Positions 1-64,000 of a DNA stretch of 64,000 nucleotides are shown one piece after another. A program made the position numbers and the translations under genes. Every line of letters begins with the position of its first letter. Positions within the stretch are counted from its first letter, which is position 1. Source of the stretch: an uncultured Anaerofilum sp. (lineage in GTDB: Bacteria > Bacillota > Clostridia > Oscillospirales > Ruminococcaceae); the NCBI GenBank assembly GCA_944385945.1, contig CALWZD010000039.1, positions 34,015-98,014 on the forward strand, read 5' to 3'. The notes under the pieces were generated by a model. The model was given only the letters and a program-made list of their open reading frames with translations, had not been told where the DNA came from and searched no databases.

Positions 1-2
1 GC

Positions 3-467
3 GGTGCTGCCCATGTTACCGCCGTAGACGTAAGTCAAAGTGCTGTGGATATGGCACACCGCAACGCTGTGCGCAACGGATTGGACGACCGCATGGACTT
101 TGTTTGCGAAAACGTATTCGAGCTTTTGCCCCGTCTGGAAAAAGAGGGCTGCGACTACGATTTTATCATCCTCGACCCGCCCGCTTTTACCAAATCCCGT
201 AAAACCACCCAGAATGCGATGCGTGGCTACAAAGAGATCAACTATCGTGCCATGAAACTACTGCCCCGTGGCGGATACCTTGCCACCGCAAGTTGCAGCC
301 ATTTTGCCAGCGAAGAACTGTTTAAAAAAATGCTTGCATCGGCTGCCGCAGATGCTCACCGCAGCCTGCGCCAAATCGAGGCACGACAGCAATCGCCCGA
401 CCACCCCATTTTATGGAACGTCGATGAAACCGACTATTTGAAATTCTTCCTGTTCCAAGTCATCTAA
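3..467 (+). CDS. Class I SAM-dependent rRNA methyltransferase, RlmI-like (5' end outside window)
   Basis: This is the C-terminal part of a Rossmann-fold methyltransferase; the reading frame is open to the window edge, so the N-terminal region (a PUA domain in this family) is missing. Visible are the end of the SAM-binding region with the acidic motif VTAVDVS, then FIILDPPAFTKS (motif IV) and ATASCSHF near the end, where COG1092 (RlmI/RlmK) proteins carry a conserved Cys. Members methylate 23S rRNA cytosine, typically C1962. It ends just before a two-way terminator and converges on the DUF2085 gene. The exact target is inferred from family only. Confidence 0.85.
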   Translation, partial: GAAHVTAVDVSQSAVDMAHRNAVRNGLDDRMDFVCENVFELLPRLEKEGCDYDFIILDPPAFTKSRKTTQNAMRGYKEINYRAMKLLPRGGYLATASCSHFASEELFKKMLASAAADAHRSLRQIEARQQSPDHPILWNVDETDYLKFFLFQVI

Positions 468-470
468 TGC

Positions 471-515
471 AAAGAATCCCGTCGAAAAGCAAGTTGCTTT
501 CCGACGGGATTCTTT
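471..515. terminator. Bidirectional intrinsic terminator
   Basis: The arms AAAGAATCCCGTCG (471-484) and CGACGGGATTCTTT (502-515) are perfectly complementary, with a smaller inner AAAGC/GCTTT stem. A T-rich tract follows on the plus strand and an A-rich tract precedes it, so it can serve both the methyltransferase gene and the convergent DUF2085 gene, whose stop codon lies in the right arm. Confidence 0.85.
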
Positions 516-867
516 ATTTTCTCATGGAATACCCGTACTGAAACGCCAGTACAGTAGTATGCGCAAACAGTTGGTACAGCCCAAACCCAAACAAAAAACC
601 TGTAACAAATCGCCGCAGATTCGTACTTTCGTAACGGGTCAACGCCTGCACCGATCCGTCCAATATCATCGGCAGCAGAATCAGCAATGCCACACGCCAC
701 TCCAGCTGTACGAAGAAAAAGCCGAAGAACGCTGCAATGATGCCTACCAGTTCGCCTGTGCATCGGGCACAAAGCGGGAACTGTTTGCCTTTCCAGTGGA
801 ACGAGCGATCAGCACGGCAATGGCAGCCAAAGACGATCGGCAGCCACCGATACAACGCCTCTTTCAA
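514..867 (-). CDS. DUF2085 family membrane protein
   Basis: A 117-residue protein with the family's cysteine/histidine pattern near the N-terminus (FGCHCRADRSFHWKG, then PLCARCTGE) followed by hydrophobic segments, including IIAAFFGFFFVQL and VALLILLPMIL. The family is widespread in Firmicutes and has no established biochemical role; the conserved Cys/His residues suggest metal binding, which is inference. The start is TTG, four bases downstream of the stop of the zinc-ribbon gene, with no strong ribosome site of its own, so translation is probably coupled. The two genes form a small operon. Confidence 0.75.
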   Translation of the reverse strand: MKEALYRWLPIVFGCHCRADRSFHWKGKQFPLCARCTGELVGIIAAFFGFFFVQLEWRVALLILLPMILDGSVQALTRYESTNLRRFVTGFLFGFGLYQLFAHTTVLAFQYGYSMRK

Positions 868-870
868 TGT

Positions 871-1152
871 TTAGCTGCCCAAAAGACCGAAGCCTACACC
901 CGCAACGACTACCAAAATGTAGTACACGATGGTGCAGCACAGCCATACCAGCGCACCGATACCGGCAGCTTTTGCTGTTTTGGGTTTGGTATCTTTCCAA
1001 ACCAAAAACAGAATCAGACCAACGATAGGTACGCAGCAACCCAACACGCCCCAACCGAATCCGCCGTTATCGGTCTGCTGAGGCACTCCGCAGCTTGGGC
1101 ATACGACTGCTTTGTCATCAATCTGAGCCCCACAATTTTTGCAATAAGCCAT
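871..1152 (-). CDS. Zinc-ribbon membrane protein
   Basis: A 93-residue protein beginning MAYCKNCGAQIDD with a second pair, VCPSCG, which together give a C-x2-C...C-x2-C zinc ribbon at residues 4-21. Two hydrophobic segments follow (about 33-51 and 65-90). Small zinc-ribbon membrane proteins of this kind are common in Clostridia and mostly uncharacterised. The ATG has the site AAAGGGGAA upstream, and a good promoter lies about 70 bases further up. It is the first gene of a pair with the DUF2085 gene. Confidence 0.8.
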   Translation of the reverse strand: MAYCKNCGAQIDDKAVVCPSCGVPQQTDNGGFGWGVLGCCVPIVGLILFLVWKDTKPKTAKAAGIGALVWLCCTIVYYILVVVAGVGFGLLGS

Positions 1153-1215
1153 AAATCAATTCCCCTTTCAAACATCATGCGTGGAAATCCAAAATGATAT
1201 TAACCACTCATTCAG

Positions 1216-1244
1216 ATTATATTTCAAACTTTTACAAATTTCAA
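1216..1244 (-). promoter_or_regulatory. Promoter of zinc-ribbon/DUF2085 pair
   Basis: On the minus strand TTGAAA (1244-1239) and TATAAT (1221-1216) are separated by 17 bases, a near-consensus sigma-A promoter about 65 bases upstream of the start at 1152. Confidence 0.7.
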
Positions 1245-1277
1245 GCATTTTCTACATTTTTAGTAATCCAGAAGGCA

Positions 1278-2270
1278 TCATTGCTCTGTGGCTCCCCGTT
1301 CCAGCTCGTCGGCAATTTCACGCAGCTGTTGTGCGCTTTTTCTCATCAATTCCCGACTGGCTTGCAGTTGGATGCGCAGCTGCTCCAGCTGTGCGGTGCA
1401 TCCGCTTTCCACCAAACGGTTGCGATCGCTCAGCAACGCCGTCCAGAACGTATTGCCTTGGTACAAAATGGTTGCCCATTCAAACCCATTGTAGCTTTGT
1501 ATGGTGCGGGCAAGTGCTGCATAGCTGCCTACCGGCAGTTTTCCTGCAATATCGTTTACGTCGGGGCTGAAAAAGATCTCGTTATTGTTTCCAAACACTT
1601 CCAATACAGCATCACTCAAAGACTCCAGCAACGGCAACACCGAAAACCCGTTGTATCCGCCTTTGCGGATGGCGGGCAAAAAGTCGGTGTAACTGTTGCT
1701 CAGGTCGGTATTGGTCGAAATTCCGTCTACCTTTCCGGTGGAAGTATACTGCCACATATCAAAACTTTCGGGATAGCCGACATAACCACGGTAGTCGGCT
1801 ATAAACAGCGGATAACCTTGCAGCTGGCTCAAATCCAAATATCGCTGCGCAAAGTTGGAATAGGTATACAATCCACTGTACCATTTTTTCTGGTCGAGCA
1901 CTGCCAGTGCAAACGCTGCCAGTTGGGTGGCTGCACGCCTTCCAAGGGCAGCGATGGATGGGTCTTCCATATCCACAAAAACCGGATATTCCAACTGCTT
2001 GCCCTCCAGCACTGACAGCAGCAGATTCAGTTCGTCGATGGCTTGCTGCTGTGTTTGTGCGTAGGTGTAGTAGTACACCCCCAATTTTAATCCAGCTGCT
2101 TTGGCTTTTTGATAGTTCTGTTCGAAGAAACGGTCGACATACAGCCCCTGACGGTCACTGGATACCGCCCGCAAAATGGCATATTGCCAGCCCTGCGCTT
2201 TCACTGCCTGCCAGTTGATCTCTCCTTGATATTGGGAAACGTCGATCCCTTTTTCAAAAATTTCTGCCAT
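1278..2270 (-). CDS. GH25 (lysozyme-like) family protein
   Basis: A 330-residue protein whose N-terminal ~200 residues match glycoside hydrolase family 25: GIDVSQYQGEINW, YAILRAVSS, GVYYYTYA, then FVDMEDPS with the acidic pair expected at the active site. The remaining ~130 residues have no recognised domain and end in a Glu/Arg/Gln-rich probable coiled coil. The ATG at 2270 is preceded by GAGGTG; an in-frame upstream ATG would overlap the acetyltransferase gene and is less likely. No signal peptide is visible, which is unusual for a peptidoglycan hydrolase. It is the last gene of the run that starts with the CobW gene. Confidence 0.8.
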   Translation of the reverse strand: MAEIFEKGIDVSQYQGEINWQAVKAQGWQYAILRAVSSDRQGLYVDRFFEQNYQKAKAAGLKLGVYYYTYAQTQQQAIDELNLLLSVLEGKQLEYPVFVDMEDPSIAALGRRAATQLAAFALAVLDQKKWYSGLYTYSNFAQRYLDLSQLQGYPLFIADYRGYVGYPESFDMWQYTSTGKVDGISTNTDLSNSYTDFLPAIRKGGYNGFSVLPLLESLSDAVLEVFGNNNEIFFSPDVNDIAGKLPVGSYAALARTIQSYNGFEWATILYQGNTFWTALLSDRNRLVESGCTAQLEQLRIQLQASRELMRKSAQQLREIADELERGATEQ

Positions 2271-2328
2271 AAAAAGCACCTCGTTTCTGTGTAGCAGTAT
2301 ATGCATACACGCATCGAGGTGTTCCGGT

Positions 2329-2913
2329 TCACTTATTTTCCCGAATAACACGGCAAGGATTGCCGTAAGCGATGGTGTTGGACGGAATATCTTTGGTCAC
2401 TACACTTCCTGCCCCGATGACCACATTGTCCCCGATGGTAACACCGGGCAGAATAATGGCTCCGCCACCGATCCACACATTTTTTCCAATCACCACAGGT
2501 GCAGTCTGGGTTTTACAGAATGCAAACCCTCCGTCCGGCTGCGGCGTTCCAAAGCGGTCTGCGGCATTGGTCGGGTGAAATGCGGTGTATATCTGTACGT
2601 TGGGTGCAATCAGCGCATTGTCGCCAATCACAATGCGGTTGTCATCCAAAAAAGTGCAGTTCATATTCACTTCGCAGTTATCGCCAAATTCGATGTTGTT
2701 CCCATAATCCACGAAGAACGGCGCAGTGATCCACAAATTTTTGCCCCGTTTCCCTAGCAACTGGTCAAGGATGCGCTCTTTCTCAGGCAGTGCGTCTGCG
2801 TCAAGCGCATTGTAATCCCGCATCAAATTTTTTGCTTTGTGCCACTGTGCCACCAGTTCGGCATCTCCGCAATCGTACAGCATCCCAGCCAACATCTTTT
2901 CCCGTTCGGTCAT
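2329..2913 (-). CDS. Sugar O-acetyltransferase (maltose/galactoside acetyltransferase family)
   Basis: A 194-residue protein. It has the N-terminal Mac domain (MTEREKMLAGMLYD, then PFFVDYG) and a left-handed beta-helix of hexapeptide repeats (IEFGDN, VIGDNALIAPNVQIY, VIGKNVWIGGGAIILPGVTI, VIGAGSVV). The catalytic His is in the YTAFHP segment. It transfers acetyl from acetyl-CoA to a sugar hydroxyl; the physiological acceptor cannot be read from sequence. The ATG at 2913 has GGGAGG upstream, 23 bases after the fabG-like stop, so it is in the same operon. Confidence 0.88.
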   Translation of the reverse strand: MTEREKMLAGMLYDCGDAELVAQWHKAKNLMRDYNALDADALPEKERILDQLLGKRGKNLWITAPFFVDYGNNIEFGDNCEVNMNCTFLDDNRIVIGDNALIAPNVQIYTAFHPTNAADRFGTPQPDGGFAFCKTQTAPVVIGKNVWIGGGAIILPGVTIGDNVVIGAGSVVTKDIPSNTIAYGNPCRVIRENK

Positions 2914-2936
2914 TTCGTTGCCTCCCTTTCTGCCGC

Positions 2937-3680
2937 TTAAACCACCATTCCGCCGTTCACGCCCAGCACCTGTCCGGTGATAAAACCGGCATTGTATGCT
3001 GCCAAAAACAAGGCGGCATCTGCCACTTCCTGCACTGTACCCAAACGGCATACGGGGGTTTGGTCGGCAAGCTCCTGTTTGTCCTGCTGTGAAAATCCAG
3101 CCATCATGTCGGTTTCGATCACCCCAGGCGCAATGCAGTTGACCGTGATCCCACTGGGGCCTTCCTCCTGCGCAAGGGCTTTGGTCAGACCGATCACGCC
3201 CGCCTTTGCTGCCGAATAATGTACCTCACAGCTTGCACCTACCTGCCCCCACATGGAGCTAATGTTGATGATGCGCCCCCATTTTTGTGCAATCATCGCC
3301 GGCAGTACCGCTTTGCAGCAATAGAACGTACCGTCTAAATGCACCGCCAACATTCTCCGCCATTCGTCGGGGGTGATGTCGGTAAACAGCTTTTGTTGGG
3401 CAATACCGGCGTTGTTGATTAAAATATCCACTTTCCCGAACACTTGCTCTGTTTGCTGCACCAGTCGCTGCACCTGCTGCCAATCGGCAACATCTGCACC
3501 GAACGCCTGTACAGTGCAGCCTTGCGCCGTAAGAGCCTGCACCAGTTCTTGCGCCAGTTCGGCATTGGTTTGATAGCTGAACGCCACCCGATACCTCTTT
3601 TGGGCAAAGGTACGCACCAATGCTGCGCCGATGCCACGGCTACCGCCGGTAATCAATACTGTTTTCACCGTTTTTTCCAT
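2937..3680 (-). CDS. SDR family oxidoreductase, FabG-like
   Basis: A classical short-chain dehydrogenase of 247 residues. TGGSRGIG (11-18) is the NAD(P)-binding loop, NNAG is at 89-92, and the catalytic Ser (about 142), Tyr155 and Lys159 are in place (ISS...YSAAK). It resembles 3-oxoacyl-ACP reductase, but it lies outside a fatty-acid cluster, so it may be a house-cleaning or specialised reductase. The start overlaps the tadA end by 16 bases, with AAAGGAG upstream. Confidence 0.85.
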   Translation of the reverse strand: MEKTVKTVLITGGSRGIGAALVRTFAQKRYRVAFSYQTNAELAQELVQALTAQGCTVQAFGADVADWQQVQRLVQQTEQVFGKVDILINNAGIAQQKLFTDITPDEWRRMLAVHLDGTFYCCKAVLPAMIAQKWGRIINISSMWGQVGASCEVHYSAAKAGVIGLTKALAQEEGPSGITVNCIAPGVIETDMMAGFSQQDKQELADQTPVCRLGTVQEVADAALFLAAYNAGFITGQVLGVNGGMVV

Positions 3681-4156
3681 GGCTGTTCTCCTTTGGGTGT
3701 ATTTTTTCGTTTTTCCCGAAGTTGGAGAAAAAATTCGCTCAACAAAGCAGAAGCCTCTTGCTCACGCAGACCGCTCTCGATGATCGGCTTATGGTTGAAC
3801 GGCATCGCAAACAAATCGGTCACCGACCCACAACAACCGGCTTTGGTGTCGGCTGCACCGTAAACGACCCGTTTCAACCGACTGTTGATGATAGCCCCGC
3901 TGCACATGGGACACGGCTCGAGGGTCACAAACAGTTCGCACTGCCACAAACGCCATCCACCCAATGCTTTACAAGCGGCATCTATGGCAAGCAGTTCGGC
4001 ATGGTGAGTCGCATTTTTTTCGGTTTCACGGGTGTTGTGCGCCATTGCGATCGGCACACCGTCCTTTGCTACGACTGCACCCACCGGCACCTCGCCCAGT
4101 AGCACCGCTTTTTTTGCCTGCTCCAAAGCAAGCCCCATCAATTCGTAATCGGTCAA
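3665..4156 (-). CDS. tadA: tRNA-specific adenosine deaminase TadA
   Basis: This deaminates A34 to inosine in tRNA-Arg(ACG), which widens wobble decoding. With a TTG start at 4156 the protein has 163 residues. The zinc-binding and catalytic motif H52-A53-E54 and the pair C82-P-M-C85 are intact. The TTG is chosen because AAGGAG sits eight bases upstream and it overlaps the CPBP stop as TTGA, a sign of translational coupling. Downstream it overlaps the fabG-like gene. Confidence 0.93.
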   Translation of the reverse strand: MTDYELMGLALEQAKKAVLLGEVPVGAVVAKDGVPIAMAHNTRETEKNATHHAELLAIDAACKALGGWRLWQCELFVTLEPCPMCSGAIINSRLKRVVYGAADTKAGCCGSVTDLFAMPFNHKPIIESGLREQEASALLSEFFLQLREKRKNTPKGEQPWKKR

Positions 4157-4887
4157 TGTCGTTTCTCCTTTTTGTGATATTCCTGCACTGCCCATACAAG
4201 GCTTGCCGTAATCGCCAAAGCCATTCCTGTCCAGCCACCTGCTGCACCAAACCAGCTACTAAGCAAAGCAAGCAGATTGTTTGCCAGATGCAGCCGTACC
4301 GACGCACCTGTGCCCCACCGCAACGCTGCCAGACCCAAAAAGATGCTTCCTGCAAAACTACTGAGCATTTGCAGGGGGGTGTTGTGCATCAGCGCAAACA
4401 AAACAGCAGTGCAAAACAGTGCATTCGCCTTGCCTAACCCTAAAAATCGACGCTGTATCTCTTTGCGGAAAATGCCCTCCTCCGCCACAGCAGGAAGCAG
4501 TGCAGACAATGCCACCTCCAACACGGCATGGAAAGGCGATTGGGGAGGCTGTGCAGGGGGCGCCGCTTTCCCCAGCAGTTGCATCGCCAACAAGCCCACT
4601 GCATTGCCGGTAAGCAGCATCGGCACCAAAAACAGCAACCAGCTGTTGGTAGCCTCCTTTTTCCACCAGCCTCGCCAAGGCGGAACACCGCCCATCTGCC
4701 ACAACCACACCCATACACTGCCGAATAGCAATAATTTCAGCAAAAGCAGCAAAGCGGTTTGCAGTTCGGCATCGGCAAAAGTTTGTAAGACCCACTGCTG
4801 CGGAAAGCGCACAAGCTGTTTTCCCGCCCACAGCAACACGACCGCTGCAAATGCCACCGCTGTGCGCTTTGCTTCAAACGGTTTCAT
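4153..4887 (-). CDS. CPBP family intramembrane metalloprotease
   Basis: A 244-residue polytopic membrane protein with the CAAX-protease/bacteriocin-processing motifs: EEGIFRKEIQRR (EExxxR), then FALMHN (FxxxH), then HLANN (HxxxN). The glutamates and histidines form the intramembrane active site. Members process or degrade membrane substrates and some give self-protection from bacteriocins; no bacteriocin gene is visible here. ATG with GGAGGAG upstream, 18 bases after the MATE stop. Confidence 0.85.
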   Translation of the reverse strand: MKPFEAKRTAVAFAAVVLLWAGKQLVRFPQQWVLQTFADAELQTALLLLLKLLLFGSVWVWLWQMGGVPPWRGWWKKEATNSWLLFLVPMLLTGNAVGLLAMQLLGKAAPPAQPPQSPFHAVLEVALSALLPAVAEEGIFRKEIQRRFLGLGKANALFCTAVLFALMHNTPLQMLSSFAGSIFLGLAALRWGTGASVRLHLANNLLALLSSWFGAAGGWTGMALAITASLVWAVQEYHKKEKRH

Positions 4888-4905
4888 GCACTCCTCCTGT
4901 CCGCC

Positions 4906-6279
4906 TTATCCCCTTTTGGGCGTATGAAGCTGGATGCGTTTTTCCAGCCATCCGCTTTTGTAGTAGTAAACAGCAAATGTAATGGAACTCAGCGCCCATG
5001 TAATGGGATAGCTTGCCATGACCGTTTCGAGCTGCGGCACAAGTGTTACTGCAATCCACATCCACAGCAGACGGATACCGCAAACACCGAAGCAGCAGAT
5101 GACGGTGGGAGCGACTACCTCCCCCGCACCACGCAGTGCGCCGGACAAAATCTCGATCAATACATAGCTTATGTACCATGGCACCAAATAGTGCAAAATG
5201 CGTTCTCCATGCGCCAAAACGGTGGCATCGCTTGTAAACATTCGGCAAACGACACCGCCCCAAATGTACAGCACGGTGGAGATAAAAATGGTGCTGCCAA
5301 ATGCCATGCCAAGACAAACGCTGACCCCTTTTTTGACTCGATCATAACGGGCAGCACCGTAGTTTTGCCCCACAAAAGTCGTGATGGCGATGCCGAAACT
5401 GCTCAGCGTCATCCAGAACACCGAGTCGATTTTGCTGTAAGCCGTCCAAGCGGCAACGACGTCGGTGCCGAATGCGTTTACGCCTGCTTGGATGACGATA
5501 TTCGACACCGAATACAGCACCGATTGCAACCCTGTGGGCAGACCGATGCGGACGATACTCGCCAGCATTTCGCCGTCCATACGGATCTTGGAAAAATGGA
5601 CTTGGTAAATGGTCGCATCACGGGTAAGCACCCACAAGGTGAGCAATGCACTCACTACCTGACTTGCCACGGTCGCAAGTGCAGCTCCTTTTACCCCCAT
5701 ACGGAATGCCCCTACCAACAGCAGGTCTAACGCAATGTTGGTGAAACAGGCAATAATGAGGAAATAGAGCGGACGTTTGGAATCGCCCATTGCACGCAGA
5801 ATCCCCGACCCCAAATTGTACAGCAGCGACGGAATGGTGCCTAAAAAGTAAAGCTGTAAATACTCGGTGGCAGGCTGCATGATGTCGTCGGGGGTATGCA
5901 TCAGCTGTAAAGCAATCGGGCCACCAAAAAAGCCCAGCAGCATCAGCACAAAGCCGCCTACAATGGCGAGTGCGATGGATGTATGTACCGAACGGCTGAT
6001 TTTTTCGGCTTCCCGTGCGCCGTACTGCTGGGCGATGATGACCGCTGCACCCGAAGCAAGACCCACGAAAAAGCCGACCAGCAGATTGATGATGGTGGAG
6101 GTAGAGCCTCCTACCGCTGCCAACGCCTGTTTGCCGGCGATGTTGCCCACGATGATGGCATCGGCGGTGTTGTACATCTGTTGAAAAAAGGTGCCGAACA
6201 AAATGGGAAAGAAAAACAGCAAAAGCTGTTTCCAGATGACACCTTCGGTAATTCCGTTTTGTTTGACGGTTTGGGGCAT
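4906..6279 (-). CDS. MATE family efflux transporter
   Basis: A 457-residue membrane protein with about 12 hydrophobic segments and typical MATE features: LFFFPILFGTFFQQMYNTAD at the first helix, VGFFVGLASGAAVIIAQ, and a matching second half. The family exports drugs, dyes and metabolites with Na+ or H+ exchange; the substrate is unknown. It lies 21 bases downstream of lepB in the same run, with GAGGTG upstream of its ATG. Confidence 0.92.
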   Translation of the reverse strand: MPQTVKQNGITEGVIWKQLLLFFFPILFGTFFQQMYNTADAIIVGNIAGKQALAAVGGSTSTIINLLVGFFVGLASGAAVIIAQQYGAREAEKISRSVHTSIALAIVGGFVLMLLGFFGGPIALQLMHTPDDIMQPATEYLQLYFLGTIPSLLYNLGSGILRAMGDSKRPLYFLIIACFTNIALDLLLVGAFRMGVKGAALATVASQVVSALLTLWVLTRDATIYQVHFSKIRMDGEMLASIVRIGLPTGLQSVLYSVSNIVIQAGVNAFGTDVVAAWTAYSKIDSVFWMTLSSFGIAITTFVGQNYGAARYDRVKKGVSVCLGMAFGSTIFISTVLYIWGGVVCRMFTSDATVLAHGERILHYLVPWYISYVLIEILSGALRGAGEVVAPTVICCFGVCGIRLLWMWIAVTLVPQLETVMASYPITWALSSITFAVYYYKSGWLEKRIQLHTPKRG

Positions 6280-6300
6280 ATAATCACCTCGATTCGGCAG

Positions 6301-6813
6301 TTATCCCAACCATTCGGGGCTGGGCCAGTAGCGGAACAAAACCTTGCCCAAAATTTTGTCCTCATGTACAAATGTATTTTGCCAGTAGCGGCTGTCGTAG
6401 GAGTTGTTGCGGTTGTCGCCGATCATAAAATAGCTGTCTTCCGGCACTGTCCAAGGGCCTCCGTCTTCCAGAGGTTCTTCTTTGATGTAGGGTTCTTCCA
6501 ACGGCTGACCGTCGATATAAATCACGCCGTCGGTCACCTCTACTGTTTCGCCGGGCAGACCGATCACCCGCTTCACATACAGCTGGCTTTCATCATCGGG
6601 AAACTTGAAAATGACGATTTCGCCACGCTCCGGCTCGCCCAGTAAGTAACTTAACCGCCAGCCGATCAGACGGTCGCCCGGATGAATGGTGTCTTCCATC
6701 GAGGGAGTGGGAACGACCGCACTGATAATGACGAACTGGGTAAGCAAAATGCCTACCACAAACGCCACTGCCAGTGCAACGACCCACTCTTTCAGTTCTT
6801 TTTTCCAGTCCAT
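6301..6813 (-). CDS. lepB: Signal peptidase I
   Basis: A 170-residue enzyme that cleaves signal peptides on the outer face of the membrane. One N-terminal transmembrane segment (about 10-31) is followed by box B PTPSMEDTI with nucleophile Ser38 and box D YVKRVIGLPGE with the general base Lys81; box E GDNRNNSYDSR is also clear. The start at 6813 has CAGGAG upstream and removes an unlikely N-terminal extension. Length and single anchor fit Gram-positive type I peptidases. Confidence 0.93.
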   Translation of the reverse strand: MDWKKELKEWVVALAVAFVVGILLTQFVIISAVVPTPSMEDTIHPGDRLIGWRLSYLLGEPERGEIVIFKFPDDESQLYVKRVIGLPGETVEVTDGVIYIDGQPLEEPYIKEEPLEDGGPWTVPEDSYFMIGDNRNNSYDSRYWQNTFVHEDKILGKVLFRYWPSPEWLG

Positions 6814-6826
6814 GATCTGTCTCCTG

Positions 6827-7768
6827 TCAGGTAAAGTAAACAACATCTTCGGCAGCAGGTTGTGCGGGCTGGATGTCAAGTGCCGTCAGCACAGGGCCTT
6901 CCCCTTTATACAGGGGGTGGTATTTCAGGTTGATTTTTGCCTTTACCCATATCCAGCTTCGTTGCTCCAGCGTTTTGTAGTTGTCATATTTGCAGACGAA
7001 GCCCACAAAGGTGATGTCGTCGACGCAACAGGTCATTGCAAACCGTCCCGGCACAAAACAGCCTTTGCCAGCACGGTCGGTCTGGCAGACCTGTGCTTTG
7101 AAACAGATGGTTTTGCCCTTATATTTTGCAGGGTTCTCGCTTGCGTCCAAATACCAAATGCCAAATTCATCGTCCTTCAGTTCGATCTGCTCGCCCGAAA
7201 TGTCGAAAGGCAGTTCGTCGGGGATGTCGTCATACTCCACACTGCCGTCTGCATATTCGTATGCGATGTCGCAGCGACGGGTCGCCTGCCGTACCGCTTT
7301 GTGTACCGCCATTTTGTCGGTGATGTTTTCGGCACGATTGATGACCAACAGCTCGCTGGAAGCAAATTTATCCAGCATCAGCTGGCGCATATTGGCAAAA
7401 TAGCTTTCGAAAGTAGTGCCGTCGGCGGTCATAATGCACTGGTAGACGATCCATCCTTGCGGCAAAGCCTGTGCCAGATCCTGCATCAGCCACATCCCGT
7501 TGTATTCAATGAGTACCCGCTCGGCATTGGTTTCTTTTTGCCAACGGGCAAGGTTTTCACTGGTCAGCTGGCTTTTGTTTTCCAGTGTTACCACCACGCT
7601 GTTTTGGGTGGGGAAACGCTCGGTGTCCAGCTCGTTTTCGCCTTCTTCGCACAGCAAAATCAAGGTGCGTTCGCCGTTGTCGAAGCGAGGGTCTTCCATC
7701 GTTTCCTGAATAAAAGCGGTCTTTCCGCTTTCCAGCATTCCGACAAAGAGATATACGGGAATTTCCAT
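6827..7768 (-). CDS. GTPase (CobW/G3E-like) fused to a YcgQ/TIGR03943-like domain
   Basis: A 313-residue protein. The N-terminal half starts VYLFVGMLESGKTAF, a P-loop of G3E type, with VLIEYNGMW where CobW proteins have a VIE(T/P)SG switch and LLVINRAE in place of NKxD. The C-terminal ~110 residues (KGKTICFKAQVCQ, GRFAMTCCVDD, YKTLEQRSWIWVKAKI) resemble the C-terminal domain of YcgQ, a protein of metal-linked permease systems. It starts 10 bases after the CobW gene, so the pair probably acts together in metal (likely zinc) allocation. The fusion assignment is from memory of the families and should be checked by profile search. Confidence 0.7.
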   Translation of the reverse strand: MEIPVYLFVGMLESGKTAFIQETMEDPRFDNGERTLILLCEEGENELDTERFPTQNSVVVTLENKSQLTSENLARWQKETNAERVLIEYNGMWLMQDLAQALPQGWIVYQCIMTADGTTFESYFANMRQLMLDKFASSELLVINRAENITDKMAVHKAVRQATRRCDIAYEYADGSVEYDDIPDELPFDISGEQIELKDDEFGIWYLDASENPAKYKGKTICFKAQVCQTDRAGKGCFVPGRFAMTCCVDDITFVGFVCKYDNYKTLEQRSWIWVKAKINLKYHPLYKGEGPVLTALDIQPAQPAAEDVVYFT

Positions 7769-7778
7769 AATTGCCTCC

Positions 7779-8870
7779 TTATTGGTTGTTGCTGTTCAGA
7801 TGGAACAGCTCCGCAATGCCCTGCTCGTTGAGGTTGGAACCAATAACGCACAACCGACCGATGACATCGGCACTGCCGGTGCGCAGGTCGATTTCTTCCG
7901 GCACATAGTCGAAGTGCAGCCACTCGCCGTTTTGTCCTGCTACGATGCCTTTTGCACGCAGGATCGCACCAAATTCGCCACTGTCCAACGACTCGAGCGC
8001 AAAACGCAGCTCTGCTTCGGTGTAGGTACGTACCGTTTCCCGACCCATGCTGGTGAATACTTCGTCGGCGTGGTGGTGATGGTGGTCATGCCCGCAGCCG
8101 CAACCACAGCCCTCGTGATGTTCGTGGTCGTGGTGATGCTCATGTCCGCAACCGCAGCCCTCGTGGTGCTCGTGGTCGTGGTGATGCTCGTGTCCGCAAC
8201 CACAGCCCTCGTGGTGCTCGTGGTCGTGGTGATGCTCGTGGTGGTGATGTTCCATCTCGTTCTGCCACTCTTGCCGTGCCTCAGCTGCCTGCAAAATCTG
8301 CTTACCGTCCAGCTGTTCCCACGGGGTGGTGATGATGGCTGCATGGTCGTTATACTGGCGCAGCAATTCTACCGCTTTTTCCAGCTTTTCCTGAGAAATG
8401 TTTTGGGTACGGCTTAAAACAATTACCTGTGCGTGTTGGATTTGGTCGTTATAAAATTCGCCGAAGTTTTTGGTGTACATTTTTACCTTATTGGCATCGG
8501 CAACAGTGATATAGCTGCCCAGTTCCACATCCGACAGCTCAGCAGCAACGCCCTGCACCGCATTGATGACGTCGCTCAGCTTGCCCACACCCGACGGCTC
8601 GATGAGTACACGGTCGGGGGTATATTCTGCGATGACTTTGTTCAACGCTTCTTTGAAGTTGCCCACCAAGCTGCAACAAATGCAGCCCGAATTCATCTCG
8701 GTGATTTGAATGCCTGCTTCTTTCAGGAAACCGCCGTCGATGCCGATTTCGCCGAATTCGTTTTCGATCAGCACCAGTTTCTCGCCTGCATATGCCTGCT
8801 GGATAAGCTTGCGAATCAAAGTGGTTTTGCCTGCGCCCAGAAATCCGGAAAAAATATCAATTTTTGTCAT
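7779..8870 (-). CDS. CobW/ZNG1-type zinc metallochaperone GTPase with His-rich repeats
   Basis: A 363-residue G3E GTPase. Walker A is GFLGAGKTT (9-17), the switch region ENEFGEIGID follows, and the metal-binding CICC motif is at 63-66. Between about residues 209 and 270 lies a region almost entirely of His, Glu, Asp, Gly and Cys, built from three 16-residue units. The CobW C-terminal domain follows. Such proteins hand zinc to client enzymes under zinc limitation. It heads a nine-gene run of tightly spaced minus-strand genes. Confidence 0.9.
   Translation of the reverse strand: MTKIDIFSGFLGAGKTTLIRKLIQQAYAGEKLVLIENEFGEIGIDGGFLKEAGIQITEMNSGCICCSLVGNFKEALNKVIAEYTPDRVLIEPSGVGKLSDVINAVQGVAAELSDVELGSYITVADANKVKMYTKNFGEFYNDQIQHAQVIVLSRTQNISQEKLEKAVELLRQYNDHAAIITTPWEQLDGKQILQAAEARQEWQNEMEHHHHEHHHDHEHHEGCGCGHEHHHDHEHHEGCGCGHEHHHDHEHHEGCGCGCGHDHHHHHADEVFTSMGRETVRTYTEAELRFALESLDSGEFGAILRAKGIVAGQNGEWLHFDYVPEEIDLRTGSADVIGRLCVIGSNLNEQGIAELFHLNSNNQ
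8101..8244 (-). repeat. 48-bp in-frame tandem repeat encoding His/Cys-rich metal-binding units
   Basis: Three near-identical 48-bp units begin at 8101, 8149 and 8197 (each starts CAACC(A/G)CAGCCCTCGTG on the plus strand). Each encodes 16 residues containing HHHDHEHHEGCGCG-like sequence inside the CobW gene. The near identity at DNA level suggests recent expansion or gene-conversion-like homogenisation. Confidence 0.9.
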
Positions 8871-8940
8871 ACGTTCTATCTCACTTTCTCGTTATAAAAG
8901 TCTTATTATAAATGTGCCACGCACACCTCTCATTATACTC

Positions 8941-10113
8941 CTAGCTGTCAACCTGCTGTGCAGCCGGCAGCTGTCCTGCTTGCTGCAACATACGATACAG
9001 TGACGGCGATACCGAAAACGCCTGCATCACCCGCTCGACCTCAAGCAGGTACTTTTTGCGCACAGCAATGGGCGAAGTCGGTTTTTTGATGGCTCGAATC
9101 AGGATATTTTTAGGAGTATGGGCAAAGTCTACAAATTCCAACAGTTGGGTTTTATAGCCACAATACTCCAACAGATTGGCTCGGATAGCGTCGGTCATCA
9201 AGGCTGCAGTGCGCTCTTTCACGATGCCGTAACGGGTAAGCAGTGACAGCTCCTGTGTCTGCATCTGCGCATTCAGTTCGTGCTGACAGCACGGCACCGA
9301 AAAAATCATCTTTGCGCCCCATTGCACTGCATTGAACAACGCAAAGTCGGTGGCAATGTCACAAGCGTGGAGCGTTACCACCATATCCACCGCAAACGGT
9401 GCTTGATAGCCGTGGATGTCACCCAATTCAAACCGCAGCCCATCATAACCATACGCCACCGCTGCACGGTTGCATTTTTCGATGACATCTGCTTTCAAAT
9501 CCAGCCCCACCATCTGCACCGAGATTTTTTTGATCTCGGTCAGATAATAATACAAAACGAAGGTAAGGTAGGATTTTCCGCAACCAAAGTCGATGATATT
9601 CAGCTGAGTGGGATTGATTTGGCGGATATGGTCGTCCACCATCTCCAAAAAGCGGTTGATTTGACGGAACTTGTCATACATCGGCTTTGCCACTTTGCCT
9701 TCTTTTGTGAACACGCCCATGTCTACCAGTGGCGGTACTTGCGAGCCTTCCTCAATAAGGTAGGTCTTTTTGCGGTCGTGCTGGTGCGACAGCTTCGTGT
9801 CGACAGTCTGTGTGCGGCATTTTACCGTGATTTTTCCTTTTTTCGAGATGAGCATATCCCACTGCATGGTTTCTGCCCATGCGTTCAGCTGGCGGTAATG
9901 CTGCATCAGTTCACAAAGTTCCGACAAAAGTTGCTGCTGTGAAAAATTGCGGTGAAACACCTGCGTTTGGGTATAGCTTGCCAGCTGCCAACCGGTCTGC
10001 TTTTTTTGCAGTTCTGCCTTTTTGTAGGGGGCTGTAGCAGTGGGCTTACTTAGCACCAATTTCAGCGGATTTTTAGACAAGATTTGTTCCAATTCATGTT
10101 GTAATTGTTCCAT
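8941..10113 (-). CDS. Class I SAM-dependent methyltransferase (Methyltransf_32-like)
   Basis: A 390-residue protein. An N-terminal ~165-residue region of unknown fold precedes a Rossmann methyltransferase: NIIDFGCGKSYLTFVLYYYL (SAM motif I), VGLDLKADVIEKC (motif II) and MVVTLHACDIATD. The GCGKSYLT and TLHACD pattern is that of the PF13679 group, whose bacterial members are uncharacterised and related to tRNA- and protein-methylating eukaryotic proteins. The substrate is unknown. It is transcribed apart from the CobW run. Confidence 0.75.
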   Translation of the reverse strand: MEQLQHELEQILSKNPLKLVLSKPTATAPYKKAELQKKQTGWQLASYTQTQVFHRNFSQQQLLSELCELMQHYRQLNAWAETMQWDMLISKKGKITVKCRTQTVDTKLSHQHDRKKTYLIEEGSQVPPLVDMGVFTKEGKVAKPMYDKFRQINRFLEMVDDHIRQINPTQLNIIDFGCGKSYLTFVLYYYLTEIKKISVQMVGLDLKADVIEKCNRAAVAYGYDGLRFELGDIHGYQAPFAVDMVVTLHACDIATDFALFNAVQWGAKMIFSVPCCQHELNAQMQTQELSLLTRYGIVKERTAALMTDAIRANLLEYCGYKTQLLEFVDFAHTPKNILIRAIKKPTSPIAVRKKYLLEVERVMQAFSVSPSLYRMLQQAGQLPAAQQVDS

Positions 10114-10432
10114 GTTATATTCCTTTTCTCGCTAGCACAGCCCTGCAAATGACAAAGCTGCTTTTATGGGAGGCATATCTTTTTTATTGTATCATATCCG
10201 CTGCAAAGGGAACAGCCCCGTTTTTGTTTTTTTGTTGTCATCATTGTGGAACATTTATCGAAATATCGTATTTTTTGCGCAAAGCGAAAAATTTTTAGCT
10301 TGGTTTTTTCGCTTTTTTGTACCGAAACCCACTTTTCGGACGGTGCAGAATGTGATAAGATAAAGAGTAATTGAATGATTGATACCAATGGTTTCATCTT
10401 GCAAAAATCAAAGCAAAGAAAAGAGGAGCATT
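10114..10432. other. Divergent intergenic region with terminator-like hairpin
   Basis: This 319-base spacer separates the divergent methyltransferase and aminopeptidase P genes. An extended -10 (TGATACAAT) faces the methyltransferase near 10190. At 10281-10318 the arms AAAGCGAAAAA and TTTTTTCGCTTT form a stem ending in a T run on the plus strand, a terminator-like hairpin in what may be the aminopeptidase leader. No open reading frame here looks real. Confidence 0.5.
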
Positions 10433-12223
10433 ATGCCGACTACCAACGAAAAACTGGCTCTGCTTCGCCGCACCATGAAAGCGGTGAACGCCGATGCCTG
10501 TCTGATCCCCTCATCCGACCCCCATCTCAGCGAGTACCTTCCCGCACACTGGCAGGCTCGCAGCTATTTTTCTGGTTTTACCGGTTCTGCCGGTACACTG
10601 GCACTGACGGCTGATTCCAGCGCATTGTGGACGGACGGTCGCTATTTTATCCAAGCCGAACGTCAACTTGCCGACAGCGAGATCCAGCTGATGCGCATGG
10701 GACAAAAAAATGTGCCTACCGTTGCCGCATGGCTGGCAGGTGCTTTGCAGGATGGTCAAACCCTTGCTTTGGACGGTATGATCACTTCGCAGGCATTCGT
10801 GAATGATTTGAAGAAAGCATTTGGCAGCAAAAATATCCGCATCAAAGATGCCGATTTGGTATCGGGCAACTGGGAAGATCGCCCTGCCGTACCCGCCACC
10901 GAATGCTACGTGCATGAGCTTTGCTATGCCGGACTGTCTGCCGGTGAGAAAATCGAACAGGTGCGTGACGCATTGTGCAAAGCAGATGCGACCGCTGTTC
11001 TCATCACCCGTTTGGACAGTGCTGCATGGTTGACCAATCTGCGTGCTTCCGACATTGCTTACAACCCGTTTGCACTTTGCTTTATGTTTATCAGCCAAAC
11101 TTCTGCGCTGCTGTTTATCGACGCCTCCCGTCTGCCTGCCGACGCATTGAAGATGCTGCGTGAAAACAACATCGAAGTGCGTGGTTACGGCGAGATTCGC
11201 AGCTGGCTGAAACAAAATACCAAGCCCGAAACGGTGCTTGCCGACCCTGCATCGGTGACCTACGCACTGTGGCAGGAACTGGAACAAAATGCTGCATTTT
11301 GCATCAAAGAGGGTGCCGAGCCTGTGCAACCTTTGAAAGGTGTAAAGAATCCCACCGAAATCGAAAACCTGAAGAACTCGCATCGAAAAGACGGTGCAGC
11401 GATGGTGCGTTTCCAGATGGAACTGGAGCGTCGCATGGCAGCCGGCGAGCGTACCACCGAATGTGACATCGAGGCAATTTTGCGCAACTTCCGCTTTGTG
11501 CAGCCTGCCTGTGTTGGCGAAAGCTTTAACACCATCGCAGCATACGGCGCAAACGCAGCGATGATGCATTACAGCGCACAGCCTGCCACCTGTGCAGTGC
11601 TTGCACCCAAAGGATTTTTGCTGGTAGACAGCGGTGCGCAATATCTGGACGGCACGACCGACATTACCCGTACATATGCACTTGGCGAATTGACCGAGGA
11701 GGAAAAACGCTGGTACACACTGGTGTTGAAAAGCCATATCGACATTGCGATGGCGGTATTTTTAGAGGGCTGCACCGGCGGTAATCTGGACATTTTGGCA
11801 CGTAGTGCTGTCTGGAAACACGGTATCGACTATCGTTGTGGCACCGGTCACGGTGTTGGTTTCCTTGGTGGTGTACATGAAGGCCCCCAAGGGCTGCGCA
11901 TCACGAACAACGTTGTGTTTGTGCCTGGCATGACTGTAACCGACGAACCGGGTATTTATGAAGAAGGCAAGGTAGGCATTCGCATCGAGAACGAACTGCT
12001 TTGCGTAAAGCACAACGAAACCGAATACGGTACCTTCCTTGCATTCGAGCCGTTCACCTACTGTCCCATCGACACCACCCCTGTGCTGGTAGAGATGCTG
12101 ACCGAAGAAGAACTGAACTGGCTGAACGATTATCATGCAATGGTGCTGAAAACGCTTTCTCCGCTTCTGAACGCAACCGAAGTAGAGTGGCTGACTGCAA
12201 AATGCGCTGCTTTGCACCGCTGA
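10433..12223 (+). CDS. Xaa-Pro aminopeptidase (M24B, aminopeptidase P family)
   Basis: A 596-residue enzyme of the long three-domain form. Two N-terminal creatinase-like domains (about 1-310) are followed by the pita-bread catalytic domain. Metal ligands appear in VDSGAQYLDGTTDITRT (both Asp), GTGHGVGFLGGVHEGP (His), TDEPGIYEEG (Glu) and GIRIENELL (Glu). It removes N-terminal residues preceding proline. The ATG at 10433 has AGAGGAG upstream. The stop is followed at once by the first copy of the three-hairpin repeat. Confidence 0.92.
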   Translation: MPTTNEKLALLRRTMKAVNADACLIPSSDPHLSEYLPAHWQARSYFSGFTGSAGTLALTADSSALWTDGRYFIQAERQLADSEIQLMRMGQKNVPTVAAWLAGALQDGQTLALDGMITSQAFVNDLKKAFGSKNIRIKDADLVSGNWEDRPAVPATECYVHELCYAGLSAGEKIEQVRDALCKADATAVLITRLDSAAWLTNLRASDIAYNPFALCFMFISQTSALLFIDASRLPADALKMLRENNIEVRGYGEIRSWLKQNTKPETVLADPASVTYALWQELEQNAAFCIKEGAEPVQPLKGVKNPTEIENLKNSHRKDGAAMVRFQMELERRMAAGERTTECDIEAILRNFRFVQPACVGESFNTIAAYGANAAMMHYSAQPATCAVLAPKGFLLVDSGAQYLDGTTDITRTYALGELTEEEKRWYTLVLKSHIDIAMAVFLEGCTGGNLDILARSAVWKHGIDYRCGTGHGVGFLGGVHEGPQGLRITNNVVFVPGMTVTDEPGIYEEGKVGIRIENELLCVKHNETEYGTFLAFEPFTYCPIDTTPVLVEMLTEEELNWLNDYHAMVLKTLSPLLNATEVEWLTAKCAALHR

Positions 12224-12224
12224 G

Positions 12225-12330
12225 TTTCAACTTTTGAAAAAAGTTGAGCAAAACCCCACCTTTTGAAAAAGGTGGACGAAAACTTTTAACAACAGCGGGC
12301 AGGTCGAACGACCTGCCCGCTGTGTGTTTT
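12225..12330 (+). repeat. Three-hairpin post-stop element, copy 1
   Basis: Directly after the stop codon of the aminopeptidase gene come three stems in order: AACTTTTGAAAAAAGTT, then CCACCTTTTGAAAAAGGTGG, then a 30-base palindrome at 12293-12322 with core CAGGTCGAACGACCTG. Related elements lie after three other genes at 27419, 30839 and 55980 in the same orientation relative to the gene. It can act as a terminator; the third stem is followed by TGTGTTTT. Confidence 0.85.
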
Positions 12331-12338
12331 GCCGAGTT

Positions 12339-12525
12339 CAGGCGGACGATGGGGAGAAGTAAGCATCTTTTCGCAGGTCAGTGAGATTGATGCGCCTGCT
12401 CTCCATCGGCTGCTGTTTTCTGTAATGATTGCAATGCCAAGGCGGACGACGGGAAGCGGTAAGCATCTTTTCGCACGTTAGTGCGCTTGATGCGTCTGCT
12501 CCCCGTCGGTCGCCGTTCTCTGCAA
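12339..12525. repeat. Two tandem ~87-base structured repeat units
   Basis: Unit 1 (12339-12425) and unit 2 (12439-12525) are imperfect direct repeats 100 bases apart. Each has an outer stem (CGATGGGGAG with CTCTCCATCG in unit 1; CGACGGGAAG with CTCCCCGTCG in unit 2) and an inner GCATC/GATGC stem. A T-to-C change in one arm is matched by A-to-G in the other, keeping the pairing. The segment AAGCATCTTTTCGCA is identical in both. Short reading frames through it change frame between units and are not credible. Confidence 0.75.
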
Positions 12526-12557
12526 CGCCTGTTTTAAATACAAATAACAGAAATCTG

Positions 12558-12594
12558 AAAAAGAGCAGCATTTTTGCAATTTGCTGCCCTTTTT
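12558..12594. terminator. Bidirectional terminator between aminopeptidase and ppk
   Basis: AAAAAGAGCAGCA and TGCTGCCCTTTTT pair apart from one internal mismatch, giving an A-rich and T-rich flanked stem that can terminate either convergent transcript. Confidence 0.65.
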
Positions 12595-12646
12595 CGACCT
12601 ACTTTTTCGCTTTTTTCGGGTATACTCAAAGCAACCCCTTAACACT

Positions 12647-12694
12647 GCCTTTTCCGATGGATTCGGCTGCAATCAGCCGAATTTCGGGAAAGGC
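12647..12694. other. Strong two-part hairpin at ppk 3' end
   Basis: The stem GCCTTTTCCG/CGGGAAAGGC encloses a perfect ATTCGGCTG/CAGCCGAAT stem with a CAAT loop. It lies 13 bases beyond the ppk stop and could end or protect the ppk transcript, although no long U tract follows it on the minus strand. Confidence 0.5.
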
Positions 12695-12707
12695 TTTCTT
12701 GTGCCTG

Positions 12708-14765
12708 TTATTCTTCGTACATGGCGTGCAGATTGGTTTCGAAATACTCCTGCGAGGAGAGTGCTTCTTTTCCGTCTGCCTCGATTTTTTCGTAGTTTCC
12801 GCTTGGCATCAGACAACGGGCTTTCACGTTGTCCGAAAGCAGGATCTGCAAATAATGCGACAGCCATGCCTTGATTTCGGGCGATTGCACCGGACAGGCG
12901 ATCTCTACCCGTCGGGTCTGGTTGCGTGTCATCAGGTCAGCCGAAGAAATGTAGATTTTGCGTTCTTCGGCATCACCAAAGCAATATACTCGTGAATGCT
13001 CCAAAAAGCGTCCTACAATGTTGATGATGCGGATATTTTTGGTCTTTTTGCTGATGCCCGGAAGCAAGCAGCAGATTCCACGTACGATCAGCTCGATTTT
13101 TACCCCTGCTTTGGATGCTTTCGCCAGTTCGTCGATCAAATCACGCTCGGTCAGCGAGTTGATTTTCAAAATGATGTGACCCTTTTCGCCTTTTTGCATT
13201 TCCTGTTCGATCAGATTCATCAGCTCACTTTTTACGTTGCAAGGTGCCACCAACAATCGCTCGTAGTTGCCGTACAAATCACCGATCAACATATTTTGGA
13301 AGAATGTGAGGGCATCTTTTGCAATGGTCTGGTCTGCCGTGAGCAGGCTGAAGTCGGTGTACAGGGTCGCCGTCTTTTCGTTGAAGTTTCCGGTTCCGAT
13401 GTGGGTGACATGGGAGAAACTGCCGTCTTCCTCTTGACGGGTGATGAGGCAGATTTTGGAATGGCATTTGAAATGGTCGATACCGTATACCACCGTACAA
13501 CCGGCTTCTTCCAGTTCTTTTGCCCATTCAATGTTGTTGCGCTCGTCAAAACGTGCCCGAAGTTCGACCAAAACGGTCACATTCTTGCCGTTTTCCGCCG
13601 CTTCGCACAGATATTTGATTACCGCCGATTTGTTCGCTACACGATAAATGGTGATTTGAATGGAACGCACCGCAGGGTCACGACCGGCTTCTTTGAGCAG
13701 GTTCAGGAACGGCTTCATGCTGTGATAGGGATAGAACAGCAGAACGTCTCGCTTTTGTACCTGCTGCCACATGGGAGCATTGGGTTGCAGATCTTCCGAG
13801 TAGACCGCCTGATGGGGCGGATAGTACAGCGAAGGGTCGCACTGGTCGAAACGATAAACGTATTTCAGCACCATCGGACACTCGCAGATATAAGTCTGCT
13901 GCGGGGTCAGTTTCAGCTTTTCCTGCAACAGTTTTTGCAGGGTTGGTGCGTTTCCTTGTACTTCCAGGCGTACAGGCGCCAAATTTTCACGCTTGCGCAG
14001 CAGCTTCATCATCTGGCTGCGGAAATCCAAGCGGTCGTCTTCGAACTCGTCACCGTCATCATAGCTGATGTCTGCGTTACGGGTAACGGTGATGACACAT
14101 TTTTCGGTAACGGGATAGATTTTGAAGATTTTTTTCAGATTGCCTTGCAGCACGTCCTCCATGCGCACAAAGCGCATCGCCTGCCCGGGCAGCATCAAAA
14201 TGGGGGGGACTTCTTCCGGCACACCCACAATGCCCAGCATTCTGCGGTCGTGATGTTTCAGCAAAGCCACAGCATACAAACGCTTATTTTTCAGATGAGG
14301 GAACGGATGGCTGCGGTCGATGATTTGCGGAACCAGCAACGGATACACACGGTTTTTGTAGTAGTCTTGTACGTAGTCTTTTTCTTCGCCACGCAGCTGA
14401 CGGTAAGGCACGTCTACGATGCCTTCTTCTTTCAGCTGTTCCATCAGGTCGGCGTAGATCCTATCCCGCAAAGCGATGAGTGGGCGCACAGCATCGTAGA
14501 TGGCGTCCAACTGTTGGATGGCAGTTTTTCCGCTTTTATTGTCGATTTTTTTTGGGAAGACTGCGTTTAAATCAAACAGACTTCCCACACGGACCATAAA
14601 AAATTCGTCCAGATTGCTTGTAAAGATCGACACGAATCGCCACCGCTCAATGAGCGGTACGGTGGGATCGGCAGCCTCTTGCAATACACGCTCGTTAAAT
14701 TTCAGCCAGCTCAGTTCTCGGTTCTGGGTATAGCTTAGATCCCAGCCTTCAACAATTTGCGACAC
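12708..14765 (-). CDS. ppk1: Polyphosphate kinase 1
   Basis: A 685-residue enzyme that reversibly polymerises the gamma-phosphate of ATP into polyphosphate. The N-domain begins NRELSWLKFNERVLQEA and SNLDEFFMVRVG; the PLD-like catalytic domains carry the phospho-accepting His in GIDHFKCHSKI and a second His in VTHIGTGNFNEKTA. The start is GTG at 14765 with GAGAGGG upstream, inside the end of ppx, giving a 31-base overlap. The gene pair makes and breaks polyphosphate. Confidence 0.95.
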   Translation of the reverse strand: MSQIVEGWDLSYTQNRELSWLKFNERVLQEAADPTVPLIERWRFVSIFTSNLDEFFMVRVGSLFDLNAVFPKKIDNKSGKTAIQQLDAIYDAVRPLIALRDRIYADLMEQLKEEGIVDVPYRQLRGEEKDYVQDYYKNRVYPLLVPQIIDRSHPFPHLKNKRLYAVALLKHHDRRMLGIVGVPEEVPPILMLPGQAMRFVRMEDVLQGNLKKIFKIYPVTEKCVITVTRNADISYDDGDEFEDDRLDFRSQMMKLLRKRENLAPVRLEVQGNAPTLQKLLQEKLKLTPQQTYICECPMVLKYVYRFDQCDPSLYYPPHQAVYSEDLQPNAPMWQQVQKRDVLLFYPYHSMKPFLNLLKEAGRDPAVRSIQITIYRVANKSAVIKYLCEAAENGKNVTVLVELRARFDERNNIEWAKELEEAGCTVVYGIDHFKCHSKICLITRQEEDGSFSHVTHIGTGNFNEKTATLYTDFSLLTADQTIAKDALTFFQNMLIGDLYGNYERLLVAPCNVKSELMNLIEQEMQKGEKGHIILKINSLTERDLIDELAKASKAGVKIELIVRGICCLLPGISKKTKNIRIINIVGRFLEHSRVYCFGDAEERKIYISSADLMTRNQTRRVEIACPVQSPEIKAWLSHYLQILLSDNVKARCLMPSGNYEKIEADGKEALSSQEYFETNLHAMYEE

Positions 14766-15640
14766 AAATATCCCTCTCTTACTCCGTATTTACTGATATA
14801 GATTTCTTTTTTGCACCATGTACTGCAAAGGGTATGCATCAGTACAACACCGGGCAAAATGGTGTGCACACGGTCGGGGCAGTTGCGCAATACCAGTTTT
14901 CGTGCGCCTTTTTTGCGGGCAGTGAGAAATTCGGTGATTTCTTCCAGCTGCTTTACCGTGATGACACGATTTTCGTCGGGGTTGTGCCAGTATGCATTTG
15001 CAATTTTCAGCACTGCACGTGCTGTTCCGCCGATGCCACAGGCATAGTCGGCTGCTACGTCGGGCAGGTCACTTGCTTTCAGGGTGCGTTTCGACACTTC
15101 ACGCAGTTGTTTCAACTCGTCGCTGTTGGGCCACAACTTGGAAACATACCGGTTGAACAGGTTCAGCGAGCCGATTTCCAAGCTTTGTTCTTTGCAGATT
15201 TTTCCATCTTCTACCAAAATGGTTTCTGTACTTCCTCCGCCGATGTCGAACATCAGCCCGTTCTGGAAGGGGTAAGCGATTCGTGCGCCGTAGTAGCCCA
15301 GTTCTGCTTCATCGTCGCCCGAGATAACGTCTACCTCGATGCCGGTTTGCTCAAAAATGGACTTTACCACCTGCTCTGTGTTAACGATGTTGCGAAGCGA
15401 AGCGGTTGCGAACACGTACATTTTTTCCATGTCGAACTGGTGCAACAGCCATTGAAATTCCCGCAGGACACTACACGCCTGCTGAACGCCTTGCTCCGAC
15501 AAAACATGGTGGTCGATGTAGTTTACAAGACCTGCCATCTTTTTCTGGGAAAACAGCAGTTCGAAGCTGCCATCCTCGTGAGTGTGATAGAGCGAAAGAC
15601 GGATGGTGTTCGAACCAAGATCTACAACTGCATATTTCAT
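14735..15640 (-). CDS. ppx: Ppx/GppA phosphatase family (exopolyphosphatase)
   Basis: A 301-residue ASKHA-fold protein. VVDLGSNTIRLSLY is the phosphate-1 loop and MFDIGGGSTETILV the phosphate-2 loop. SGDDEAELGYYGA carries the conserved acidic residues. It is shorter than E. coli Ppx (no C-terminal HD domain), like many clostridial forms. It overlaps ppk1, so the activity is most likely removal of terminal phosphate from polyphosphate, with ppGpp-type activity possible. A promoter lies about 150 bases upstream. Confidence 0.9.
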   Translation of the reverse strand: MKYAVVDLGSNTIRLSLYHTHEDGSFELLFSQKKMAGLVNYIDHHVLSEQGVQQACSVLREFQWLLHQFDMEKMYVFATASLRNIVNTEQVVKSIFEQTGIEVDVISGDDEAELGYYGARIAYPFQNGLMFDIGGGSTETILVEDGKICKEQSLEIGSLNLFNRYVSKLWPNSDELKQLREVSKRTLKASDLPDVAADYACGIGGTARAVLKIANAYWHNPDENRVITVKQLEEITEFLTARKKGARKLVLRNCPDRVHTILPGVVLMHTLCSTWCKKEIYISKYGVREGYLCRKLLKAGI

Positions 15641-15793
15641 CTTCTACATTCCTTTTCTTTCGGCAAACACACCGCCTGTCATACCATTTCAGCCGGTGTG
15701 TTCTGCGCCTTTATTCTATAACGGCATTTCCGAATGCCCTTATTGTATGCATCTGCATCCCAAAAGATACCTCTATCTACTTTATCACTTTAA

Positions 15794-15831
15794 ATTATAA
15801 ACCAGTGACCTGTAAAGTCAACTGATTTTAC
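15794..15831 (-). promoter_or_regulatory. ppx-ppk promoter with overlapping dyad
   Basis: On the minus strand TTGACT (15821-15816) and TATAAT (15799-15794) are 16 bases apart. The sequence GTAAAGTCAACTGATTTTAC at 15812-15831 is an imperfect palindrome that covers the -35 box, a position suited to a repressor. The regulator is unknown. Confidence 0.65.
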
Positions 15832-15912
15832 CTCTTTTTTACCAAAATATGACCTTTTGCAAACATTCATTCAGATTGTATTTTCTGCCACTTTTTTTGC
15901 ATCATTTTTTCA

Positions 15913-15941
15913 TTGCTGTTTGGGCAAAGCTGGGCTATAAT
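15913..15941 (+). promoter_or_regulatory. Promoter of GH51 gene
   Basis: TTGCTG (15913-15918) and TATAAT (15936-15941) are separated by 17 bases. The same -35, spacing and -10 occur before the sulfatase gene at 23673. Confidence 0.7.
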
Positions 15942-15975
15942 TGTGCCAAATACGGTTGTTTTGCAACCTTTTTGA

Positions 15976-17502
<1,527 letters not shown>

Positions 17503-17520
17503 TAAAGTTTTGTAAGTAAA

Positions 17521-17557
17521 AAATCGTCCGACAGCGTAACACACTGTCGGACGATTT
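17521..17557. terminator. Bidirectional terminator
   Basis: A perfect 14-base stem AAATCGTCCGACAG/CTGTCGGACGATTT lies between the convergent GH51 and GH43-like genes. Confidence 0.88.
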
Positions 17558-17577
17558 TATTTACCGTTGATGTTGTT

Positions 17578-18462
17578 TTAAACGAAGGTCTGATAATCTA
17601 CAAAATCTTTTGTATAGGCGATCGCAACGCTTCCGCCGAAAGGATGCTTTTTATTCCAGTCGTCATCACCGTGATAAAACATCAAGTAGCCCTCTTGCCC
17701 TGTTGCCTTTTTTAAGTCGAGGGCAAAACCTGCCGTAATGCGGTCTTTTGCCCAAGGGCACGAGCTTTGCGCCAAATAGGTGGTAGGCAGAGCTTGTTCA
17801 AACGAAACCAAATCTTTTGATTTCAAAAAGCCGATGCCGTTTTCGGGGGAATGGATAACGACGTAGGCATTTTCCCTTTCCAGCACACAGACATTTTCAC
17901 CGCAGCTGGTAGAGCCGACATAATGCCAATGTTCCATGTCGTACGAGTAAGAATACGAAACGCCGTTTTGCTTGTAAAAGCACCAAATTTTTTCGGGTTC
18001 GTCAATATCTCTTACCAAATAAGGGTCGATCATTCGTCCCATTTTTTCTTCCGAAACATCATCGCCCTTTACTTTCAACAGCACCGGAGCATCAAAATGC
18101 TCGAAATCGGTCGTTTTCATTGTAAAAACTCGGCTTTTTTCGTTCCCGTAAAACTCACCGTTTTCTCGGCAATATGTTTGCATACACAGATAGTATGCAC
18201 CGTTATGTTGGAACAGGTTTCCGGGGCTGGAATACTCTTTTGTTTTATCCCGTGGCGTCAGATATTCTGCCTTGCTCCAGTTTACGAGATCGGTACTTTT
18301 GCTTAACCCAATGCGAAAATAGCTTGTTTCATTTTCATATTCGACAACACTGCAATATAAATAGAATGTGCCTTTATCATAGAAAACTGCAGGATCACGA
18401 TAGGCACAGCACTCTGTTTGAGGCAAAATGACCGCATTTTTGATGCAAGTTAAGTCTACCAT
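17578..18462 (-). CDS. GH43/GH32-fold (five-bladed beta-propeller) glycosidase-like protein
   Basis: A 294-residue cytoplasmic protein. YRDPAVFYDKGTFYLYCSV looks like the first blade with the catalytic Asp of clan GH-F enzymes, MIDPYLVRD has the second acidic position, and repeated bulge motifs (STDLVNW, TTDFEHF, DMEHWHYVG, SKDLVSF) mark successive blades. Its place next to the arabinofuranosidase suggests arabinose- or xylose-containing substrates, but the precise activity is not readable. ATG with GGAGGAAACGT upstream. Confidence 0.75.
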   Translation of the reverse strand: MVDLTCIKNAVILPQTECCAYRDPAVFYDKGTFYLYCSVVEYENETSYFRIGLSKSTDLVNWSKAEYLTPRDKTKEYSSPGNLFQHNGAYYLCMQTYCRENGEFYGNEKSRVFTMKTTDFEHFDAPVLLKVKGDDVSEEKMGRMIDPYLVRDIDEPEKIWCFYKQNGVSYSYSYDMEHWHYVGSTSCGENVCVLERENAYVVIHSPENGIGFLKSKDLVSFEQALPTTYLAQSSCPWAKDRITAGFALDLKKATGQEGYLMFYHGDDDWNKKHPFGGSVAIAYTKDFVDYQTFV

Positions 18463-18507
18463 ACGTTTCCTCCGCTTACCGCTATTTTGTTTTTCTGCAA
18501 TGGCCGC

Positions 18508-18969
18508 TTACAGACCCATCATGACCAGCAGCACACCGATCACTGCGAATACAGCAGCAATGTTGGTGAACATACTCTGTTTTTTGATGACGGGACGCTC
18601 GTCGCACAGATAGATCTTTGCAGGGTTATTCAGGTCGTATTGGATCTCGACCGTTTCCACACCCTCGAAAAAGCCTTTGGGCATTCCGAAACTGGTGGTG
18701 GTTTCTATATGCACACGGGGTTCGGGGTCGAATGCGACTACAACGTAATCGTCGCCGGGGCTTGTCATTCCGCTCAGTGCGCCCACACCGGCTGCGGTAG
18801 CCATACCGCCGGGAATTTGTTCTTTCTGGCACACTTTCAGCACTTTTGCGTGGTCGTGTCCGTCAAAACGTCGCTGTACCTTTACCACCTTTGCAATGGT
18901 GAACATCTGCCATGCAAAAAAGGCAGCAACCAGTAAAAATACGATTCCGAGAATCAAAATGGGATTCAT
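18508..18969 (-). CDS. DUF3592-like membrane protein
   Basis: A 153-residue protein with one hydrophobic segment at each end (about 3-22 and 130-150) and a soluble middle part ending in VEIQYDLNNPAKIYL, the pattern seen in DUF3592 proteins. Function unknown. The ATG at 18969 is preferred over the one nine bases upstream because the GGAGG site is nine bases from it and would touch the earlier one. Confidence 0.65.
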   Translation of the reverse strand: MNPILILGIVFLLVAAFFAWQMFTIAKVVKVQRRFDGHDHAKVLKVCQKEQIPGGMATAAGVGALSGMTSPGDDYVVVAFDPEPRVHIETTTSFGMPKGFFEGVETVEIQYDLNNPAKIYLCDERPVIKKQSMFTNIAAVFAVIGVLLVMMGL

Positions 18970-19094
18970 AACCAACATCCTCCATGCAGGGGTTTCCCCT
19001 CAAAATTCCAATCCGACACCTTTTGTGTCGATAATTGTTTCTAGTATAGCACATTTGCAGGGATTGGAAAAGGGGGATTTGCCTGCATTCCTGT

Positions 19095-20159
19095 TTATTG
19101 TGCGATCACCGTTGCAATGGCATCCAGCAACAGGTCGTAATTGTTGGCACTGATCGCCCCGACCTGTGTTCCACCCGTCTGGAATGCACATACAGTTCCG
19201 TCCGACTGCTGATTGCCCAATGACAAGGTGAAGGTTTCTTCCGCTTCACCATTGGTGTAGGTCAATGTCAAGGTATACATTGCCGGTTCCAGACCGTAGT
19301 CTGCCAAGGATTGCGGGGCGTAATCGACGCACTGTTCATAGCTCAGGGCGAGGATGTCCCGTACCACGGCTTCGGCACTGTCCTGATCGGTGGTAAGTGT
19401 CTGCCCGTCCAAGCTTGCCTGCCACTCCATCGTCGGCTCGGTGGTTTCGGTGCTGCTTGCGTCGGTGCTGCTATCGCTGCTTGCGTCGGTTTCCTCGGTT
19501 GGCTGTACCTCCACCTGTTGCAGCACGAGCTGTCCCTGTGGTGTCGAAAGTTCGGCTTTCGTCACACTGGATATGGTGATATAGGGCAGAGATTCGATTT
19601 CGATGAGTTCACTTTCCGACATCGGCAGACTTTCTGCGGGATTGGTAGAAATGGTGTAAATCGTTTCGGAATCTTTCAGTTTTGCGTAGTAATCCTGTGT
19701 GGTTTCGTTCTGGCTGCCGATCTGTAAAACGATGCTGCCTTGGTCTGTTTCGACCATGATTTCTGCACTGGGCGTTTCCAAACCGTACTCGCTCGCCTCG
19801 CCTGCGTCGGTCAAGGTGCGCACAGGGGTGAGGTCAGCCAACGTTTGTGCCAGTTCTTCCGCCACAGTTTGGTCTAGCGGCAATGCCGTATTTTGAGGAT
19901 AACTCCAAACCGTTTCGGTGGTTTCGTTTCCGTCCTCGTCGGTCGTTTCCGACACCGTTTGTTCCAGCCGCATCTGTGTGCCTTCGGCAGTGTCCCACAC
20001 AATGGCGGAAATGCCCGTTTGCTCGATGCCCAAAAGCGGCTCGGTCTGTACCGTGCTGCTCTCCTGCTCTTGCTGCGAAGCGTTCAACAGCGACACACCG
20101 CCAAAACACACTACGGTCGCCAAAATCAGGATGAGCAAGGTCGTATAGCGTTTTTTCAT
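19095..20159 (-). CDS. DUF4340 domain protein of a gliding-type ABC exporter
   Basis: A 354-residue protein with an N-terminal membrane anchor (TTLLILILATVVCFGGVSLL), then repeated DUF4340-type segments (about 110-190 and 250-340) separated by a low-complexity Ser/Thr/Asp/Glu linker near residues 215-235. It is the last gene of an operon with ABC ATPase, permease and GldG-like subunits; DUF4340 proteins keep this company in many bacteria. Its molecular role is unknown. Confidence 0.8.
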   Translation of the reverse strand: MKKRYTTLLILILATVVCFGGVSLLNASQQEQESSTVQTEPLLGIEQTGISAIVWDTAEGTQMRLEQTVSETTDEDGNETTETVWSYPQNTALPLDQTVAEELAQTLADLTPVRTLTDAGEASEYGLETPSAEIMVETDQGSIVLQIGSQNETTQDYYAKLKDSETIYTISTNPAESLPMSESELIEIESLPYITISSVTKAELSTPQGQLVLQQVEVQPTEETDASSDSSTDASSTETTEPTMEWQASLDGQTLTTDQDSAEAVVRDILALSYEQCVDYAPQSLADYGLEPAMYTLTLTYTNGEAEETFTLSLGNQQSDGTVCAFQTGGTQVGAISANNYDLLLDAIATVIAQ

Positions 20160-20163
20160 GTTA

Positions 20164-21585
20164 TCATGCCTTTCTGCGGGTTACGGTGATAGCAATACCT
20201 GCGATGAGGGCAGCCGCCGGTAGCAGGTACATCGAAATGAGGTTCCAACGACCGGCGTCTTCGGTGGGAACGACCAAATAGTCTGCGCCGAGCGACTTGG
20301 CTGCGATGCCGAGCGATTCGACCTCCTGCCCTGCAAGGTCTGCCAATGCCGACAGCACCAGTGCCGAGTTGTTGCCGTTCACCATCAAGTCCACATTGTC
20401 GTCCAGTAAGGTGATAGAACTGAACCAGACGATACCACTGGTGACTTCATCGACTGTTTTTTCTGCCGTTGCAGCCAGTGCGAACTGTCCTTGCAGATCG
20501 CCGTCCTCCAGTTCCCATGTGGAAAGCTGCTGCCAGTTGGTTTTGGAGATGGCATTGTCCGAGGTGGTAAGCAGTTTTGTTACCGAAACGCCTTCGGGCA
20601 GTTCACTTGCCACCTGAATCCCCTCTGCGTTTTCCAGCAAAACATATCCGTCGGTATCTGCCCCTTGGGTCATGGTATTAGATGCGATGTTGGGCAGCAA
20701 CACGGTGGGATAACCGCCGTATATCATCGAAGTGTCGGTTTCGACGATCAATCCGCCCGAACGGCTCATCCCGTATGCCGTAAGGATCGCATCAAGGTTG
20801 GGCATATCGACGTCGGTCAGACCGCTGAACAAAAACAGTTTTCCGCCCTGTGCGAGATAATCGTTCAACAGTTGGGCTTCATGCTCGGTGAGGTCTTTTT
20901 GCGGCTCTATCATCATCACTGCAGCGGCATCTTCGGGAACTGCCTCGTAGTTGAGCAAATTGATTTCCTCGCTGGTGAGATTCTGCTGTTTCATCTGGTC
21001 GCTCATGGAACTGGGCAGACCGGTTTCGTTGTGTCCTTTCAGCAGATAGACCATCGGTGTTTCGATGCCGGACACATACCGCAGTGCCGAAGTGATTTGG
21101 TTTTCGGCGTCGAAGTCGGTGGTGTAGCTGCCGGTGGTGGAATCGTAGTTGTAGGTGTACAGGTCGTAGCTGTCGATGACCTGATATTTTTCTCCGCAAG
21201 TTACGATCAAACTGCCCTCGGCGGCATCGTCGTAATTGTGGGCAAAGGTGGGATAAACGGCAGGGTCTTTGATCTGCCACGAGATTTTGCTGCTTTGTTC
21301 GGCGTAGCGGTCAAGCAGTGTTTCCACAGCGGTGTCCTGTGCGCCGTCCTGCACCAGATAGTAGATTTCCACTTCGCTCTCCAGTGACTGTGCCACGGTC
21401 TGGCTGGACTCGCCCAGCGTATACAATCCGCTTTCGGTGATGTCGATCTGTGTAATGCTTTCGGGCAGTGCGCCGACAAGCAGGTTTGCCGCAACCGTAA
21501 GGGCGATGACCACGGCGATGGTCGCCATCACAGCCGTGCCGGTTTGAAAGCGGCGGTTTGGTTTTATCCATTCTGCAAATTTCAT
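20164..21585 (-). CDS. GldG-family ABC transporter auxiliary protein
   Basis: A 473-residue protein with an N-terminal transmembrane helix (about 18-42), a large outer domain of the ABC_transp_aux/GldG type (LYTLGESSQTVAQSLESEVEI..., MVYLLKGHNETGLP, LFLFSGLTDVDMPNLD) and a C-terminal helix before ITVTRRKA. It is embedded between the permease and DUF4340 genes with gaps of 14 and 4 bases. GldG proteins pair with GldF-like permeases; outside Bacteroidetes their substrate is unknown. Confidence 0.85.
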   Translation of the reverse strand: MKFAEWIKPNRRFQTGTAVMATIAVVIALTVAANLLVGALPESITQIDITESGLYTLGESSQTVAQSLESEVEIYYLVQDGAQDTAVETLLDRYAEQSSKISWQIKDPAVYPTFAHNYDDAAEGSLIVTCGEKYQVIDSYDLYTYNYDSTTGSYTTDFDAENQITSALRYVSGIETPMVYLLKGHNETGLPSSMSDQMKQQNLTSEEINLLNYEAVPEDAAAVMMIEPQKDLTEHEAQLLNDYLAQGGKLFLFSGLTDVDMPNLDAILTAYGMSRSGGLIVETDTSMIYGGYPTVLLPNIASNTMTQGADTDGYVLLENAEGIQVASELPEGVSVTKLLTTSDNAISKTNWQQLSTWELEDGDLQGQFALAATAEKTVDEVTSGIVWFSSITLLDDNVDLMVNGNNSALVLSALADLAGQEVESLGIAAKSLGADYLVVPTEDAGRWNLISMYLLPAAALIAGIAITVTRRKA

Positions 21586-21599
21586 TGCCTGTTCTCCTT

Positions 21600-22463
21600 T
21601 CAGCTCCAGCGGCGTTTTTCGAGTACCTGCACAGTGAAAAACTGGAACAGTGCTGCTACGCTGAGCAGATAAAAATACGCTGTGAGGTCGAATGTTCCGT
21701 TCAAAAATCCGTTAAAGCGAGAGAACAGCGAAAGTGCATCCAGTACGCTGTCGAATGCGGTCGATACCGCACCGCTGCGGAAAAAGGTCGCACCTGCCAA
21801 AAACAGCTCCATCACGGTGAATACTGCTGCACCCAGCACAAAGCTTTTTGCCAGATACCATGCCAGTGCGCCCGCTGCCAACGCTGCTGCCGAAAACAGC
21901 AACAATCCTGCCTGCGAGCCGGAGGTGGCGAAGCTTTTCAAGCCCTCCATCAGATAGCTGACCATCAGCACGATGGCAGTTGCAACAAAAGCAATGACCT
22001 GATTTTCGGTGATGGACGAGAAGAACACACCGATAGAAATACAGGCAGCCCCCAACAAAAAGAACGCTGCGATGGTGGAATAGGTTTCCAGCATCGGCAC
22101 TGTGCCAAACTGGCTAAGTACCAACGGATACAAACAGCACACTGCGATGGGGATGGCAAATAGGGTGAGCAATGCAAAATATTTGCCCAAGGTCACTTCG
22201 GTAAGAGAAACCGGTGCGGTCATCCAAAGTTGGTCGGTGCGCTGACGACGTTCTTCGGCGAAACTGCGCATGGTAAGCGCAGGACAGATAAAAATCAGCA
22301 CAAAGCTGATGCCGCTTAGTACATATCCAAAATAGGGGATCTGGCTTTGCAGGTTATAGGCTGTGAAATAGATGCCCACCAGAAACAGCATCACCGCAAT
22401 GGCTACCCAGCCGATCAGCCCCCGCAAATGTGCGGCAAGCTCCCGTTTATAAATCGCTTTCAT
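21600..22463 (-). CDS. ABC transporter permease (GldF/ABC-2 type)
   Basis: A 287-residue membrane protein with six or so hydrophobic segments and the ABC-2 signature region MRSFAEERRQRTDQLWMTAPVSLTEVTLGKYFA (about 60-92; quoted in parts: RSFAEERRQRT, QLWMTAPVS). The start at 22463 has GGAGG upstream and overlaps the ATPase gene by 17 bases, so the two are translationally coupled. Confidence 0.88.
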   Translation of the reverse strand: MKAIYKRELAAHLRGLIGWVAIAVMLFLVGIYFTAYNLQSQIPYFGYVLSGISFVLIFICPALTMRSFAEERRQRTDQLWMTAPVSLTEVTLGKYFALLTLFAIPIAVCCLYPLVLSQFGTVPMLETYSTIAAFFLLGAACISIGVFFSSITENQVIAFVATAIVLMVSYLMEGLKSFATSGSQAGLLLFSAAALAAGALAWYLAKSFVLGAAVFTVMELFLAGATFFRSGAVSTAFDSVLDALSLFSRFNGFLNGTFDLTAYFYLLSVAALFQFFTVQVLEKRRWS

Positions 22464-23475
22464 CCTGTTCCTCCTGTTTCTCCTGTTGAGTTTCGCTCGT
22501 TTCTTCCGGCTGGCTGTCGGGCAGTTCATCCGTCTGTGCGGTCTGGGGCTGCTCGGTAAGCTGCAAGAAGATGTCCTCAAGGCTCATATTGTTGGCAGCC
22601 ATGCCGATGACCGGACAACCTGCCAGAGCAAGCTGTGCCGAAACAGTCGCTTTCAATTCGGCATCGTCTGCCATCTCCACCAAAAGCTGCGCCTGTCCGT
22701 TTTCTTCCGTTTCAATGCGAACATCGCCTACTTGCGGATGTTGGTTGAGGGTGTCGAGTGCAGTTTGTGCGCTGCCCATTACGGTGATGCGCATTCCGTT
22801 GCCCCCCTGCATCTTTGCCTGCAATTCTTCGGGCGTTCCCTGTGCTACCAACTGACCCCCCGACACGATAAGGATATGGTCGCACACGGCACTTACTTCG
22901 CTTAGGATATGGCTGGACAACAACACTGTGTGCTGTTTGCCCAAACTGCGGATGAGCTGACGCATCTCGATCATTTGTTTGGGGTCTAAGCCAACGGTCG
23001 GCTCGTCCAAAATCAGAAAAGGCGGATGCCCGATCAGCGCACCTGCCAGTCCTACACGTTGGCGATAGCCTTTGGACAGGTTGCGGATGAGCCGACTCAT
23101 TACGTCACTGACGCCTGCCTGTGTCGCCGCCTGCTCGATCTCCTGCTTGCGTTTGGAGGGTTCGATTTTGCGCAACTGCGCCACGAAGTCAAGATATTCC
23201 CGTACCTTCATGTCTACATACAGCGGTGGGATTTCGGGCAGATAGCCGATCTGCGCCCGTGCTTTGAGTGGCTGCTCCAGAATATCGTATCCCTCGATGG
23301 AAATGGTTCCCTCGGTGGGCGCAAGGCAGCCGGTAAGCATATTCATGGTCGTCGATTTTCCTGCACCGTTTGGGCCGAGCAGACCGACGATCTGTCCCTT
23401 TTTTACCGAAAAGGAAAGCCCTTTTACAGCACAGCGGTCGGCATAATACTTTGTAAGATTGGTTACCTCAATCAT
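22447..23475 (-). CDS. ABC transporter ATP-binding protein
   Basis: A 342-residue ATPase with Walker A GLLGPNGAGKSTT, Q-loop YLPEIPPLY, signature LSKGYRQRVGLAGA, Walker B FLILDEPTVGLDP and switch HIL. It has a C-terminal extension ending in a Glu/Gln-rich tail. It is the first gene of the four-gene exporter operon; the ATG has AAGGAG upstream. Confidence 0.93.
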   Translation of the reverse strand: MIEVTNLTKYYADRCAVKGLSFSVKKGQIVGLLGPNGAGKSTTMNMLTGCLAPTEGTISIEGYDILEQPLKARAQIGYLPEIPPLYVDMKVREYLDFVAQLRKIEPSKRKQEIEQAATQAGVSDVMSRLIRNLSKGYRQRVGLAGALIGHPPFLILDEPTVGLDPKQMIEMRQLIRSLGKQHTVLLSSHILSEVSAVCDHILIVSGGQLVAQGTPEELQAKMQGGNGMRITVMGSAQTALDTLNQHPQVGDVRIETEENGQAQLLVEMADDAELKATVSAQLALAGCPVIGMAANNMSLEDIFLQLTEQPQTAQTDELPDSQPEETSETQQEKQEEQDESDL

Positions 23476-23672
23476 CTATGCTTCTCCTTCACTCCCGACA
23501 CTGCTACCCTGTGCAGTGCCGTTATTTGTCCTTTAACAATGTAAAGCCAAGCTGTGAAAAAACCACGCCGTTTTTTTGAAAACTGTGTGAAAGCGAGCGA
23601 CGATTCTTTTCAAAATTTTTATTTTTTCCTCATTTCTTATTCTTTTTTCACAAAGAATCCCTGAAATATTCT

Positions 23673-23701
23673 TTGCTGTAAAATCGTTTTAGGGGTATAA
23701 T
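23673..23701 (+). promoter_or_regulatory. Promoter of sulfatase gene
   Basis: TTGCTG (23673-23678), 17 bases, TATAAT (23696-23701). It sits in the 304-base spacer 23476-23779, which is otherwise AT-rich with no clear reading frame. Confidence 0.7.
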
Positions 23702-23779
23702 GAGTTTAAGTTTGTAAATAACGGTTCGACCGACAGCCTTCTTTTTCGCTTTAAAGGAGGCTGTTGACTGTGTAAAAGG

Positions 23780-25618
23780 ATGTGTTTGGATTTGACAACG
23801 ATTTGTGCCTTTCGCAAAAGCGAGCAAAAGAAACCTGTGGTATCTCTATCGCTGAAGCAGACTTTGCTGCAATGTGCAGGCATTGCTCTTTTGTTTCCGC
23901 TGTGTTGCGAACTGGTGCGATTAAACAGCATTTTTGCACTGGCAGTATGGCTGCCGTCACACATTCCTGCATTTTTGGTAGGCACTGTGATCGTGTTTGG
24001 GATGTTGGTGGTATTTTGTGGGCTGTTCAAACGTCCGTGGGCTAGTGCGTTGTTGGTTGGCATCGTTTTGTTTGGGTTCAGTTATGCGAGCTTTTATAAA
24101 ACAGCCTATCGACACGACCCTATGCTGCCCGCCGACCTGTTGCTTGCCTTTGATGCAGCCGGTGTAGCGGGGGGCATGGATCTGTCGCCGACCGTGTGGA
24201 TGGTGCTGTTTTTTGCGGTGGTGGTCGTTCTGACATGGTGGCTGTGGCGACAGCGATGTGTAATCAGTTGGAAAGGGCTTGTTGCAGCTGTGGGGGGTGT
24301 TGGCGTCTGGATGAGCGTCACCCTTTGGTTTGGTGCTTTGCCGGAGCTGCTGCAGCTGACCCCTGTGGTCGGACACGCCTCTGCCGTATATGACCGTGGT
24401 GGATTCGTTGCAGGTTTTTGCAGTTATTTGGGACAGCTATTTCCACAAAAACCGGTTGGATATTCTGCAAGTTCTGCACAACAGGCATTGGATGCACTGC
24501 CCACCGTTCAAACGGAGTCTACCCCCGACATCGTTGTTGTGATGATGGAGAGCTATTATCATCTGGATAACTATCCAAATATAACAGGATGTGATAATTT
24601 AACAAAAAATTACGATTCTCTAGCCGATGAAGGGATCTCTGGCTACTATTACAGCGATAAATATTCGGGTGGTACTGCTGACATGGAATTTGGCGCATTG
24701 ACGGGATTTTCTACCTCATTTTTACCCGACGGAGTTGTTCCGTACATTCAATATGTTGCCAAAAACGAAGATTTTCCCGCCTATCCTGCCTACCTCAAGG
24801 AGTTGGGGTATCGAACCATCGCTATCCACCCTTTTGATGGCGGTATCTACAAGCGAAGCGACGCTTACCCAAACATGGGATTTGATACATTCATCGACCA
24901 AGACAGCATGACCCACACACAAACCAAAGGCAAATACATTTCGGACGAACAAGCTGCCCAAGAATTGATTGCACAATATGAATCCTCTGTCCAAACGGGT
25001 GATCCCGTTTTCATGCATATGGTCACGATGCAAAATCACATTCCCAATCTGCCGGGGGAATACCCTGCCGACCAACAGGTGAATGCAGAAACGGCAGGGG
25101 TATCTGAATATTACAACGACAGCTTGAAAAGTGTTGCCACTGGGCTTGCCGACGCCGACCAAATGATGAAGCAGATCACTGATTATTTCCGCACGGTCGA
25201 CCGTGAAGTGATCGTCCTGTTTTTTGGTGACCATCAAACCGCCATCGGGCAGGACAACGGTGTGGAATTACTGGATGTGACCGGTCAGCTGAACGGCATG
25301 ACCGACCAACAGCAATGGCAAGCCATGCATAAAGTTCCCTATCTGATGTGGAGCAATCAGGGCTGCGAATATGCTGGCAGTGACGGCGGAAGTTTTCCTC
25401 CCTACCTGCTGTTGCCGGTCTTTTTGTCCAAAATGGACGCACCGCTTTCGCCGTGGTTCGCATGGCTCAGCGAAACTCTTACCGAATGCCGTGGGCTTAC
25501 CGGCGGTTGGGTCATCCAACCTGATGGCAGTTTTTCAAATACTGCTGTCGATTCGAAGCAAGCACAACTGTTGAATACCCAACATACCTTGCAGTATGCC
25601 ATGATGTTTGGCAACTGA
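23780..25618 (+). CDS. LTA-synthase family sulfatase/phosphoglycerol transferase
   Basis: A 612-residue membrane enzyme. About five transmembrane segments (roughly 25-205) precede an extracellular sulfatase-fold domain starting IVVVMMESYYHLDNYP. The expected catalytic Thr is in SGGTADMEFGALTG, and metal ligands appear in HMVTMQNHIPN and VLFFGDHQTAIG. Family members polymerise glycerol phosphate on lipoteichoic acid or modify other glycans; the precise substrate is unknown. The best ribosome site (AAAGGAGG at 23753-23760) is 19 bases from the ATG, so a slightly different start is possible. Confidence 0.85.
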   Translation: MCLDLTTICAFRKSEQKKPVVSLSLKQTLLQCAGIALLFPLCCELVRLNSIFALAVWLPSHIPAFLVGTVIVFGMLVVFCGLFKRPWASALLVGIVLFGFSYASFYKTAYRHDPMLPADLLLAFDAAGVAGGMDLSPTVWMVLFFAVVVVLTWWLWRQRCVISWKGLVAAVGGVGVWMSVTLWFGALPELLQLTPVVGHASAVYDRGGFVAGFCSYLGQLFPQKPVGYSASSAQQALDALPTVQTESTPDIVVVMMESYYHLDNYPNITGCDNLTKNYDSLADEGISGYYYSDKYSGGTADMEFGALTGFSTSFLPDGVVPYIQYVAKNEDFPAYPAYLKELGYRTIAIHPFDGGIYKRSDAYPNMGFDTFIDQDSMTHTQTKGKYISDEQAAQELIAQYESSVQTGDPVFMHMVTMQNHIPNLPGEYPADQQVNAETAGVSEYYNDSLKSVATGLADADQMMKQITDYFRTVDREVIVLFFGDHQTAIGQDNGVELLDVTGQLNGMTDQQQWQAMHKVPYLMWSNQGCEYAGSDGGSFPPYLLLPVFLSKMDAPLSPWFAWLSETLTECRGLTGGWVIQPDGSFSNTAVDSKQAQLLNTQHTLQYAMMFGN

Positions 25619-25653
25619 CCGCAATTTTTTGCCCCAAAACACTGCTTTTTCTC

Positions 25654-25682
25654 TTGCAAAACATCAACAAATCCGATAAAAT
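25654..25682 (+). promoter_or_regulatory. prfC promoter
   Basis: TTGCAA (25654-25659), 17 bases, TAAAAT (25677-25682). The start codon lies about 120 bases downstream, leaving a leader that holds a strong hairpin. Confidence 0.65.
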
Positions 25683-25704
25683 AGAAGTGTATGTACAAAA
25701 TTAT

Positions 25705-25754
25705 TCCGCCTGCCGCCGTGTGCAGCTTGTCTGCGGCGGTGTGGGCGGATTTTT
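25705..25754 (+). terminator. Terminator-like hairpin in prfC leader
   Basis: CCGCC...GGGCGG and CCGCCG...CGGCGG form a long GC-rich stem followed by TTTTT (25750-25754), 56 bases before the prfC ATG and downstream of its promoter. It is placed like a transcription attenuator. Confidence 0.6.
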
Positions 25755-25810
25755 CTGTGATTTTCGGGGCGTTTTCATACAGCCCCCAGTAAGGAGGATT
25801 TCGGGTTTTT

Positions 25811-27412
25811 ATGACAGAGCTTGAACAAGCCATTCAAAACCGGCGCACATTTGCCATTATCAGCCACCCCGACGCCGGTAAAACGACCCTTACCGAAAAA
25901 TTATTGCTGTACGGTGGTGCGATTCAGCAGGCAGGCAGCGTTAAAGGAAAACAAAATGCACGTCACGCTGTAAGTGACTGGATGGAGATCGAAAAACAAC
26001 GTGGTATTTCGGTCACTTCGTCGGTACTTCAATTCAACTATAACGGCAAGTGCATCAACATTCTCGACACCCCCGGACACCAGGACTTCTCCGAAGACAC
26101 CTACCGTACCCTCATGGCAGCCGACAGTGCAGTTATGGTCATCGACGCTGCAAAAGGTGTTGAGGCACAGACCTTGAAACTGTTTAAGGTTTGTACCCTG
26201 CGTAATATCCCTATTTTTACTTTCATCAATAAAATGGACCGTGAAGCACGAAATCCGTTCGATTTGATGGAAGAAATCGAAAATGTGCTTGGCATCCAGA
26301 CCTATCCCATGAACTGGCCCATCGGCTGCGGTAAAGAGTTCAAAGGCGTATTCGACCGTCAAAGCCGCAAGATTCTTGCTTTCCAAAACGAGGACGGCAA
26401 GGCGAACGGTACCCGTATGGTAGCCGAGATTCAAGCGGAGCTGGGCGATTCCAATTTGGACGAGCTTATCACTGCACCGCTGCACGAACAGCTTGCCGAA
26501 GACATCGAGCTGTTGGATGGTGCAAGCTACGATTTCGATTTGGAAAAGGTGCAGACCGGTAAATTGTCGCCGGTGTTCTTTGGTTCGGCACTTACCAACT
26601 TTGGTGTAGAGCCGTTTTTGGCAGACTTTTTGCGTCTGTCCACCTCTCCCCTGCCCCGCAATTCGGACATGGGCTTGATCGACCCGATGCGCCCTGAGTT
26701 TTCGGGATTCGTATTTAAGATTCAGGCAAACATGAACAAAGCCCACCGTGACCGTATCGCATTTTTGCGTATCACCAGCGGTAAATTCGAGCGCGGCATG
26801 GAAGTATACCATGTACAGGGTGGAAAGAAAATCAAGCTGGCACAGTCTACCCAACTGATGGCGCAAGACCGTGCGACCGTTGACGAAGCGTATGCCGGCG
26901 ACATCGTTGGTTTGTTCGACCCCGGTATTTTCTCGATTGGTGACACTCTTTGCAATGGCAAGGACAAATTCAAGTTTGAGGGTATCCCTACCTTTGCGCC
27001 CGAGCATTTTGCCCGTGTAACGCAGGTAGACACCATGAAGCGCAAGCAGTTTGTAAAGGGTATCGAGCAGATCGCACAGGAAGGTGCTATCCAGATTTTC
27101 CGTGAACTGAACGGCGGTATGGAAGAAGTTATCGTTGGTGTTGTAGGCGTTTTGCAGTTCGAGGTACTGGAGTATCGTTTGAAAAACGAGTATAATGTTG
27201 ATATTCGGATGCAAACGCTGCCCTACGAGCATATCCGCTGGATCGAAAACGAGGACTTGGACCCCAAAACACTGGATTTGACCAGCGACACCAAGCGCAT
27301 CGAGGATCTGAAAGGAAACAAACTGATTTTGTTCTCCTCTCCGTGGTCGATCAACTGGGCATTGCAGCACAACGAAAGCTTGCAGCTGTCCGAGTTTGGG
27401 CGCAGCGAGTGA
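25811..27412 (+). CDS. prfC: Peptide chain release factor 3
   Basis: A 533-residue translational GTPase that recycles RF1/RF2 after termination. G1 is SHPDAGKTT (18-26), G2 region KQRGISVTSS, G3 DTPGHQDF, G4 NKMD. The sequence QQAGSVKGKQNARHAVSDW is specific to RF3. ATG at 25811 follows AGGAGG. The gene ends directly in the second copy of the three-hairpin element. Attenuator-like structure upstream suggests regulated expression. Confidence 0.96.
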   Translation: MTELEQAIQNRRTFAIISHPDAGKTTLTEKLLLYGGAIQQAGSVKGKQNARHAVSDWMEIEKQRGISVTSSVLQFNYNGKCINILDTPGHQDFSEDTYRTLMAADSAVMVIDAAKGVEAQTLKLFKVCTLRNIPIFTFINKMDREARNPFDLMEEIENVLGIQTYPMNWPIGCGKEFKGVFDRQSRKILAFQNEDGKANGTRMVAEIQAELGDSNLDELITAPLHEQLAEDIELLDGASYDFDLEKVQTGKLSPVFFGSALTNFGVEPFLADFLRLSTSPLPRNSDMGLIDPMRPEFSGFVFKIQANMNKAHRDRIAFLRITSGKFERGMEVYHVQGGKKIKLAQSTQLMAQDRATVDEAYAGDIVGLFDPGIFSIGDTLCNGKDKFKFEGIPTFAPEHFARVTQVDTMKRKQFVKGIEQIAQEGAIQIFRELNGGMEEVIVGVVGVLQFEVLEYRLKNEYNVDIRMQTLPYEHIRWIENEDLDPKTLDLTSDTKRIEDLKGNKLILFSSPWSINWALQHNESLQLSEFGRSE

Positions 27413-27418
27413 TTTTTC

Positions 27419-27512
27419 GCCTTTTGAAAAAAGGCTTGTGAAAACCCCACCTTTTGAAAATGGTGGACGAAAACTTTCAACTGCAACGGGCAGGTCATAC
27501 GACCTGCCCGTT
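27419..27512 (+). repeat. Three-hairpin post-stop element, copy 2
   Basis: Starting seven bases after the prfC stop: GCCTTTTGAAAAAAGGC, then CCACCTTTTGAAAATGGTGG, then ACGGGCAGGTC-ATAC-GACCTGCCCGT followed by six T. The final stem plus T run is a good intrinsic terminator. Confidence 0.87.
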
Positions 27513-27539
27513 TTTTGTTTGCGATTGTATAAGGATGGG

Positions 27540-27863
27540 TTAGATAAGGATTTCTGATTGAAAAAACTGCTCTTGAAAATGGATGGCTTGTTTGATTTCA
27601 TCTAGCGAATAGGTGGCATTTTCGGGCGCAACGACCCACTTGCTTTCAACATCATCTTTTCTGTGGACGATTGCAATTACTTTACCCACAAAGGACACAA
27701 CGGGTTCATCGACACCTAAAATGTATGCGTCCTGTTCTTCCCCGTCTGGTGCCATGATTCCCTCCACATAGCCGTAGTTGATCGGATAGCACAGGTTTTT
27801 ATGTGTGGGATGGTGACTTCCCAGCGGTCTATCAACGATTACTTTGACGGTTTTTCCTATCAC
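27540..27863 (-). CDS. Small inorganic pyrophosphatase-like protein
   Basis: A 107-residue protein matching the core of family I soluble pyrophosphatases: DRPLGSHHPTH, YPINYGYVEG and GEEQDAYILGVDEP, which includes the acidic metal-binding cluster. Family I enzymes usually have about 170 residues, so this is a short form found in some Firmicutes. Activity on pyrophosphate is probable but not certain. GTG start at 27863 with GGAGG nine bases upstream. Confidence 0.78.
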   Translation of the reverse strand: MIGKTVKVIVDRPLGSHHPTHKNLCYPINYGYVEGIMAPDGEEQDAYILGVDEPVVSFVGKVIAIVHRKDDVESKWVVAPENATYSLDEIKQAIHFQEQFFQSEILI

Positions 27864-28014
27864 GACTCGACACCTCCACAGTTCATGCTTATCACTATCA
27901 TATCATATTCGGCTGCAATTTTCATTTGCAATTTCTCCGATTATGCAAAAGCGTCAAACTGTTGCCCTGTTTTTGTTTCCCCTTTTTCACATCTTCCAAA
28001 AACGTACGAAAAGG

Positions 28015-28043
28015 TTGACAGATACACAAAAGACAACTATAAT
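28015..28043 (+). promoter_or_regulatory. Perfect consensus promoter
   Basis: TTGACA (28015-28020), 17 bases, TATAAT (28038-28043): full sigma-A consensus, 50 bases before the start at 28092. A second TTGACA lies at 28056. Confidence 0.85.
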
Positions 28044-28091
28044 ATTACATATGTCTTGACACATGATAAAACAGTATGGGGGAATTTTTCA

Positions 28092-28658
28092 ATGCATCGC
28101 AACGACCGAATTTTAAAAATGGTAACAGCGGCTATGCTCTGCGCTGTTGGCATCATTATTCCTATGATTTGCCCAAAAATCAGCATCGAACCCGCAAGCT
28201 TTACGCTGGCAAGCCATGTTGCTCTGTTTTTGGCAATGTTCCTTTCGCCTAAAATCACACTGGCTGTATGGTTCGGCACCACTCTCGGCTTTCAACTCAC
28301 CGGTATGCCGCCCGTAGTCGTCATGCGGGCTGCAAGCCAAATCGTATTCGCCATGTTGGGCGCACTTTGGCTGCAAAAAAATCCGCATCTGCTGCAAACC
28401 AAGAAAGGCACTGCTTTGTTTGCACTGGTAACGGGTGTTGTTCACGGATTTATGGAGATCGTAGCGGTACTGCCTTTTTATTTTTCGGGTTCTCTTTCCG
28501 AAGCCAACTATCAAAAGGGCTTTTTAATCAGCGTGTTCCTATTGGTAGGGGTAGGAACCGTACTGCACAGCATTGTTGATTTTGCCATTGCACGGGTCGT
28601 TTACCAGCCAATTTCCCGTATGAATCAGGTAAAACGCATTTCTACGGTTGCACAGTGA
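28092..28658 (+). CDS. Polytopic membrane protein, possible ECF transporter substrate-binding (S) component
   Basis: A 188-residue very hydrophobic protein with about six membrane segments. The N-terminal helix VTAAMLCAVGIIIPM, the loop with SHVALFLAMFLSPK and the G-rich VVHGFMEIVAVLPFY region look like ECF-type vitamin transporter S components, but I cannot name the substrate and no energising module is nearby. The start at 28092 follows GGGGGAA. It is expressed from a perfect consensus promoter and ends in a good terminator as a single gene. Confidence 0.6.
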   Translation: MHRNDRILKMVTAAMLCAVGIIIPMICPKISIEPASFTLASHVALFLAMFLSPKITLAVWFGTTLGFQLTGMPPVVVMRAASQIVFAMLGALWLQKNPHLLQTKKGTALFALVTGVVHGFMEIVAVLPFYFSGSLSEANYQKGFLISVFLLVGVGTVLHSIVDFAIARVVYQPISRMNQVKRISTVAQ

Positions 28659-28665
28659 ATTCTTT

Positions 28666-28697
28666 AGCCAAACGCCATCTGCGTTTGGCTTTTTTTG
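28666..28697 (+). terminator. Intrinsic terminator
   Basis: AGCCAAACGC/GCGTTTGGCT stem with a CATCT loop followed by seven T. Confidence 0.92.
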
Positions 28698-28731
28698 TAT
28701 GTTTGTGCGAAAAATTTTACACGAAAATCGC

Positions 28732-28760
28732 TTTACTTATTCATCTTAATGTGCTATGCT
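28732..28760 (+). promoter_or_regulatory. Promoter of redox pair
   Basis: TTTACT (28732-28737), 17 bases, TATGCT (28755-28760), 36 bases before the NuoE-like start. Confidence 0.6.
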
Positions 28761-28796
28761 TTAATAAATGATACATTTTATCAAAAAGAGGTCATT

Positions 28797-29273
28797 ATGG
28801 AACGAGAAGAAGCACTGCTTGAAATATTGGAATATTACTCTCATCGCCCCGATCCAAGCCAACAAGATAATATTGTAGCGATGTTGCGTGAAATTCAAGA
28901 TCTGTTGGGCTGCATTCCGCAAGGGGTACAGCAGCAGGCAGCCGAGGCAGTTGGCACCAAGCAAAGTGTCATTTCTTTGTTGGTGCGCCGTTTTCCCAGC
29001 CTGAAAGAAGCACCGTATCAGCACCGCATCACGGTATGCAGCGGGCAGCGGTGTTCCGGCAAAGGTGCTGCACAGCTGTTGCAAGCCTTGCAGCAGACGT
29101 TGCAGGTGGATGCACAGGGGCTTTCGAAAGACGGTCGGATTCTTCTCACCACCCAGAATTGCCTGAAACAATGCACCAAAGGTCCAAACCTTTTGCTAAA
29201 CGGCACACTGCACTCGGCAATGACCCCCGAAAAGGCAAAGCAGCTGGTGCAAAGCCTTTCTGCCACCGAATGA
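28797..29273 (+). CDS. NuoE-like [2Fe-2S] thioredoxin-fold ferredoxin
   Basis: A 158-residue protein homologous to the 24-kDa subunit of complex I and HydA/HymA-type partners. An N-terminal helical bundle (LLEILEYYSHRPDPSQQDNIV) is followed by the thioredoxin fold with cluster ligands CSGQRC (C-x4-C) and CLKQC (C-x3-C). The NuoF-like and hydrogenase subunits are not adjacent, so it stands alone beside a flavin reductase. It probably shuttles electrons; the partner is unknown. AGAGG precedes the ATG at 28797. Confidence 0.85.
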   Translation: MEREEALLEILEYYSHRPDPSQQDNIVAMLREIQDLLGCIPQGVQQQAAEAVGTKQSVISLLVRRFPSLKEAPYQHRITVCSGQRCSGKGAAQLLQALQQTLQVDAQGLSKDGRILLTTQNCLKQCTKGPNLLLNGTLHSAMTPEKAKQLVQSLSATE

Positions 29274-29357
29274 TTCCTTTTGTTGCACGAAGCTGCTTTG
29301 TGGCGGCTTTTTATCGGATATTCTTTGTATCTATTTTACAAAAAGGAGAATAACACT

Positions 29358-29870
29358 ATGGACTTCAAGGCTTTTGAAAAACTGACCTGCGGCTTATACA
29401 TCGTAAGCACTGCACACGAAGGACAAAAGGCAGGCTGCGTTGTAAACACCGTAACACAAGTGACCGCTACACCGGCACAGGTGATGGTCGCTATCCACAA
29501 GGACAACACCACTGCCCAAGTATTGCAACAGGCAGGTGTATTTCATGTAACTGTACTGACCGAGGAGGCACCTCTGCCGCTGATCGGTCGGTTTGGCTAC
29601 CGCAGCAGTAAGGAATTTGACAAATTCGCCGAATTCGAAACATTGTTGGACAGCAACGGCTGTCCCTACACTCCAGTAGGAGCTGCTGCTCATTTTACCT
29701 GCAAGCTGGTGCAGCAGTGCGACGTCGGCACGCATATTTTGTTTATCGGTGCCGTAGAGGACGCACAATTGCTGAGCGAGGAACCCCCCATGAGTTACAG
29801 CTATTATCATACCGTAAAAAAAGGCATGACCCCGCCCCGTGCATCCAGCTATCAGCCCCCCGAGGCATGA
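29358..29870 (+). CDS. Flavin reductase family protein
   Basis: A 170-residue split-barrel flavoprotein: LTCGLYIVSTAHEGQKAGCVVN and TATPAQVMVAI are the FMN-binding strands of the flavin reductase-like family, and VLTEEAPLPLIGRFG follows. Clostridial members are FMN-containing NAD(P)H:flavin or rubredoxin-linked reductases. ATG at 29358 with AAAAGGAG upstream. Cotranscription with the NuoE-like gene is likely. Confidence 0.85.
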   Translation: MDFKAFEKLTCGLYIVSTAHEGQKAGCVVNTVTQVTATPAQVMVAIHKDNTTAQVLQQAGVFHVTVLTEEAPLPLIGRFGYRSSKEFDKFAEFETLLDSNGCPYTPVGAAAHFTCKLVQQCDVGTHILFIGAVEDAQLLSEEPPMSYSYYHTVKKGMTPPRASSYQPPEA

Positions 29871-29878
29871 TTTTTTGC

Positions 29879-29917
29879 AAAAAGAGGTACTCTCCTATCT
29901 GGAAAGTACCTCTTTTT
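29879..29917. terminator. Bidirectional terminator
   Basis: Perfect 13-base stem AAAAAGAGGTACT/AGTACCTCTTTTT between the flavin reductase and the convergent YhfC gene. Confidence 0.9.
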
Positions 29918-29926
29918 TATCTCTTT

Positions 29927-30733
29927 TTAAGTATCATTATCTGTCTGGTTTGGGAAAAAATCTTTTCGCAGTCGCAGTACCAAAACCAACATGACTACCA
30001 CCATTGCTGCCATCGCCACTTCTGCTGCTAAGATTCCCAGATAGGCGGAAAAAATCACCCCTAATGCATTGAACAAGGTGTGACATCCCACAGCAATGCC
30101 CCATGTTGCCAACCGTTTGCGGTGGTTGACACCCCAGAAAATAAGCAAGGTTGCCGACAGATGATAAATGACCGCAAATACACGCTCTATCACCGATACA
30201 CCGAACATCCACGGCGAAACTGCTGTAAGCTGTAACGCCACTGCCTGTAAGGTTTCGGCAGGAATCCCCAACATTTCCGCTGTAACACCGCTGTTCAGCA
30301 TCACAGCAAAAATCAGGTTGTTCACCTGTGCCATACCGGTAATCAGGAACACTTCGCAAAAGCCGTGACCCCACCCAAACGAGCAGGCATCTTTCCAACT
30401 GCGATGCTTTTTCAGCAAGGTCGCACCCACCAAACGAGCGGTTTCTTCAAATAGCCCCGCACTCAAACCGCCAACCAGTACCGCATAAAGGATGAAATGT
30501 TCCGCCACAAATTGCTGGAATGCAGCTACCTGCCCCAAAATGCTCAATAATACCAACCGTGTAAGAGGCTGCGAAACAAAAAAGCTGAGAAAACCTGCCA
30601 AAAGCGGCACAAGGGTAATTCTTTTTTTCACCGCCAAGAAAACCAATATTCCCACCGGAACAAGAAATAAAACCGCCGCAGAAAGACCAATCGCCAGTAA
30701 AGTAGACTCCGATACAACATATTCAGCCGACAT
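29927..30733 (-). CDS. YhfC family intramembrane protease
   Basis: A 268-residue polytopic protein with seven or more membrane segments. GLFEETARLVG carries the EE-x-x-R motif and GCHTLFNALG the conserved His, as in YhfC/PrsW-type glutamic intramembrane proteases. B. subtilis YhfC has a proposed protease role; the substrate is unknown. The start at 30733 has GAGGAGG upstream; an in-frame longer start lies inside the promoter and is rejected. Confidence 0.82.
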   Translation of the reverse strand: MSAEYVVSESTLLAIGLSAAVLFLVPVGILVFLAVKKRITLVPLLAGFLSFFVSQPLTRLVLLSILGQVAAFQQFVAEHFILYAVLVGGLSAGLFEETARLVGATLLKKHRSWKDACSFGWGHGFCEVFLITGMAQVNNLIFAVMLNSGVTAEMLGIPAETLQAVALQLTAVSPWMFGVSVIERVFAVIYHLSATLLIFWGVNHRKRLATWGIAVGCHTLFNALGVIFSAYLGILAAEVAMAAMVVVMLVLVLRLRKDFFPNQTDNDT

Positions 30734-30762
30734 ACTACCGCCTCCTCGCAAAATCCTCAGAT

Positions 30763-30820
30763 TATTTAGAACTTTATCTAAATATAGCCCCAGTATACTC
30801 CTCTTTTTTTCAAAAGTCAA
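30763..30820 (-). promoter_or_regulatory. YhfC promoter with dyad operator
   Basis: On the minus strand TTGACT (30820-30815), 17 bases, TATACT (30797-30792). Just downstream an 8-base perfect inverted repeat TATTTAGA-N6-TCTAAATA (30763-30784) covers the expected transcription start, a typical repressor site. No regulator gene is adjacent. Confidence 0.7.
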
Positions 30821-30838
30821 CCTTTCCCATAAAACATA

Positions 30839-30937
30839 CAGCAGGCAGGTCGTGTGACCTGCCTGCTGTGATAAAAGTTTTCGTCCACCTTTTTCAAAAG
30901 GTGGGGTTTTTGTCCGCTTTTTCTCAAAAAGCGGAAC
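30839..30937 (-). repeat. Three-hairpin post-stop element, copy 3
   Basis: Read on the minus strand from the xdh stop: CCGCTTTTTGAGAAAAAGCGG, then CCACCTTTTGAAAAAGGTGG, then CAGCAGGCAGGTC-ACAC-GACCTGCCTGCTG (30868-30839). The order matches copies 1 and 2. Confidence 0.87.
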
Positions 30938-33223
30938 TTATTTTTCCTTTTTCAGCAGTCCCATTGCGATCTGCTCCGAGGTGATGGGCAGTTTGCGGAA
31001 CTGCAACCCTGTTGCATTATAAATAGCATTTGTAATTGCCGGTGCAGGGGTATTGATGACCAGTTCTCCGATACTCTTTGCACCAAACGGGCCTGTCGGC
31101 TCGTAGCTGCTTTCAAATTCTACCCGCAGCTTGCCGGCATCCAGACGGGTGGGAATCTTATACTGCATAAAGTTTCGGTTGCGCAGATTTCCCTTTGCCG
31201 AATATTGGATGTCCTCCGACAAAGTCATACCGATGCCCTGTACCAAACCACCCTCTGTCTGAACTCGGGCAAGGTTGGTATTGATGACCGTTCCGCAATC
31301 GACTGCTGCTGCATAGTCGACCAGTTCCACCTTTCCCGTTTCGGGGTCGAGGTCGATCTCGGCAATGCCTGCCATAAAGGGAGGCGGAGAAACGGGGCTG
31401 GTGTGGCTGACGCAAGCACTGATAACAGGATATGCACCGCTCAGCGAAGCGTAACCGATCTCGGGCAAGGTCACCTGCTCACCGGTAGTCAGGCTGCGCA
31501 CTGCTTTTCCGTCGAACTCTACCTCGTCGGGCGACAGCTTCAGCATCGCTGCACCTTGTGCCACGATTTTTTCCCGAATCTGCTCACAAGTCTTGATGAC
31601 CGCCATACCGGTCAGGTAGGTGGTGCTGGACGCATACGAACCGCAATCGTAGGGAGATTGGTCAGTGTCTACACCCTGTACCGAGATACGCTCCAAATCG
31701 CAGTCGAGGCAGTCGGCTGCCATCTGTGCCAGAATGGTGTCACAGCCTGTACCCATATCAGTAGCACCGATGAGCATGATATAGAAACCCTCGTCGGTCA
31801 GGCGAATCTCTGCGCTGCCGATGTCCACATTCGAAATCGCCGAGCCTTGCATCGCCATCGCAACGCCTACACTGCGAATATGTCCGTTTTCCAGTTGACG
31901 GGCAGGATATTTGTTATCCCAATCAATCATCGCCTTTGCCTTTTCCAAACATTTGTCCAGTGTGCAGCTTTGCAGCAATTCGCCGTAGTATGCAGGCATT
32001 ACCTGTCCCTGCTTTACCATATTCTTTTCACGCAGTTTACAGGGGTCCATGTTCAGCTTGGCAGCCAGTTCGTTGACCGCTGTTTCCAGTGCAAAAATGC
32101 CCTGTGTCGCACCGTAGCCACGGTAAGCACCACCGCTCATGGTGTTGGAGTAAACAACATCCCACGCAAAACGATAGGCTCGGGGTGTGCCATACAGCGG
32201 GATCGACTTATGCCCCGACAATCCTACTGTCGTGGGGCCATGCTCGCCGTATGCACCGGCGTTGGACAAGGTGTACAGGTCGATTGCACGAATGTTGCCC
32301 TCTTTGTCGGCACCCAAACGAATATGGATCTGCATCTCGTGGCGAGGGCTGCCGTTGGTCATACTCTCGGTACGAGTGTACTCGATGGCAGCAGGACGAC
32401 CTGTCTTCATGGTGACGATGGCAGGATATACCTCACTGACCGCACTCTGCTTTGCACCGAAACCGCCACCGATGCGGGGTTTGATGACCCGAATGCGGCT
32501 TTTGGGGATTTGCAGTGCATTAGATAAAATACGGCGAACGTGGAACGGCACCTGCGTAGAGCTGGTGACCTGCAACCGCCCAAACGCATCCAACTGGGTA
32601 AAGGTGCGGAACGTTTCCATCATCGCTTGGCTGTTGGACAAGGTGTGATAGGTCTGGTCAATGATAATATCGCACTCTGCCAGTTCCTTTTCCACATCTC
32701 CTTCTTCATTTACCCCACAGCAGCACAGATTGCGCTTGTTATCTGCACCAACGTCGCATAAAGCTTTGAAGTCCTCCTCGGGGTGTACCAAAATCGGATT
32801 GTCCAGTGCTTTGGTGAAGTCCAGAATGGGCTCCAGTACCTCGTACTCTACCTTTATCATCCGCAATGCGGTGTCGACCGCTTGCTCGTTCTCACCTGCA
32901 ACGATCGCAACCGGGTCGCCCTCGCAGCGAATGCGACGGTCGAGGATGAGGCGGTCGTACGGGCTGGGTTCGGGATAAGTTTGTCCTGCCTGAGTAAAGC
33001 GAGCGGTGGGAACGTCCTCCCATGTCAAGATACAGGCAATGCCCGGCACCTTTTTTGCGGTGTCGGTACGAATGCTTTTAATCAGCGCACTTGCGTGTGG
33101 GCTGCGCAGCAATTTTACGGTCAGACAATGGGCGGGCAGCAGGTCGCTGGTATAGACCGGCTGACCTGTCACCAATGCCATCGCATCCCGCTTGCGCACG
33201 GGTGCGGAAACATATTTTTTCAT
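30938..33223 (-). CDS. Xanthine dehydrogenase-family molybdenum-binding subunit
   Basis: A 761-residue large subunit of a molybdenum hydroxylase. It shows the Mco-binding motifs KPRIGGGFGAKQ and SGGAYRGYGATQG, ATDMGTGCDT in the second Mo domain, and the catalytic Glu region FGAKSIGELVINTPAPAI near the end. The start at 33223 has GGAGG upstream and overlaps the iron-sulfur subunit stop as ATGA. Neighbouring purine genes make xanthine or hypoxanthine the likely substrate. Confidence 0.9.
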   Translation of the reverse strand: MKKYVSAPVRKRDAMALVTGQPVYTSDLLPAHCLTVKLLRSPHASALIKSIRTDTAKKVPGIACILTWEDVPTARFTQAGQTYPEPSPYDRLILDRRIRCEGDPVAIVAGENEQAVDTALRMIKVEYEVLEPILDFTKALDNPILVHPEEDFKALCDVGADNKRNLCCCGVNEEGDVEKELAECDIIIDQTYHTLSNSQAMMETFRTFTQLDAFGRLQVTSSTQVPFHVRRILSNALQIPKSRIRVIKPRIGGGFGAKQSAVSEVYPAIVTMKTGRPAAIEYTRTESMTNGSPRHEMQIHIRLGADKEGNIRAIDLYTLSNAGAYGEHGPTTVGLSGHKSIPLYGTPRAYRFAWDVVYSNTMSGGAYRGYGATQGIFALETAVNELAAKLNMDPCKLREKNMVKQGQVMPAYYGELLQSCTLDKCLEKAKAMIDWDNKYPARQLENGHIRSVGVAMAMQGSAISNVDIGSAEIRLTDEGFYIMLIGATDMGTGCDTILAQMAADCLDCDLERISVQGVDTDQSPYDCGSYASSTTYLTGMAVIKTCEQIREKIVAQGAAMLKLSPDEVEFDGKAVRSLTTGEQVTLPEIGYASLSGAYPVISACVSHTSPVSPPPFMAGIAEIDLDPETGKVELVDYAAAVDCGTVINTNLARVQTEGGLVQGIGMTLSEDIQYSAKGNLRNRNFMQYKIPTRLDAGKLRVEFESSYEPTGPFGAKSIGELVINTPAPAITNAIYNATGLQFRKLPITSEQIAMGLLKKEK

Positions 33224-33684
33224 AGCTTGCCCTCCTGTTTTGCCAGCAGATATTTGCGAATCGCACGCAGTTGCCCCTGATAACCGCTGCAACGGCAAAG
33301 ATTGCCTGCCAGATAGTGCTGTATCTGCTCCTCGGTGGGGTCGGGCAGTTCTTTTACCATCGCCAGCACGTTCATAATAAATCCGGGGCTGCAATAGCCA
33401 CACTGCTCGGCACCTTCGTCTGACAAAAATGCGCCGAACTCGGCTGCATCTGCCTGCAAGCCCTCCAAAGTAGTCACTTCATGCCCGTTTGCACGTACGG
33501 CAAGTACCGAACAGGAAAGCACCGGTTTGCCGTCCAACCACAAGGTACACAAGCCGCAGTTACTGGTATCACAGCCACATTTTACACTTGCACAGCCCTG
33601 CTCTCGCACAAAGTCCAAAAGGCGCATATCCGGCGAAACGTCCGCTTTACAAACACGCCCGTTCAATTTCAATTCAATCTGCAT
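33220..33684 (-). CDS. (2Fe-2S)-binding subunit of xanthine dehydrogenase
   Basis: A 154-residue subunit with two [2Fe-2S] clusters. The plant-type ferredoxin site is CGCDTSNCGLC plus a Cys in VLSCSVLA; the helical domain site is QCGYCSPG and NLCRCSGY. It transfers electrons from the Mo site to FAD. It overlaps both neighbours (4 bases with the Mo subunit, 11 with the FAD subunit). Confidence 0.93.
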   Translation of the reverse strand: MQIELKLNGRVCKADVSPDMRLLDFVREQGCASVKCGCDTSNCGLCTLWLDGKPVLSCSVLAVRANGHEVTTLEGLQADAAEFGAFLSDEGAEQCGYCSPGFIMNVLAMVKELPDPTEEQIQHYLAGNLCRCSGYQGQLRAIRKYLLAKQEGKL

Positions 33685-34471
33685 TTGCGGTTCCCTCCTT
33701 CAGCTGTGCAATGGCTCGCTTGAGAAGCACTTTTGCCAGATGGCGGCGATACTCCGCACTGCCTCGCATATTGCTGCAAAATGCCATCTGCTGCAAACCG
33801 TTCTCCAACTGCTGCTCGATCTCCTCGGCACTGCTTTGTGCGGTGAGGGTGGTATTTACCAATGCTGCCTTTTGGGGTCGTGCGCCTGCCACCAAACGTA
33901 AACTGCCGTCGGCAAGCTCCGATGCCACAGCAACTAAAACCGGAAAATCGGTGGCGGTGTTGCGATGGCTTTGTACCGCTGCTTTTTTTGCTGTAAACGG
34001 CACCAGAATGCGCACCAAGATCTGATTATCGTAAGGCATCTGCAAAAAGTCGTCCAGTTCGACCACGCCGGTCGGGTACAGCTCGACCTTTGCTTTCAGC
34101 GCAAGCAGCACCGCAATTACGTCGGAAAATCCAAATCGTCCCCACACACTGCCCCCGATCGTGGCGCAGTTGCGGAACTGTACCCCAACGATGGGTCTTA
34201 CTGCATCCGCAAAGGCATTTTGGAATGTTTCATTCAGCACAGCGTCGGTTTCCAACTGGCGCAGCGTGACCATTGCACCAATGGAAAAACCCTCGTCGGT
34301 GCGGGTGATGGTGTCCAGCCCCAACGCCGAAAGGTCAATCAAAGTTTGTATCTGTCGATTGCTCATTTTCAGCCAGCACATACCACCTACCACCGTGGCT
34401 GTGCGCTTTTGATTTGCTGCATAGGCTTCCTCTAAGCTCTGTGCCAGCAAGTATTGTTTTGCACGGAACAA
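33674..34471 (-). CDS. FAD-binding subunit of xanthine dehydrogenase
   Basis: A 265-residue subunit with the FAD-binding pattern ATVVGGMCW (instead of the usual AGGTD), IGAMVTLRQLE and FRNCATIGGSVWG. It passes electrons from the iron-sulfur subunit to NAD or another acceptor. TTG start with AAGGAGG seven bases upstream. First gene of the operon FAD, FeS, Mo subunit. Confidence 0.88.
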   Translation of the reverse strand: MFRAKQYLLAQSLEEAYAANQKRTATVVGGMCWLKMSNRQIQTLIDLSALGLDTITRTDEGFSIGAMVTLRQLETDAVLNETFQNAFADAVRPIVGVQFRNCATIGGSVWGRFGFSDVIAVLLALKAKVELYPTGVVELDDFLQMPYDNQILVRILVPFTAKKAAVQSHRNTATDFPVLVAVASELADGSLRLVAGARPQKAALVNTTLTAQSSAEEIEQQLENGLQQMAFCSNMRGSAEYRRHLAKVLLKRAIAQLKEGTANAD

Positions 34472-34544
34472 AACAACGCCTCCTTTTCAAAAAAATAGCT
34501 CTATTTCCTTTCGCAAGCACGAAAAAAATCCACTTTCCACTGTT

Positions 34545-34573
34545 ATTCTACTCTATTTTCCGCAGGCTGTAAA
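34545..34573 (-). promoter_or_regulatory. Promoter of the molybdenum hydroxylase operon
   Basis: TTTACA (34573-34568), 17 bases, TAGAAT (34550-34545) on the minus strand, between the permease terminator and the FAD subunit start. Confidence 0.65.
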
Positions 34574-34597
34574 GCCAATATCTTTTATCCCAGACCG

Positions 34598-34626
34598 CAA
34601 AAAAAGGGCTTTCCGAAGAAAGCCCT
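34598..34626 (-). terminator. Terminator of the permease gene
   Basis: On the minus strand AGGGCTTTC/GAAAGCCCT is followed by seven T. It separates the permease transcript from the xdh operon. Confidence 0.9.
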
Positions 34627-34639
34627 GAAAACGCCTGCA

Positions 34640-35935
34640 TCAATCTTTGTCTTTAGGAAGAACCAGATTTGCAACAGTAGCAATAACGAAGGTCATGATG
34701 ATGCCGTTCTGTGCGAAGATCTGACCGACCCATTCGGGGCATTGAGCCAATGCCGAGGGTACCATGCCCAGACCAACGCCCAGACCCAGTGCCAACGAGA
34801 TGATCATACCGTTGCGACCGTCGATGCGCTCACGCTGCAAGCTCTGCATACCGCTTACCAGAATCATAGCAAACATGATGACCGCAGCACCGCCCAAAAC
34901 CGACTGGGGCATGACCGAGAAGATCGCCGACAGTTTGGGGCAGAATCCGCACAAAATCAGGAAAACCGCACCGGTCATAATGCAAAAACGGTTGACTACT
35001 TTTGTGGTGGCGACCAGACCTACGTTCTGGCTGAAAGAGGTGTTGGGCAGAACACCGAACAAAGCTGCAACAAAGCTGCCGATACCGTCTGCCAATACAC
35101 CGCCGGTGAGTTCGTCGTTGGTAGCTTCACGGCTCAAACCGCCGTTTGCGATGCCCGAAATATCACCAACAGTTTCTACGGTAGTAGCCACGAACATGAT
35201 GCCCATTGCGATGGTGGCGTTCAGATTAAAGGTGGGAGCCACCGGCATAAAGGCGGGCAAGCTGAACCATGCAGCCTCGGCGACCTGCGTAAAATCGACC
35301 ATATCCAGAGCGATGGCAACGATATAGCCAATTGCAATACCGATCAGCACCGACGCAACGCTTACAAAGCCTTTGCCAAACTGCTTGCATACAACGATGA
35401 CCAGCACAACGATGGTGCCTACCAGCAAATGATACCATGCGCCGAAATCAGCTGCACCGGAACCGCCTGCAAAGTAGTTGATACCGACAGGCAGCAACGA
35501 CAGACCGATGGACATGATGACCAAACTGGTCACGACCGGCGGGAACAGCTTTTTCAGAGGTTTGATGAAAAAGCCCAGCACAATCTCCAAGATCGCACCA
35601 AGGAAAGAGGCACCGATGATGGCACCGTAGCCATAAGACGCACCTACTGCCTTTGCCGTACCCAAAAAGCCGGAACTGGTACCCATAACAACCGGCAGAC
35701 CGCTGCCGAATTTCCAGATGGGGTAAAGTTGCAGCAAAGTTACCAAGCCTGCAATAAACATTGCGTTTTGAATCAGCATGGATTTCAGACCGTTGTCCAT
35801 TTGCAGCAGACCGCAAACGATGATAAGGGGCGAAACATTGCCCAAAAACATTGCCAGTACGTGTTGAATCCCCAGCGGGATCGCTTTTTGGAGAGGCACT
35901 CTGCCTTCCAATTGGTAGATGGTGTCTTGCTTCAT
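34640..35935 (-). CDS. Xanthine/uracil permease (NCS2 family)
   Basis: A 431-residue transporter with about 14 membrane segments. Family motifs include GIQHVLAMFLGNVSPL at the N-terminus, GTSSGFLG, the substrate-site region TVETVGDISGIANGG and GGAAVIMFAMI. It imports a purine base with a cation; the purine riboswitch upstream and the xdh and xpt neighbours favour xanthine. Expression is controlled by the riboswitch and terminator at 35998-36124. Confidence 0.93.
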   Translation of the reverse strand: MKQDTIYQLEGRVPLQKAIPLGIQHVLAMFLGNVSPLIIVCGLLQMDNGLKSMLIQNAMFIAGLVTLLQLYPIWKFGSGLPVVMGTSSGFLGTAKAVGASYGYGAIIGASFLGAILEIVLGFFIKPLKKLFPPVVTSLVIMSIGLSLLPVGINYFAGGSGAADFGAWYHLLVGTIVVLVIVVCKQFGKGFVSVASVLIGIAIGYIVAIALDMVDFTQVAEAAWFSLPAFMPVAPTFNLNATIAMGIMFVATTVETVGDISGIANGGLSREATNDELTGGVLADGIGSFVAALFGVLPNTSFSQNVGLVATTKVVNRFCIMTGAVFLILCGFCPKLSAIFSVMPQSVLGGAAVIMFAMILVSGMQSLQRERIDGRNGMIISLALGLGVGLGMVPSALAQCPEWVGQIFAQNGIIMTFVIATVANLVLPKDKD

Positions 35936-35997
35936 AGCGTGATCCTATCCTCTTTCGCTAAAAAATTCCCAAAGACGCCAGCCCGACCGAGTGCGCA

Positions 35998-36032
35998 CAA
36001 AAAACAACTGTGGTCTGAAAAGCAGACCACAG
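35998..36032 (-). terminator. Riboswitch-controlled intrinsic terminator
   Basis: CTGTGGTCTG/CAGACCACAG with a CTTTT loop, followed by TTGTTTTTTG on the minus strand, 16 bases after the aptamer. Upstream CACAGA can pair with TCTGTG that overlaps the left arm, giving an alternative antiterminator. Confidence 0.9.
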
Positions 36033-36047
36033 AAACCGATCTGTGAT

Positions 36048-36124
36048 GCGTAGTCGCCCAAAGAAGCATTCTGCAAAGGTTGAGCGGTAGAAACTTTCGA
36101 CCCATTCCCGTCGAAATTATACGC
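36048..36124 (-). ncRNA. Purine riboswitch aptamer, guanine class
   Basis: The minus strand gives P1 GCGTA/TACGC, the J1/2 TAAT, P2 TTCGAC/GTCGAA, the diagnostic J2/3 AGTTTCTACC, and J3/1 GACTAC. The C in GACTAC (U in adenine riboswitches) and the U in TTTCTACC indicate guanine-type specificity. Loop 3 keeps the leading CC for loop-loop pairing with loop 2 GG, but is about 17 bases long instead of 7 and contains a small GCA/TGC stem. It turns off the permease gene when purine is bound. Confidence 0.9.
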
Positions 36125-36325
36125 CTTTGTGGTGCCTTTATCATACCACAGCTTTACACACAAATTCCAGCAAAATACGACAAAAATTTTACAAACCATA
36201 AAATTCCAGAAAGTCGTACAAAAAAAACACACACCCGAAACAAAAAAACAGCATTTCACCCTTATCCACTTTTTTCTCCACTCTTGTATTCGCACCAAAA
36301 GCATGATACAATAGCTGAAAACCAT

Positions 36326-36355
36326 TATAATTCTCCCGAATACGGCAATATTCGA
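36326..36355 (+). promoter_or_regulatory. xpt -10 box and downstream dyad
   Basis: TATAAT at 36326-36331 lies 50 bases before xpt with a poor -35. CGAATA-CGGCAA-TATTCG at 36338-36355 is a perfect inverted repeat around the expected transcript start, a possible operator. No purine riboswitch is seen on this strand. Confidence 0.5.
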
Positions 36356-36381
36356 GGTATTTTAGAAAGGATCAGAAACGA

Positions 36382-36963
36382 ATGGAATTGCTCAAGCAGC
36401 GCATTTTGAAAGACGGAAAAATCAAAGAAGGAAACATTTTGAAGGTGGACAGCTTTCTCAACCACCAAATGGACATCGAACTGATGCAGGAGATCGGCAA
36501 AGAGTTTCGCCGTCTGTTTCCCGATAAACGTATCAACAAGATCCTGACCATCGAGGCAAGCGGCATCGGCATCGCTGCCATTGCAGCGCAGTATTTCGAC
36601 AAAGCCAAGGTCGTATTCGCTAAAAAAACACAGTCCAAAAATCTCGACGGCGAACTCTACACCGCACCGGTGGTATCGTTCACCCGTGGTGCGCACTTCG
36701 ATGTGCAGGTATCCACCAAATTTTTGGGCAAAGACGATTGTGTTCTGGTCATCGACGATTTTCTGGCACGAGGACAGGCATTGAAAGGTCTGATGAAGAT
36801 TGTCGAGCAATCGGGTGCTGAGCTGGCAGGCTGTGGCATCGTCATTGAAAAAGGGTTCCAAGAGGGCGGAAAAGAACTGCGCCAAGCAGGCGTAAACCTG
36901 CATTCCCTCGCCATCATCGACTCCATCGAAAACGGCGAGATCACTTTCCGCACCGACGACTAA
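36382..36963 (+). CDS. xpt: Xanthine phosphoribosyltransferase
   Basis: A 193-residue type I phosphoribosyltransferase that makes XMP from xanthine and PRPP. It shows LTIEASGIGIAAIAA, FAKKTQSKNL and the PRPP loop VLVIDDFLARGQAL, all as in B. subtilis Xpt. GAAAGGA precedes the ATG. It is divergent from the riboswitch-controlled permease, so import, salvage and oxidation of xanthine are grouped. Confidence 0.95.
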   Translation: MELLKQRILKDGKIKEGNILKVDSFLNHQMDIELMQEIGKEFRRLFPDKRINKILTIEASGIGIAAIAAQYFDKAKVVFAKKTQSKNLDGELYTAPVVSFTRGAHFDVQVSTKFLGKDDCVLVIDDFLARGQALKGLMKIVEQSGAELAGCGIVIEKGFQEGGKELRQAGVNLHSLAIIDSIENGEITFRTDD

Positions 36964-36983
36964 AAACAAAACGCTGCTTTTTG

Positions 36984-37008
36984 CGGCACACCGATGCTCG
37001 GTGTGCCG
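36984..37008 (+). terminator. xpt terminator
   Basis: CGGCACACCGA/TCGGTGTGCCG with a TGC loop followed by TTTTC. Confidence 0.88.
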
Positions 37009-37073
37009 TTTTCTGATAGATGCACTTAGAGGGATTTTTTAAAATGCCCTTACCGCACAGAAAGGATTTTTCT

Positions 37074-37595
37074 ATGGAACTTTGGGATCTGTACGACCAA
37101 AACCGAATCCCCCTTGGCAAAACGCTGCACCGTGGGCAGCCGGTGCCGGAAGGCTGCTTTTTCACCGCTGTTTCTATCTGGGTAGTGAACGACCACGGCG
37201 AAATTTTACTCACCCTACGTGCGCCCGAAAAGAAAAGTTGGGCGGGCTACTGGGAAAACAGCGGCGGTGCGGTACAAGCGGGCGAAACCCCTCTGCAAGC
37301 CGCCGTGCGGGAATTGCAGGAGGAAACCGGCATCCACGCCACACAAAACGAACTACATTTTATTGGCACCGACCGCTGGTGTGAGGGCTTTATGGACGTT
37401 TTTCTGTGCCACAAAACTGTTCCGTTGGAGAAAATCGTGCTTCAGCCCACCGAAACAGCAGATGCAAAATGGGTCAGCTTAGAGCAATTCCACGCAATGT
37501 GCCGGCAGGGCGTCGTCGCCCAGCCCATTGTCGACCGCTTCGAAACCTTTTCTCCGCAAATCCTCGACTTTATCACCACCTGTAAAAAAACCTGA
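37074..37595 (+). CDS. Nudix hydrolase
   Basis: A 173-residue protein starting MELWDLYDQNRIPLGKTLHRG, typical of the IPP-isomerase-like/YfcD Nudix subgroup. The Nudix box is GGAVQAGETPLQAAVRELQ followed by EETGI, with all catalytic Glu residues. Substrate unknown. The ATG at 37074 with AAAGGA upstream is preferred to the one at 37020. It is followed after 20 bases by the M23-like gene, so the two may be cotranscribed. Confidence 0.88.
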   Translation: MELWDLYDQNRIPLGKTLHRGQPVPEGCFFTAVSIWVVNDHGEILLTLRAPEKKSWAGYWENSGGAVQAGETPLQAAVRELQEETGIHATQNELHFIGTDRWCEGFMDVFLCHKTVPLEKIVLQPTETADAKWVSLEQFHAMCRQGVVAQPIVDRFETFSPQILDFITTCKKT

Positions 37596-37615
37596 CTTCA
37601 AAGGAGGGAATCTCC

Positions 37616-38899
37616 ATGAAAGTAATGAGTGCCATTGGTCGTGCCATCAAACGGTTTTTACTGTGGCTTTTCATGGTCGCTGTGATGGTCGTCCTTTTGG
37701 TAGGAGGCGTTACCCTGTTTTTCTACCAACAGGCAGGCAGTGACGACCTGCCCAAAACCACCGTCAGTTTTGGCGAAGTCGAACTGGCTGTAAACGGGTT
37801 CGACTTTACCATACCGATTTTGGGCGGTATCACCCACAAACAATATTCTCAACCGGAAGACTTGACCGTACAAGATCTAGGCAGCTTTTCGGCTCAGCCC
37901 ACCTTTTCTTTTTCGGAATCTCTGCGCAGCGATTGCACCACCGCTTTGACCATTACCAACGAAGCCGACGAAACCGTATTTTCCGGCACACTTGAGCAAT
38001 ACCAAAGCTTTCAATTTGTACAAAACGGAAAATATCAAGCCACTTTGCGCATCGGCTGGCCACCTCTAAACAGCAACGCTACCGGCGAATCGTTCTATCA
38101 GTTCCGCTTTGCGCTTGACTTGGAAAGTGAAATCACCATCAACACCGACTCGGTCTATCAGGGCGACGTCATCGCCGTTTCGGTCAAAGGGCTTCCGCAA
38201 GGGGCTTCTGTCACGATAGACACTGCCCTCGGCACCGCTTATCCCGTAGCCCGCTTTGACAGCATCATGGCATATATCCCCGTCGCCTACAACCGTGAGG
38301 ACGGCGATTATACCATTACCGTAACAGCCGGCGGATTCACCCAGCAATTCACCGTCAAGGTTCTGTATAACCCCTTCCAAAAAGTGACACTTGCCGCCGA
38401 CACTCTCGCCGGCAGCAGTACAGCGGTGCAAGCGTATCAACAGGTCGTGTTCCCCTTATACCAGACCCACTCCGACCAAGTAATGTGGAGCGGTGTATTC
38501 CAACATCCTGTCGAGCAGCCGAACGATGCCGTCGTATTAAGCGACTACGGCAGCTTTGAGTACATCGCCGATCGCACAAGCCCCTCCCGCAATATTGGCA
38601 TTACCTACAAATGTCACAGTGGCAAACAGGTCACAGCACCTGCTGCCGGTACCGTCGTATATGCCGGCACTTTGGAGTTGACCAACGGGCTTGTGGTCAT
38701 CGAACACGGCGCAGGAGTCAAAAGCTATCTCTACCACCTGTCGGGTGTGAACGTGAACACCGGCGACGTGGTGCAGGCAGGAACTGTTATCGGCACCACA
38801 AGTGAACTGCTGCAATTCGATATGCGAATCGGCAATCAGGCAATCAACCCCAATCTTGCCATCAGTGGCGCAAACGGTATGTTCTGGCGTGCGCCCTGA
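37616..38899 (+). CDS. Membrane-anchored protein with degenerate M23 (LytM) domain
   Basis: A 427-residue protein with an N-terminal transmembrane anchor (about 14-38), a long beta-rich outer region, and a C-terminal peptidase M23 fold (TYKCHSGKQVTAPAAGTVVYAG, VVIEHGAGVKSYLYHLSGV, GDVVQAGTVIGTT). Of the zinc ligands, the first HxxxD is changed (Asp replaced near HSGKQ) and the HxH motif is replaced by LLQFD, so it is probably not a peptidase. Like EnvC or NlpD it may regulate a cell-wall hydrolase. AGGAGG precedes the ATG. Confidence 0.8.
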   Translation: MKVMSAIGRAIKRFLLWLFMVAVMVVLLVGGVTLFFYQQAGSDDLPKTTVSFGEVELAVNGFDFTIPILGGITHKQYSQPEDLTVQDLGSFSAQPTFSFSESLRSDCTTALTITNEADETVFSGTLEQYQSFQFVQNGKYQATLRIGWPPLNSNATGESFYQFRFALDLESEITINTDSVYQGDVIAVSVKGLPQGASVTIDTALGTAYPVARFDSIMAYIPVAYNREDGDYTITVTAGGFTQQFTVKVLYNPFQKVTLAADTLAGSSTAVQAYQQVVFPLYQTHSDQVMWSGVFQHPVEQPNDAVVLSDYGSFEYIADRTSPSRNIGITYKCHSGKQVTAPAAGTVVYAGTLELTNGLVVIEHGAGVKSYLYHLSGVNVNTGDVVQAGTVIGTTSELLQFDMRIGNQAINPNLAISGANGMFWRAP

Positions 38900-38917
38900 G
38901 CATTTCTTCCATGCAAC

Positions 38918-38955
38918 AAAACCGCCCTCGTACTTTTTGTGTACAGGGGCGGTTT
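38918..38955. terminator. Bidirectional terminator
   Basis: AAAACCGCCC/GGGCGGTTTT with an inner GTAC pairing, after the M23-like gene. Confidence 0.8.
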
Positions 38956-38982
38956 TGTTTGGTTGTGTCGCTTGGGGGGTCA

Positions 38983-39057
38983 GACGGGCAAGGAGTGTCA
39001 CACGCATCACAGAGTGCTGTTCGCACAAAAGATGCTTTGTGACACCCCTCGTCCGTC
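38983..39057. repeat. Long imperfect inverted repeat
   Basis: Two 20-base arms (starting GACGGGCAAGGAGTGTCACA and ending GTGACACCCCTCGTCCGTC) pair with two mismatches and one G-T pair, and enclose GCATC/GATGC and GTGC/GCAC stems. A T run follows on the plus strand. It lies between convergent genes. Confidence 0.7.
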
Positions 39058-39075
39058 TTTTTTAAAAGTGGCTGA

Positions 39076-40557
39076 TTAGAAATACAAATCCTTGCTGGGA
39101 TATTCGGGGTCGCAGGTCAGGCGCAAGCCCAGTTTGCGCAGCGTTCCCTCGTCGCCGTTGTGCAGCATCTGGCTGGAATGCATATCCAAATCACGCAGCT
39201 TGGTCAGCTGTTCCATTGCACGGGCTGCTGTCTGGTTGGTGGCTGCTGCAATCGACAGAGCTGCCAAAACATCGTCTACCTTCAGCACCGAAGAACGGCT
39301 GCCCAGAATGTTGATCTTCAGCTTCAAAATCGGCTCCAGAATCTCGGGGCGAATCAACAATGCCTCGTGGTCGATATTCGCCATCACTTTAATGGCATTC
39401 AGCACAGCTGCACTGGATGCGCTCATCAGATCGCTTGCGTGACCGGTCACGATGGTGCCATCCTCCAGCTGGATCGCAGCCGCAGCGGCATCGTTCTTTT
39501 CACGGCACTCCCGTGCAGGCAGAACGCACTCACGGTCTTCGGGGCGCAGGTTCAGCTGCTGCATGATCAGTTCGATTTTTTCACGGGCTGCTTTGCTGCC
39601 TTTTCCCTGCTTGTAATCACAAGCCGCTTTGTAATAACGGCGGATGATCTCCTGCGATGCAGCTTCACGCACTACCTCGTCATCGCAAATGGCATATCCC
39701 GCCATGTTTACGCCCATATCGGTGGGGCTGCGATAGAAGTTTTCATCGCCGGTAATTTTGGTAAGAATGGTTTTTACGATGGGGAATGCTTCAATATCAC
39801 GGTTATAGTTTACGGTGGTTTCGCCGTATGCTTCGAGGTGGAACGAGTCGATCATATTCACGTCGTTCAAATCAGCGGTCGCTGCCTCGTAAGCAAGGTT
39901 TACAGGGTGTTTCAGCGGAATATTCCAGATGGGGAAAGTTTCGAACTTCGCATACCCTGCCATTACGCCACGACGCTGCTCGTGGTAGACCTGCGAAAGG
40001 CAGGTCGCTAACTTTCCGCTGCCGGGGCCGGGTGCAGTTACCACGACCAACGGCTTGGTGGTTTCGATATACGGGTTTGCGCCGTAACCTTCGTCGCTGC
40101 AAATATAGTTTACATTTGCAGGATACCCTGCGATGGGACGATGGATATAATTCTTTACTCCACGGCTGGTCAGCTTGCGGGCAAACGCATCGGCGGCTGC
40201 CTGACCGGTGTAGCGTGTGATAACAACGCTGTTGACCGGAATGCCCATAGCGGTGATGTCGTCGATCAAACGCAGCACGTCCATATCGTAGCTGATGCCA
40301 AGATCGGCACGGACTTTGGTTTTTTCGATGTCATCTGCCGACACGCAAAAGATGATTTCGGCGTCTTGTCGCATCTCGTACAGCAAACGAATTTTTCCGT
40401 TTACATCAAAGCCCGGCAAAACACGGGCAGCGTGATAGTCGTCGAACAGCTTTCCGCCAAATTCCAGATATAACTTGCCTTGAAATTTGGAGATGCGCTC
40501 CTGAATGTGTTCTTTCTGACGGCGAATGTACTCGTTGTTATCAAACCCGATTTTCAA
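39076..40557 (-). CDS. DUF1846 family protein
   Basis: A 493-residue conserved cytoplasmic protein beginning KIGFDNNEYIRRQKEHIQER, which is characteristic of the family. LVVVTAPGPGSGKLATCLSQ resembles a nucleotide-binding loop. The family is common in Firmicutes and structurally known, but its reaction is not established to my knowledge. TTG start at 40557 with AAGGGGG upstream. It appears monocistronic. Confidence 0.88.
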   Translation of the reverse strand: MKIGFDNNEYIRRQKEHIQERISKFQGKLYLEFGGKLFDDYHAARVLPGFDVNGKIRLLYEMRQDAEIIFCVSADDIEKTKVRADLGISYDMDVLRLIDDITAMGIPVNSVVITRYTGQAAADAFARKLTSRGVKNYIHRPIAGYPANVNYICSDEGYGANPYIETTKPLVVVTAPGPGSGKLATCLSQVYHEQRRGVMAGYAKFETFPIWNIPLKHPVNLAYEAATADLNDVNMIDSFHLEAYGETTVNYNRDIEAFPIVKTILTKITGDENFYRSPTDMGVNMAGYAICDDEVVREAASQEIIRRYYKAACDYKQGKGSKAAREKIELIMQQLNLRPEDRECVLPARECREKNDAAAAAIQLEDGTIVTGHASDLMSASSAAVLNAIKVMANIDHEALLIRPEILEPILKLKINILGSRSSVLKVDDVLAALSIAAATNQTAARAMEQLTKLRDLDMHSSQMLHNGDEGTLRKLGLRLTCDPEYPSKDLYF

Positions 40558-40741
40558 GCAAAAACCCCCTTATTCACGGTGAACGCCGGCGTGGAAATGC
40601 CCATGCCGGCGATGCGTATTTCTTCTTCAAAACATTAACAGATATAAGGGTATCACATTTTATATGCCGTTTGCAAGGCTTTTTTGGGAATCGTCAGGAA
40701 GAAAACCTGCGCAAAATCCGACGTGTTTTTAGCATTTTTGC

Positions 40742-41569
40742 CTACTCACTGGCAGCTTTCGCATTGTTCCATGCGTCCAAAACCTCCTGTGCCGGAACGT
40801 TGGCGATAGAAAAGAACTCCATCTCACCCAGTTTTTCAGCCAATTCCATATCTCTAAATCCCGACGGCAGGTTCAGATGGTTCAAATGATCCAGTTCGGT
40901 CAAAAATTGCCAATCATCCACCTGTACCGCATCCATCAAGTTCAGCTCGGTAAGCTTTTTGGCAGTGGCAATGTTTTTTGCATCCTGCACAGTTCCACCG
41001 TAAATATCTAATATTCGCAGCTGTTTCATCTTGCTCAGGTCGGGCAGGGAAATGCTTTGGTCGACCTGCAAGGTAATTTCCAGCCACTCCACCTGTGGAA
41101 GTGCCGTGACCTGTGCGATGGTATCGGCGTCCGGCACAATCAAAATCACTCGTTTCAGCGCAGGCAGATCCTCCAGCCCCGAAAGGTCGGTGTAGGTTGG
41201 CTCCAGCCTTTTGTCATCCCAATAGACCTCTACTTCTGTAAGCCAACCGCTTCGGTCGATGAGGCGGATATTGGGGGTCGGCTCTCGATTCCTGTCGGCA
41301 GACAAAATCTCGCCCGGGCCGTCGTTTTTGGTCGCTTCGTTTTTCCGCAAAGATACCTGCCCGTCGACCACCATTGCCGTGTCCAGTTCGGCAAGCATAT
41401 CGGGCGTGATGTCGCCCTGTTCATTGTCCAGTGCGGTGCGCACCGCTTGTTCTACTGCCGGCGATTCGAAGTCGATCGGGGAATTTTCCGATGCCGCACA
41501 GCTTGCCAACAACATCACTGCAATCAAAATCGAAGTAAATAATACTTTGTATTTCACAAAACCCACCAC
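40742..41569 (-). CDS. Leucine-rich-repeat-like lipoprotein
   Basis: A 275-residue exported protein. A hydrophobic signal (VLFTSILIAVMLLASC) ends in a lipobox with Cys24, and residues ~130-240 contain LRR-like segments (LSGLEDLPALKRVIL, LPQVEWLEITL, LSKMKQLRILDI, AKKLTELNLMD, LDHLNHLNLP). It probably sits on the outer face of the membrane as a binding protein. Starts are GTG; 41569, 41566 and 41557 are all possible behind GAGG. Confidence 0.72.
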   Translation of the reverse strand: MVGFVKYKVLFTSILIAVMLLASCAASENSPIDFESPAVEQAVRTALDNEQGDITPDMLAELDTAMVVDGQVSLRKNEATKNDGPGEILSADRNREPTPNIRLIDRSGWLTEVEVYWDDKRLEPTYTDLSGLEDLPALKRVILIVPDADTIAQVTALPQVEWLEITLQVDQSISLPDLSKMKQLRILDIYGGTVQDAKNIATAKKLTELNLMDAVQVDDWQFLTELDHLNHLNLPSGFRDMELAEKLGEMEFFSIANVPAQEVLDAWNNAKAASE

Positions 41570-41678
41570 CTTTTCCTCTGATAGAGTTACACAGCTTATC
41601 TTTGTGTTATTATATTACCATTTTTTCGTGTGTTGGTAATGGCTTTTCTATGACTTTCTGCATTTTCAGAATAGTGCA

Positions 41679-41713
41679 TAAAAAGGCGGTGCAAACCTTG
41701 GTCGCACCGCCTT
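41679..41713 (-). terminator. hisS terminator
   Basis: AAGGCGGTGC/GCACCGCCTT stem followed by TTTTTAT on the minus strand, 16 bases after the hisS stop. Confidence 0.85.
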
Positions 41714-41728
41714 AAAATTGAAATTTTT

Positions 41729-42973
41729 TTATTTTTCCTCGAACCACTTGGGCTGGTCGGTCTCGCCGTACACCAAATAGCCATCGAAGCCCTGTTCCTC
41801 CAAACGGTTCAGGAACTTGCCCAGCTTTTTGGGGCGGGTGTACAATCCAGCCGAGTCACCGTTTTGGCGCAAGGTTTCCGCCAACTGCATTGCCTGTACT
41901 GCTTCGGTTTCCTCGCACAAGATTGCAACTCGACGCTGACGTGTGGGAATTTGATAGCCTTGCTCCTGCAAGATGGCAAAAATGCGCTCGAAGCCGATGG
42001 AGAAACCAACCGCCGGAACATTCTCGCCGGTAAACTTGCCTACCAGACCATCGTAACGTCCGCCACCGCCGATGCTGCCACGGAACTTGTTGCTTTGAAT
42101 CTCGAATACAGTGCCGGTGTAATAGCCCTGACCACGAACCAGCAGCAGGTCGAACTCTGCGTCGTAACTGCCATTTGCCAGACGGCGCACGTCCTCGATG
42201 AGCTGACGGGTACGGGTCAATTCTTCCGTGTCACCACACAAAGCCTGTACGCTCTCCAAGCTGCGCTCGCCACCGAGCAATGTCATCAGCTTTGCCACCA
42301 CGTCGGCAGCGATCTCTTTGCTTTCCAGTTCGCCCTGTACGCCCTCGGCACCGATCTTGTCCCATTTGTCCAGACTGATGCAAACGGTGTCCATCTGCTC
42401 GGGTGCAACGCCGCAGGCTGCCAGACAGCCTTTCAAGATGCGGCGATCGTTGATTTTGATGGTGAAGCTGCCGATGTCCAAGCGATTCAATGCAGTTGCG
42501 GTGGTGTGGATGAGTTCCAGCTCGCACAAGGGGGATTCGCTGCCCAAAATGTCGATGTCGCACTGGATGAACTCACGCATACGACCCTTTTGGGGACGTT
42601 CGGCACGGTAAGATTTGTCGATCTGGATGCACTTGAACGGATTGTTCAGCTTTGCACGGTTGGCAGCGTAAAAACGGCTGAGGGGCAAGGTAAGGTCATA
42701 GCGCAGCCCCAAGTCTGCCAGTTCGTTTTCCTGTCCACCGGCAGCAATGGCTTCTGCCAGTTTTTCGCCACGCTTCATGATCTTGAACATCAGATTAAGA
42801 TTGTCGCCGCCATCGCTTTTTTCCAGATTTTCCAGATGCTCGATGGCAGGGGTAAGGATGCGTTCGAACCCTGCCGAGCGGTAAGTTTCCAGAATAACGC
42901 CCTGCATATAGTCACGCAGCAGCGTTTGGCTGGGCAAATAGTCGGCGGTGCCTTTTACGGGTGTTGCTTTCAT
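41729..42973 (-). CDS. hisS: Histidine--tRNA ligase
   Basis: A 414-residue class II synthetase. Motif 1 region is KGTADYLPSQ..., motif 2 SYRAERPQKGRMREF, the His-specific GQGYYTGTVFEI and GGGGRYDGLVGKF, motif 3 VGFSIGFERI, and the C-terminal anticodon-binding domain begins VAILCEET. It charges tRNA-His. It follows degV by 35 bases; no T-box is present in that gap. Confidence 0.95.
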   Translation of the reverse strand: MKATPVKGTADYLPSQTLLRDYMQGVILETYRSAGFERILTPAIEHLENLEKSDGGDNLNLMFKIMKRGEKLAEAIAAGGQENELADLGLRYDLTLPLSRFYAANRAKLNNPFKCIQIDKSYRAERPQKGRMREFIQCDIDILGSESPLCELELIHTTATALNRLDIGSFTIKINDRRILKGCLAACGVAPEQMDTVCISLDKWDKIGAEGVQGELESKEIAADVVAKLMTLLGGERSLESVQALCGDTEELTRTRQLIEDVRRLANGSYDAEFDLLLVRGQGYYTGTVFEIQSNKFRGSIGGGGRYDGLVGKFTGENVPAVGFSIGFERIFAILQEQGYQIPTRQRRVAILCEETEAVQAMQLAETLRQNGDSAGLYTRPKKLGKFLNRLEEQGFDGYLVYGETDQPKWFEEK

Positions 42974-43008
42974 TGTATTTTATCCTCCAAACTGAACCTA
43001 AACTTGTT

Positions 43009-43881
43009 TTATCTTTCGCTGCCCACAAAGAACAGTGCCACTGTACCGGGGCCCGAATGTGCGCCAATGACCGGTCCAATAAAGTTGATGAAGATGTTTT
43101 TTGCCCCCAATTTTTCACGCAGACAATCGGCAACATAGTTTGCATCTGCTTCACAGTCACCGTGGCTGATAAAAATGGCGTTGGTTTCGGGGTCGATGGC
43201 GGTTTGCTGCATTCGGGCGACCAGTGCATCCAGGCTTGCTTTTCTTCCACGTACTTTTTGCATGGGAATCAAATGCCCCTCGCTGTCCACGTGCAGCACC
43301 GGTTTGATGCCCAGCATACTGCCTACGATGGCAGCGGTAGAACTGACTCGACCGCCACGCTTGAGGAACATCAGGTCATCGACCGTGAACCATTGGCAAA
43401 TCTTCTGCTTATTCTGCTCGACCCAATCGGCGACCTCGTCCAGCGGTTTTCCCTGCTGGCACAATTTTGCAGCCATATATACCACAAGTCCTTCGCCCAT
43501 GCTGGCAGACAGCGTATCGACGACCCGCACAGTGCGCTGCGGGAAACGCTCGCTAAGTTCGGCAGCTGCGATACACGCCGATTGATAGGTTCCGGACAGC
43601 CCCGAAGAAAACGCCAAGTACAGGATGTCCTTGCCTTGCTCCAAAACCGGGGTAAAATACTCCTCGAAAGTGACCGAGTTGATTTGACTGGTAGTGCACA
43701 ACGAGCCTGTCCGCAGTTTGTCGTAAAAAACAGCGGGGTCTAACTCGTGGTTGTCGGGATAATTATGAAAAGCCGTTCCGTCCAGATTGAACAGCAGCGG
43801 AATGATCTCGATCTTCAATTCCTCTACCATCTGCTGGGACAGGTCGGCAGTTGCGTCTGAGAACAAAACGTATTCACACAT
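43009..43881 (-). CDS. DegV family fatty-acid-binding protein
   Basis: A 290-residue two-domain protein of the DegV/FakB type. LFSDATADLSQQMVEE is the N-terminal signature, TTSQINSVTFEEYF and LAFSSGLSGTYQSA bind the acyl carboxylate, and LKRGGRVSSTAA follows. FakB proteins present fatty acids to kinase FakA; other DegVs are less well known. ATG with AAAAGGAG upstream; likely operon with hisS. Confidence 0.92.
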   Translation of the reverse strand: MCEYVLFSDATADLSQQMVEELKIEIIPLLFNLDGTAFHNYPDNHELDPAVFYDKLRTGSLCTTSQINSVTFEEYFTPVLEQGKDILYLAFSSGLSGTYQSACIAAAELSERFPQRTVRVVDTLSASMGEGLVVYMAAKLCQQGKPLDEVADWVEQNKQKICQWFTVDDLMFLKRGGRVSSTAAIVGSMLGIKPVLHVDSEGHLIPMQKVRGRKASLDALVARMQQTAIDPETNAIFISHGDCEADANYVADCLREKLGAKNIFINFIGPVIGAHSGPGTVALFFVGSER

Positions 43882-44003
43882 TGCAAAACACTCCTTTTTG
43901 TTTTACAAAATCAAACATCATACGACATAGCCGTACATGGGATTTTTTCAAAAATACCGTATCGCTTGAAGTATACCATATTTTCGCAAAAATTTCCACG
44001 AAA

Positions 44004-44039
44004 ACAAAAAACTTCCGACGAAAGTTTTCATCGGAAGTT
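44004..44039 (-). terminator. ftsH terminator
   Basis: AACTTCCGA/TCGGAAGTT stem followed by TTTTTTG on the minus strand. It lies beyond the palindromic element, so that element is part of the ftsH 3' untranslated region. Confidence 0.8.
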
Positions 44040-44072
44040 CAGCTTGTAGAAAAAGCCTATTATGTAGCTTTT

Positions 44073-44201
44073 CACCTCATCCGGCTGCTTATGCAGCCAC
44101 CTTCCCCTCGAGGGGAAGGCTTTTTCTTTGGCGAAGCAGCGGTTGTTTTTTGGCTTCCCCCTGGGGGGAAGCTGTCACGCTCGGCGTGACTGATGAGGGG
44201 A
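44073..44201. repeat. Multi-palindrome repeat element (MITE/REP-like)
   Basis: About 130 bases bounded by CACCTCATC and GATGAGGGG as short terminal inverted repeats. Inside are four hairpins: GGCTGC/GCAGCC, CCTTCCCCTCGAGGGGAAGG, GCTTCCCCC/GGGGGGAAGC and GTCACGC/GCGTGAC. Similar dispersed elements with CCTCATC ends and CTTCCCC palindromes are familiar from clostridial genomes. It begins 12 bases after the ftsH stop. Confidence 0.75.
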
Positions 44202-44213
44202 TTTTCTGCAAGG

Positions 44214-46067
44214 TCACTGCTGCGGTTCGTTTTTTTGGTGCAGCAGCTGCATAAATTCGTCGCCTGTGATGGTTTCACGCTCCAACAGGAACGTAGCAAG
44301 AATATGCAATTTATCCTCGTTTTCTTTGAGGATATTGTATGCCTTTTCGTGGGCTTGTTTGATGATGGAAAGCACTTCGGCATCAATACGGGCTGCGGTA
44401 TCGGCACTGCAAGTAAGCGATGCGTCCCCACCCAAATATTGGTTGGTCACCGTTTCGAGTGCCATCATGTCGAACTCGCTGCTCATGCCAAGCCGTGTGA
44501 CCATGCTGCGAGCAAGACGGGTAGCTTGTTCGATGTCATTGGATGCGCCCGAAGTAAAGGTGCCGAACACCAGTTCTTCGGCAGCACGTCCACCCGTATA
44601 AGTGGCAATTTTATTCAGTGCTTCCTCTTTGCTCAGCAGATTGGTATCGGTTTCCGGCACCTGCATGGTATAACCCAGCGCACCCGATGTGCGGGGGATG
44701 ATGGTGATTTTTGTAACAGGAGCCGAGTCAGTCTGCATGGCAGCGACCAGTGCATGACCGATCTCGTGATATGCCACGATGCGTTTTTCTTTGGGGCTGA
44801 TGACCTTACCTTTGCGCTGATAGCCTGCAATGATGACCTCTACCGCCTCCTCCAAATCGGTCTGGTTGACGATACGGCGATTGCATTTTACCGCCCGAAG
44901 GGCTGCTTCGTTGACGATGTTGGCAAGCTCTGCACCCGAAGTACCACTGGTAGCACGGGCAATAGCGGTCAAGTCCACATTTTCATCCAGCATGATCTTT
45001 TTGGAGTGTACCTTCAAAATCGCCTCACGCCCTTGCAGGTCGGGCAGTTCGACCGGAATCCGGCGGTCAAAGCGACCGGGACGCAGCAAAGCTTTGTCCA
45101 GTGTTTCGGGGCGGTTGGTCGCTGCGAGGATGATAACGCCTTTGCTGCCATCGAAGCCGTCCATTTCGGTGAGCAACTGGTTGAGGCTCTGTTCCCGTTC
45201 ATCGTTTCCGCCACCCATACCGCCAACACCGTCACGGCTTTTGCCGATGGTGTCGATCTCGTCGATAAACACGATACACGGTGCTTTTTCGCTTGCCTGT
45301 TTGAACAGGTCACGCACACGGGCAGCCCCCATGCCCACGAACATCTCGACAAATTCGGAACCGGCGATAGAGAAAAACGGCACACCTGCCTCGCCTGCGA
45401 CAGCCTTTGCCAGCAATGTTTTACCGGTACCCGGAGGGCCTACCAACAGCGCACCTTTGGGCATGGTAGCACCTACACTGCGGTATTTGTCGGGGCTGTG
45501 CAGAAAATCGACGATCTCCGCCAGTGCTTCTTTCGCCTCGTCCTGCCCCGCAACGTCGGCAAAGGTCTTGCCGGTCTGCGCTTGCACATATACTTTTGCG
45601 TTGGATTTTCCAAAGCTGAGCGCATTCCCGCCCATTTTTTTCTGCATCATGCGCATCAGCAGGAAGCCAAATCCAAACAGCATCAGTGACGGCAACAGCC
45701 AACTGAACAGGAAAGAGGTGAGCGGATTGTTTTCTGTGGGCAGTTCTCTACCAAATATGATCGGCTCGCCGCTTTTCGTTTGATACTGCTGAAGCAGACT
45801 CGACAGATCGGTTTCGGTGAGAACGCCTGCCGAATAATAGCCGACTTTTCCGTTTTCGTCCTTGGTCAAAAACGAAATCTCGTTTCCGTCTACATTTTGC
45901 TGGACCTCAACAACCTCTCCGTCCTTTACCATGCGCAAAAATTCGCTGTACGGCACCTCTTGTGCCGCACTCAAGCGTGGTAAAAGGGCGTTGAACATCA
46001 TCAGAAAAAGCAACCCGAACGCAAGAAAAATCACAAATGATTTTTGGGGACCTTTTGTTTGATGCAT
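44214..46067 (-). CDS. ftsH: ATP-dependent zinc metalloprotease FtsH
   Basis: A 617-residue membrane AAA protease that degrades misfolded and short-lived proteins. Two N-terminal transmembrane segments (about 10-32 and 110-135) flank the outer domain. Walker A is GPPGTGKT, Walker [12 protein letters not shown], the second region of homology [19 protein letters not shown], and the zinc site H434-E-I-G-H438. The ATG at 46067 has AAAGGAG eight bases upstream. Downstream is the multi-palindrome element. Confidence 0.95.
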
Positions 46068-46163
46068 AAGCAATGCTCCTTTAAGGAATTTTAATCTTTT
46101 TTCTATTATAGCTTTATGCTATGAAAAAAGGCAGACGGAATTCGTGAACAAAATGTAAATTGT

Positions 46164-46206
46164 AGCCCCGTTTCTCATGGCAAATACTGCCACAAAAAAC
46201 GGGGCT
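46164..46206. other. Hairpin between mfd and ftsH
   Basis: AGCCCCGTTT/AAACGGGGCT encloses a GGCA...TGCC stem, 13 bases after the mfd stop. It lacks a good U tract on the minus strand, so it may be a processing or stability hairpin rather than a terminator. Confidence 0.5.
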
Positions 46207-46219
46207 GAAAAGCTTATTT

Positions 46220-49200
46220 TTATTTTTGTTCCGCAAGCAATTCCAAGGTAAGCAGCAAAACGTCCAGTGGCTTTTCGCCGCTTCGCACAGCGACCGAAAG
46301 ATACGGCTTACTGCTTGCCGAAAACAGCACCCGTCCGCTGAGCTTTTTGACCAGATCGCCCAATACCGACGCCGTGAGGGTGTCGGAATACAACATCAGT
46401 TTATCCCGCTGCTGGTTGATCTCGTAAATGCCCAGCTTTGCAGCGGTGACACGGGCAAGCGAGATGTCGACCAGACCTTCCACCGATTTTGGCGGATCGC
46501 CATAGCGGTCGATCAGTTCATCCAGTACATCGCTGGCATCCTCTTTATTTGCAATGGCTGCGATGCGCTTATACGCCTCGATTCTGCCCGAAATATCGGG
46601 GATATAGCGTTCGGGGATATAGGCATCGACCGTGATGTCGAGCAAACACTCGCTCTTGTCGTGGGCAGGGGCTTCGCCTTTTTCTTCGGCGATCGCCTGA
46701 TTGAGCAATTTGATATACAAATCGTAGCCGACCGCTTCCATGTGTCCGTGCTGGCTTTTCCCCAGCAGACTGCCTGCCCCTCGAATTTGCAGATCTCGCA
46801 TAGCGATGCGGAAGCCCGAACCCAAACTGGTGAACTCACGCAATGCCGCCAGACGTTTGGAGGCTATATCGGTCAGCACCTTGTCCCGCTGGAAAGTAAA
46901 GTAGGCATACGCCTTGCGTCCGCTTCGCCCGACACGTCCCCGAATTTGGTACAACTGTGCCAGACCCATATGGTCGGCATCTTCAATAATCAAGGTGTTG
47001 CAGTTGCGCACGTCGACACCCGTTTCGATCAAGGTGGTGCAGACCAAAACGTCGATTTCGTGGTTGAGCAGCTGTTCCCACACTTCGCCCAGCTGCTCCT
47101 GCGTCATTTTGCCGTGTGCAATGCCCACACGCACATCATCGACCATATCCCGAATACGGGCAGCAGTCAGCTCTAAAGTGTCAATGCGGTTATGCAGATA
47201 GTAGACCTGTCCTCCACGGGCAAGTTCCTTTTTGATGGCATCTCCCACAATACGCCTATCGTATTCCAGTACATAAGTTTCGACCGGCTGACGCTCGATG
47301 GGCGGTTCTTCGATGACGCTCATGTCACGAATACCGCTCATCGCCATATTCAAGGTGCGGGGAATGGGGGTCGCCGACAGGGTGAGCATATCCACACCCA
47401 GAAAATTCTCTTTCAGCTGTTCCTTGTGCTTTACCCCAAACCGCTGTTCCTCGTCGACGATGGCAAGCCCCAAATCGTGGAAATGCACATCTTTTTGCAG
47501 CAGTCGGTGAGTACCGACAACGATGTCGACCGTACCCGCTTTCAGCCCTTTCAGCGTTTCTTTCTGCTGTTTGGGCGTGCGGAAACGGGAAAGCAGCCCC
47601 ACCTTGAGCGGAAATGCTTCCATACGGGACAAAATGGTGTTGTAATGCTGCCATGCCAACAAGGTGGTCGGTGCAAGGATAGCGCACTGCTTACCGCCCA
47701 TGACGCATTTAAAGGCAGCCCGCAGTGCTACTTCGGTCTTGCCCACTCCTACATCGCCGCAAAGCAGACGGTCCATGGGGTGGGGCTGTTCCATATCGTG
47801 TTTGATCTCGGCGGTGGTCGAAAGCTGATCGGGCGTTTCGTCGTACTCAAACCGTGCTTCAAAATCACGCTGCCACTCGCTGTCCTCGGGGAACGCATAA
47901 CCGGGGGCTTGCATTCGCTTGGCATACAGGGCGATGAGTTCTTTTGCCATCTCCTGCGCCGCTTTTTTTACTTTGCTCTTGGTCTTGACCCACTCGCCAC
48001 CGCCCAACTTGGACAGCTTGACCTTTTCCCCATCACCGGGGGCTGTATAGCGGGCTAGCAAATCCAACTGGGTGACAGGCACATACAGTGTATCGCCTTT
48101 TTGATAGTTTATCTGCAAATAGTCTTTCACGACGCCCTGTAAGTCCAACCTCTGAATGCCGATATACACGCCGATGCCGTGATCCTGATGTACCACGTAA
48201 TCGCCGGGTTTGATGTCGGACAGGGAAGAAAGCCCTTTGCTTTTTTTGCGGGTCGATTTTTTGCCGGTGAACGCCGCTGCACGTCGGCTGCTGATGAGCG
48301 CATAGCGAGCAAACGGCAGGTCGGCACCTGCCGACAGCATCCCCTCGATGACCTGTACCACTCCTGCGGCTGGCGGTGCATCGGGGGAAGTCGTAGCAGA
48401 AAAGCCCTCTCGCTGCAAATCACGACAGATCGCCTCGGCAGCACGGGCGGTACCTGCCAGCACGGTCACTGCATATCCGCCGGCGGTAAGGGGACGCAGA
48501 TCTTCGGCAAGAGTCGCCACCTCACCTGCCCATGCAGGCAGCGGATGTGCCGCCGCATTGATCATATCTTTTAAGAAAATATCCGGCAGACTGCGGGCAA
48601 AATTTTCGCTCACGATACTGCTGCACTGGGCAATTTGTTGGGATAGCCAGACTTCATCCAGATAATATCCCTCCAGCCCACCGCAGAGGATACCCTCATG
48701 CAACAGCGTTTTTGTTTCCTCACCACGTCGAAAAGCGGCTGCGTGAGCTGCTTCACGAATCGCACTGAGTTCCTCCAAAATCAGCACCGCATCGGGCAGA
48801 TAGTCCAAAATGCTCGCCTGTTTCTTGTAGCGCAGCATCATATATTTATCCATCGACACCGGCAGTGCATCGCCGTCTAGCAATGCCAAATCCTGCTCCA
48901 TCGCCTGCTCCATGCGGTGGGCTGCCTGCCCGCTTTGGTGGGACAGCGCATCCCGCAAAATCGCCGCTGCCTGTGACGGTTCGCCAAACAGCACCTCACG
49001 GGCTGGCGAAAGGTAGATTTTATCCAGTGCTTCTTCCCGTCGCTGGCTGACCAGATCGAACGAATGGATGCTGTCGATCTCATCGCCCCAAAACTCGATA
49101 CGGGCAGGCAGTGGCATATCCGGTGCGTACAAGTCCAAAATGCCACCTCTCACGCTGAACTGCCCTGCACCGTCTACCTGTGGGCGACGCTGATACCCTG

Positions 49201-49663
49201 CCTGAAACAGCATTTCGAGCAAATCCGTTTGGGAAATTTGCTGCCCTGCTTTCAGCACGGTGGTGCTTTTTTTGAATTCTTCGCAGGGCGTAGTGCAAAG
49301 CAACAAACTTTCTGCGCTCAGGCAAACTGCTTGCAGCCGTCCTCCTACCAAATCGCCCAACACTTTTAAACGGCGGTATTCCATCTCCCTCCCTGTTCCC
49401 TCGATGGGGCGCAAAATCAGGTCACGGCAAGGAAACACTGCTGCCCGTACCCCCAAAGTGGACAGGTCTTCTGCCATGCGGGTCGCCTGTCCCTCGTCGG
49501 AAGTGACCACCACCAACGGTCGGTTTTGCCCCGTCGCCAAGGTGGCATACATCAACGCTCTTGCTGCAACCGGCAGACCAAATAAAGCGGTCGCCCCTTT
49601 TGTAGCACAGCCGCTGCACAAGCGTTGGTATTCGTTTGTTTTTTCAATCAACTGCCCAAACAA
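46220..49663 (-). CDS. mfd: Transcription-repair coupling factor Mfd
   Basis: An 1147-residue SF2 translocase that removes RNA polymerase stalled at DNA damage and recruits UvrA. The UvrB-like N-terminal part (DLYAPDMPLPARIEFWGDE), the RNA polymerase interaction domain (LKPGDYVVH-like IKPGDYVVHQDHGIGVYIG), Walker A GDVGVGKTEVALR, DEEQRFG and the TRG motif region near RGGQVYYLHNRI are present, then the C-terminal UvrA-masking domain. TTG start at 49663 with GGGGG upstream. pth-mfd order is typical of Firmicutes. Confidence 0.96.
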   Translation of the reverse strand: MFGQLIEKTNEYQRLCSGCATKGATALFGLPVAARALMYATLATGQNRPLVVVTSDEGQATRMAEDLSTLGVRAAVFPCRDLILRPIEGTGREMEYRRLKVLGDLVGGRLQAVCLSAESLLLCTTPCEEFKKSTTVLKAGQQISQTDLLEMLFQAGYQRRPQVDGAGQFSVRGGILDLYAPDMPLPARIEFWGDEIDSIHSFDLVSQRREEALDKIYLSPAREVLFGEPSQAAAILRDALSHQSGQAAHRMEQAMEQDLALLDGDALPVSMDKYMMLRYKKQASILDYLPDAVLILEELSAIREAAHAAAFRRGEETKTLLHEGILCGGLEGYYLDEVWLSQQIAQCSSIVSENFARSLPDIFLKDMINAAAHPLPAWAGEVATLAEDLRPLTAGGYAVTVLAGTARAAEAICRDLQREGFSATTSPDAPPAAGVVQVIEGMLSAGADLPFARYALISSRRAAAFTGKKSTRKKSKGLSSLSDIKPGDYVVHQDHGIGVYIGIQRLDLQGVVKDYLQINYQKGDTLYVPVTQLDLLARYTAPGDGEKVKLSKLGGGEWVKTKSKVKKAAQEMAKELIALYAKRMQAPGYAFPEDSEWQRDFEARFEYDETPDQLSTTAEIKHDMEQPHPMDRLLCGDVGVGKTEVALRAAFKCVMGGKQCAILAPTTLLAWQHYNTILSRMEAFPLKVGLLSRFRTPKQQKETLKGLKAGTVDIVVGTHRLLQKDVHFHDLGLAIVDEEQRFGVKHKEQLKENFLGVDMLTLSATPIPRTLNMAMSGIRDMSVIEEPPIERQPVETYVLEYDRRIVGDAIKKELARGGQVYYLHNRIDTLELTAARIRDMVDDVRVGIAHGKMTQEQLGEVWEQLLNHEIDVLVCTTLIETGVDVRNCNTLIIEDADHMGLAQLYQIRGRVGRSGRKAYAYFTFQRDKVLTDIASKRLAALREFTSLGSGFRIAMRDLQIRGAGSLLGKSQHGHMEAVGYDLYIKLLNQAIAEEKGEAPAHDKSECLLDITVDAYIPERYIPDISGRIEAYKRIAAIANKEDASDVLDELIDRYGDPPKSVEGLVDISLARVTAAKLGIYEINQQRDKLMLYSDTLTASVLGDLVKKLSGRVLFSASSKPYLSVAVRSGEKPLDVLLLTLELLAEQK

Positions 49664-49687
49664 AACGGTTCCCCCTTTTTTGTCTGT

Positions 49688-50281
49688 TTATCCGTTAAAA
49701 CGACTCATTGCCTTATCCAGCTCCCCGTCCATCAGCAGACAGGCAGCTTTTGCGATGTCCTCGAACCTGCCCTGCACCGCTTTGTTCTCGTCGGGGGTAA
49801 AATGCCCCAGTACCCAGTTGGCAAGGTCGGCATCGGGGCTGGGCTTTTCTCCCACACCGATGCGGATGCGGGGAAATTCCTGACTGCCCAACTGTGCAAT
49901 GATGCTTTTCAGCCCGTTGTGTCCGCCGGCACTGCCCTGTTTGCGGATGCGCAGTTTGCCGGGTGCCTGTGTGATGTCGTCGCACAAGACGATGACCCTC
50001 TGAGGTGGGATTTTAAAGAAGTCGGCTGCTGCACGGACGGCATCACCCGACAGATTCATATAGGTAAGCGGTTTGAGCAGTACCACTTTATGTCCGCCGA
50101 CACTGCCTGTGCCGTACAGCCCTTTGAATTTTGCTTTGACCACCGAAATGCCCCATGCATCTGCCATTGCATCCAGTGCGGCAAAGCCTGCGTTATGGCG
50201 GGTGCCGTCGTAGCGGGGTTCGGGATTGCCCAGCCCACAAATCAGCCATTCGCTGTCTTGATCGCCAAAGAAAAGTGCCAT
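49688..50281 (-). CDS. pth: Peptidyl-tRNA hydrolase
   Basis: A 197-residue enzyme that frees tRNA from dropped peptidyl-tRNA. ICGLGNPEPRYDGTRHNAGF carries the catalytic His; TYMNLSGDAV and LCDDITQAPGKLRIRKQGSAG with GGHNGLKSI complete the active site. It is the first gene of pth-mfd, 24 bases apart. Confidence 0.95.
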   Translation of the reverse strand: MALFFGDQDSEWLICGLGNPEPRYDGTRHNAGFAALDAMADAWGISVVKAKFKGLYGTGSVGGHKVVLLKPLTYMNLSGDAVRAAADFFKIPPQRVIVLCDDITQAPGKLRIRKQGSAGGHNGLKSIIAQLGSQEFPRIRIGVGEKPSPDADLANWVLGHFTPDENKAVQGRFEDIAKAACLLMDGELDKAMSRFNG

Positions 50282-50629
50282 TGTTCGTTACTCCTTGTTT
50301 TTTTGCATTATATCTGCTTTGCGCTGCATAGATAAACTGCGTTTTGACGCTAATTTCCTAGTATATAGTTTACTGCAATTTTTTTGCTTTTCAAGGGGAA
50401 AAAGCAAAAAAACTTATAAAATATAAATTCTTTTTTCGAATTCTTGAAAAATTTTATTCAAATTGCTGGAACTTTTGAGCATAGTCTGCTATAATATGAA
50501 ACTATAAAGAAACAAACCTGCACACCCAGAGAAGTGCTGCATCCAATAAGGCAAAGGGTTCCTGTTGGTCGGTGTTCCGCTGACGGCTGTGGGCTTGCGG
50601 AAAAAATCCTTTTTGGGAGGTTCGATGTC
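50282..50629. promoter_or_regulatory. Divergent pth/ppdK intergenic region
   Basis: A 348-base spacer. On the plus strand an extended -10, TGCTATAAT (50487-50495), has a weak -35 and leaves a 130-base GC-rich ppdK leader. On the minus strand a TATAAT at 50312-50307 may serve pth, with a weak -35. No credible short gene is seen. Confidence 0.5.
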
Positions 50630-53272
50630 ATGAATGAGAAGAAAAAGTACCTGTATTTGTTCAGCGAAGGTAACCGTGAGATGAGAAACATCCTGGGCGG
50701 CAAAGGTGCAAATCTCGCAGAGATGACAAACATCGGTATGCCTGTACCCCAAGGGTTTACCGTTTCCACCGAAGCTTGTACTCAATATTACCACGACGGA
50801 CGTAAAATCAACGACGAAATTTTGGCAGACATTTACGAATATATCGGCAAAATGGAAAGTATCACCGGCAAAACATTCGGTGACCCCGAAAATCCGTTGC
50901 TGGTTTCGGTTCGTTCGGGCGCACGTGCCTCGATGCCCGGCATGATGGACACCATTTTGAATCTGGGCTTGAACGAAGAAGTCGTCGAAGGGCTTGCCAA
51001 ACGCACCGGCAACCCCCGTTTTGCCTACGACTCCTACCGTCGCTTTATCCAAATGTTCAGCGACGTTGTGATGGAGATGGAAAAGAGCGACTTTGAGCAT
51101 CTTCTGGACGAGATGAAAGCTGCCAAAGGCGTGAAGCTGGACACCGAACTGGATGCCGACGACATGAAAAAGCTGGTCGCACAGTTCAAAGCTTTGTATA
51201 AAGAAAAAATGGGCAACGACTTCCCTGCCGACCCCAAACAGCAGCTGATTGAAGCCATCAAAGCGGTGTTCCGCAGCTGGGATAACCCCCGTGCGAACGT
51301 CTACCGCCGTATGCACGAGATCCCCTACGATTGGGGTACTGCCGTCAACGTACAGGCGATGGTATTCGGCAACGGCGGCGAGAACTCCGGCACCGGTGTT
51401 GCGTTCACCCGTAACCCTGCCACCGGCGAAAAGGCTCTGTTCGGCGAATATCTTATCAACGCACAGGGCGAAGACGTGGTTGCCGGCATCCGCACCCCCT
51501 CTCCCATCAGCCATCTGAAAGACCAGATGCCCGACGTTTACCGCCAGTTTGCAGAAATCGCCGACCGTCTGGAAAAGCACTATAAAGATATGCATGATAT
51601 GGAATTTACCATCGAAGACGGCAAATTGTATATGCTGCAAACCCGCAACGGCAAGCGCACCGCTGCTGCCGCTTTGAAAATCGCAGTAGACCTTGTAGAC
51701 GAAGGCATGATCGACCGCACCGAAGCAGTGCTGCGTGTCGACCCCAAACAGTTGGACAGCCTGCTGCACCCGCAGTTCGACCCCGAAGCACTGAAAGCCG
51801 CTACCCCCATCGGTAAAGGTTTGGCTGCTTCTCCGGGTGCTGCCTGCGGTCAGGTCGTCTTTAATGCAAAAGACGCACAAAACGCCGTAGAGAGCGGACG
51901 CATGAAAAAGGTGGTTCTGGTTCGTCTGGAAACCAGCCCCGAAGACATTGAGGGAATGCAGGTCGCCGAGGGCGTTTTGACCGTTCGTGGCGGTATGACC
52001 AGCCATGCGGCCGTGGTCGCCCGTGGTATGGGTACCTGCTGTGTATCGGGCTGTGGCGAGATCGTGGTCGACTACGCAAACCGTCAGTTTACACTGGGCG
52101 GAAACACCTACCGTGAGGGCGACTGGATTTCCATCGACGGCTCGACCGGCAACGTATACGGCGAAGCTATCCCCACCACCGAAGCTACCATTTCGGGACA
52201 TTTTGAGCGGTTTATGCGTTGGGCAGACGAAGCCCGTGAGATGCAGGTATTCGCCAACGCCGACAATCCTGTTGACGCACAACAGGCAGTTGACTTTGGT
52301 GCAGAGGGCATCGGTTTGTGCCGTACCGAGCATATGTTCTTTGAGGCAGACCGCATTCGTGCTGTGCGTGAGATGATCGTTGCCCGTGACAAAGAGGGTC
52401 GTGAAAAAGCTCTTGCAAAGATTTTGCCCTATCAGCAAAGCGACTTCGAGGCAATGTACAAAGTAATGGGCGAACGTCCCATGACCATCCGCTATCTCGA
52501 CCCGCCGCTGCACGAATTCCTTCCCACCAAAGACAGCGAGGTTGCCGAACTGGCACATCAGCTGGAAGTGAATGCAGTTGAGCTGAAGAACGTTATCCGC
52601 AGCCTGAAAGAGATCAACCCGATGATGGGCCATCGTGGTTGCCGTTTGGCGGTTTCTTATCCCGAAATTGCCGAGATGCAGACCAAAGCCGTCATTACTG
52701 CCGCTTTGAACGTATCGAAAGAAACCGGCTTGCACATCGAGCCTCACATCATGATCCCTCTGGTCGGTGATGTACACGAACTGAAATTCGTAAAAGACGT
52801 CGTTGTAAAAACCGCTGATGCCCTTATCGCTCAGGCAGGCGTAGAGATGAAGTATCAGGTCGGCACTATGATCGAGATCCCCCGCGCTGCACTGACCGCC
52901 GACGAGATCGCCACCGAAGCCGATTTCTTCAGCTTCGGCACCAACGACCTGACCCAGCTGACCTTTGGCTTCAGCCGTGACGACGTTGGCAAGTTCCTTG
53001 GCTACTACTACGAAAACAAAATTTATGAAAGCGACCCGTTCGCACATCTCGACCGCACCGGCGTTGGCAAACTGGTACAGATGAGTGCTACCTTGGGCAG
53101 ACAGACTCGTCCCGACATCGGGCTGGGTGTTTGCGGCGAGCATGGCGGCGATCCTTCGAGCGTAGAGTTCTTCCAAAAAGTTGGATTGGACTACGTTTCC
53201 TGCTCGCCTTACCGTGTTCCCATCGCCCGTTTGGCAGCAGCGCAGGCGGCTATCCGAAACCCCCGCAAATGA
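50630..53272 (+). CDS. ppdK: Pyruvate, phosphate dikinase
   Basis: An 880-residue enzyme interconverting pyruvate, ATP and phosphate with PEP, AMP and pyrophosphate; in anaerobes it can work in glycolysis. The N-terminal ATP-grasp domain starts YLYLFSEGNREMRNILGGKG; the phosphohistidine domain has GGMTSHAAVVARGMG with His459; the PEP-binding barrel has the catalytic Cys835 in GVCGEHGGDP. ATG at 50630 with GGGAGG upstream. Confidence 0.96.
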   Translation: MNEKKKYLYLFSEGNREMRNILGGKGANLAEMTNIGMPVPQGFTVSTEACTQYYHDGRKINDEILADIYEYIGKMESITGKTFGDPENPLLVSVRSGARASMPGMMDTILNLGLNEEVVEGLAKRTGNPRFAYDSYRRFIQMFSDVVMEMEKSDFEHLLDEMKAAKGVKLDTELDADDMKKLVAQFKALYKEKMGNDFPADPKQQLIEAIKAVFRSWDNPRANVYRRMHEIPYDWGTAVNVQAMVFGNGGENSGTGVAFTRNPATGEKALFGEYLINAQGEDVVAGIRTPSPISHLKDQMPDVYRQFAEIADRLEKHYKDMHDMEFTIEDGKLYMLQTRNGKRTAAAALKIAVDLVDEGMIDRTEAVLRVDPKQLDSLLHPQFDPEALKAATPIGKGLAASPGAACGQVVFNAKDAQNAVESGRMKKVVLVRLETSPEDIEGMQVAEGVLTVRGGMTSHAAVVARGMGTCCVSGCGEIVVDYANRQFTLGGNTYREGDWISIDGSTGNVYGEAIPTTEATISGHFERFMRWADEAREMQVFANADNPVDAQQAVDFGAEGIGLCRTEHMFFEADRIRAVREMIVARDKEGREKALAKILPYQQSDFEAMYKVMGERPMTIRYLDPPLHEFLPTKDSEVAELAHQLEVNAVELKNVIRSLKEINPMMGHRGCRLAVSYPEIAEMQTKAVITAALNVSKETGLHIEPHIMIPLVGDVHELKFVKDVVVKTADALIAQAGVEMKYQVGTMIEIPRAALTADEIATEADFFSFGTNDLTQLTFGFSRDDVGKFLGYYYENKIYESDPFAHLDRTGVGKLVQMSATLGRQTRPDIGLGVCGEHGGDPSSVEFFQKVGLDYVSCSPYRVPIARLAAAQAAIRNPRK

Positions 53273-53331
53273 GGATTTTGGCATTCACCACCGGATTGCG
53301 TTGACTCTGTGTAAATTCTATTCCTGAACAC

Positions 53332-53377
53332 AAATCCCCCCTGCACATTCCGATTTCGGCTTGTGCAGGGGGGATTT
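53332..53377. terminator. Long perfect hairpin after ppdK
   Basis: A 16-base stem AAATCCCCCCTGCACA/TGTGCAGGGGGGATTT lies 60 bases after the ppdK stop. Confidence 0.75.
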
Positions 53378-53396
53378 CGTATTGGTGCAGCAAAAT

Positions 53397-53434
53397 AAAA
53401 ACGCAAGCAATTCCGAACGGAGTGCTTGCGTTTT
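53397..53434. terminator. Bidirectional terminator ppdK/chemoreceptor
   Basis: AAAACGCAAGCA/TGCTTGCGTTTT with TTTTTT on the plus strand, immediately before the stop of the convergent chemoreceptor gene. Confidence 0.85.
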
Positions 53435-53445
53435 TTGATAGCTAA

Positions 53446-54975
53446 TTACAGGTCTTCTACATCCTGTTCGTCTTGCAGTTCTCGTTTGTCCAGCACAAAC
53501 TTGCTCAAAAGTTCTTGCAGGATCTTCGCCTCGTTCGCCATTCTCTCACTTACAGCGGCATTCTCCTCGGCAGTTGCGGTATTGTTTTGAATCATATTGG
53601 AGAATCCGGAAACTGTCTGTGTAATATTGTCGATATTCGCACTCTGCTGTTGCGAGATCTCGACGATGATTTGGGTTTCTTGTGATACTTGGTTGGACAG
53701 TTCCACCGCATTCAGCAAGGCTTGCTCTGTAAGCTGTGCCACTTCTGCGCCTCGTTCTACTGTGTCGATCGAGGTTTGGATCAATGCTGTGGTATCTTGT
53801 GCAGCCATTGCGGACTTGTTTGCCAACGCACGAACTTCATCCGCAACCACGGCAAAGCCTTTGCCGGCTGCACCTGCTCTGGCTGCTTCTACGGCAGCAT
53901 TCAAAGCCAAGATGTTGGTTTGGAAAGAAATGTCTTCGATGGTTTTGATAATGTTTCCGATCTGGTTGGAAGCACTCTTGATCTTTTCCATCTCCTGCAT
54001 CATTTGTTTCATGCGGGCTTTGCTTTCTTCCAGTTTTTTGGATACTTCGGTCGTGACACTCTCCGTAGTAACGGTACGATCTGTATTTTCCTCCACAGCA
54101 TTTTTTACCTGCTGCATATCTTTTACAATGCTTTCTACCTGAATCGCCTGTGTCATTGAGTTTTCAGACAGATACTGGGCACTGGTGGACACCTGTGCTG
54201 CCTCGCTGGATACTTGATAACCTGCACGTTCGATATTGCCCATAACATAATTCATCTGTTTAATAATGTTATGTACCGCTTGCTCGATTTCCACAAATTC
54301 GCCCCGATAGTCCAGGGTCGTTTTTACGGTAAGATTTCCCTTTGACAATTCTTGCAAAATATATGCCAACTCTTGAATCACACTGCGCAGATAAGTTCCG
54401 GTATCTTCAAAACTGTTTTGCAGCACTCCCAATTCATCCCGGCTGGAGTTCTGGAATTCGATGTCGAATTCGCCACGTTCCAGCTTCTGTGCAGCCTGTG
54501 TCACAGCATGGATCGGGGCAAATTTCCGTTTCATAATGACCGTTAGAATCACCAGGTCTACCAACACTGCCAGGAAAAATACAATGAAGCTGCCGAGAAC
54601 CTGTTGAACGATCTCTTGTTGCACTACTTTTTCGGGATAAGCGATACCTACAATCCAATAGCTATCGGGTTCTTCCATTGCGTAAAAATATCTTTTTTGC
54701 TGGTCGTAATCTTCACGAAGCAGCATTTTCCCGACCGCATCCTGCATCGTATTATCGCCGACTTGCTCCAAGGTAACAAGCCTGTCCTTCGTTGTTTCAT
54801 AGTCGGCATTTCCGTGGCTCAATATCGTACCTGTTGCATCCAAAAGATACATATAGCTGCCGTCGCTGCGGTCGTATGCCTCAAACATATCGTTGATAGA
54901 GGACATATTTACATCTCGAGCCAAAACGCCCTGAAACGTGCCATCAATGGTGATAGGCAAAGCCAACGTAACCAC
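53446..54975 (-). CDS. Methyl-accepting chemotaxis protein, C-terminal part (gene split by frame change)
   Basis: This 509-residue frame holds the second half of a dCache sensor ([19 protein letters not shown]...), a transmembrane segment ([21 protein letters not shown]), HAMP and the signalling domain with hairpin tip [20 protein letters not shown] and [12 protein letters not shown]. The frame continues open upstream past the first ATG to about 55095 with sensible sensor sequence ([15 protein letters not shown]), matching the frame left by the N-terminal piece. Together they form one ~676-residue receptor read through a -1 change at a T7 run. Confidence 0.88.
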
Positions 54976-55058
54976 AAAACCATTTCCTGCAGCATCTGCA
55001 TAGGGCTGGCTGATATACAGCGAGGAGGTTTGGGGCTGGGTATAGTAGTCGTTTTGCG

Positions 55059-55475
55059 TTAAGTCATAACCGGCTTCAGGAAGCCACCCGTCACCAAAAA
55101 AACACGCTCCCGATCAAGCACTACATAATCGCTGGTCACACCCAAACTCTGCCCATATTCGGTAGAGTTCACCACGATTGGCATGATATTCTCGCTTGTC
55201 AGATCTTCGGGCGACATACTCTGCAACTGATGCTGCAACAGCCGCATCTGCTCGATGTGCAGTTCCATCCAATTGGTGATTTCTGATGTATAATAGTTGA
55301 CGGTTTGCTCAAAGTAAAGTTGTTTTGCCTGCTGGGTGTTTGCACGAGTCTTCAGGGTGCTAATAGAAAAAACGACGATCGCACTTACACAAAAGATTGC
55401 AGCCATTACAATCAAAAGACTTGTTGCCAGACGAGAACTTTGAACAGGTTGTTCTTCTGTTTTGATTCGTTTCAT
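55059..55475 (-). CDS. Methyl-accepting chemotaxis protein, N-terminal part (gene split by frame change)
   Basis: A 138-residue frame with the cytoplasmic start MKRIKTEEQ, a transmembrane helix (about 18-40) and the first part of a dCache domain. It runs into TAA at 55059, ten codons after the T7 run at 55102-55096, beyond which the other frame encodes the expected continuation. It is behind an attenuator-like terminator and ends about 80 bases before the first ATG of the downstream frame. Confidence 0.85.
55095..55102 (-). other. T7 slippery site in chemoreceptor gene
   Basis: The minus strand reads CGT GTT TTT TTG GTG in the upstream frame. T-TTT-TTG fits the X-XXY-YYZ pattern of a -1 slippery heptamer, and a -1 shift gives TTT TTT GGT GAC GGG, the frame of the C-terminal part. 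A lost T from T8 would have the same effect. Confidence 0.7.
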
Positions 55476-55552
55476 ACCTTGCGACTCCTTCTTCCGTTTG
55501 GAAACCCATCATTTCCAATACTTTATATCCGGCGCACTGTGGCACCGATTGC

Positions 55553-55600
55553 AAAAAAAAGGTGCTGTACTGCCTGGAATCCAGCTAACCAATGTACAGC
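55553..55600 (-). terminator. Terminator-like hairpin in chemoreceptor leader
   Basis: GCTGTAC/GTACAGC with an inner CTGGATTCCAG and eight T following, about 80 bases before the start codon and downstream of a possible promoter (TTGAAA, 16 bases, TAGGAT near 55710-55685). This fits transcription attenuation. The rest of the 604-base spacer 55476-56079 is AT-rich and shows only the repeat copy 4. Confidence 0.65.
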
Positions 55601-55979
55601 AATTTTCGGGAAATTTTCAAGCCAGATCGCTCTCTGAGCGATGCATACCAATAAGCACACAAGCACATTTTTTGCTCACCTTATCCTAGCACACCCATAA
55701 AAAATTTCAATACCTGCGGTCTTTTGATCAGCATTAAAAAAAGTATTCTGCGGTTTTTGCTTTTTTTATGTCGATAGTTTCTTGTCTGTGTCAAAGCTTC
55801 CCAAAAGGCAGCCATTTTTTATCGAGCACTCTTTGCATAATTAGTTTCCTTACAAAAAAAGCGAAAAATAAGCGGTATTTCGACAAAAGAAAATCCTTCT
55901 TTTTTACAGTGGCGGAGAAGCGAACTTTCTCATACAACAAGACATTTATTTTGCTTTGCACAAAAAACTTTGTACATAC

Positions 55980-56079
55980 CAAAAGGACAGGTCGTACGAC
56001 CTGTCCTTTTGTGTAAAAAAGATTTTTATTTACCTCTCTAAAAGGTACATTTTTTGTCCACTTTTCTCAAAAAGTGGTA
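55980..56079 (-). repeat. Three-hairpin post-stop element, copy 4
   Basis: Read on the minus strand after the sugar-kinase stop: CCACTTTTTGAGAAAAGTGG, then a degenerate middle stem (GTACCTTTTAGAGAGGTA), then a perfect 32-base palindrome at 56011-55980 with core CAGGTCGTACGACCTG. It ends the kinase/nucleotidyltransferase transcript. Confidence 0.82.
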
Positions 56080-57195
56080 TTAGCTATACTTTTTGACGAT
56101 CGCCATCATCTCGTCCCAAACCTGTTCCATGTCGCTCACCAGTTTAAACTGGGTACGGCAACGGTCGAGGTTATGACCCTCACGATGAGTGCGGAAATAG
56201 TGGTCGCCCTCTAAGTAATCGGTCAGGAAACGGATGCCACATTCCAGTGTCATCAACCGTGCGCCCCACGGCAACGTTTCCTTTTCCAAATCGGTCAACG
56301 CACTGCCGGCAGCTGCCAAAAATCCTTTGGTATAGGTTTCGAACAGCGGCAGGCTAAAGTTTACCTTGCTCAGGTCGGTTTCGTCCTCGGCGCAATCGTT
56401 TGCACCGAATCGGATGGAATCGCCATAGTCGTTGGCTGCAAGACCCGGCATTACGGTATCCAGATCAATTACGCAGATGCCCTTGCGGGTCTGCTTGTCC
56501 ATCAGGATATTGTTCAGCTTGGTATCGTTATGGGTAACACGCAGCGGCAATTTGCCCTGTGCCAGCAGATCGACCATCACGCTGCAATCGGCTTTTCGTG
56601 CCTGTACGAACTCGATCTCTTTTTGCACATCTTTTGCACGACCGCACACATCTGCCTGCAATGCCTTTTCAAAGTTTGCATAGCGGTTGGCGGTATCGTG
56701 GAAACGAGCAATGGTTTCGTGCAGAGTTGCAGCGGGATAATCTGCCAGCAACTGCTGGAACTGTCCGAAAGCGTAGGCACTTTCGTAGAAGTCTTCGCTG
56801 CTTTCTACCTTTTGCAGGCAGAGCGTTCCCTCTACGAACGTATATACACGCCATGCGCCGCCGTTGCTGTCGGCATAAAAGTTGCTGCCCTCTTTGGTAG
56901 GCACAACGTTCATGGTTTCACGGGTCACATCGCCGCCCTTTTCCTCGATTTTTTTACGCAAAAATCCGGTAACGCCGGCGATGTTCTCCATCAGACCCAC
57001 AGGGTCTTTGAAGGTATTGGTGTTGATGCGCTGCAAAATAAAGCGCACACAATCGCCCTCTGCATTCTGGGTGTACACACAGAATGTATCGTTGATATGC
57101 CCTGCACCGTAGCGGACAGCACCTACAACAGTGCCGCCCCACTCCCATGCAGACAATGCCTCTTGCAACAGTTCTTCAGCTGGTTTCAGGCTCAT
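56080..57195 (-). CDS. Phosphotransferase, NahK-like sugar kinase
   Basis: A 371-residue APH-fold kinase. VTHNDTKLNNILMD is the catalytic loop (HxDxxxxN) and VIDLDTVMPG the metal-binding DxD. The N-terminal GAGHINDTFCVY and FILQRINTNTFKDP match N-acetylhexosamine 1-kinase. Position four bases after a sugar nucleotidyltransferase supports a sugar 1-phosphate to nucleotide-sugar salvage route; the sugar is not identified. Confidence 0.82.
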   Translation of the reverse strand: MSLKPAEELLQEALSAWEWGGTVVGAVRYGAGHINDTFCVYTQNAEGDCVRFILQRINTNTFKDPVGLMENIAGVTGFLRKKIEEKGGDVTRETMNVVPTKEGSNFYADSNGGAWRVYTFVEGTLCLQKVESSEDFYESAYAFGQFQQLLADYPAATLHETIARFHDTANRYANFEKALQADVCGRAKDVQKEIEFVQARKADCSVMVDLLAQGKLPLRVTHNDTKLNNILMDKQTRKGICVIDLDTVMPGLAANDYGDSIRFGANDCAEDETDLSKVNFSLPLFETYTKGFLAAAGSALTDLEKETLPWGARLMTLECGIRFLTDYLEGDHYFRTHREGHNLDRCRTQFKLVSDMEQVWDEMMAIVKKYS

Positions 57196-57199
57196 AATA

Positions 57200-58123
57200 T
57201 TACTCCTCCCAGAGATGATTGGGGTACAAGCCGCTTTCTACTTTTTCTCGAATCGCATTCACAACGTCGGGCTTGTCCTCTTTGTAGGTAACACCGTACC
57301 ACTTATCCTTGCTTTGCAGCACTTGGATGGTGGCTTTGTCCTCGGCGATCAACTGGCTTACGACCAGCGGCAGGAAATATTCGCATTTCAGGGGGTTGGT
57401 GGGCAGCGATTTCTCCAAGAAAGCTGCAAAACGGTTTTGGATCTCGGGAATCACGCTTGCGCCAAAGCCCCACAGGTTCATCGAAACGAGGGTATCGCCG
57501 GGCAGGTCGGTCCAAGTTTCGCCGTCGTCCTCGGTAAAGTGGATGCCACCCTCGTAGGTAGCGATCTTGGTGCGCTCGGTGATGTCTGCCAAGGTGTGGT
57601 CGGGATTTTCGACACAAACACCACGTGCAACGTGTCCGTTTTCGGTAACGGTGTTTTTCAGCAGATAGCCAACCATTGCATAGCGGTATTTGTCGTCGTC
57701 CTGATGGGTGGACAGATACTCGTAAATGGTCTTAAATGCTTCGGGACCATAATAGTCGTCGGCATTGATAACAGCAAAGGGTGCGTCGATCACGTCACGT
57801 GCTGCCAGCACAGCATGGCTGGTACCCCAAGGCTTTTCACGACCTTCGGGAACGGTGAACCCTGCGGGCAGGTCGTTCAGATTCTGGTAAGCATAGCGAA
57901 CCTCCATCACTTTGGACATACGGTCACCGATCGCTGCTTTGAATGCGTCCTCGATCTCATGCTTGATGATAAATACAACAGTTTCGAATCCTGCACGACG
58001 TGCATCGAAAATCGAATAGTCGATGATCACTTCGCCGTTGGGACCAACGGGGTCGATCTGCTTCAATCCACCATAGCGGCTGCCCATACCTGCAGCCAGT
58101 ACAACCAAAATAGGCTTTTTCAT
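57200..58123 (-). CDS. Sugar-phosphate nucleotidyltransferase
   Basis: A 307-residue GT-A-fold protein. VVLAAGMGSRYGGLKQIDPV is the nucleotide-binding signature, FAVINADDYYG the metal-binding region, and VSMNLWGFGASV is typical of this clostridial group. It would make an NDP-sugar from the product of the adjacent kinase. It heads the two-gene operon and is preceded by a structured leader. Confidence 0.85.
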   Translation of the reverse strand: MKKPILVVLAAGMGSRYGGLKQIDPVGPNGEVIIDYSIFDARRAGFETVVFIIKHEIEDAFKAAIGDRMSKVMEVRYAYQNLNDLPAGFTVPEGREKPWGTSHAVLAARDVIDAPFAVINADDYYGPEAFKTIYEYLSTHQDDDKYRYAMVGYLLKNTVTENGHVARGVCVENPDHTLADITERTKIATYEGGIHFTEDDGETWTDLPGDTLVSMNLWGFGASVIPEIQNRFAAFLEKSLPTNPLKCEYFLPLVVSQLIAEDKATIQVLQSKDKWYGVTYKEDKPDVVNAIREKVESGLYPNHLWEE

Positions 58124-58143
58124 GTTCGTTTTCCTCCGTGTTG

Positions 58144-58239
58144 CCCTTGTGTTGTCAAGGGGTCGTTGCCTCCCAGTAATCGCAAGAGAGGTTTTTGTAT
58201 ATCAATGATAGCAGGCAGTTCGCTCTGCCTACCGATTAC
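58144..58239 (-). promoter_or_regulatory. Structured leader of the nucleotidyltransferase operon
   Basis: On the minus strand GTAATCG (58239-58233) pairs with CGATTAC (58182-58176), enclosing a perfect AGGCAG/CTGCCT hairpin; CCTC can pair with GAGG; and CCCTTG/CAAGGG forms a separate hairpin just before the GGAGG site. No known riboswitch class is recognised. Confidence 0.6.
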
Positions 58240-58243
58240 CCTT

Positions 58244-58272
58244 ATTGTACCCATTTTGCATCGGTTTTCCAA
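58244..58272 (-). promoter_or_regulatory. Promoter of the nucleotidyltransferase operon
   Basis: TTGGAA (58272-58267), 17 bases, TACAAT (58249-58244) on the minus strand, about 120 bases before the start. Confidence 0.65.
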
Positions 58273-58378
58273 TACAAAAAGAAGCGTTCAATTTGCACAA
58301 TCGTCCAAACCGTCTTGCTGCCTTAAAAACTTTTTCTGCAAATCCAAAAAGCACAGCCTTTTGTGCAAATCATGCCTT

Positions 58379-59098
58379 TTATTCTAATTCGCCCAAAAAT
58401 GCCAATGTCGCAGTAAGGGCTGCCAACGGTGCCGTTTCGCAGCGCAGAATGCGCTTTCCAAGCCCTATGCTCACTGCACCGGCTTGTTGTGCCTGCTGCG
58501 CCTCCTCGGGACTAAAGCCACCCTCTGAGCCTGTGATAATGGCAATGTTGCTCGCACCTTCTACACATTCCCGCAGCGGTTTCCCGCCGCATTCGTAGCA
58601 AAACAATGCTGCATCATAATCGGGAAGTTGCTTCTGCATCTGTGCATAGGTGAGCGGCATCTCTACGGTCGGCACAATCCCCCGCCCGCTTTGCTTTGCA
58701 GCCTCCAGCGCAATGCGCTGATACCGCTGGTTTTTGTCCTCTTCCTTTTTGGGCTGCACCACACAGAATTTGCTAAAAAACGGCACGATGCGCACTGCAC
58801 CCAATTCTACCGCCTTTTGAATGATCCATTCCAGCTTGTCCTGCTTGGGATAACCCACATACAAGGTCACGCTGCATTTCGGTTCCGACTCGTTCGCACT
58901 GTGCGACAGCACTTGCAGACGTACCTCGTCTTTTTGAATTTCCTCTACCTGTGCAAGGTAGTCTGTGCCTTTTCCATCGCACAAAATCAACTGCTGCCCA
59001 CACTTGCCACGCATCACTTTGCCAAAATGGTGTGCTTCTGCACCCCGCAAAAATGCTTCGTTCTGCCCGATGTCCTCGGTAAAATAGCGGTGAGGCAT
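58379..59098 (-). CDS. rsmE: 16S rRNA (uracil(1498)-N(3))-methyltransferase
   Basis: A 239-residue SPOUT methyltransferase. MPHRYF at the start and HHFGKVMRGKCG belong to the PUA-like domain; EAAKQSGRG, ITGSEGGFSPEE and LGKRILRCETAPLAAL form the knotted SAM site. The ATG directly follows the prmA stop (TGAATG), so the two are coupled. Confidence 0.95.
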   Translation of the reverse strand: MPHRYFTEDIGQNEAFLRGAEAHHFGKVMRGKCGQQLILCDGKGTDYLAQVEEIQKDEVRLQVLSHSANESEPKCSVTLYVGYPKQDKLEWIIQKAVELGAVRIVPFFSKFCVVQPKKEEDKNQRYQRIALEAAKQSGRGIVPTVEMPLTYAQMQKQLPDYDAALFCYECGGKPLRECVEGASNIAIITGSEGGFSPEEAQQAQQAGAVSIGLGKRILRCETAPLAALTATLAFLGELE

Positions 59099-60022
59099 TC
59101 AGCAAGCCTCCTTTTTCGAGCAAACCAATGCCACCCAGCCATTTTTCTCCAGAATCTCATCGACCGACAGCCCTGCTGCCTCTACTGCGGTGACAACTTC
59201 GTCCTTGCGAGTGTCGATGATACCACTGGCGATAAAAGTCGCATTTTTTGCAAGCAACGCAGGAACGTGCGGTACCAAGCTGATAATGGCTGCTGCAACG
59301 ATATTTGCTGTGATGATGTCATAGGTTCCCGTCGCTTTGTCGGACAAATCACCTACTAACACCTTTAAACGATCTTGCACGCCATTTAATTCCGCATTTT
59401 CCCCTGCTGTGCGCACACACATGGGGTCGATGTCTACCCCTTCTGCTTCGGCTGCGCCCAGTAACAATGCGCCGATCGCCAAAATGCCGCTGCCGGTGCC
59501 GATGTCCAGCATTCGTTCACCGCCCTGAATGAGCTTATCCAACTGAGTCAGGCACAAACTTGTGGTTTCGTGGGTTCCTGTGCCAAATGCCATGCCGGGG
59601 TCCAGTCGAATCACTGCACGTTCGCCGTGATATTCTTCCCAGCTGGGGCAGATTGCCAATCGGTTTCCAATTTCCATTGCGTGGTAATACTTTTTCCACG
59701 CCGTTTCCCACTCCTCCTGCTCAACCCCTGCCAACGACAGCGAATAGGTCACACCTGCTGCAATTAAACGATTATTCAGCAGTTCTACGATTTCGGCGGG
59801 GTTCTCATCCGGCGCAAGGTACATATGCACGATGACCGTATTTCGGTCTTTCTCCAACAGTTCCTGCTCGATCAGATCTACATGGGCAATTTGCTGCACC
59901 TGTGTTTCCAAATCGGCGTAATCCTCGATATAAATGCCACCGCCCGAAATTCCGGTGGCGATCGCTTCAACGGTATCGGCATAAACTCGAGGGGATGAAA
60001 TCTTCAAATCAGTCCATTCCAT
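59099..60022 (-). CDS. prmA: Ribosomal protein L11 methyltransferase
   Basis: A 307-residue enzyme that trimethylates L11. The N-terminal substrate domain (WTDLKISSPRVYADTVEAIA) and EWETAWKKYYHA are typical; AFGTGTHETTSLCLTQLD and MLDIGTGSGILAIGA bind SAM. prmA-rsmE order is conserved in Firmicutes. Its promoter faces that of the ywlG-like gene across a shared palindrome. Confidence 0.95.
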   Translation of the reverse strand: MEWTDLKISSPRVYADTVEAIATGISGGGIYIEDYADLETQVQQIAHVDLIEQELLEKDRNTVIVHMYLAPDENPAEIVELLNNRLIAAGVTYSLSLAGVEQEEWETAWKKYYHAMEIGNRLAICPSWEEYHGERAVIRLDPGMAFGTGTHETTSLCLTQLDKLIQGGERMLDIGTGSGILAIGALLLGAAEAEGVDIDPMCVRTAGENAELNGVQDRLKVLVGDLSDKATGTYDIITANIVAAAIISLVPHVPALLAKNATFIASGIIDTRKDEVVTAVEAAGLSVDEILEKNGWVALVCSKKEAC

Positions 60023-60091
60023 AATCTTGCAAACTCCGTTTCTATCATCATTGATTTTAAAAAATCATATTTTATATTTCATATCCTTATT

Positions 60092-60177
60092 ATTATACAA
60101 AAAATCCGTTATTATCGCAATGTGTAACGGTTTACACAAGGGAAAGTGTTGCGAATTTCTTAAAAGAGGATTACAAT
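60092..60177. promoter_or_regulatory. Divergent promoters sharing a palindromic operator
   Basis: Minus strand: TTGCGA (60120-60115), 17 bases, TATAAT (60097-60092) for prmA. Plus strand: TTGCGA (60149-60154), 17 bases, TACAAT (60172-60177) for the DUF436 gene. Between the two -35 boxes lies the perfect palindrome TGTGTAACGGTTTACACA (60121-60138), whose 7-4-7 layout resembles Rex sites. Confidence 0.75.
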
Positions 60178-60215
60178 AAGAAGAAACTGACCATTTTGGG
60201 GTGGAGGCATTTTTT

Positions 60216-60767
60216 ATGGTAGATCTACACTTGATTCGTCAACAAGCAGCAGACGCCACAAGCGAACTGGTGCAGCAGGCAAAACTGACCCGTGGCAGCA
60301 TCGTAGTGATCGGCTGTTCATCCAGCGAAATCATCGGCGAACACATCGGAAGTTGCTCCAGTTTGAGAGCTGCACAAGCGGCATTTGAGGGCATTGAACA
60401 AGTGCTTTCGGCAGAGGGCATTTATCTTGCTGCACAGTGCTGCGAACATCTGAACCGTGCTATTATTTTGCCCGCAGCAGCTGTAAAGCCTTGGCAGCAG
60501 CCTGTGAACGTGATTCCCCAACCAAAAGCCGGCGGAAGCTTTGCAACTACTGCTTGGCAGCGACTGGAAAATCCCGTGGCACTGGAGCATATACAGGCAG
60601 ACGCCGGTCTGGACATTGGCGGTACGCTGATTGGAATGCATCTGAAAGAGGTCGCCGTTCCGGTACGGCTACAAACCAGCCAAATCGGTCAGGCGAATTT
60701 GTTAGCTGCCCGCACCCGTCCCAAATATATCGGTGGCAGCCGTGCCATTTACGCACCCGAACCATAA
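60216..60767 (+). CDS. DUF436/TIGR01440 (YwlG, UPF0340) family protein
   Basis: A 183-residue cytoplasmic protein with the family pattern IVVIGCSSSEIIGEHIG, AAQCCEHLNRA and QADAGLDIGGTLIGMHLK. Function not established. ATG at 60216 has GGAGG eight bases upstream, preferred over a GTG at 60201. It is 10 bases before the YggS gene. Confidence 0.85.
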   Translation: MVDLHLIRQQAADATSELVQQAKLTRGSIVVIGCSSSEIIGEHIGSCSSLRAAQAAFEGIEQVLSAEGIYLAAQCCEHLNRAIILPAAAVKPWQQPVNVIPQPKAGGSFATTAWQRLENPVALEHIQADAGLDIGGTLIGMHLKEVAVPVRLQTSQIGQANLLAARTRPKYIGGSRAIYAPEP

Positions 60768-60777
60768 GGAGGTCGTT

Positions 60778-61494
60778 ATGACACAACAGGAACTTTTCCA
60801 CCGATTGGAGGACGTTCGCCGGCGCATGGACAACGCTTTACAAGCGGCAGGTCGTTCTTCTTCCGAGGTTTTGCTCTGCGCCGCCAGCAAGACCCAAACC
60901 GCCGAAACCGTGGCACTCGCAGCCGAACTGAATATCGACCTGTTTGGTGAAAATCGTGTGCAGGAACTGGTACAAAAATTCGACGCATCTGCCTACGGGC
61001 AAAAACCGGTGCATTTGATTGGACATCTGCAAACCAACAAAGTTCGCCAAACTGTCGGCAGAGCAGCGATGATCGAATCGGTCGATTCGGAAAAGCTGAT
61101 TTTGTGCATCGAAAAAGAAGCTGCAAAGCAACAGATCGTTCAGCCACTCTTATTAGAAATCAATATCGGTGCCGACCAAAACAAAACCGGTGCATCGCAA
61201 AGCGCATTGTTTGAACTGCTCGAAACCGCCGAGCAATGCCCTCACGTTTTGGTAAAAGGCTTGATGACCGTTCCCCCAAAAGCCGACACCGAAACCGAAC
61301 AACGTCGTTACTTTGCCGCTATGTACCACTTATTCTGCCAAGCAAAAGACCGCCACTACGACCGCTGCAAAATGGAAATTTTATCTATGGGCATGAGTGG
61401 TGATTTTCCTCTTGCTATTTTGGAAGGCAGCACGATGGTGCGGGTCGGCACTGCTTTGTTTGGCGCACGGAACTATCCACAACTTTCTGTTTAA
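60778..61494 (+). CDS. YggS family pyridoxal-phosphate homeostasis protein
   Basis: A 238-residue single-domain PLP-binding TIM barrel. LLCAASKTQ carries the PLP lysine, FGENRVQEL and HLIGHLQTNKVRQ follow, and LSMGMSGDFPLAI binds the phosphate. It buffers PLP and affects amino-acid pools. AAGGAGG precedes the ATG; likely operon with the DUF436 gene. Confidence 0.94.
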   Translation: MTQQELFHRLEDVRRRMDNALQAAGRSSSEVLLCAASKTQTAETVALAAELNIDLFGENRVQELVQKFDASAYGQKPVHLIGHLQTNKVRQTVGRAAMIESVDSEKLILCIEKEAAKQQIVQPLLLEINIGADQNKTGASQSALFELLETAEQCPHVLVKGLMTVPPKADTETEQRRYFAAMYHLFCQAKDRHYDRCKMEILSMGMSGDFPLAILEGSTMVRVGTALFGARNYPQLSV

Positions 61495-61500
61495 TAAATC

Positions 61501-61535
61501 AGTGCCACAGATCCGTTGCCGTGACCTGTGGCACT
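61501..61535. terminator. Bidirectional terminator
   Basis: AGTGCCACAG/CTGTGGCACT stem followed by GGTTTTA, between the YggS gene and the convergent XRE regulator. Confidence 0.8.
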
Positions 61536-61539
61536 GGTT

Positions 61540-61914
61540 TTATGGCTGCAAAAAGGTGAGCTGGGTCACTTCCTCTGCCTTTTGGGCAAGGCGGAACGTT
61601 TTTGCCAAATCCAGCAGTTTTTGCCGATTTTCTTCATTTAGATCTTTAGCTGCATGGTACAAAGCATTAAAATATTCTTCCGAAGCAGACAGCATCAATT
61701 CACCGGACGGCTGTGCATTGTGCGAGATGACGTCCACCGGCACCGAAAAAAAGTCTGCAATTTTGCGCAGGTTGTGAATCGACAGTTCTTTGGTGCGTCC
61801 ACTGCGCAGCTCGGACAAAATGCTGCGTGAAATTTTCAGCTGACGGCACATTCCGGTCATGGTTATGCCATGTTGGTGACAAAGTTCTTCGATCCGCTCG
61901 TACATCTCGTTCAT
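61540..61914 (-). CDS. XRE family transcriptional regulator
   Basis: A 124-residue protein with an N-terminal helix-turn-helix (HGITMTGMCRQLKISRSILSEL, about 15-36) of the Cro/cI type followed by IHNLRKIADFFSVPVDVI, and a helical C-terminal part. GAGGAG precedes the ATG. It neighbours the non-coding region at 62023-62947, but a link is only positional. Confidence 0.85.
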   Translation of the reverse strand: MNEMYERIEELCHQHGITMTGMCRQLKISRSILSELRSGRTKELSIHNLRKIADFFSVPVDVISHNAQPSGELMLSASEEYFNALYHAAKDLNEENRQKLLDLAKTFRLAQKAEEVTQLTFLQP

Positions 61915-62022
61915 ACAGTATTCTCCTCTCGAACGGCTGGGTCATGCTCGAACCGTTCTTGCTTGTTCCAATGTGCTTATGTTTATCATAATGCCATTTT
62001 TCGGCTTCGTCAATGCAATTTC

Positions 62023-62947
62023 AAAAAAACAGCCCCGGCAATTAAGTCGGGGCTGCATTTTGTTATTCAGTTGTAAATGATTCAGAAAAAGCTACCTAGT
62101 ACATCGGCGTAATTACCTTTCTGAGAGTTGTTCGAACGATTCATCTGCGGAAAATTTACTATTTCATTGGACTCACTTTCCAAATCAAATTTTTCGAAAT
62201 TCTATCGTTTCCTCATCGCCGAGGTTTGCTCCTTATACGAACACACATTCTACGTGCGTCCTATCGCTTGTTTGGGTTGTCCTATCGAGTTATCAAACTC
62301 TTTGACCTGCCATTTTCACAAAACCTTTTTCAAGCTCTGCATTTCAAGCGATTCATGAGCGACACCATTGTTTGCCCCTAATGGGCTTACCTAGTAGATT
62401 GGCGTCATGTCAACTTTCTCATCTTTCTTATAGAATTCAGCCTTTTCAGTGGCTGTTAAATGCAAACGATTTTTGATTTATATAGGAATATGGGAACCGA
62501 CTAAAGAGGATCGACCCAAAAACAACGGCTTTTCAAATTTTCGATCCTAAACCTTTCCACCGGAGATATTTTCCCAAAAAACCAATGCATTCTTACTTCG
62601 AACACATTTTATATTTCATAAATTCAAAACCGAATTGCCTGCTTTTTGTTTCAGCAGCGTAAGCATATCGCTGTTTTGTTTTAGCAGGTCTGCCGGTTTG
62701 AACATTCGCAATCTATGGAAAAAATCTTTTTGCTGAAATCCAGCTAACTCAAGTGCGTGTTCTACTGTTACCGGCTGGCCTGCGATGACTGAACGGGTTC
62801 TTCATATGCCATCGGCGCCACACCTCTTTCTTTTAGTTACCTGCTTAGTCGGCGTTTTAAGTCTTCCTTACAGGCGGTAGGGAATCTTCTTAATACCTTG
62901 AAATTACTACCTCGAAGGATTTATTTTCTGTTTGTTCCCTTCCTTGT
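62023..62947 (-). ncRNA. Candidate large structured non-coding RNA (~0.92 kb)
   Basis: Bounded on the minus strand by a promoter at 62982-62954 and a strong terminator at 62055-62030, with no sustained reading frame. Nested complementarity is frequent: GCCGGT/ACCGGC (62775-62770 with 62697-62692) enclosing GAACA-CGC/GCG-AA-TGTTC and GCTG/CAGC; CCTGC/GCAGG enclosing CAGCG/CGCTG; AGGATCGA/TCGATCCT; CAGCC/GGCTG; GAGTT/AACTC; CCTC/GAGG. Size, ornate folding and a nearby tRNA recall ROOL or GOLLD RNAs, but I cannot assign it to either. The 3' half contains a ~20-base direct repeat (62093 and 62388). Confidence 0.65.
62030..62055 (-). terminator. Terminator of the large RNA
   Basis: CAGCCCCGAC/GCCGGGGCTG (one G-T pair) with a TTAATT loop followed by TTTTTTT on the minus strand. 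Confidence 0.9.
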
Positions 62948-62983
62948 GTCTATATTATAGCGCAGCCCCCCTCTTGTGTCTAT
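62943..62983 (-). promoter_or_regulatory. Promoter of the large RNA with flanking direct repeats
   Basis: TAGACA (62982-62977), 17 bases, TATAAT (62959-62954) on the minus strand. The 11-mer ATAGACACAAG occurs twice, at 62983-62973 and 62953-62943, exactly 30 bases apart; one copy overlaps the -35 box and the other the expected start. Confidence 0.75.
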
Positions 62984-63029
62984 TGACAAAGCGCATAGAT
63001 ATTTGTTTTATAATTATGCATTTTTGATG

Positions 63030-63064
63030 TTGACTTTTTTGCCTGTTTTGTTGTAGAATATAAT
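63030..63064 (+). promoter_or_regulatory. Promoter of the small RNA
   Basis: TTGACT (63030-63035), 18 bases, TAGAAT (63054-63059), with an overlapping TATAAT at 63059-63064. A further TTGACA lies upstream at 62983. Confidence 0.6.
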
Positions 63065-63065
63065 T

Positions 63066-63139
63066 GTACGTGGCGTATTTGCCGCTGCGCAGCGTTAGAC
63101 AAAAAGCCTTTCCCGCTTGATACCCGGGAAAGGCTTTTT
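63066..63139 (+). ncRNA. Candidate small RNA with intrinsic terminator
   Basis: Downstream of the promoter, about 75 bases fold into GTGGC/GCCGC and GCTGC/GCAGC hairpins and end in a terminator AAAAAGCCTTTCCC/GGGAAAGGCTTTTT (63101-63139). There is no reading frame of note. Confidence 0.6.
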
Positions 63140-63145
63140 GCTGTA

Positions 63146-63180
63146 AAAATCCCCGAAAGCATATCGCCTTCGGGGATTTT
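63146..63180. terminator. Terminator of the DUF2798 gene
   Basis: AAAATCCCCGAA/TTCGGGGATTTT stem directly after the stop codon; T tract on the minus strand. Confidence 0.88.
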
Positions 63181-63183
63181 AAC

Positions 63184-63660
63184 TCAATGCGCTTTCTGCG
63201 CTTCCTCTTTAAACATCAAACCAAATACAAACCGAACCAGTGGGCCTGCAAAAAAGATCTGCCAGCACAACGCCATCGGGAAATTCTTGACAGCCGTTTC
63301 CAACCACACCGCCACGATCTCAACGCCCGGATTTTTAAACAACAGCGTAGCGATCAGGCTCATCATCGGACACATCAGGCAAACGATCATGCTAGAGATC
63401 GCCAGAATCACCATGATAGGCTTATCTACCCCCGGTGTAACAAAACGAAACGCCAGCATATGCGACAGCTTTTCTACTACGAAAAATTCCAACACAAATG
63501 CCACCGGCCACATAATAACCATTTCCGCAAATGCCATCAAAAAAATTTGGTTGCTCATGCCACCAAATTCCATGGCAATGTTGTAGCAGATCATAGCGTA
63601 CACCATAACGAACGCCATCAGCAATGTAAATACGACACTTTGAAACTTTGTTTTGGGCAT
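63184..63660 (-). CDS. DUF2798 family membrane protein
   Basis: A 158-residue protein with four hydrophobic segments (about 6-24, 38-58, 78-98 and 125-148). Two repeats (FTLLMAFVMVYAMICYN and ISSMIVCLMCPMMSL) match the duplicated DUF2798 unit. Function unknown. The ATG at 63660 has GAGGAG upstream; its own promoter is at 63794-63822. Confidence 0.82.
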   Translation of the reverse strand: MPKTKFQSVVFTLLMAFVMVYAMICYNIAMEFGGMSNQIFLMAFAEMVIMWPVAFVLEFFVVEKLSHMLAFRFVTPGVDKPIMVILAISSMIVCLMCPMMSLIATLLFKNPGVEIVAVWLETAVKNFPMALCWQIFFAGPLVRFVFGLMFKEEAQKAH

Positions 63661-63793
63661 AAAATTTATTCTCCTCTGATTTTTTCGCAACTGTCGTGTT
63701 GTTCGTTATCAGAGAGAGCTTTGCCCACTCATGTGTCGTTTCCAATAAAACCAACCAGTTTTCTATTTTTCTGCTTCGACAGCATTGTCTTTC

Positions 63794-63822
63794 ATTTTAC
63801 CAAATTTTGACTTAAATTGCAA
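63794..63822 (-). promoter_or_regulatory. Promoter of the DUF2798 gene
   Basis: TTGCAA (63822-63817), 17 bases, TAAAAT (63799-63794) on the minus strand. Confidence 0.65.
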
Positions 63823-63895
63823 GTTTTTTATCTGTTCGTTAGTTCTTACCCTGCATATAATGCAGACAGGCCCACCCCGTAGGGGGGAAGTGCGA

Positions 63896-63924
63896 CAAAA
63901 AAACCACCCAGCCTTGGGTGGTTT
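63896..63924 (-). terminator. tRNA terminator
   Basis: AAACCACCC/GGGTGGTTT stem followed by a T run on the minus strand, just after the tRNA-Lys gene. Confidence 0.9.
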
Positions 63925-63928
63925 TGGT

Positions 63929-64000
<72 letters not shown>

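Follow-up and report, generated by a model that had tools for sequence, protein, structure and literature searches.

In dual-function RNAs such as SgrS/SgrT and RNAIII/hld, a folded RNA carries one real peptide open reading frame (ORF). The bar minigene of phage lambda encodes fMet-Ile. Two-codon minigenes undergo translation, and trapping of peptidyl-tRNA can make them toxic; those with a good Shine-Dalgarno (SD) site can inhibit growth, the last tRNA being tied up as peptidyl-tRNA, with a toxicity that varies with codon, SD and stop (accessible text of PMC8708949). For other minigenes a cis action, either on stability or on the gene that follows, is described there, and the paper's own two-codon minigene is presented, in the same accessible text, as cis-acting and not growth-inhibitory (PMC8708949). 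As for large RNAs, ROOL forms a homo-octameric RNA cage; it is reported in the accessible part of PMC12286853 to be encoded in phages and prophages, often near tRNA islands.

Here we describe an RNA element on the minus strand of a 64,000-nucleotide stretch of DNA (the window) from an uncultured Anaerofilum sp. Like ROOL and GOLLD, it is a large, ornate, stand-alone bacterial RNA, with a tRNA nearby in the window; unlike them, it carries conserved, SD-driven micro-ORFs. These have the form of lambda bar and of synthetic two-codon minigenes, namely an SD site, AUG, one sense codon and a stop, and an ORF encoding MI occurs in genus g105 (peptide sequences in this text run to the stop codon). In contrast to bar and the synthetic constructs, several of them share one long, folded RNA here, which is encoded in the chromosome and conserved across genera. 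With SgrS/SgrT and RNAIII/hld the element shares a folded RNA with a short ORF, but it also has two-codon ORFs whose amino acid varies. The leader minigenes of LEE1/ler and mg2 of axe-txe are likewise two-codon and SD-preceded, but in the accessible text of PMC8708949 they regulate the adjacent downstream gene in cis, whereas the element has no constant downstream gene. The RNA is uncatalogued and has no Rfam family, and a literature search, made outside most subscription papers and bioRxiv, found no such RNA architecture.

Transcription unit and known RNA classes

An initial annotation of the window had proposed a minus-strand unit of about 0.92 kb that lacks a sustained reading frame and is bounded by a dedicated promoter and a strong terminator. 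The coordinates of this unit are correct (Table 1): the boxes TAGACA and TATAAT, 17 nt apart, match the consensus at 11 of 12 positions, and the terminator is in place. We put the RNA 5' end about 7 nt downstream of the -10 box. Minus-strand ORFs lying fully inside 62023-62990 are all at most 34 aa long, those of 38 and 60 aa overlap only the edges of this interval, and its longest ORF, of 76 aa, is on the plus strand; a long protein gene was therefore rejected, none having been found.

Table 1. Coordinates of features of the RNA element and of its downstream neighbour in the window
Feature	Position	Strand	Description and basis
RNA element	62023..62947	minus	about 925 nt; promoter and terminator scan, homologues with upstream promoter
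Putative operator, imperfect palindrome TCTATGCGCTTTGTCAATAGA	62979..62999	minus	overlaps -35 box, centre near -41.5
-35 box TAGACA	62977..62982	minus	promoter scan, homologue comparison
-10 box TATAAT	62954..62959	minus	promoter scan, homologue comparison
SD of ORF1, GAGGTG	62821..62826	minus	sequence and homologues
ORF1, MAYEEPVQSSQASR	62768..62812	minus	14 codons and stop; homologous ORF in 41 elements
Core folded domain	62692..62817	minus	two helices, overlaps ORF1; model R1 built on this domain
Double stem, A-rich internal loops	62638..62688	minus	sequence
ORF2, MTPIY	62391..62408	minus	five codons and stop; weak SD; moderate evidence
SD of ORF3, AAAGG	62116..62120	minus	sequence and family statistics
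ORF3, AUG UAC UAG (MY)	62096..62104	minus	two codons; homologue stops, family-wide statistics
Intrinsic terminator	62023..62055	minus	10-pair stem 62055-62030 and U7
Cro/C1-type HTH gene	61540..61914	minus	follows the element in only three of the four genus members; does not belong to the family

The palindrome that overlaps the -35 box is likely to be a regulator site. Its right half-box, [CG]AAT[AG][TG]A, lies at -35 in 26 of 28 promoters (exceptions G033 and G073), as picked by a script that awarded a bonus for this half; the left half, TCYATGC, occurs in 16 of the 28. Across the 28 promoters, the right half-box is followed at a distance of 17 nt by TATAAT or one of its variants, TATATT and TATAGT among them. 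The window genome holds one exact match to the palindrome, at the RNA itself, and three sites with two mismatches. A palindrome regulon was considered and set aside after two of these three sites were inspected and found unconvincing; a two-mismatch site in the window genome (L327, near position 1501) lies shortly upstream of an HTH-like gene. Terminator-like hairpins were called by script in 34 of 41 elements (23 of 28 and 11 of 13), the call for G271 among the 23 being implausibly distant. Because the script's terminator was absent or doubtful in eight elements (G271, G033, G236, G167, G292, G073, G408 and G002), the end of the scored region was set by hand in these.

At gathering scores the covariance models of Rfam 15 matched nothing in the element, nor within the elements of 13 homologue loci, and at E values up to 10 the element returned 16 rows, all chance-like (E 0.18 or worse). 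ROOL (RF03087), GOLLD (RF02032) and OLE were thus discarded even at E up to 10, as were tRNA, tmRNA, 6S, T-box and other Rfam classes for want of a covariance-model match within the element. The earlier view that the RNA could not be assigned to ROOL or GOLLD is borne out, and it is probably the new class that had been suggested. The idea of a purely non-coding ornate RNA of the ROOL, GOLLD or OLE type, with incidental ORFs, would fit the size, the complex folding and a tRNA 1 kb away, but these classes are missing from the Rfam matches at E up to 10, searches of phage, plasmid and viral sequences gave no match, and the stop-codon statistics presented below speak against it, so that we regard it as very improbable.

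Homologues and genomic setting

The family comprises 42 elements from nine genera of one bacterial family, counting the window and the truncated element of G001; the 41 elements with ORF1 include the window and leave out locus L334, the truncated G001 being the 42nd. A BLASTN search of 61 genomes recovered the element from the three further genomes listed for the window's genus: G003 aligns to the window in two blocks at 74-78% identity, the match in G002 is partial, and that in G001 is interrupted where its contig ends. R1, a covariance model of the core folded domain with 127 positions, was run on 297 genomes and gave three diverged members in another genus and four further weak rows that were false. 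R1 and a strict peptide pattern missed many members, and both were replaced by a sequence-only model of the ORF1 block (R2).

On 394 genomes of the order, R2 matched 32 at E <= 0.05, among them the real members G000, G027 and G107 (family f1), with the remaining matches covered at most by a micro-ORF scan; on 396 genomes of the bacterial family it matched 52 at E <= 0.02, and 29 of these were confirmed. By genus, matches were found in 6 of 7 genomes of g25, 5 of 5 of g82, 10 of 11 of g31 and 3 of 5 of g65, and in 10 of 31 of g105, where nine were confirmed. The RNA family is patchy across the bacterial family and near-constant within some genera. Weak matches at L095, L097, L100, L101, L245-L247, L296, L298, L338 and L343 were inspected and dropped; loci L248-L271 were judged by micro-ORF scan only, and G289, the one inspected among the weak family-level matches without a locus, is a real member.

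Each genome holds a single confirmed copy, with the exception of G765, a g105 genome in which contig 103 carries a g82-type element (L334) besides a g105-type element (L344). L334 is probably contamination, the alternative being transfer; it is counted among 84 and excluded from the 41-element set. The window element had no blastn match in phage and plasmid records, a search that diverged copies would escape, and two family patterns had no match in viral contigs, where diverged copies would likewise be missed. A mobile element was rejected on these empty searches and on the single copy per genome outside G765. A 15-base pattern searched in viral contigs matched at least 120 stretches, and a script that checked 120 of them detected two short EEPV-type ORFs (L108 and L134) that lack micro-ORFs.

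The window neighbours of the element are YggS-type, DUF436, HTH and DUF2798 genes, none of them phage genes, in keeping with the initial description of a setting free of prophage. The YggS-type and HTH genes flank the element in both the window and G003, and the HTH gene also follows it in G001; an obligate partnership with the HTH regulator was rejected, the gene being absent in G002 and in other genera. Among loci holding relatives of the YggS-type neighbour, the 17 of 57 scanned with R2 contained no family member. The tRNA within 1 kb lies upstream, at 63932-64000 (minus), cut by the window end; it was detected by Rfam and missed by ARAGORN, and is assigned to Lys because of its CUU anticodon (by eye). 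A nearby tRNA is not constant, being found at 2 of 13 scanned homologue loci (L302 and L311). With one tRNA, non-phage neighbours and no phage, plasmid or viral match, the surroundings do not resemble the phage setting of ROOL. Two known RNAs were seen in passing: a 6S RNA downstream of the g134 element, at a distance of about 1.9 kb (L301, 5977-6165, plus strand), and a purine riboswitch aptamer in the window (36031-36144, minus strand; Rfam RF00167, 46.4 bits).

There is no constant neighbour; the adjoining genes vary by genus. This bears on whether the RNA is an attenuator, in which translation of ORF1 and the micro-ORFs decides terminator read-through into the next gene. Candidate targets exist, since the HTH regulator in the window and the next gene in g25 and g20, which we take to be Asp-racemase-like, are co-directional, as are the next genes in g1 (three of four), g105 (G107, G782) and G754 of g31; the genes around the G107 element are presumably argS- and metG-like. 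In addition, a few nt separate the last micro-ORF from the terminator in g25, g82, g20, g105 and g134, an attenuator-like arrangement that also counts against the reading we prefer below. However, the next gene is convergent in G177 (g82), G239 and G067 (g65), G214 (g134), and G236 and G334 (g31), G002 of the window's own genus has no HTH gene, the window's last ORF is 40 nt from the terminator stem, and a conserved co-directional downstream gene was not found. We consider attenuation improbable, and a trans or self-contained role likelier than control of one gene, because neighbours vary by genus and several are convergent.

ORF1 and the two-codon ORFs

The most conserved block of the family is ORF1, 14-22 codons long and with an SD site, which is present in all 41 elements whose 5' part exists, the window included. 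Its usual core is M-x2-3-E-E-P-x-Q. The EEP motif is found in 30 of the 41 elements and the remainder have EP, TP, DEP or EET (EET in G755, VTP in three g105 members). The products are MAYEEPVQSSQASR in the window, MAFEEPVHLSQASR in G003, MNFEEPVQFARVRW from a GTG start in G002 and MK[IS]EEPVQFWQVCAD in g134, in all of which the SD lies 5-12 nt upstream by script measure. Single codons are gained or lost in frame (MYHTEEP in g31, MAIEP in G107), E is changed to D in G289, and synonymous changes occur (GAA/GAG, CCC/CCT); yet in the first eight members TGAAGAACCC is invariant even at its wobble positions, and ORF1 of G073 shifts frame past the core, in the tail. Because codon-wise and synonymous changes coexist with fixed wobble positions and with this frame shift, ORF1 seems to be under coding and RNA constraint together.

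Proline is part of the effect known as intrinsic ribosome destabilization. According to the accessible part of PMC9718836, translation can be broken off in this way by stretches of residues with negative charge, and the 14-22-aa EEP peptide could accordingly be the effector, or a ribosome-destabilising sensor, with the rest of the RNA an untranslated region. The universal presence of ORF1 favours such a peptide, but it would leave the two-codon ORFs unexplained, EEP itself is replaced in 11 of the 41 elements, and the conserved wobble positions of ORF1 are not what a peptide alone would call for; on balance we think it unlikely.

A 21-nt repeat occurs in three copies in the element, two of which cover micro-ORFs downstream of ORF1 (ORF2 and ORF3). 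The third copy (62835-62855), upstream of ORF1, has no start codon and is perhaps a decayed micro-ORF or a sign that the motif has a role at the RNA level. ORF2 reads MTPIW in G003 and MTPII in G001, and is absent in G002. ORF3 ends in TAG in the window, TGA in G003, TAA in G002 and TGA in G001.

This two-codon form recurs throughout the family. In a discovery set of 14 elements (10,106 nt downstream of ORF1) there are 23 instances of SD, ATG, one sense codon and stop, compared with a mean of 1.77 +/- 1.26 and a maximum of 6 in 300 dinucleotide shuffles and none on the antisense strand; the pattern had been spotted in this set prior to its test there. Because it had already been noticed in sequences of this type, the test was repeated on 13 later elements, found with R2, which covers ORF1 alone and not the micro-ORFs. 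These held 26 two-codon ORFs, in 12 of the 13 elements, against 1.68 +/- 1.29 (maximum 6) in shuffles and none antisense, although they belong to already-represented genera and are not fully independent; with near-identical elements removed, the remaining ten held 18 against 1.43. SD-preceded ORFs with zero or two codons after ATG showed no clear excess in the discovery set (4 and 6 against 1.5 and 1.6), and numbered 1 and 5 against 1.6 and 1.7 in the later 13 elements.

In total, 35 of the 41 elements (the window at 62120-62096) carry one to four such ORFs, 81 altogether. Their stops are TGA in 29, TAA in 27 and TAG in 25, and their second codons are TAC in 50, ATT in 8, TGC in 6, TGG in 5, CAC and TTC in 3 each, CTT and ATC in 2 each, and AAA and AAC in 1 each. 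Where the third codon after an SD site is TRR, it is a stop in 87 cases and TGG in one (L334 counted); the lone TGG is apparently that of MHW in G754, which stops one codon later. MC with TGA, ATGTGCTGA, is found in five g25 members and G022, and g82 has MW at the homologous place, ATGTGGTAA, its stop being TAA, TAG or TGA; G370 of g25 has ATGTGCTAA without an SD. Stop and second codon are thus swapped while the ORF persists, which a sequence motif alone would not predict.

An SD-driven two-codon ORF is missing in six of the 41 elements: all three of g65, G033, G756 and the truncated G408 (g31). G033 carries three-codon ORFs instead, and the g65 elements (L317, L321, L311) have ORF1 and a TGGATT promoter variant; the absence in g65 is possibly a loss or another solution. 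Other short ORFs of g105 and g134 look coding: an ORF MK...FE of g105 shows whole-codon variation, as judged by eye, in four of the five members aligned, MTPKK lies ahead of the terminator in g105 (nine of nine elements), and so does MKPII in g134 (three of three). The G107 element (L319) has a duplicated unit with a 12-13-codon ORF, MKRFFARPISIY and, from a TTG start, MIQRFFARPISTN, followed by MY and MF.

The RNA is thus not simply non-coding: ORF1 and ORF3 have SD sites, and ORF2 a weak one. Conserved ORFs in homologues had been named as evidence that would undo the idea of an RNA gene; this evidence exists in part, in the ORF1 block and in two-codon ORFs kept through stop-codon turnover.

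Folding and a possible role in ribosome loading

The complex fold proposed at the outset is supported. The 926-nt element folds at -243.6 kcal/mol against -222.5 +/- 7.1 for shuffled sequences (z = -2.98), better than 20 of 20 shuffles. The multi-level domain (62692-62775) is conserved, with several pairs changed on both sides among the window, G003 and G002, and in the double stem, as judged by eye, G003 has different bases but retains the pairing. Within the window's genus, at three sequences, covariation is thin, and the RNAalifold covariation term for the core alignment is about zero (+0.12).

A stronger signal comes from a 12-sequence alignment of g25, g82 and g20; a lack of covariation in the stems, named at the outset as evidence against the RNA, is not what was found. 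RNAalifold gave 73 pairs, 14 with compensatory changes, and 65 were scored after eight isolated or doubtful ones had been dropped. In these, 98.1% of cells are paired; two-sided changes occur in 11 pairs against 7.1 in shuffles (3 of 500 as high) and in 43 cells against 16.6 +/- 3.2 (0 of 500), and the covariation score is 0.191 against 0.110 (0 of 500), in controls that lean in the structure's favour because the structure was derived from the scored alignment and the sequences are related. Further pair types, at 29 against 29.9, are the one of five covariation measures without excess, and sliding the alignment by one to three columns abolishes the signal. In helix 7, the SD of the last MY ORF pairs in part with the sequence just after the MC or MW stop, and the next micro-ORF could thus be opened by a ribosome on the one before it; because the changes in helix 7 are one-sided only, such a relay is something that we infer.

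The conserved structure raises the question of whether the micro-ORFs act only in cis, bound ribosomes shielding the RNA from RNases or setting its folding, with the folded RNA, a large regulatory RNA, as the active part. The covariation in g25, g82 and g20 agrees with this, as does the maintenance of stops with a varying second amino acid, and the accessible text of PMC8708949 reports that an enteric mRNA is stabilised where a minigene's SD is strongly bound. Stop codons, however, would not be conserved by SD binding alone, and outside the ORF and SD motifs no 9-mer is common to at least five of the nine genera (17 elements). A cis-only role of the micro-ORFs is less likely than not, though little less likely than the action in trans discussed below. 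By eye, the motif (U)AGAUAGAU recurs outside ORFs at L312, L322, L317, L321, L311 and L320, and UUGUAAAGAAAG does so in g31 and g65.

Conservation, SD sites, stop maintenance, folding in one subgroup and the lack of a constant neighbour are shown by the sequences themselves. We lean, by a modest degree, towards the element being a stand-alone, structured and translated "minigene RNA", whose minigenes load and release ribosomes. Such an RNA would have its own promoter, a probable operator and a terminator, one ORF of 14-22 codons near its 5' end and, downstream, usually one to four SD-driven two-codon ORFs, typically AUG-UAC-stop, with a few slightly longer ones. Ribosomes would initiate on the micro-ORFs and, after forming one or a few peptide bonds, either terminate or drop off. 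Because stops persist whereas the amino acid changes, the selected event should be initiation followed by immediate termination or drop-off, that is, rapid loading and release.

As the likeliest single role we tentatively propose that the RNA, like toxic two-codon minigenes, acts in trans as a regulated translation load, tying up initiating ribosomes and a few tRNAs. Nearly as likely, ribosomes parked on the RNA set its folding or stability so that the folded part or the EEP peptide acts. In a bolder form, and with equal reserve, the conserved chromosomal "minigene array" RNA might be a new class of trans-acting translation throttle with a dedicated operator; by loading ribosomes again and again for the synthesis of no more than fMet-X or a few residues, it would sequester initiating ribosomes together with tRNAs present in few copies (Tyr, Ile, Cys, Trp, Phe).

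If the minigene reading is true, this is a new RNA family in which conserved two-codon genes are the functional units of a stand-alone RNA, and genes much smaller than annotation usually admits can reside in an RNA that looks non-coding. An RNA with 14-codon and two-codon genes suggests a new mode of ribosome engagement, and it offers a direct test of whether cells make physiological use of the toxicity of minigenes, which has been described chiefly in phage and in synthetic constructs.
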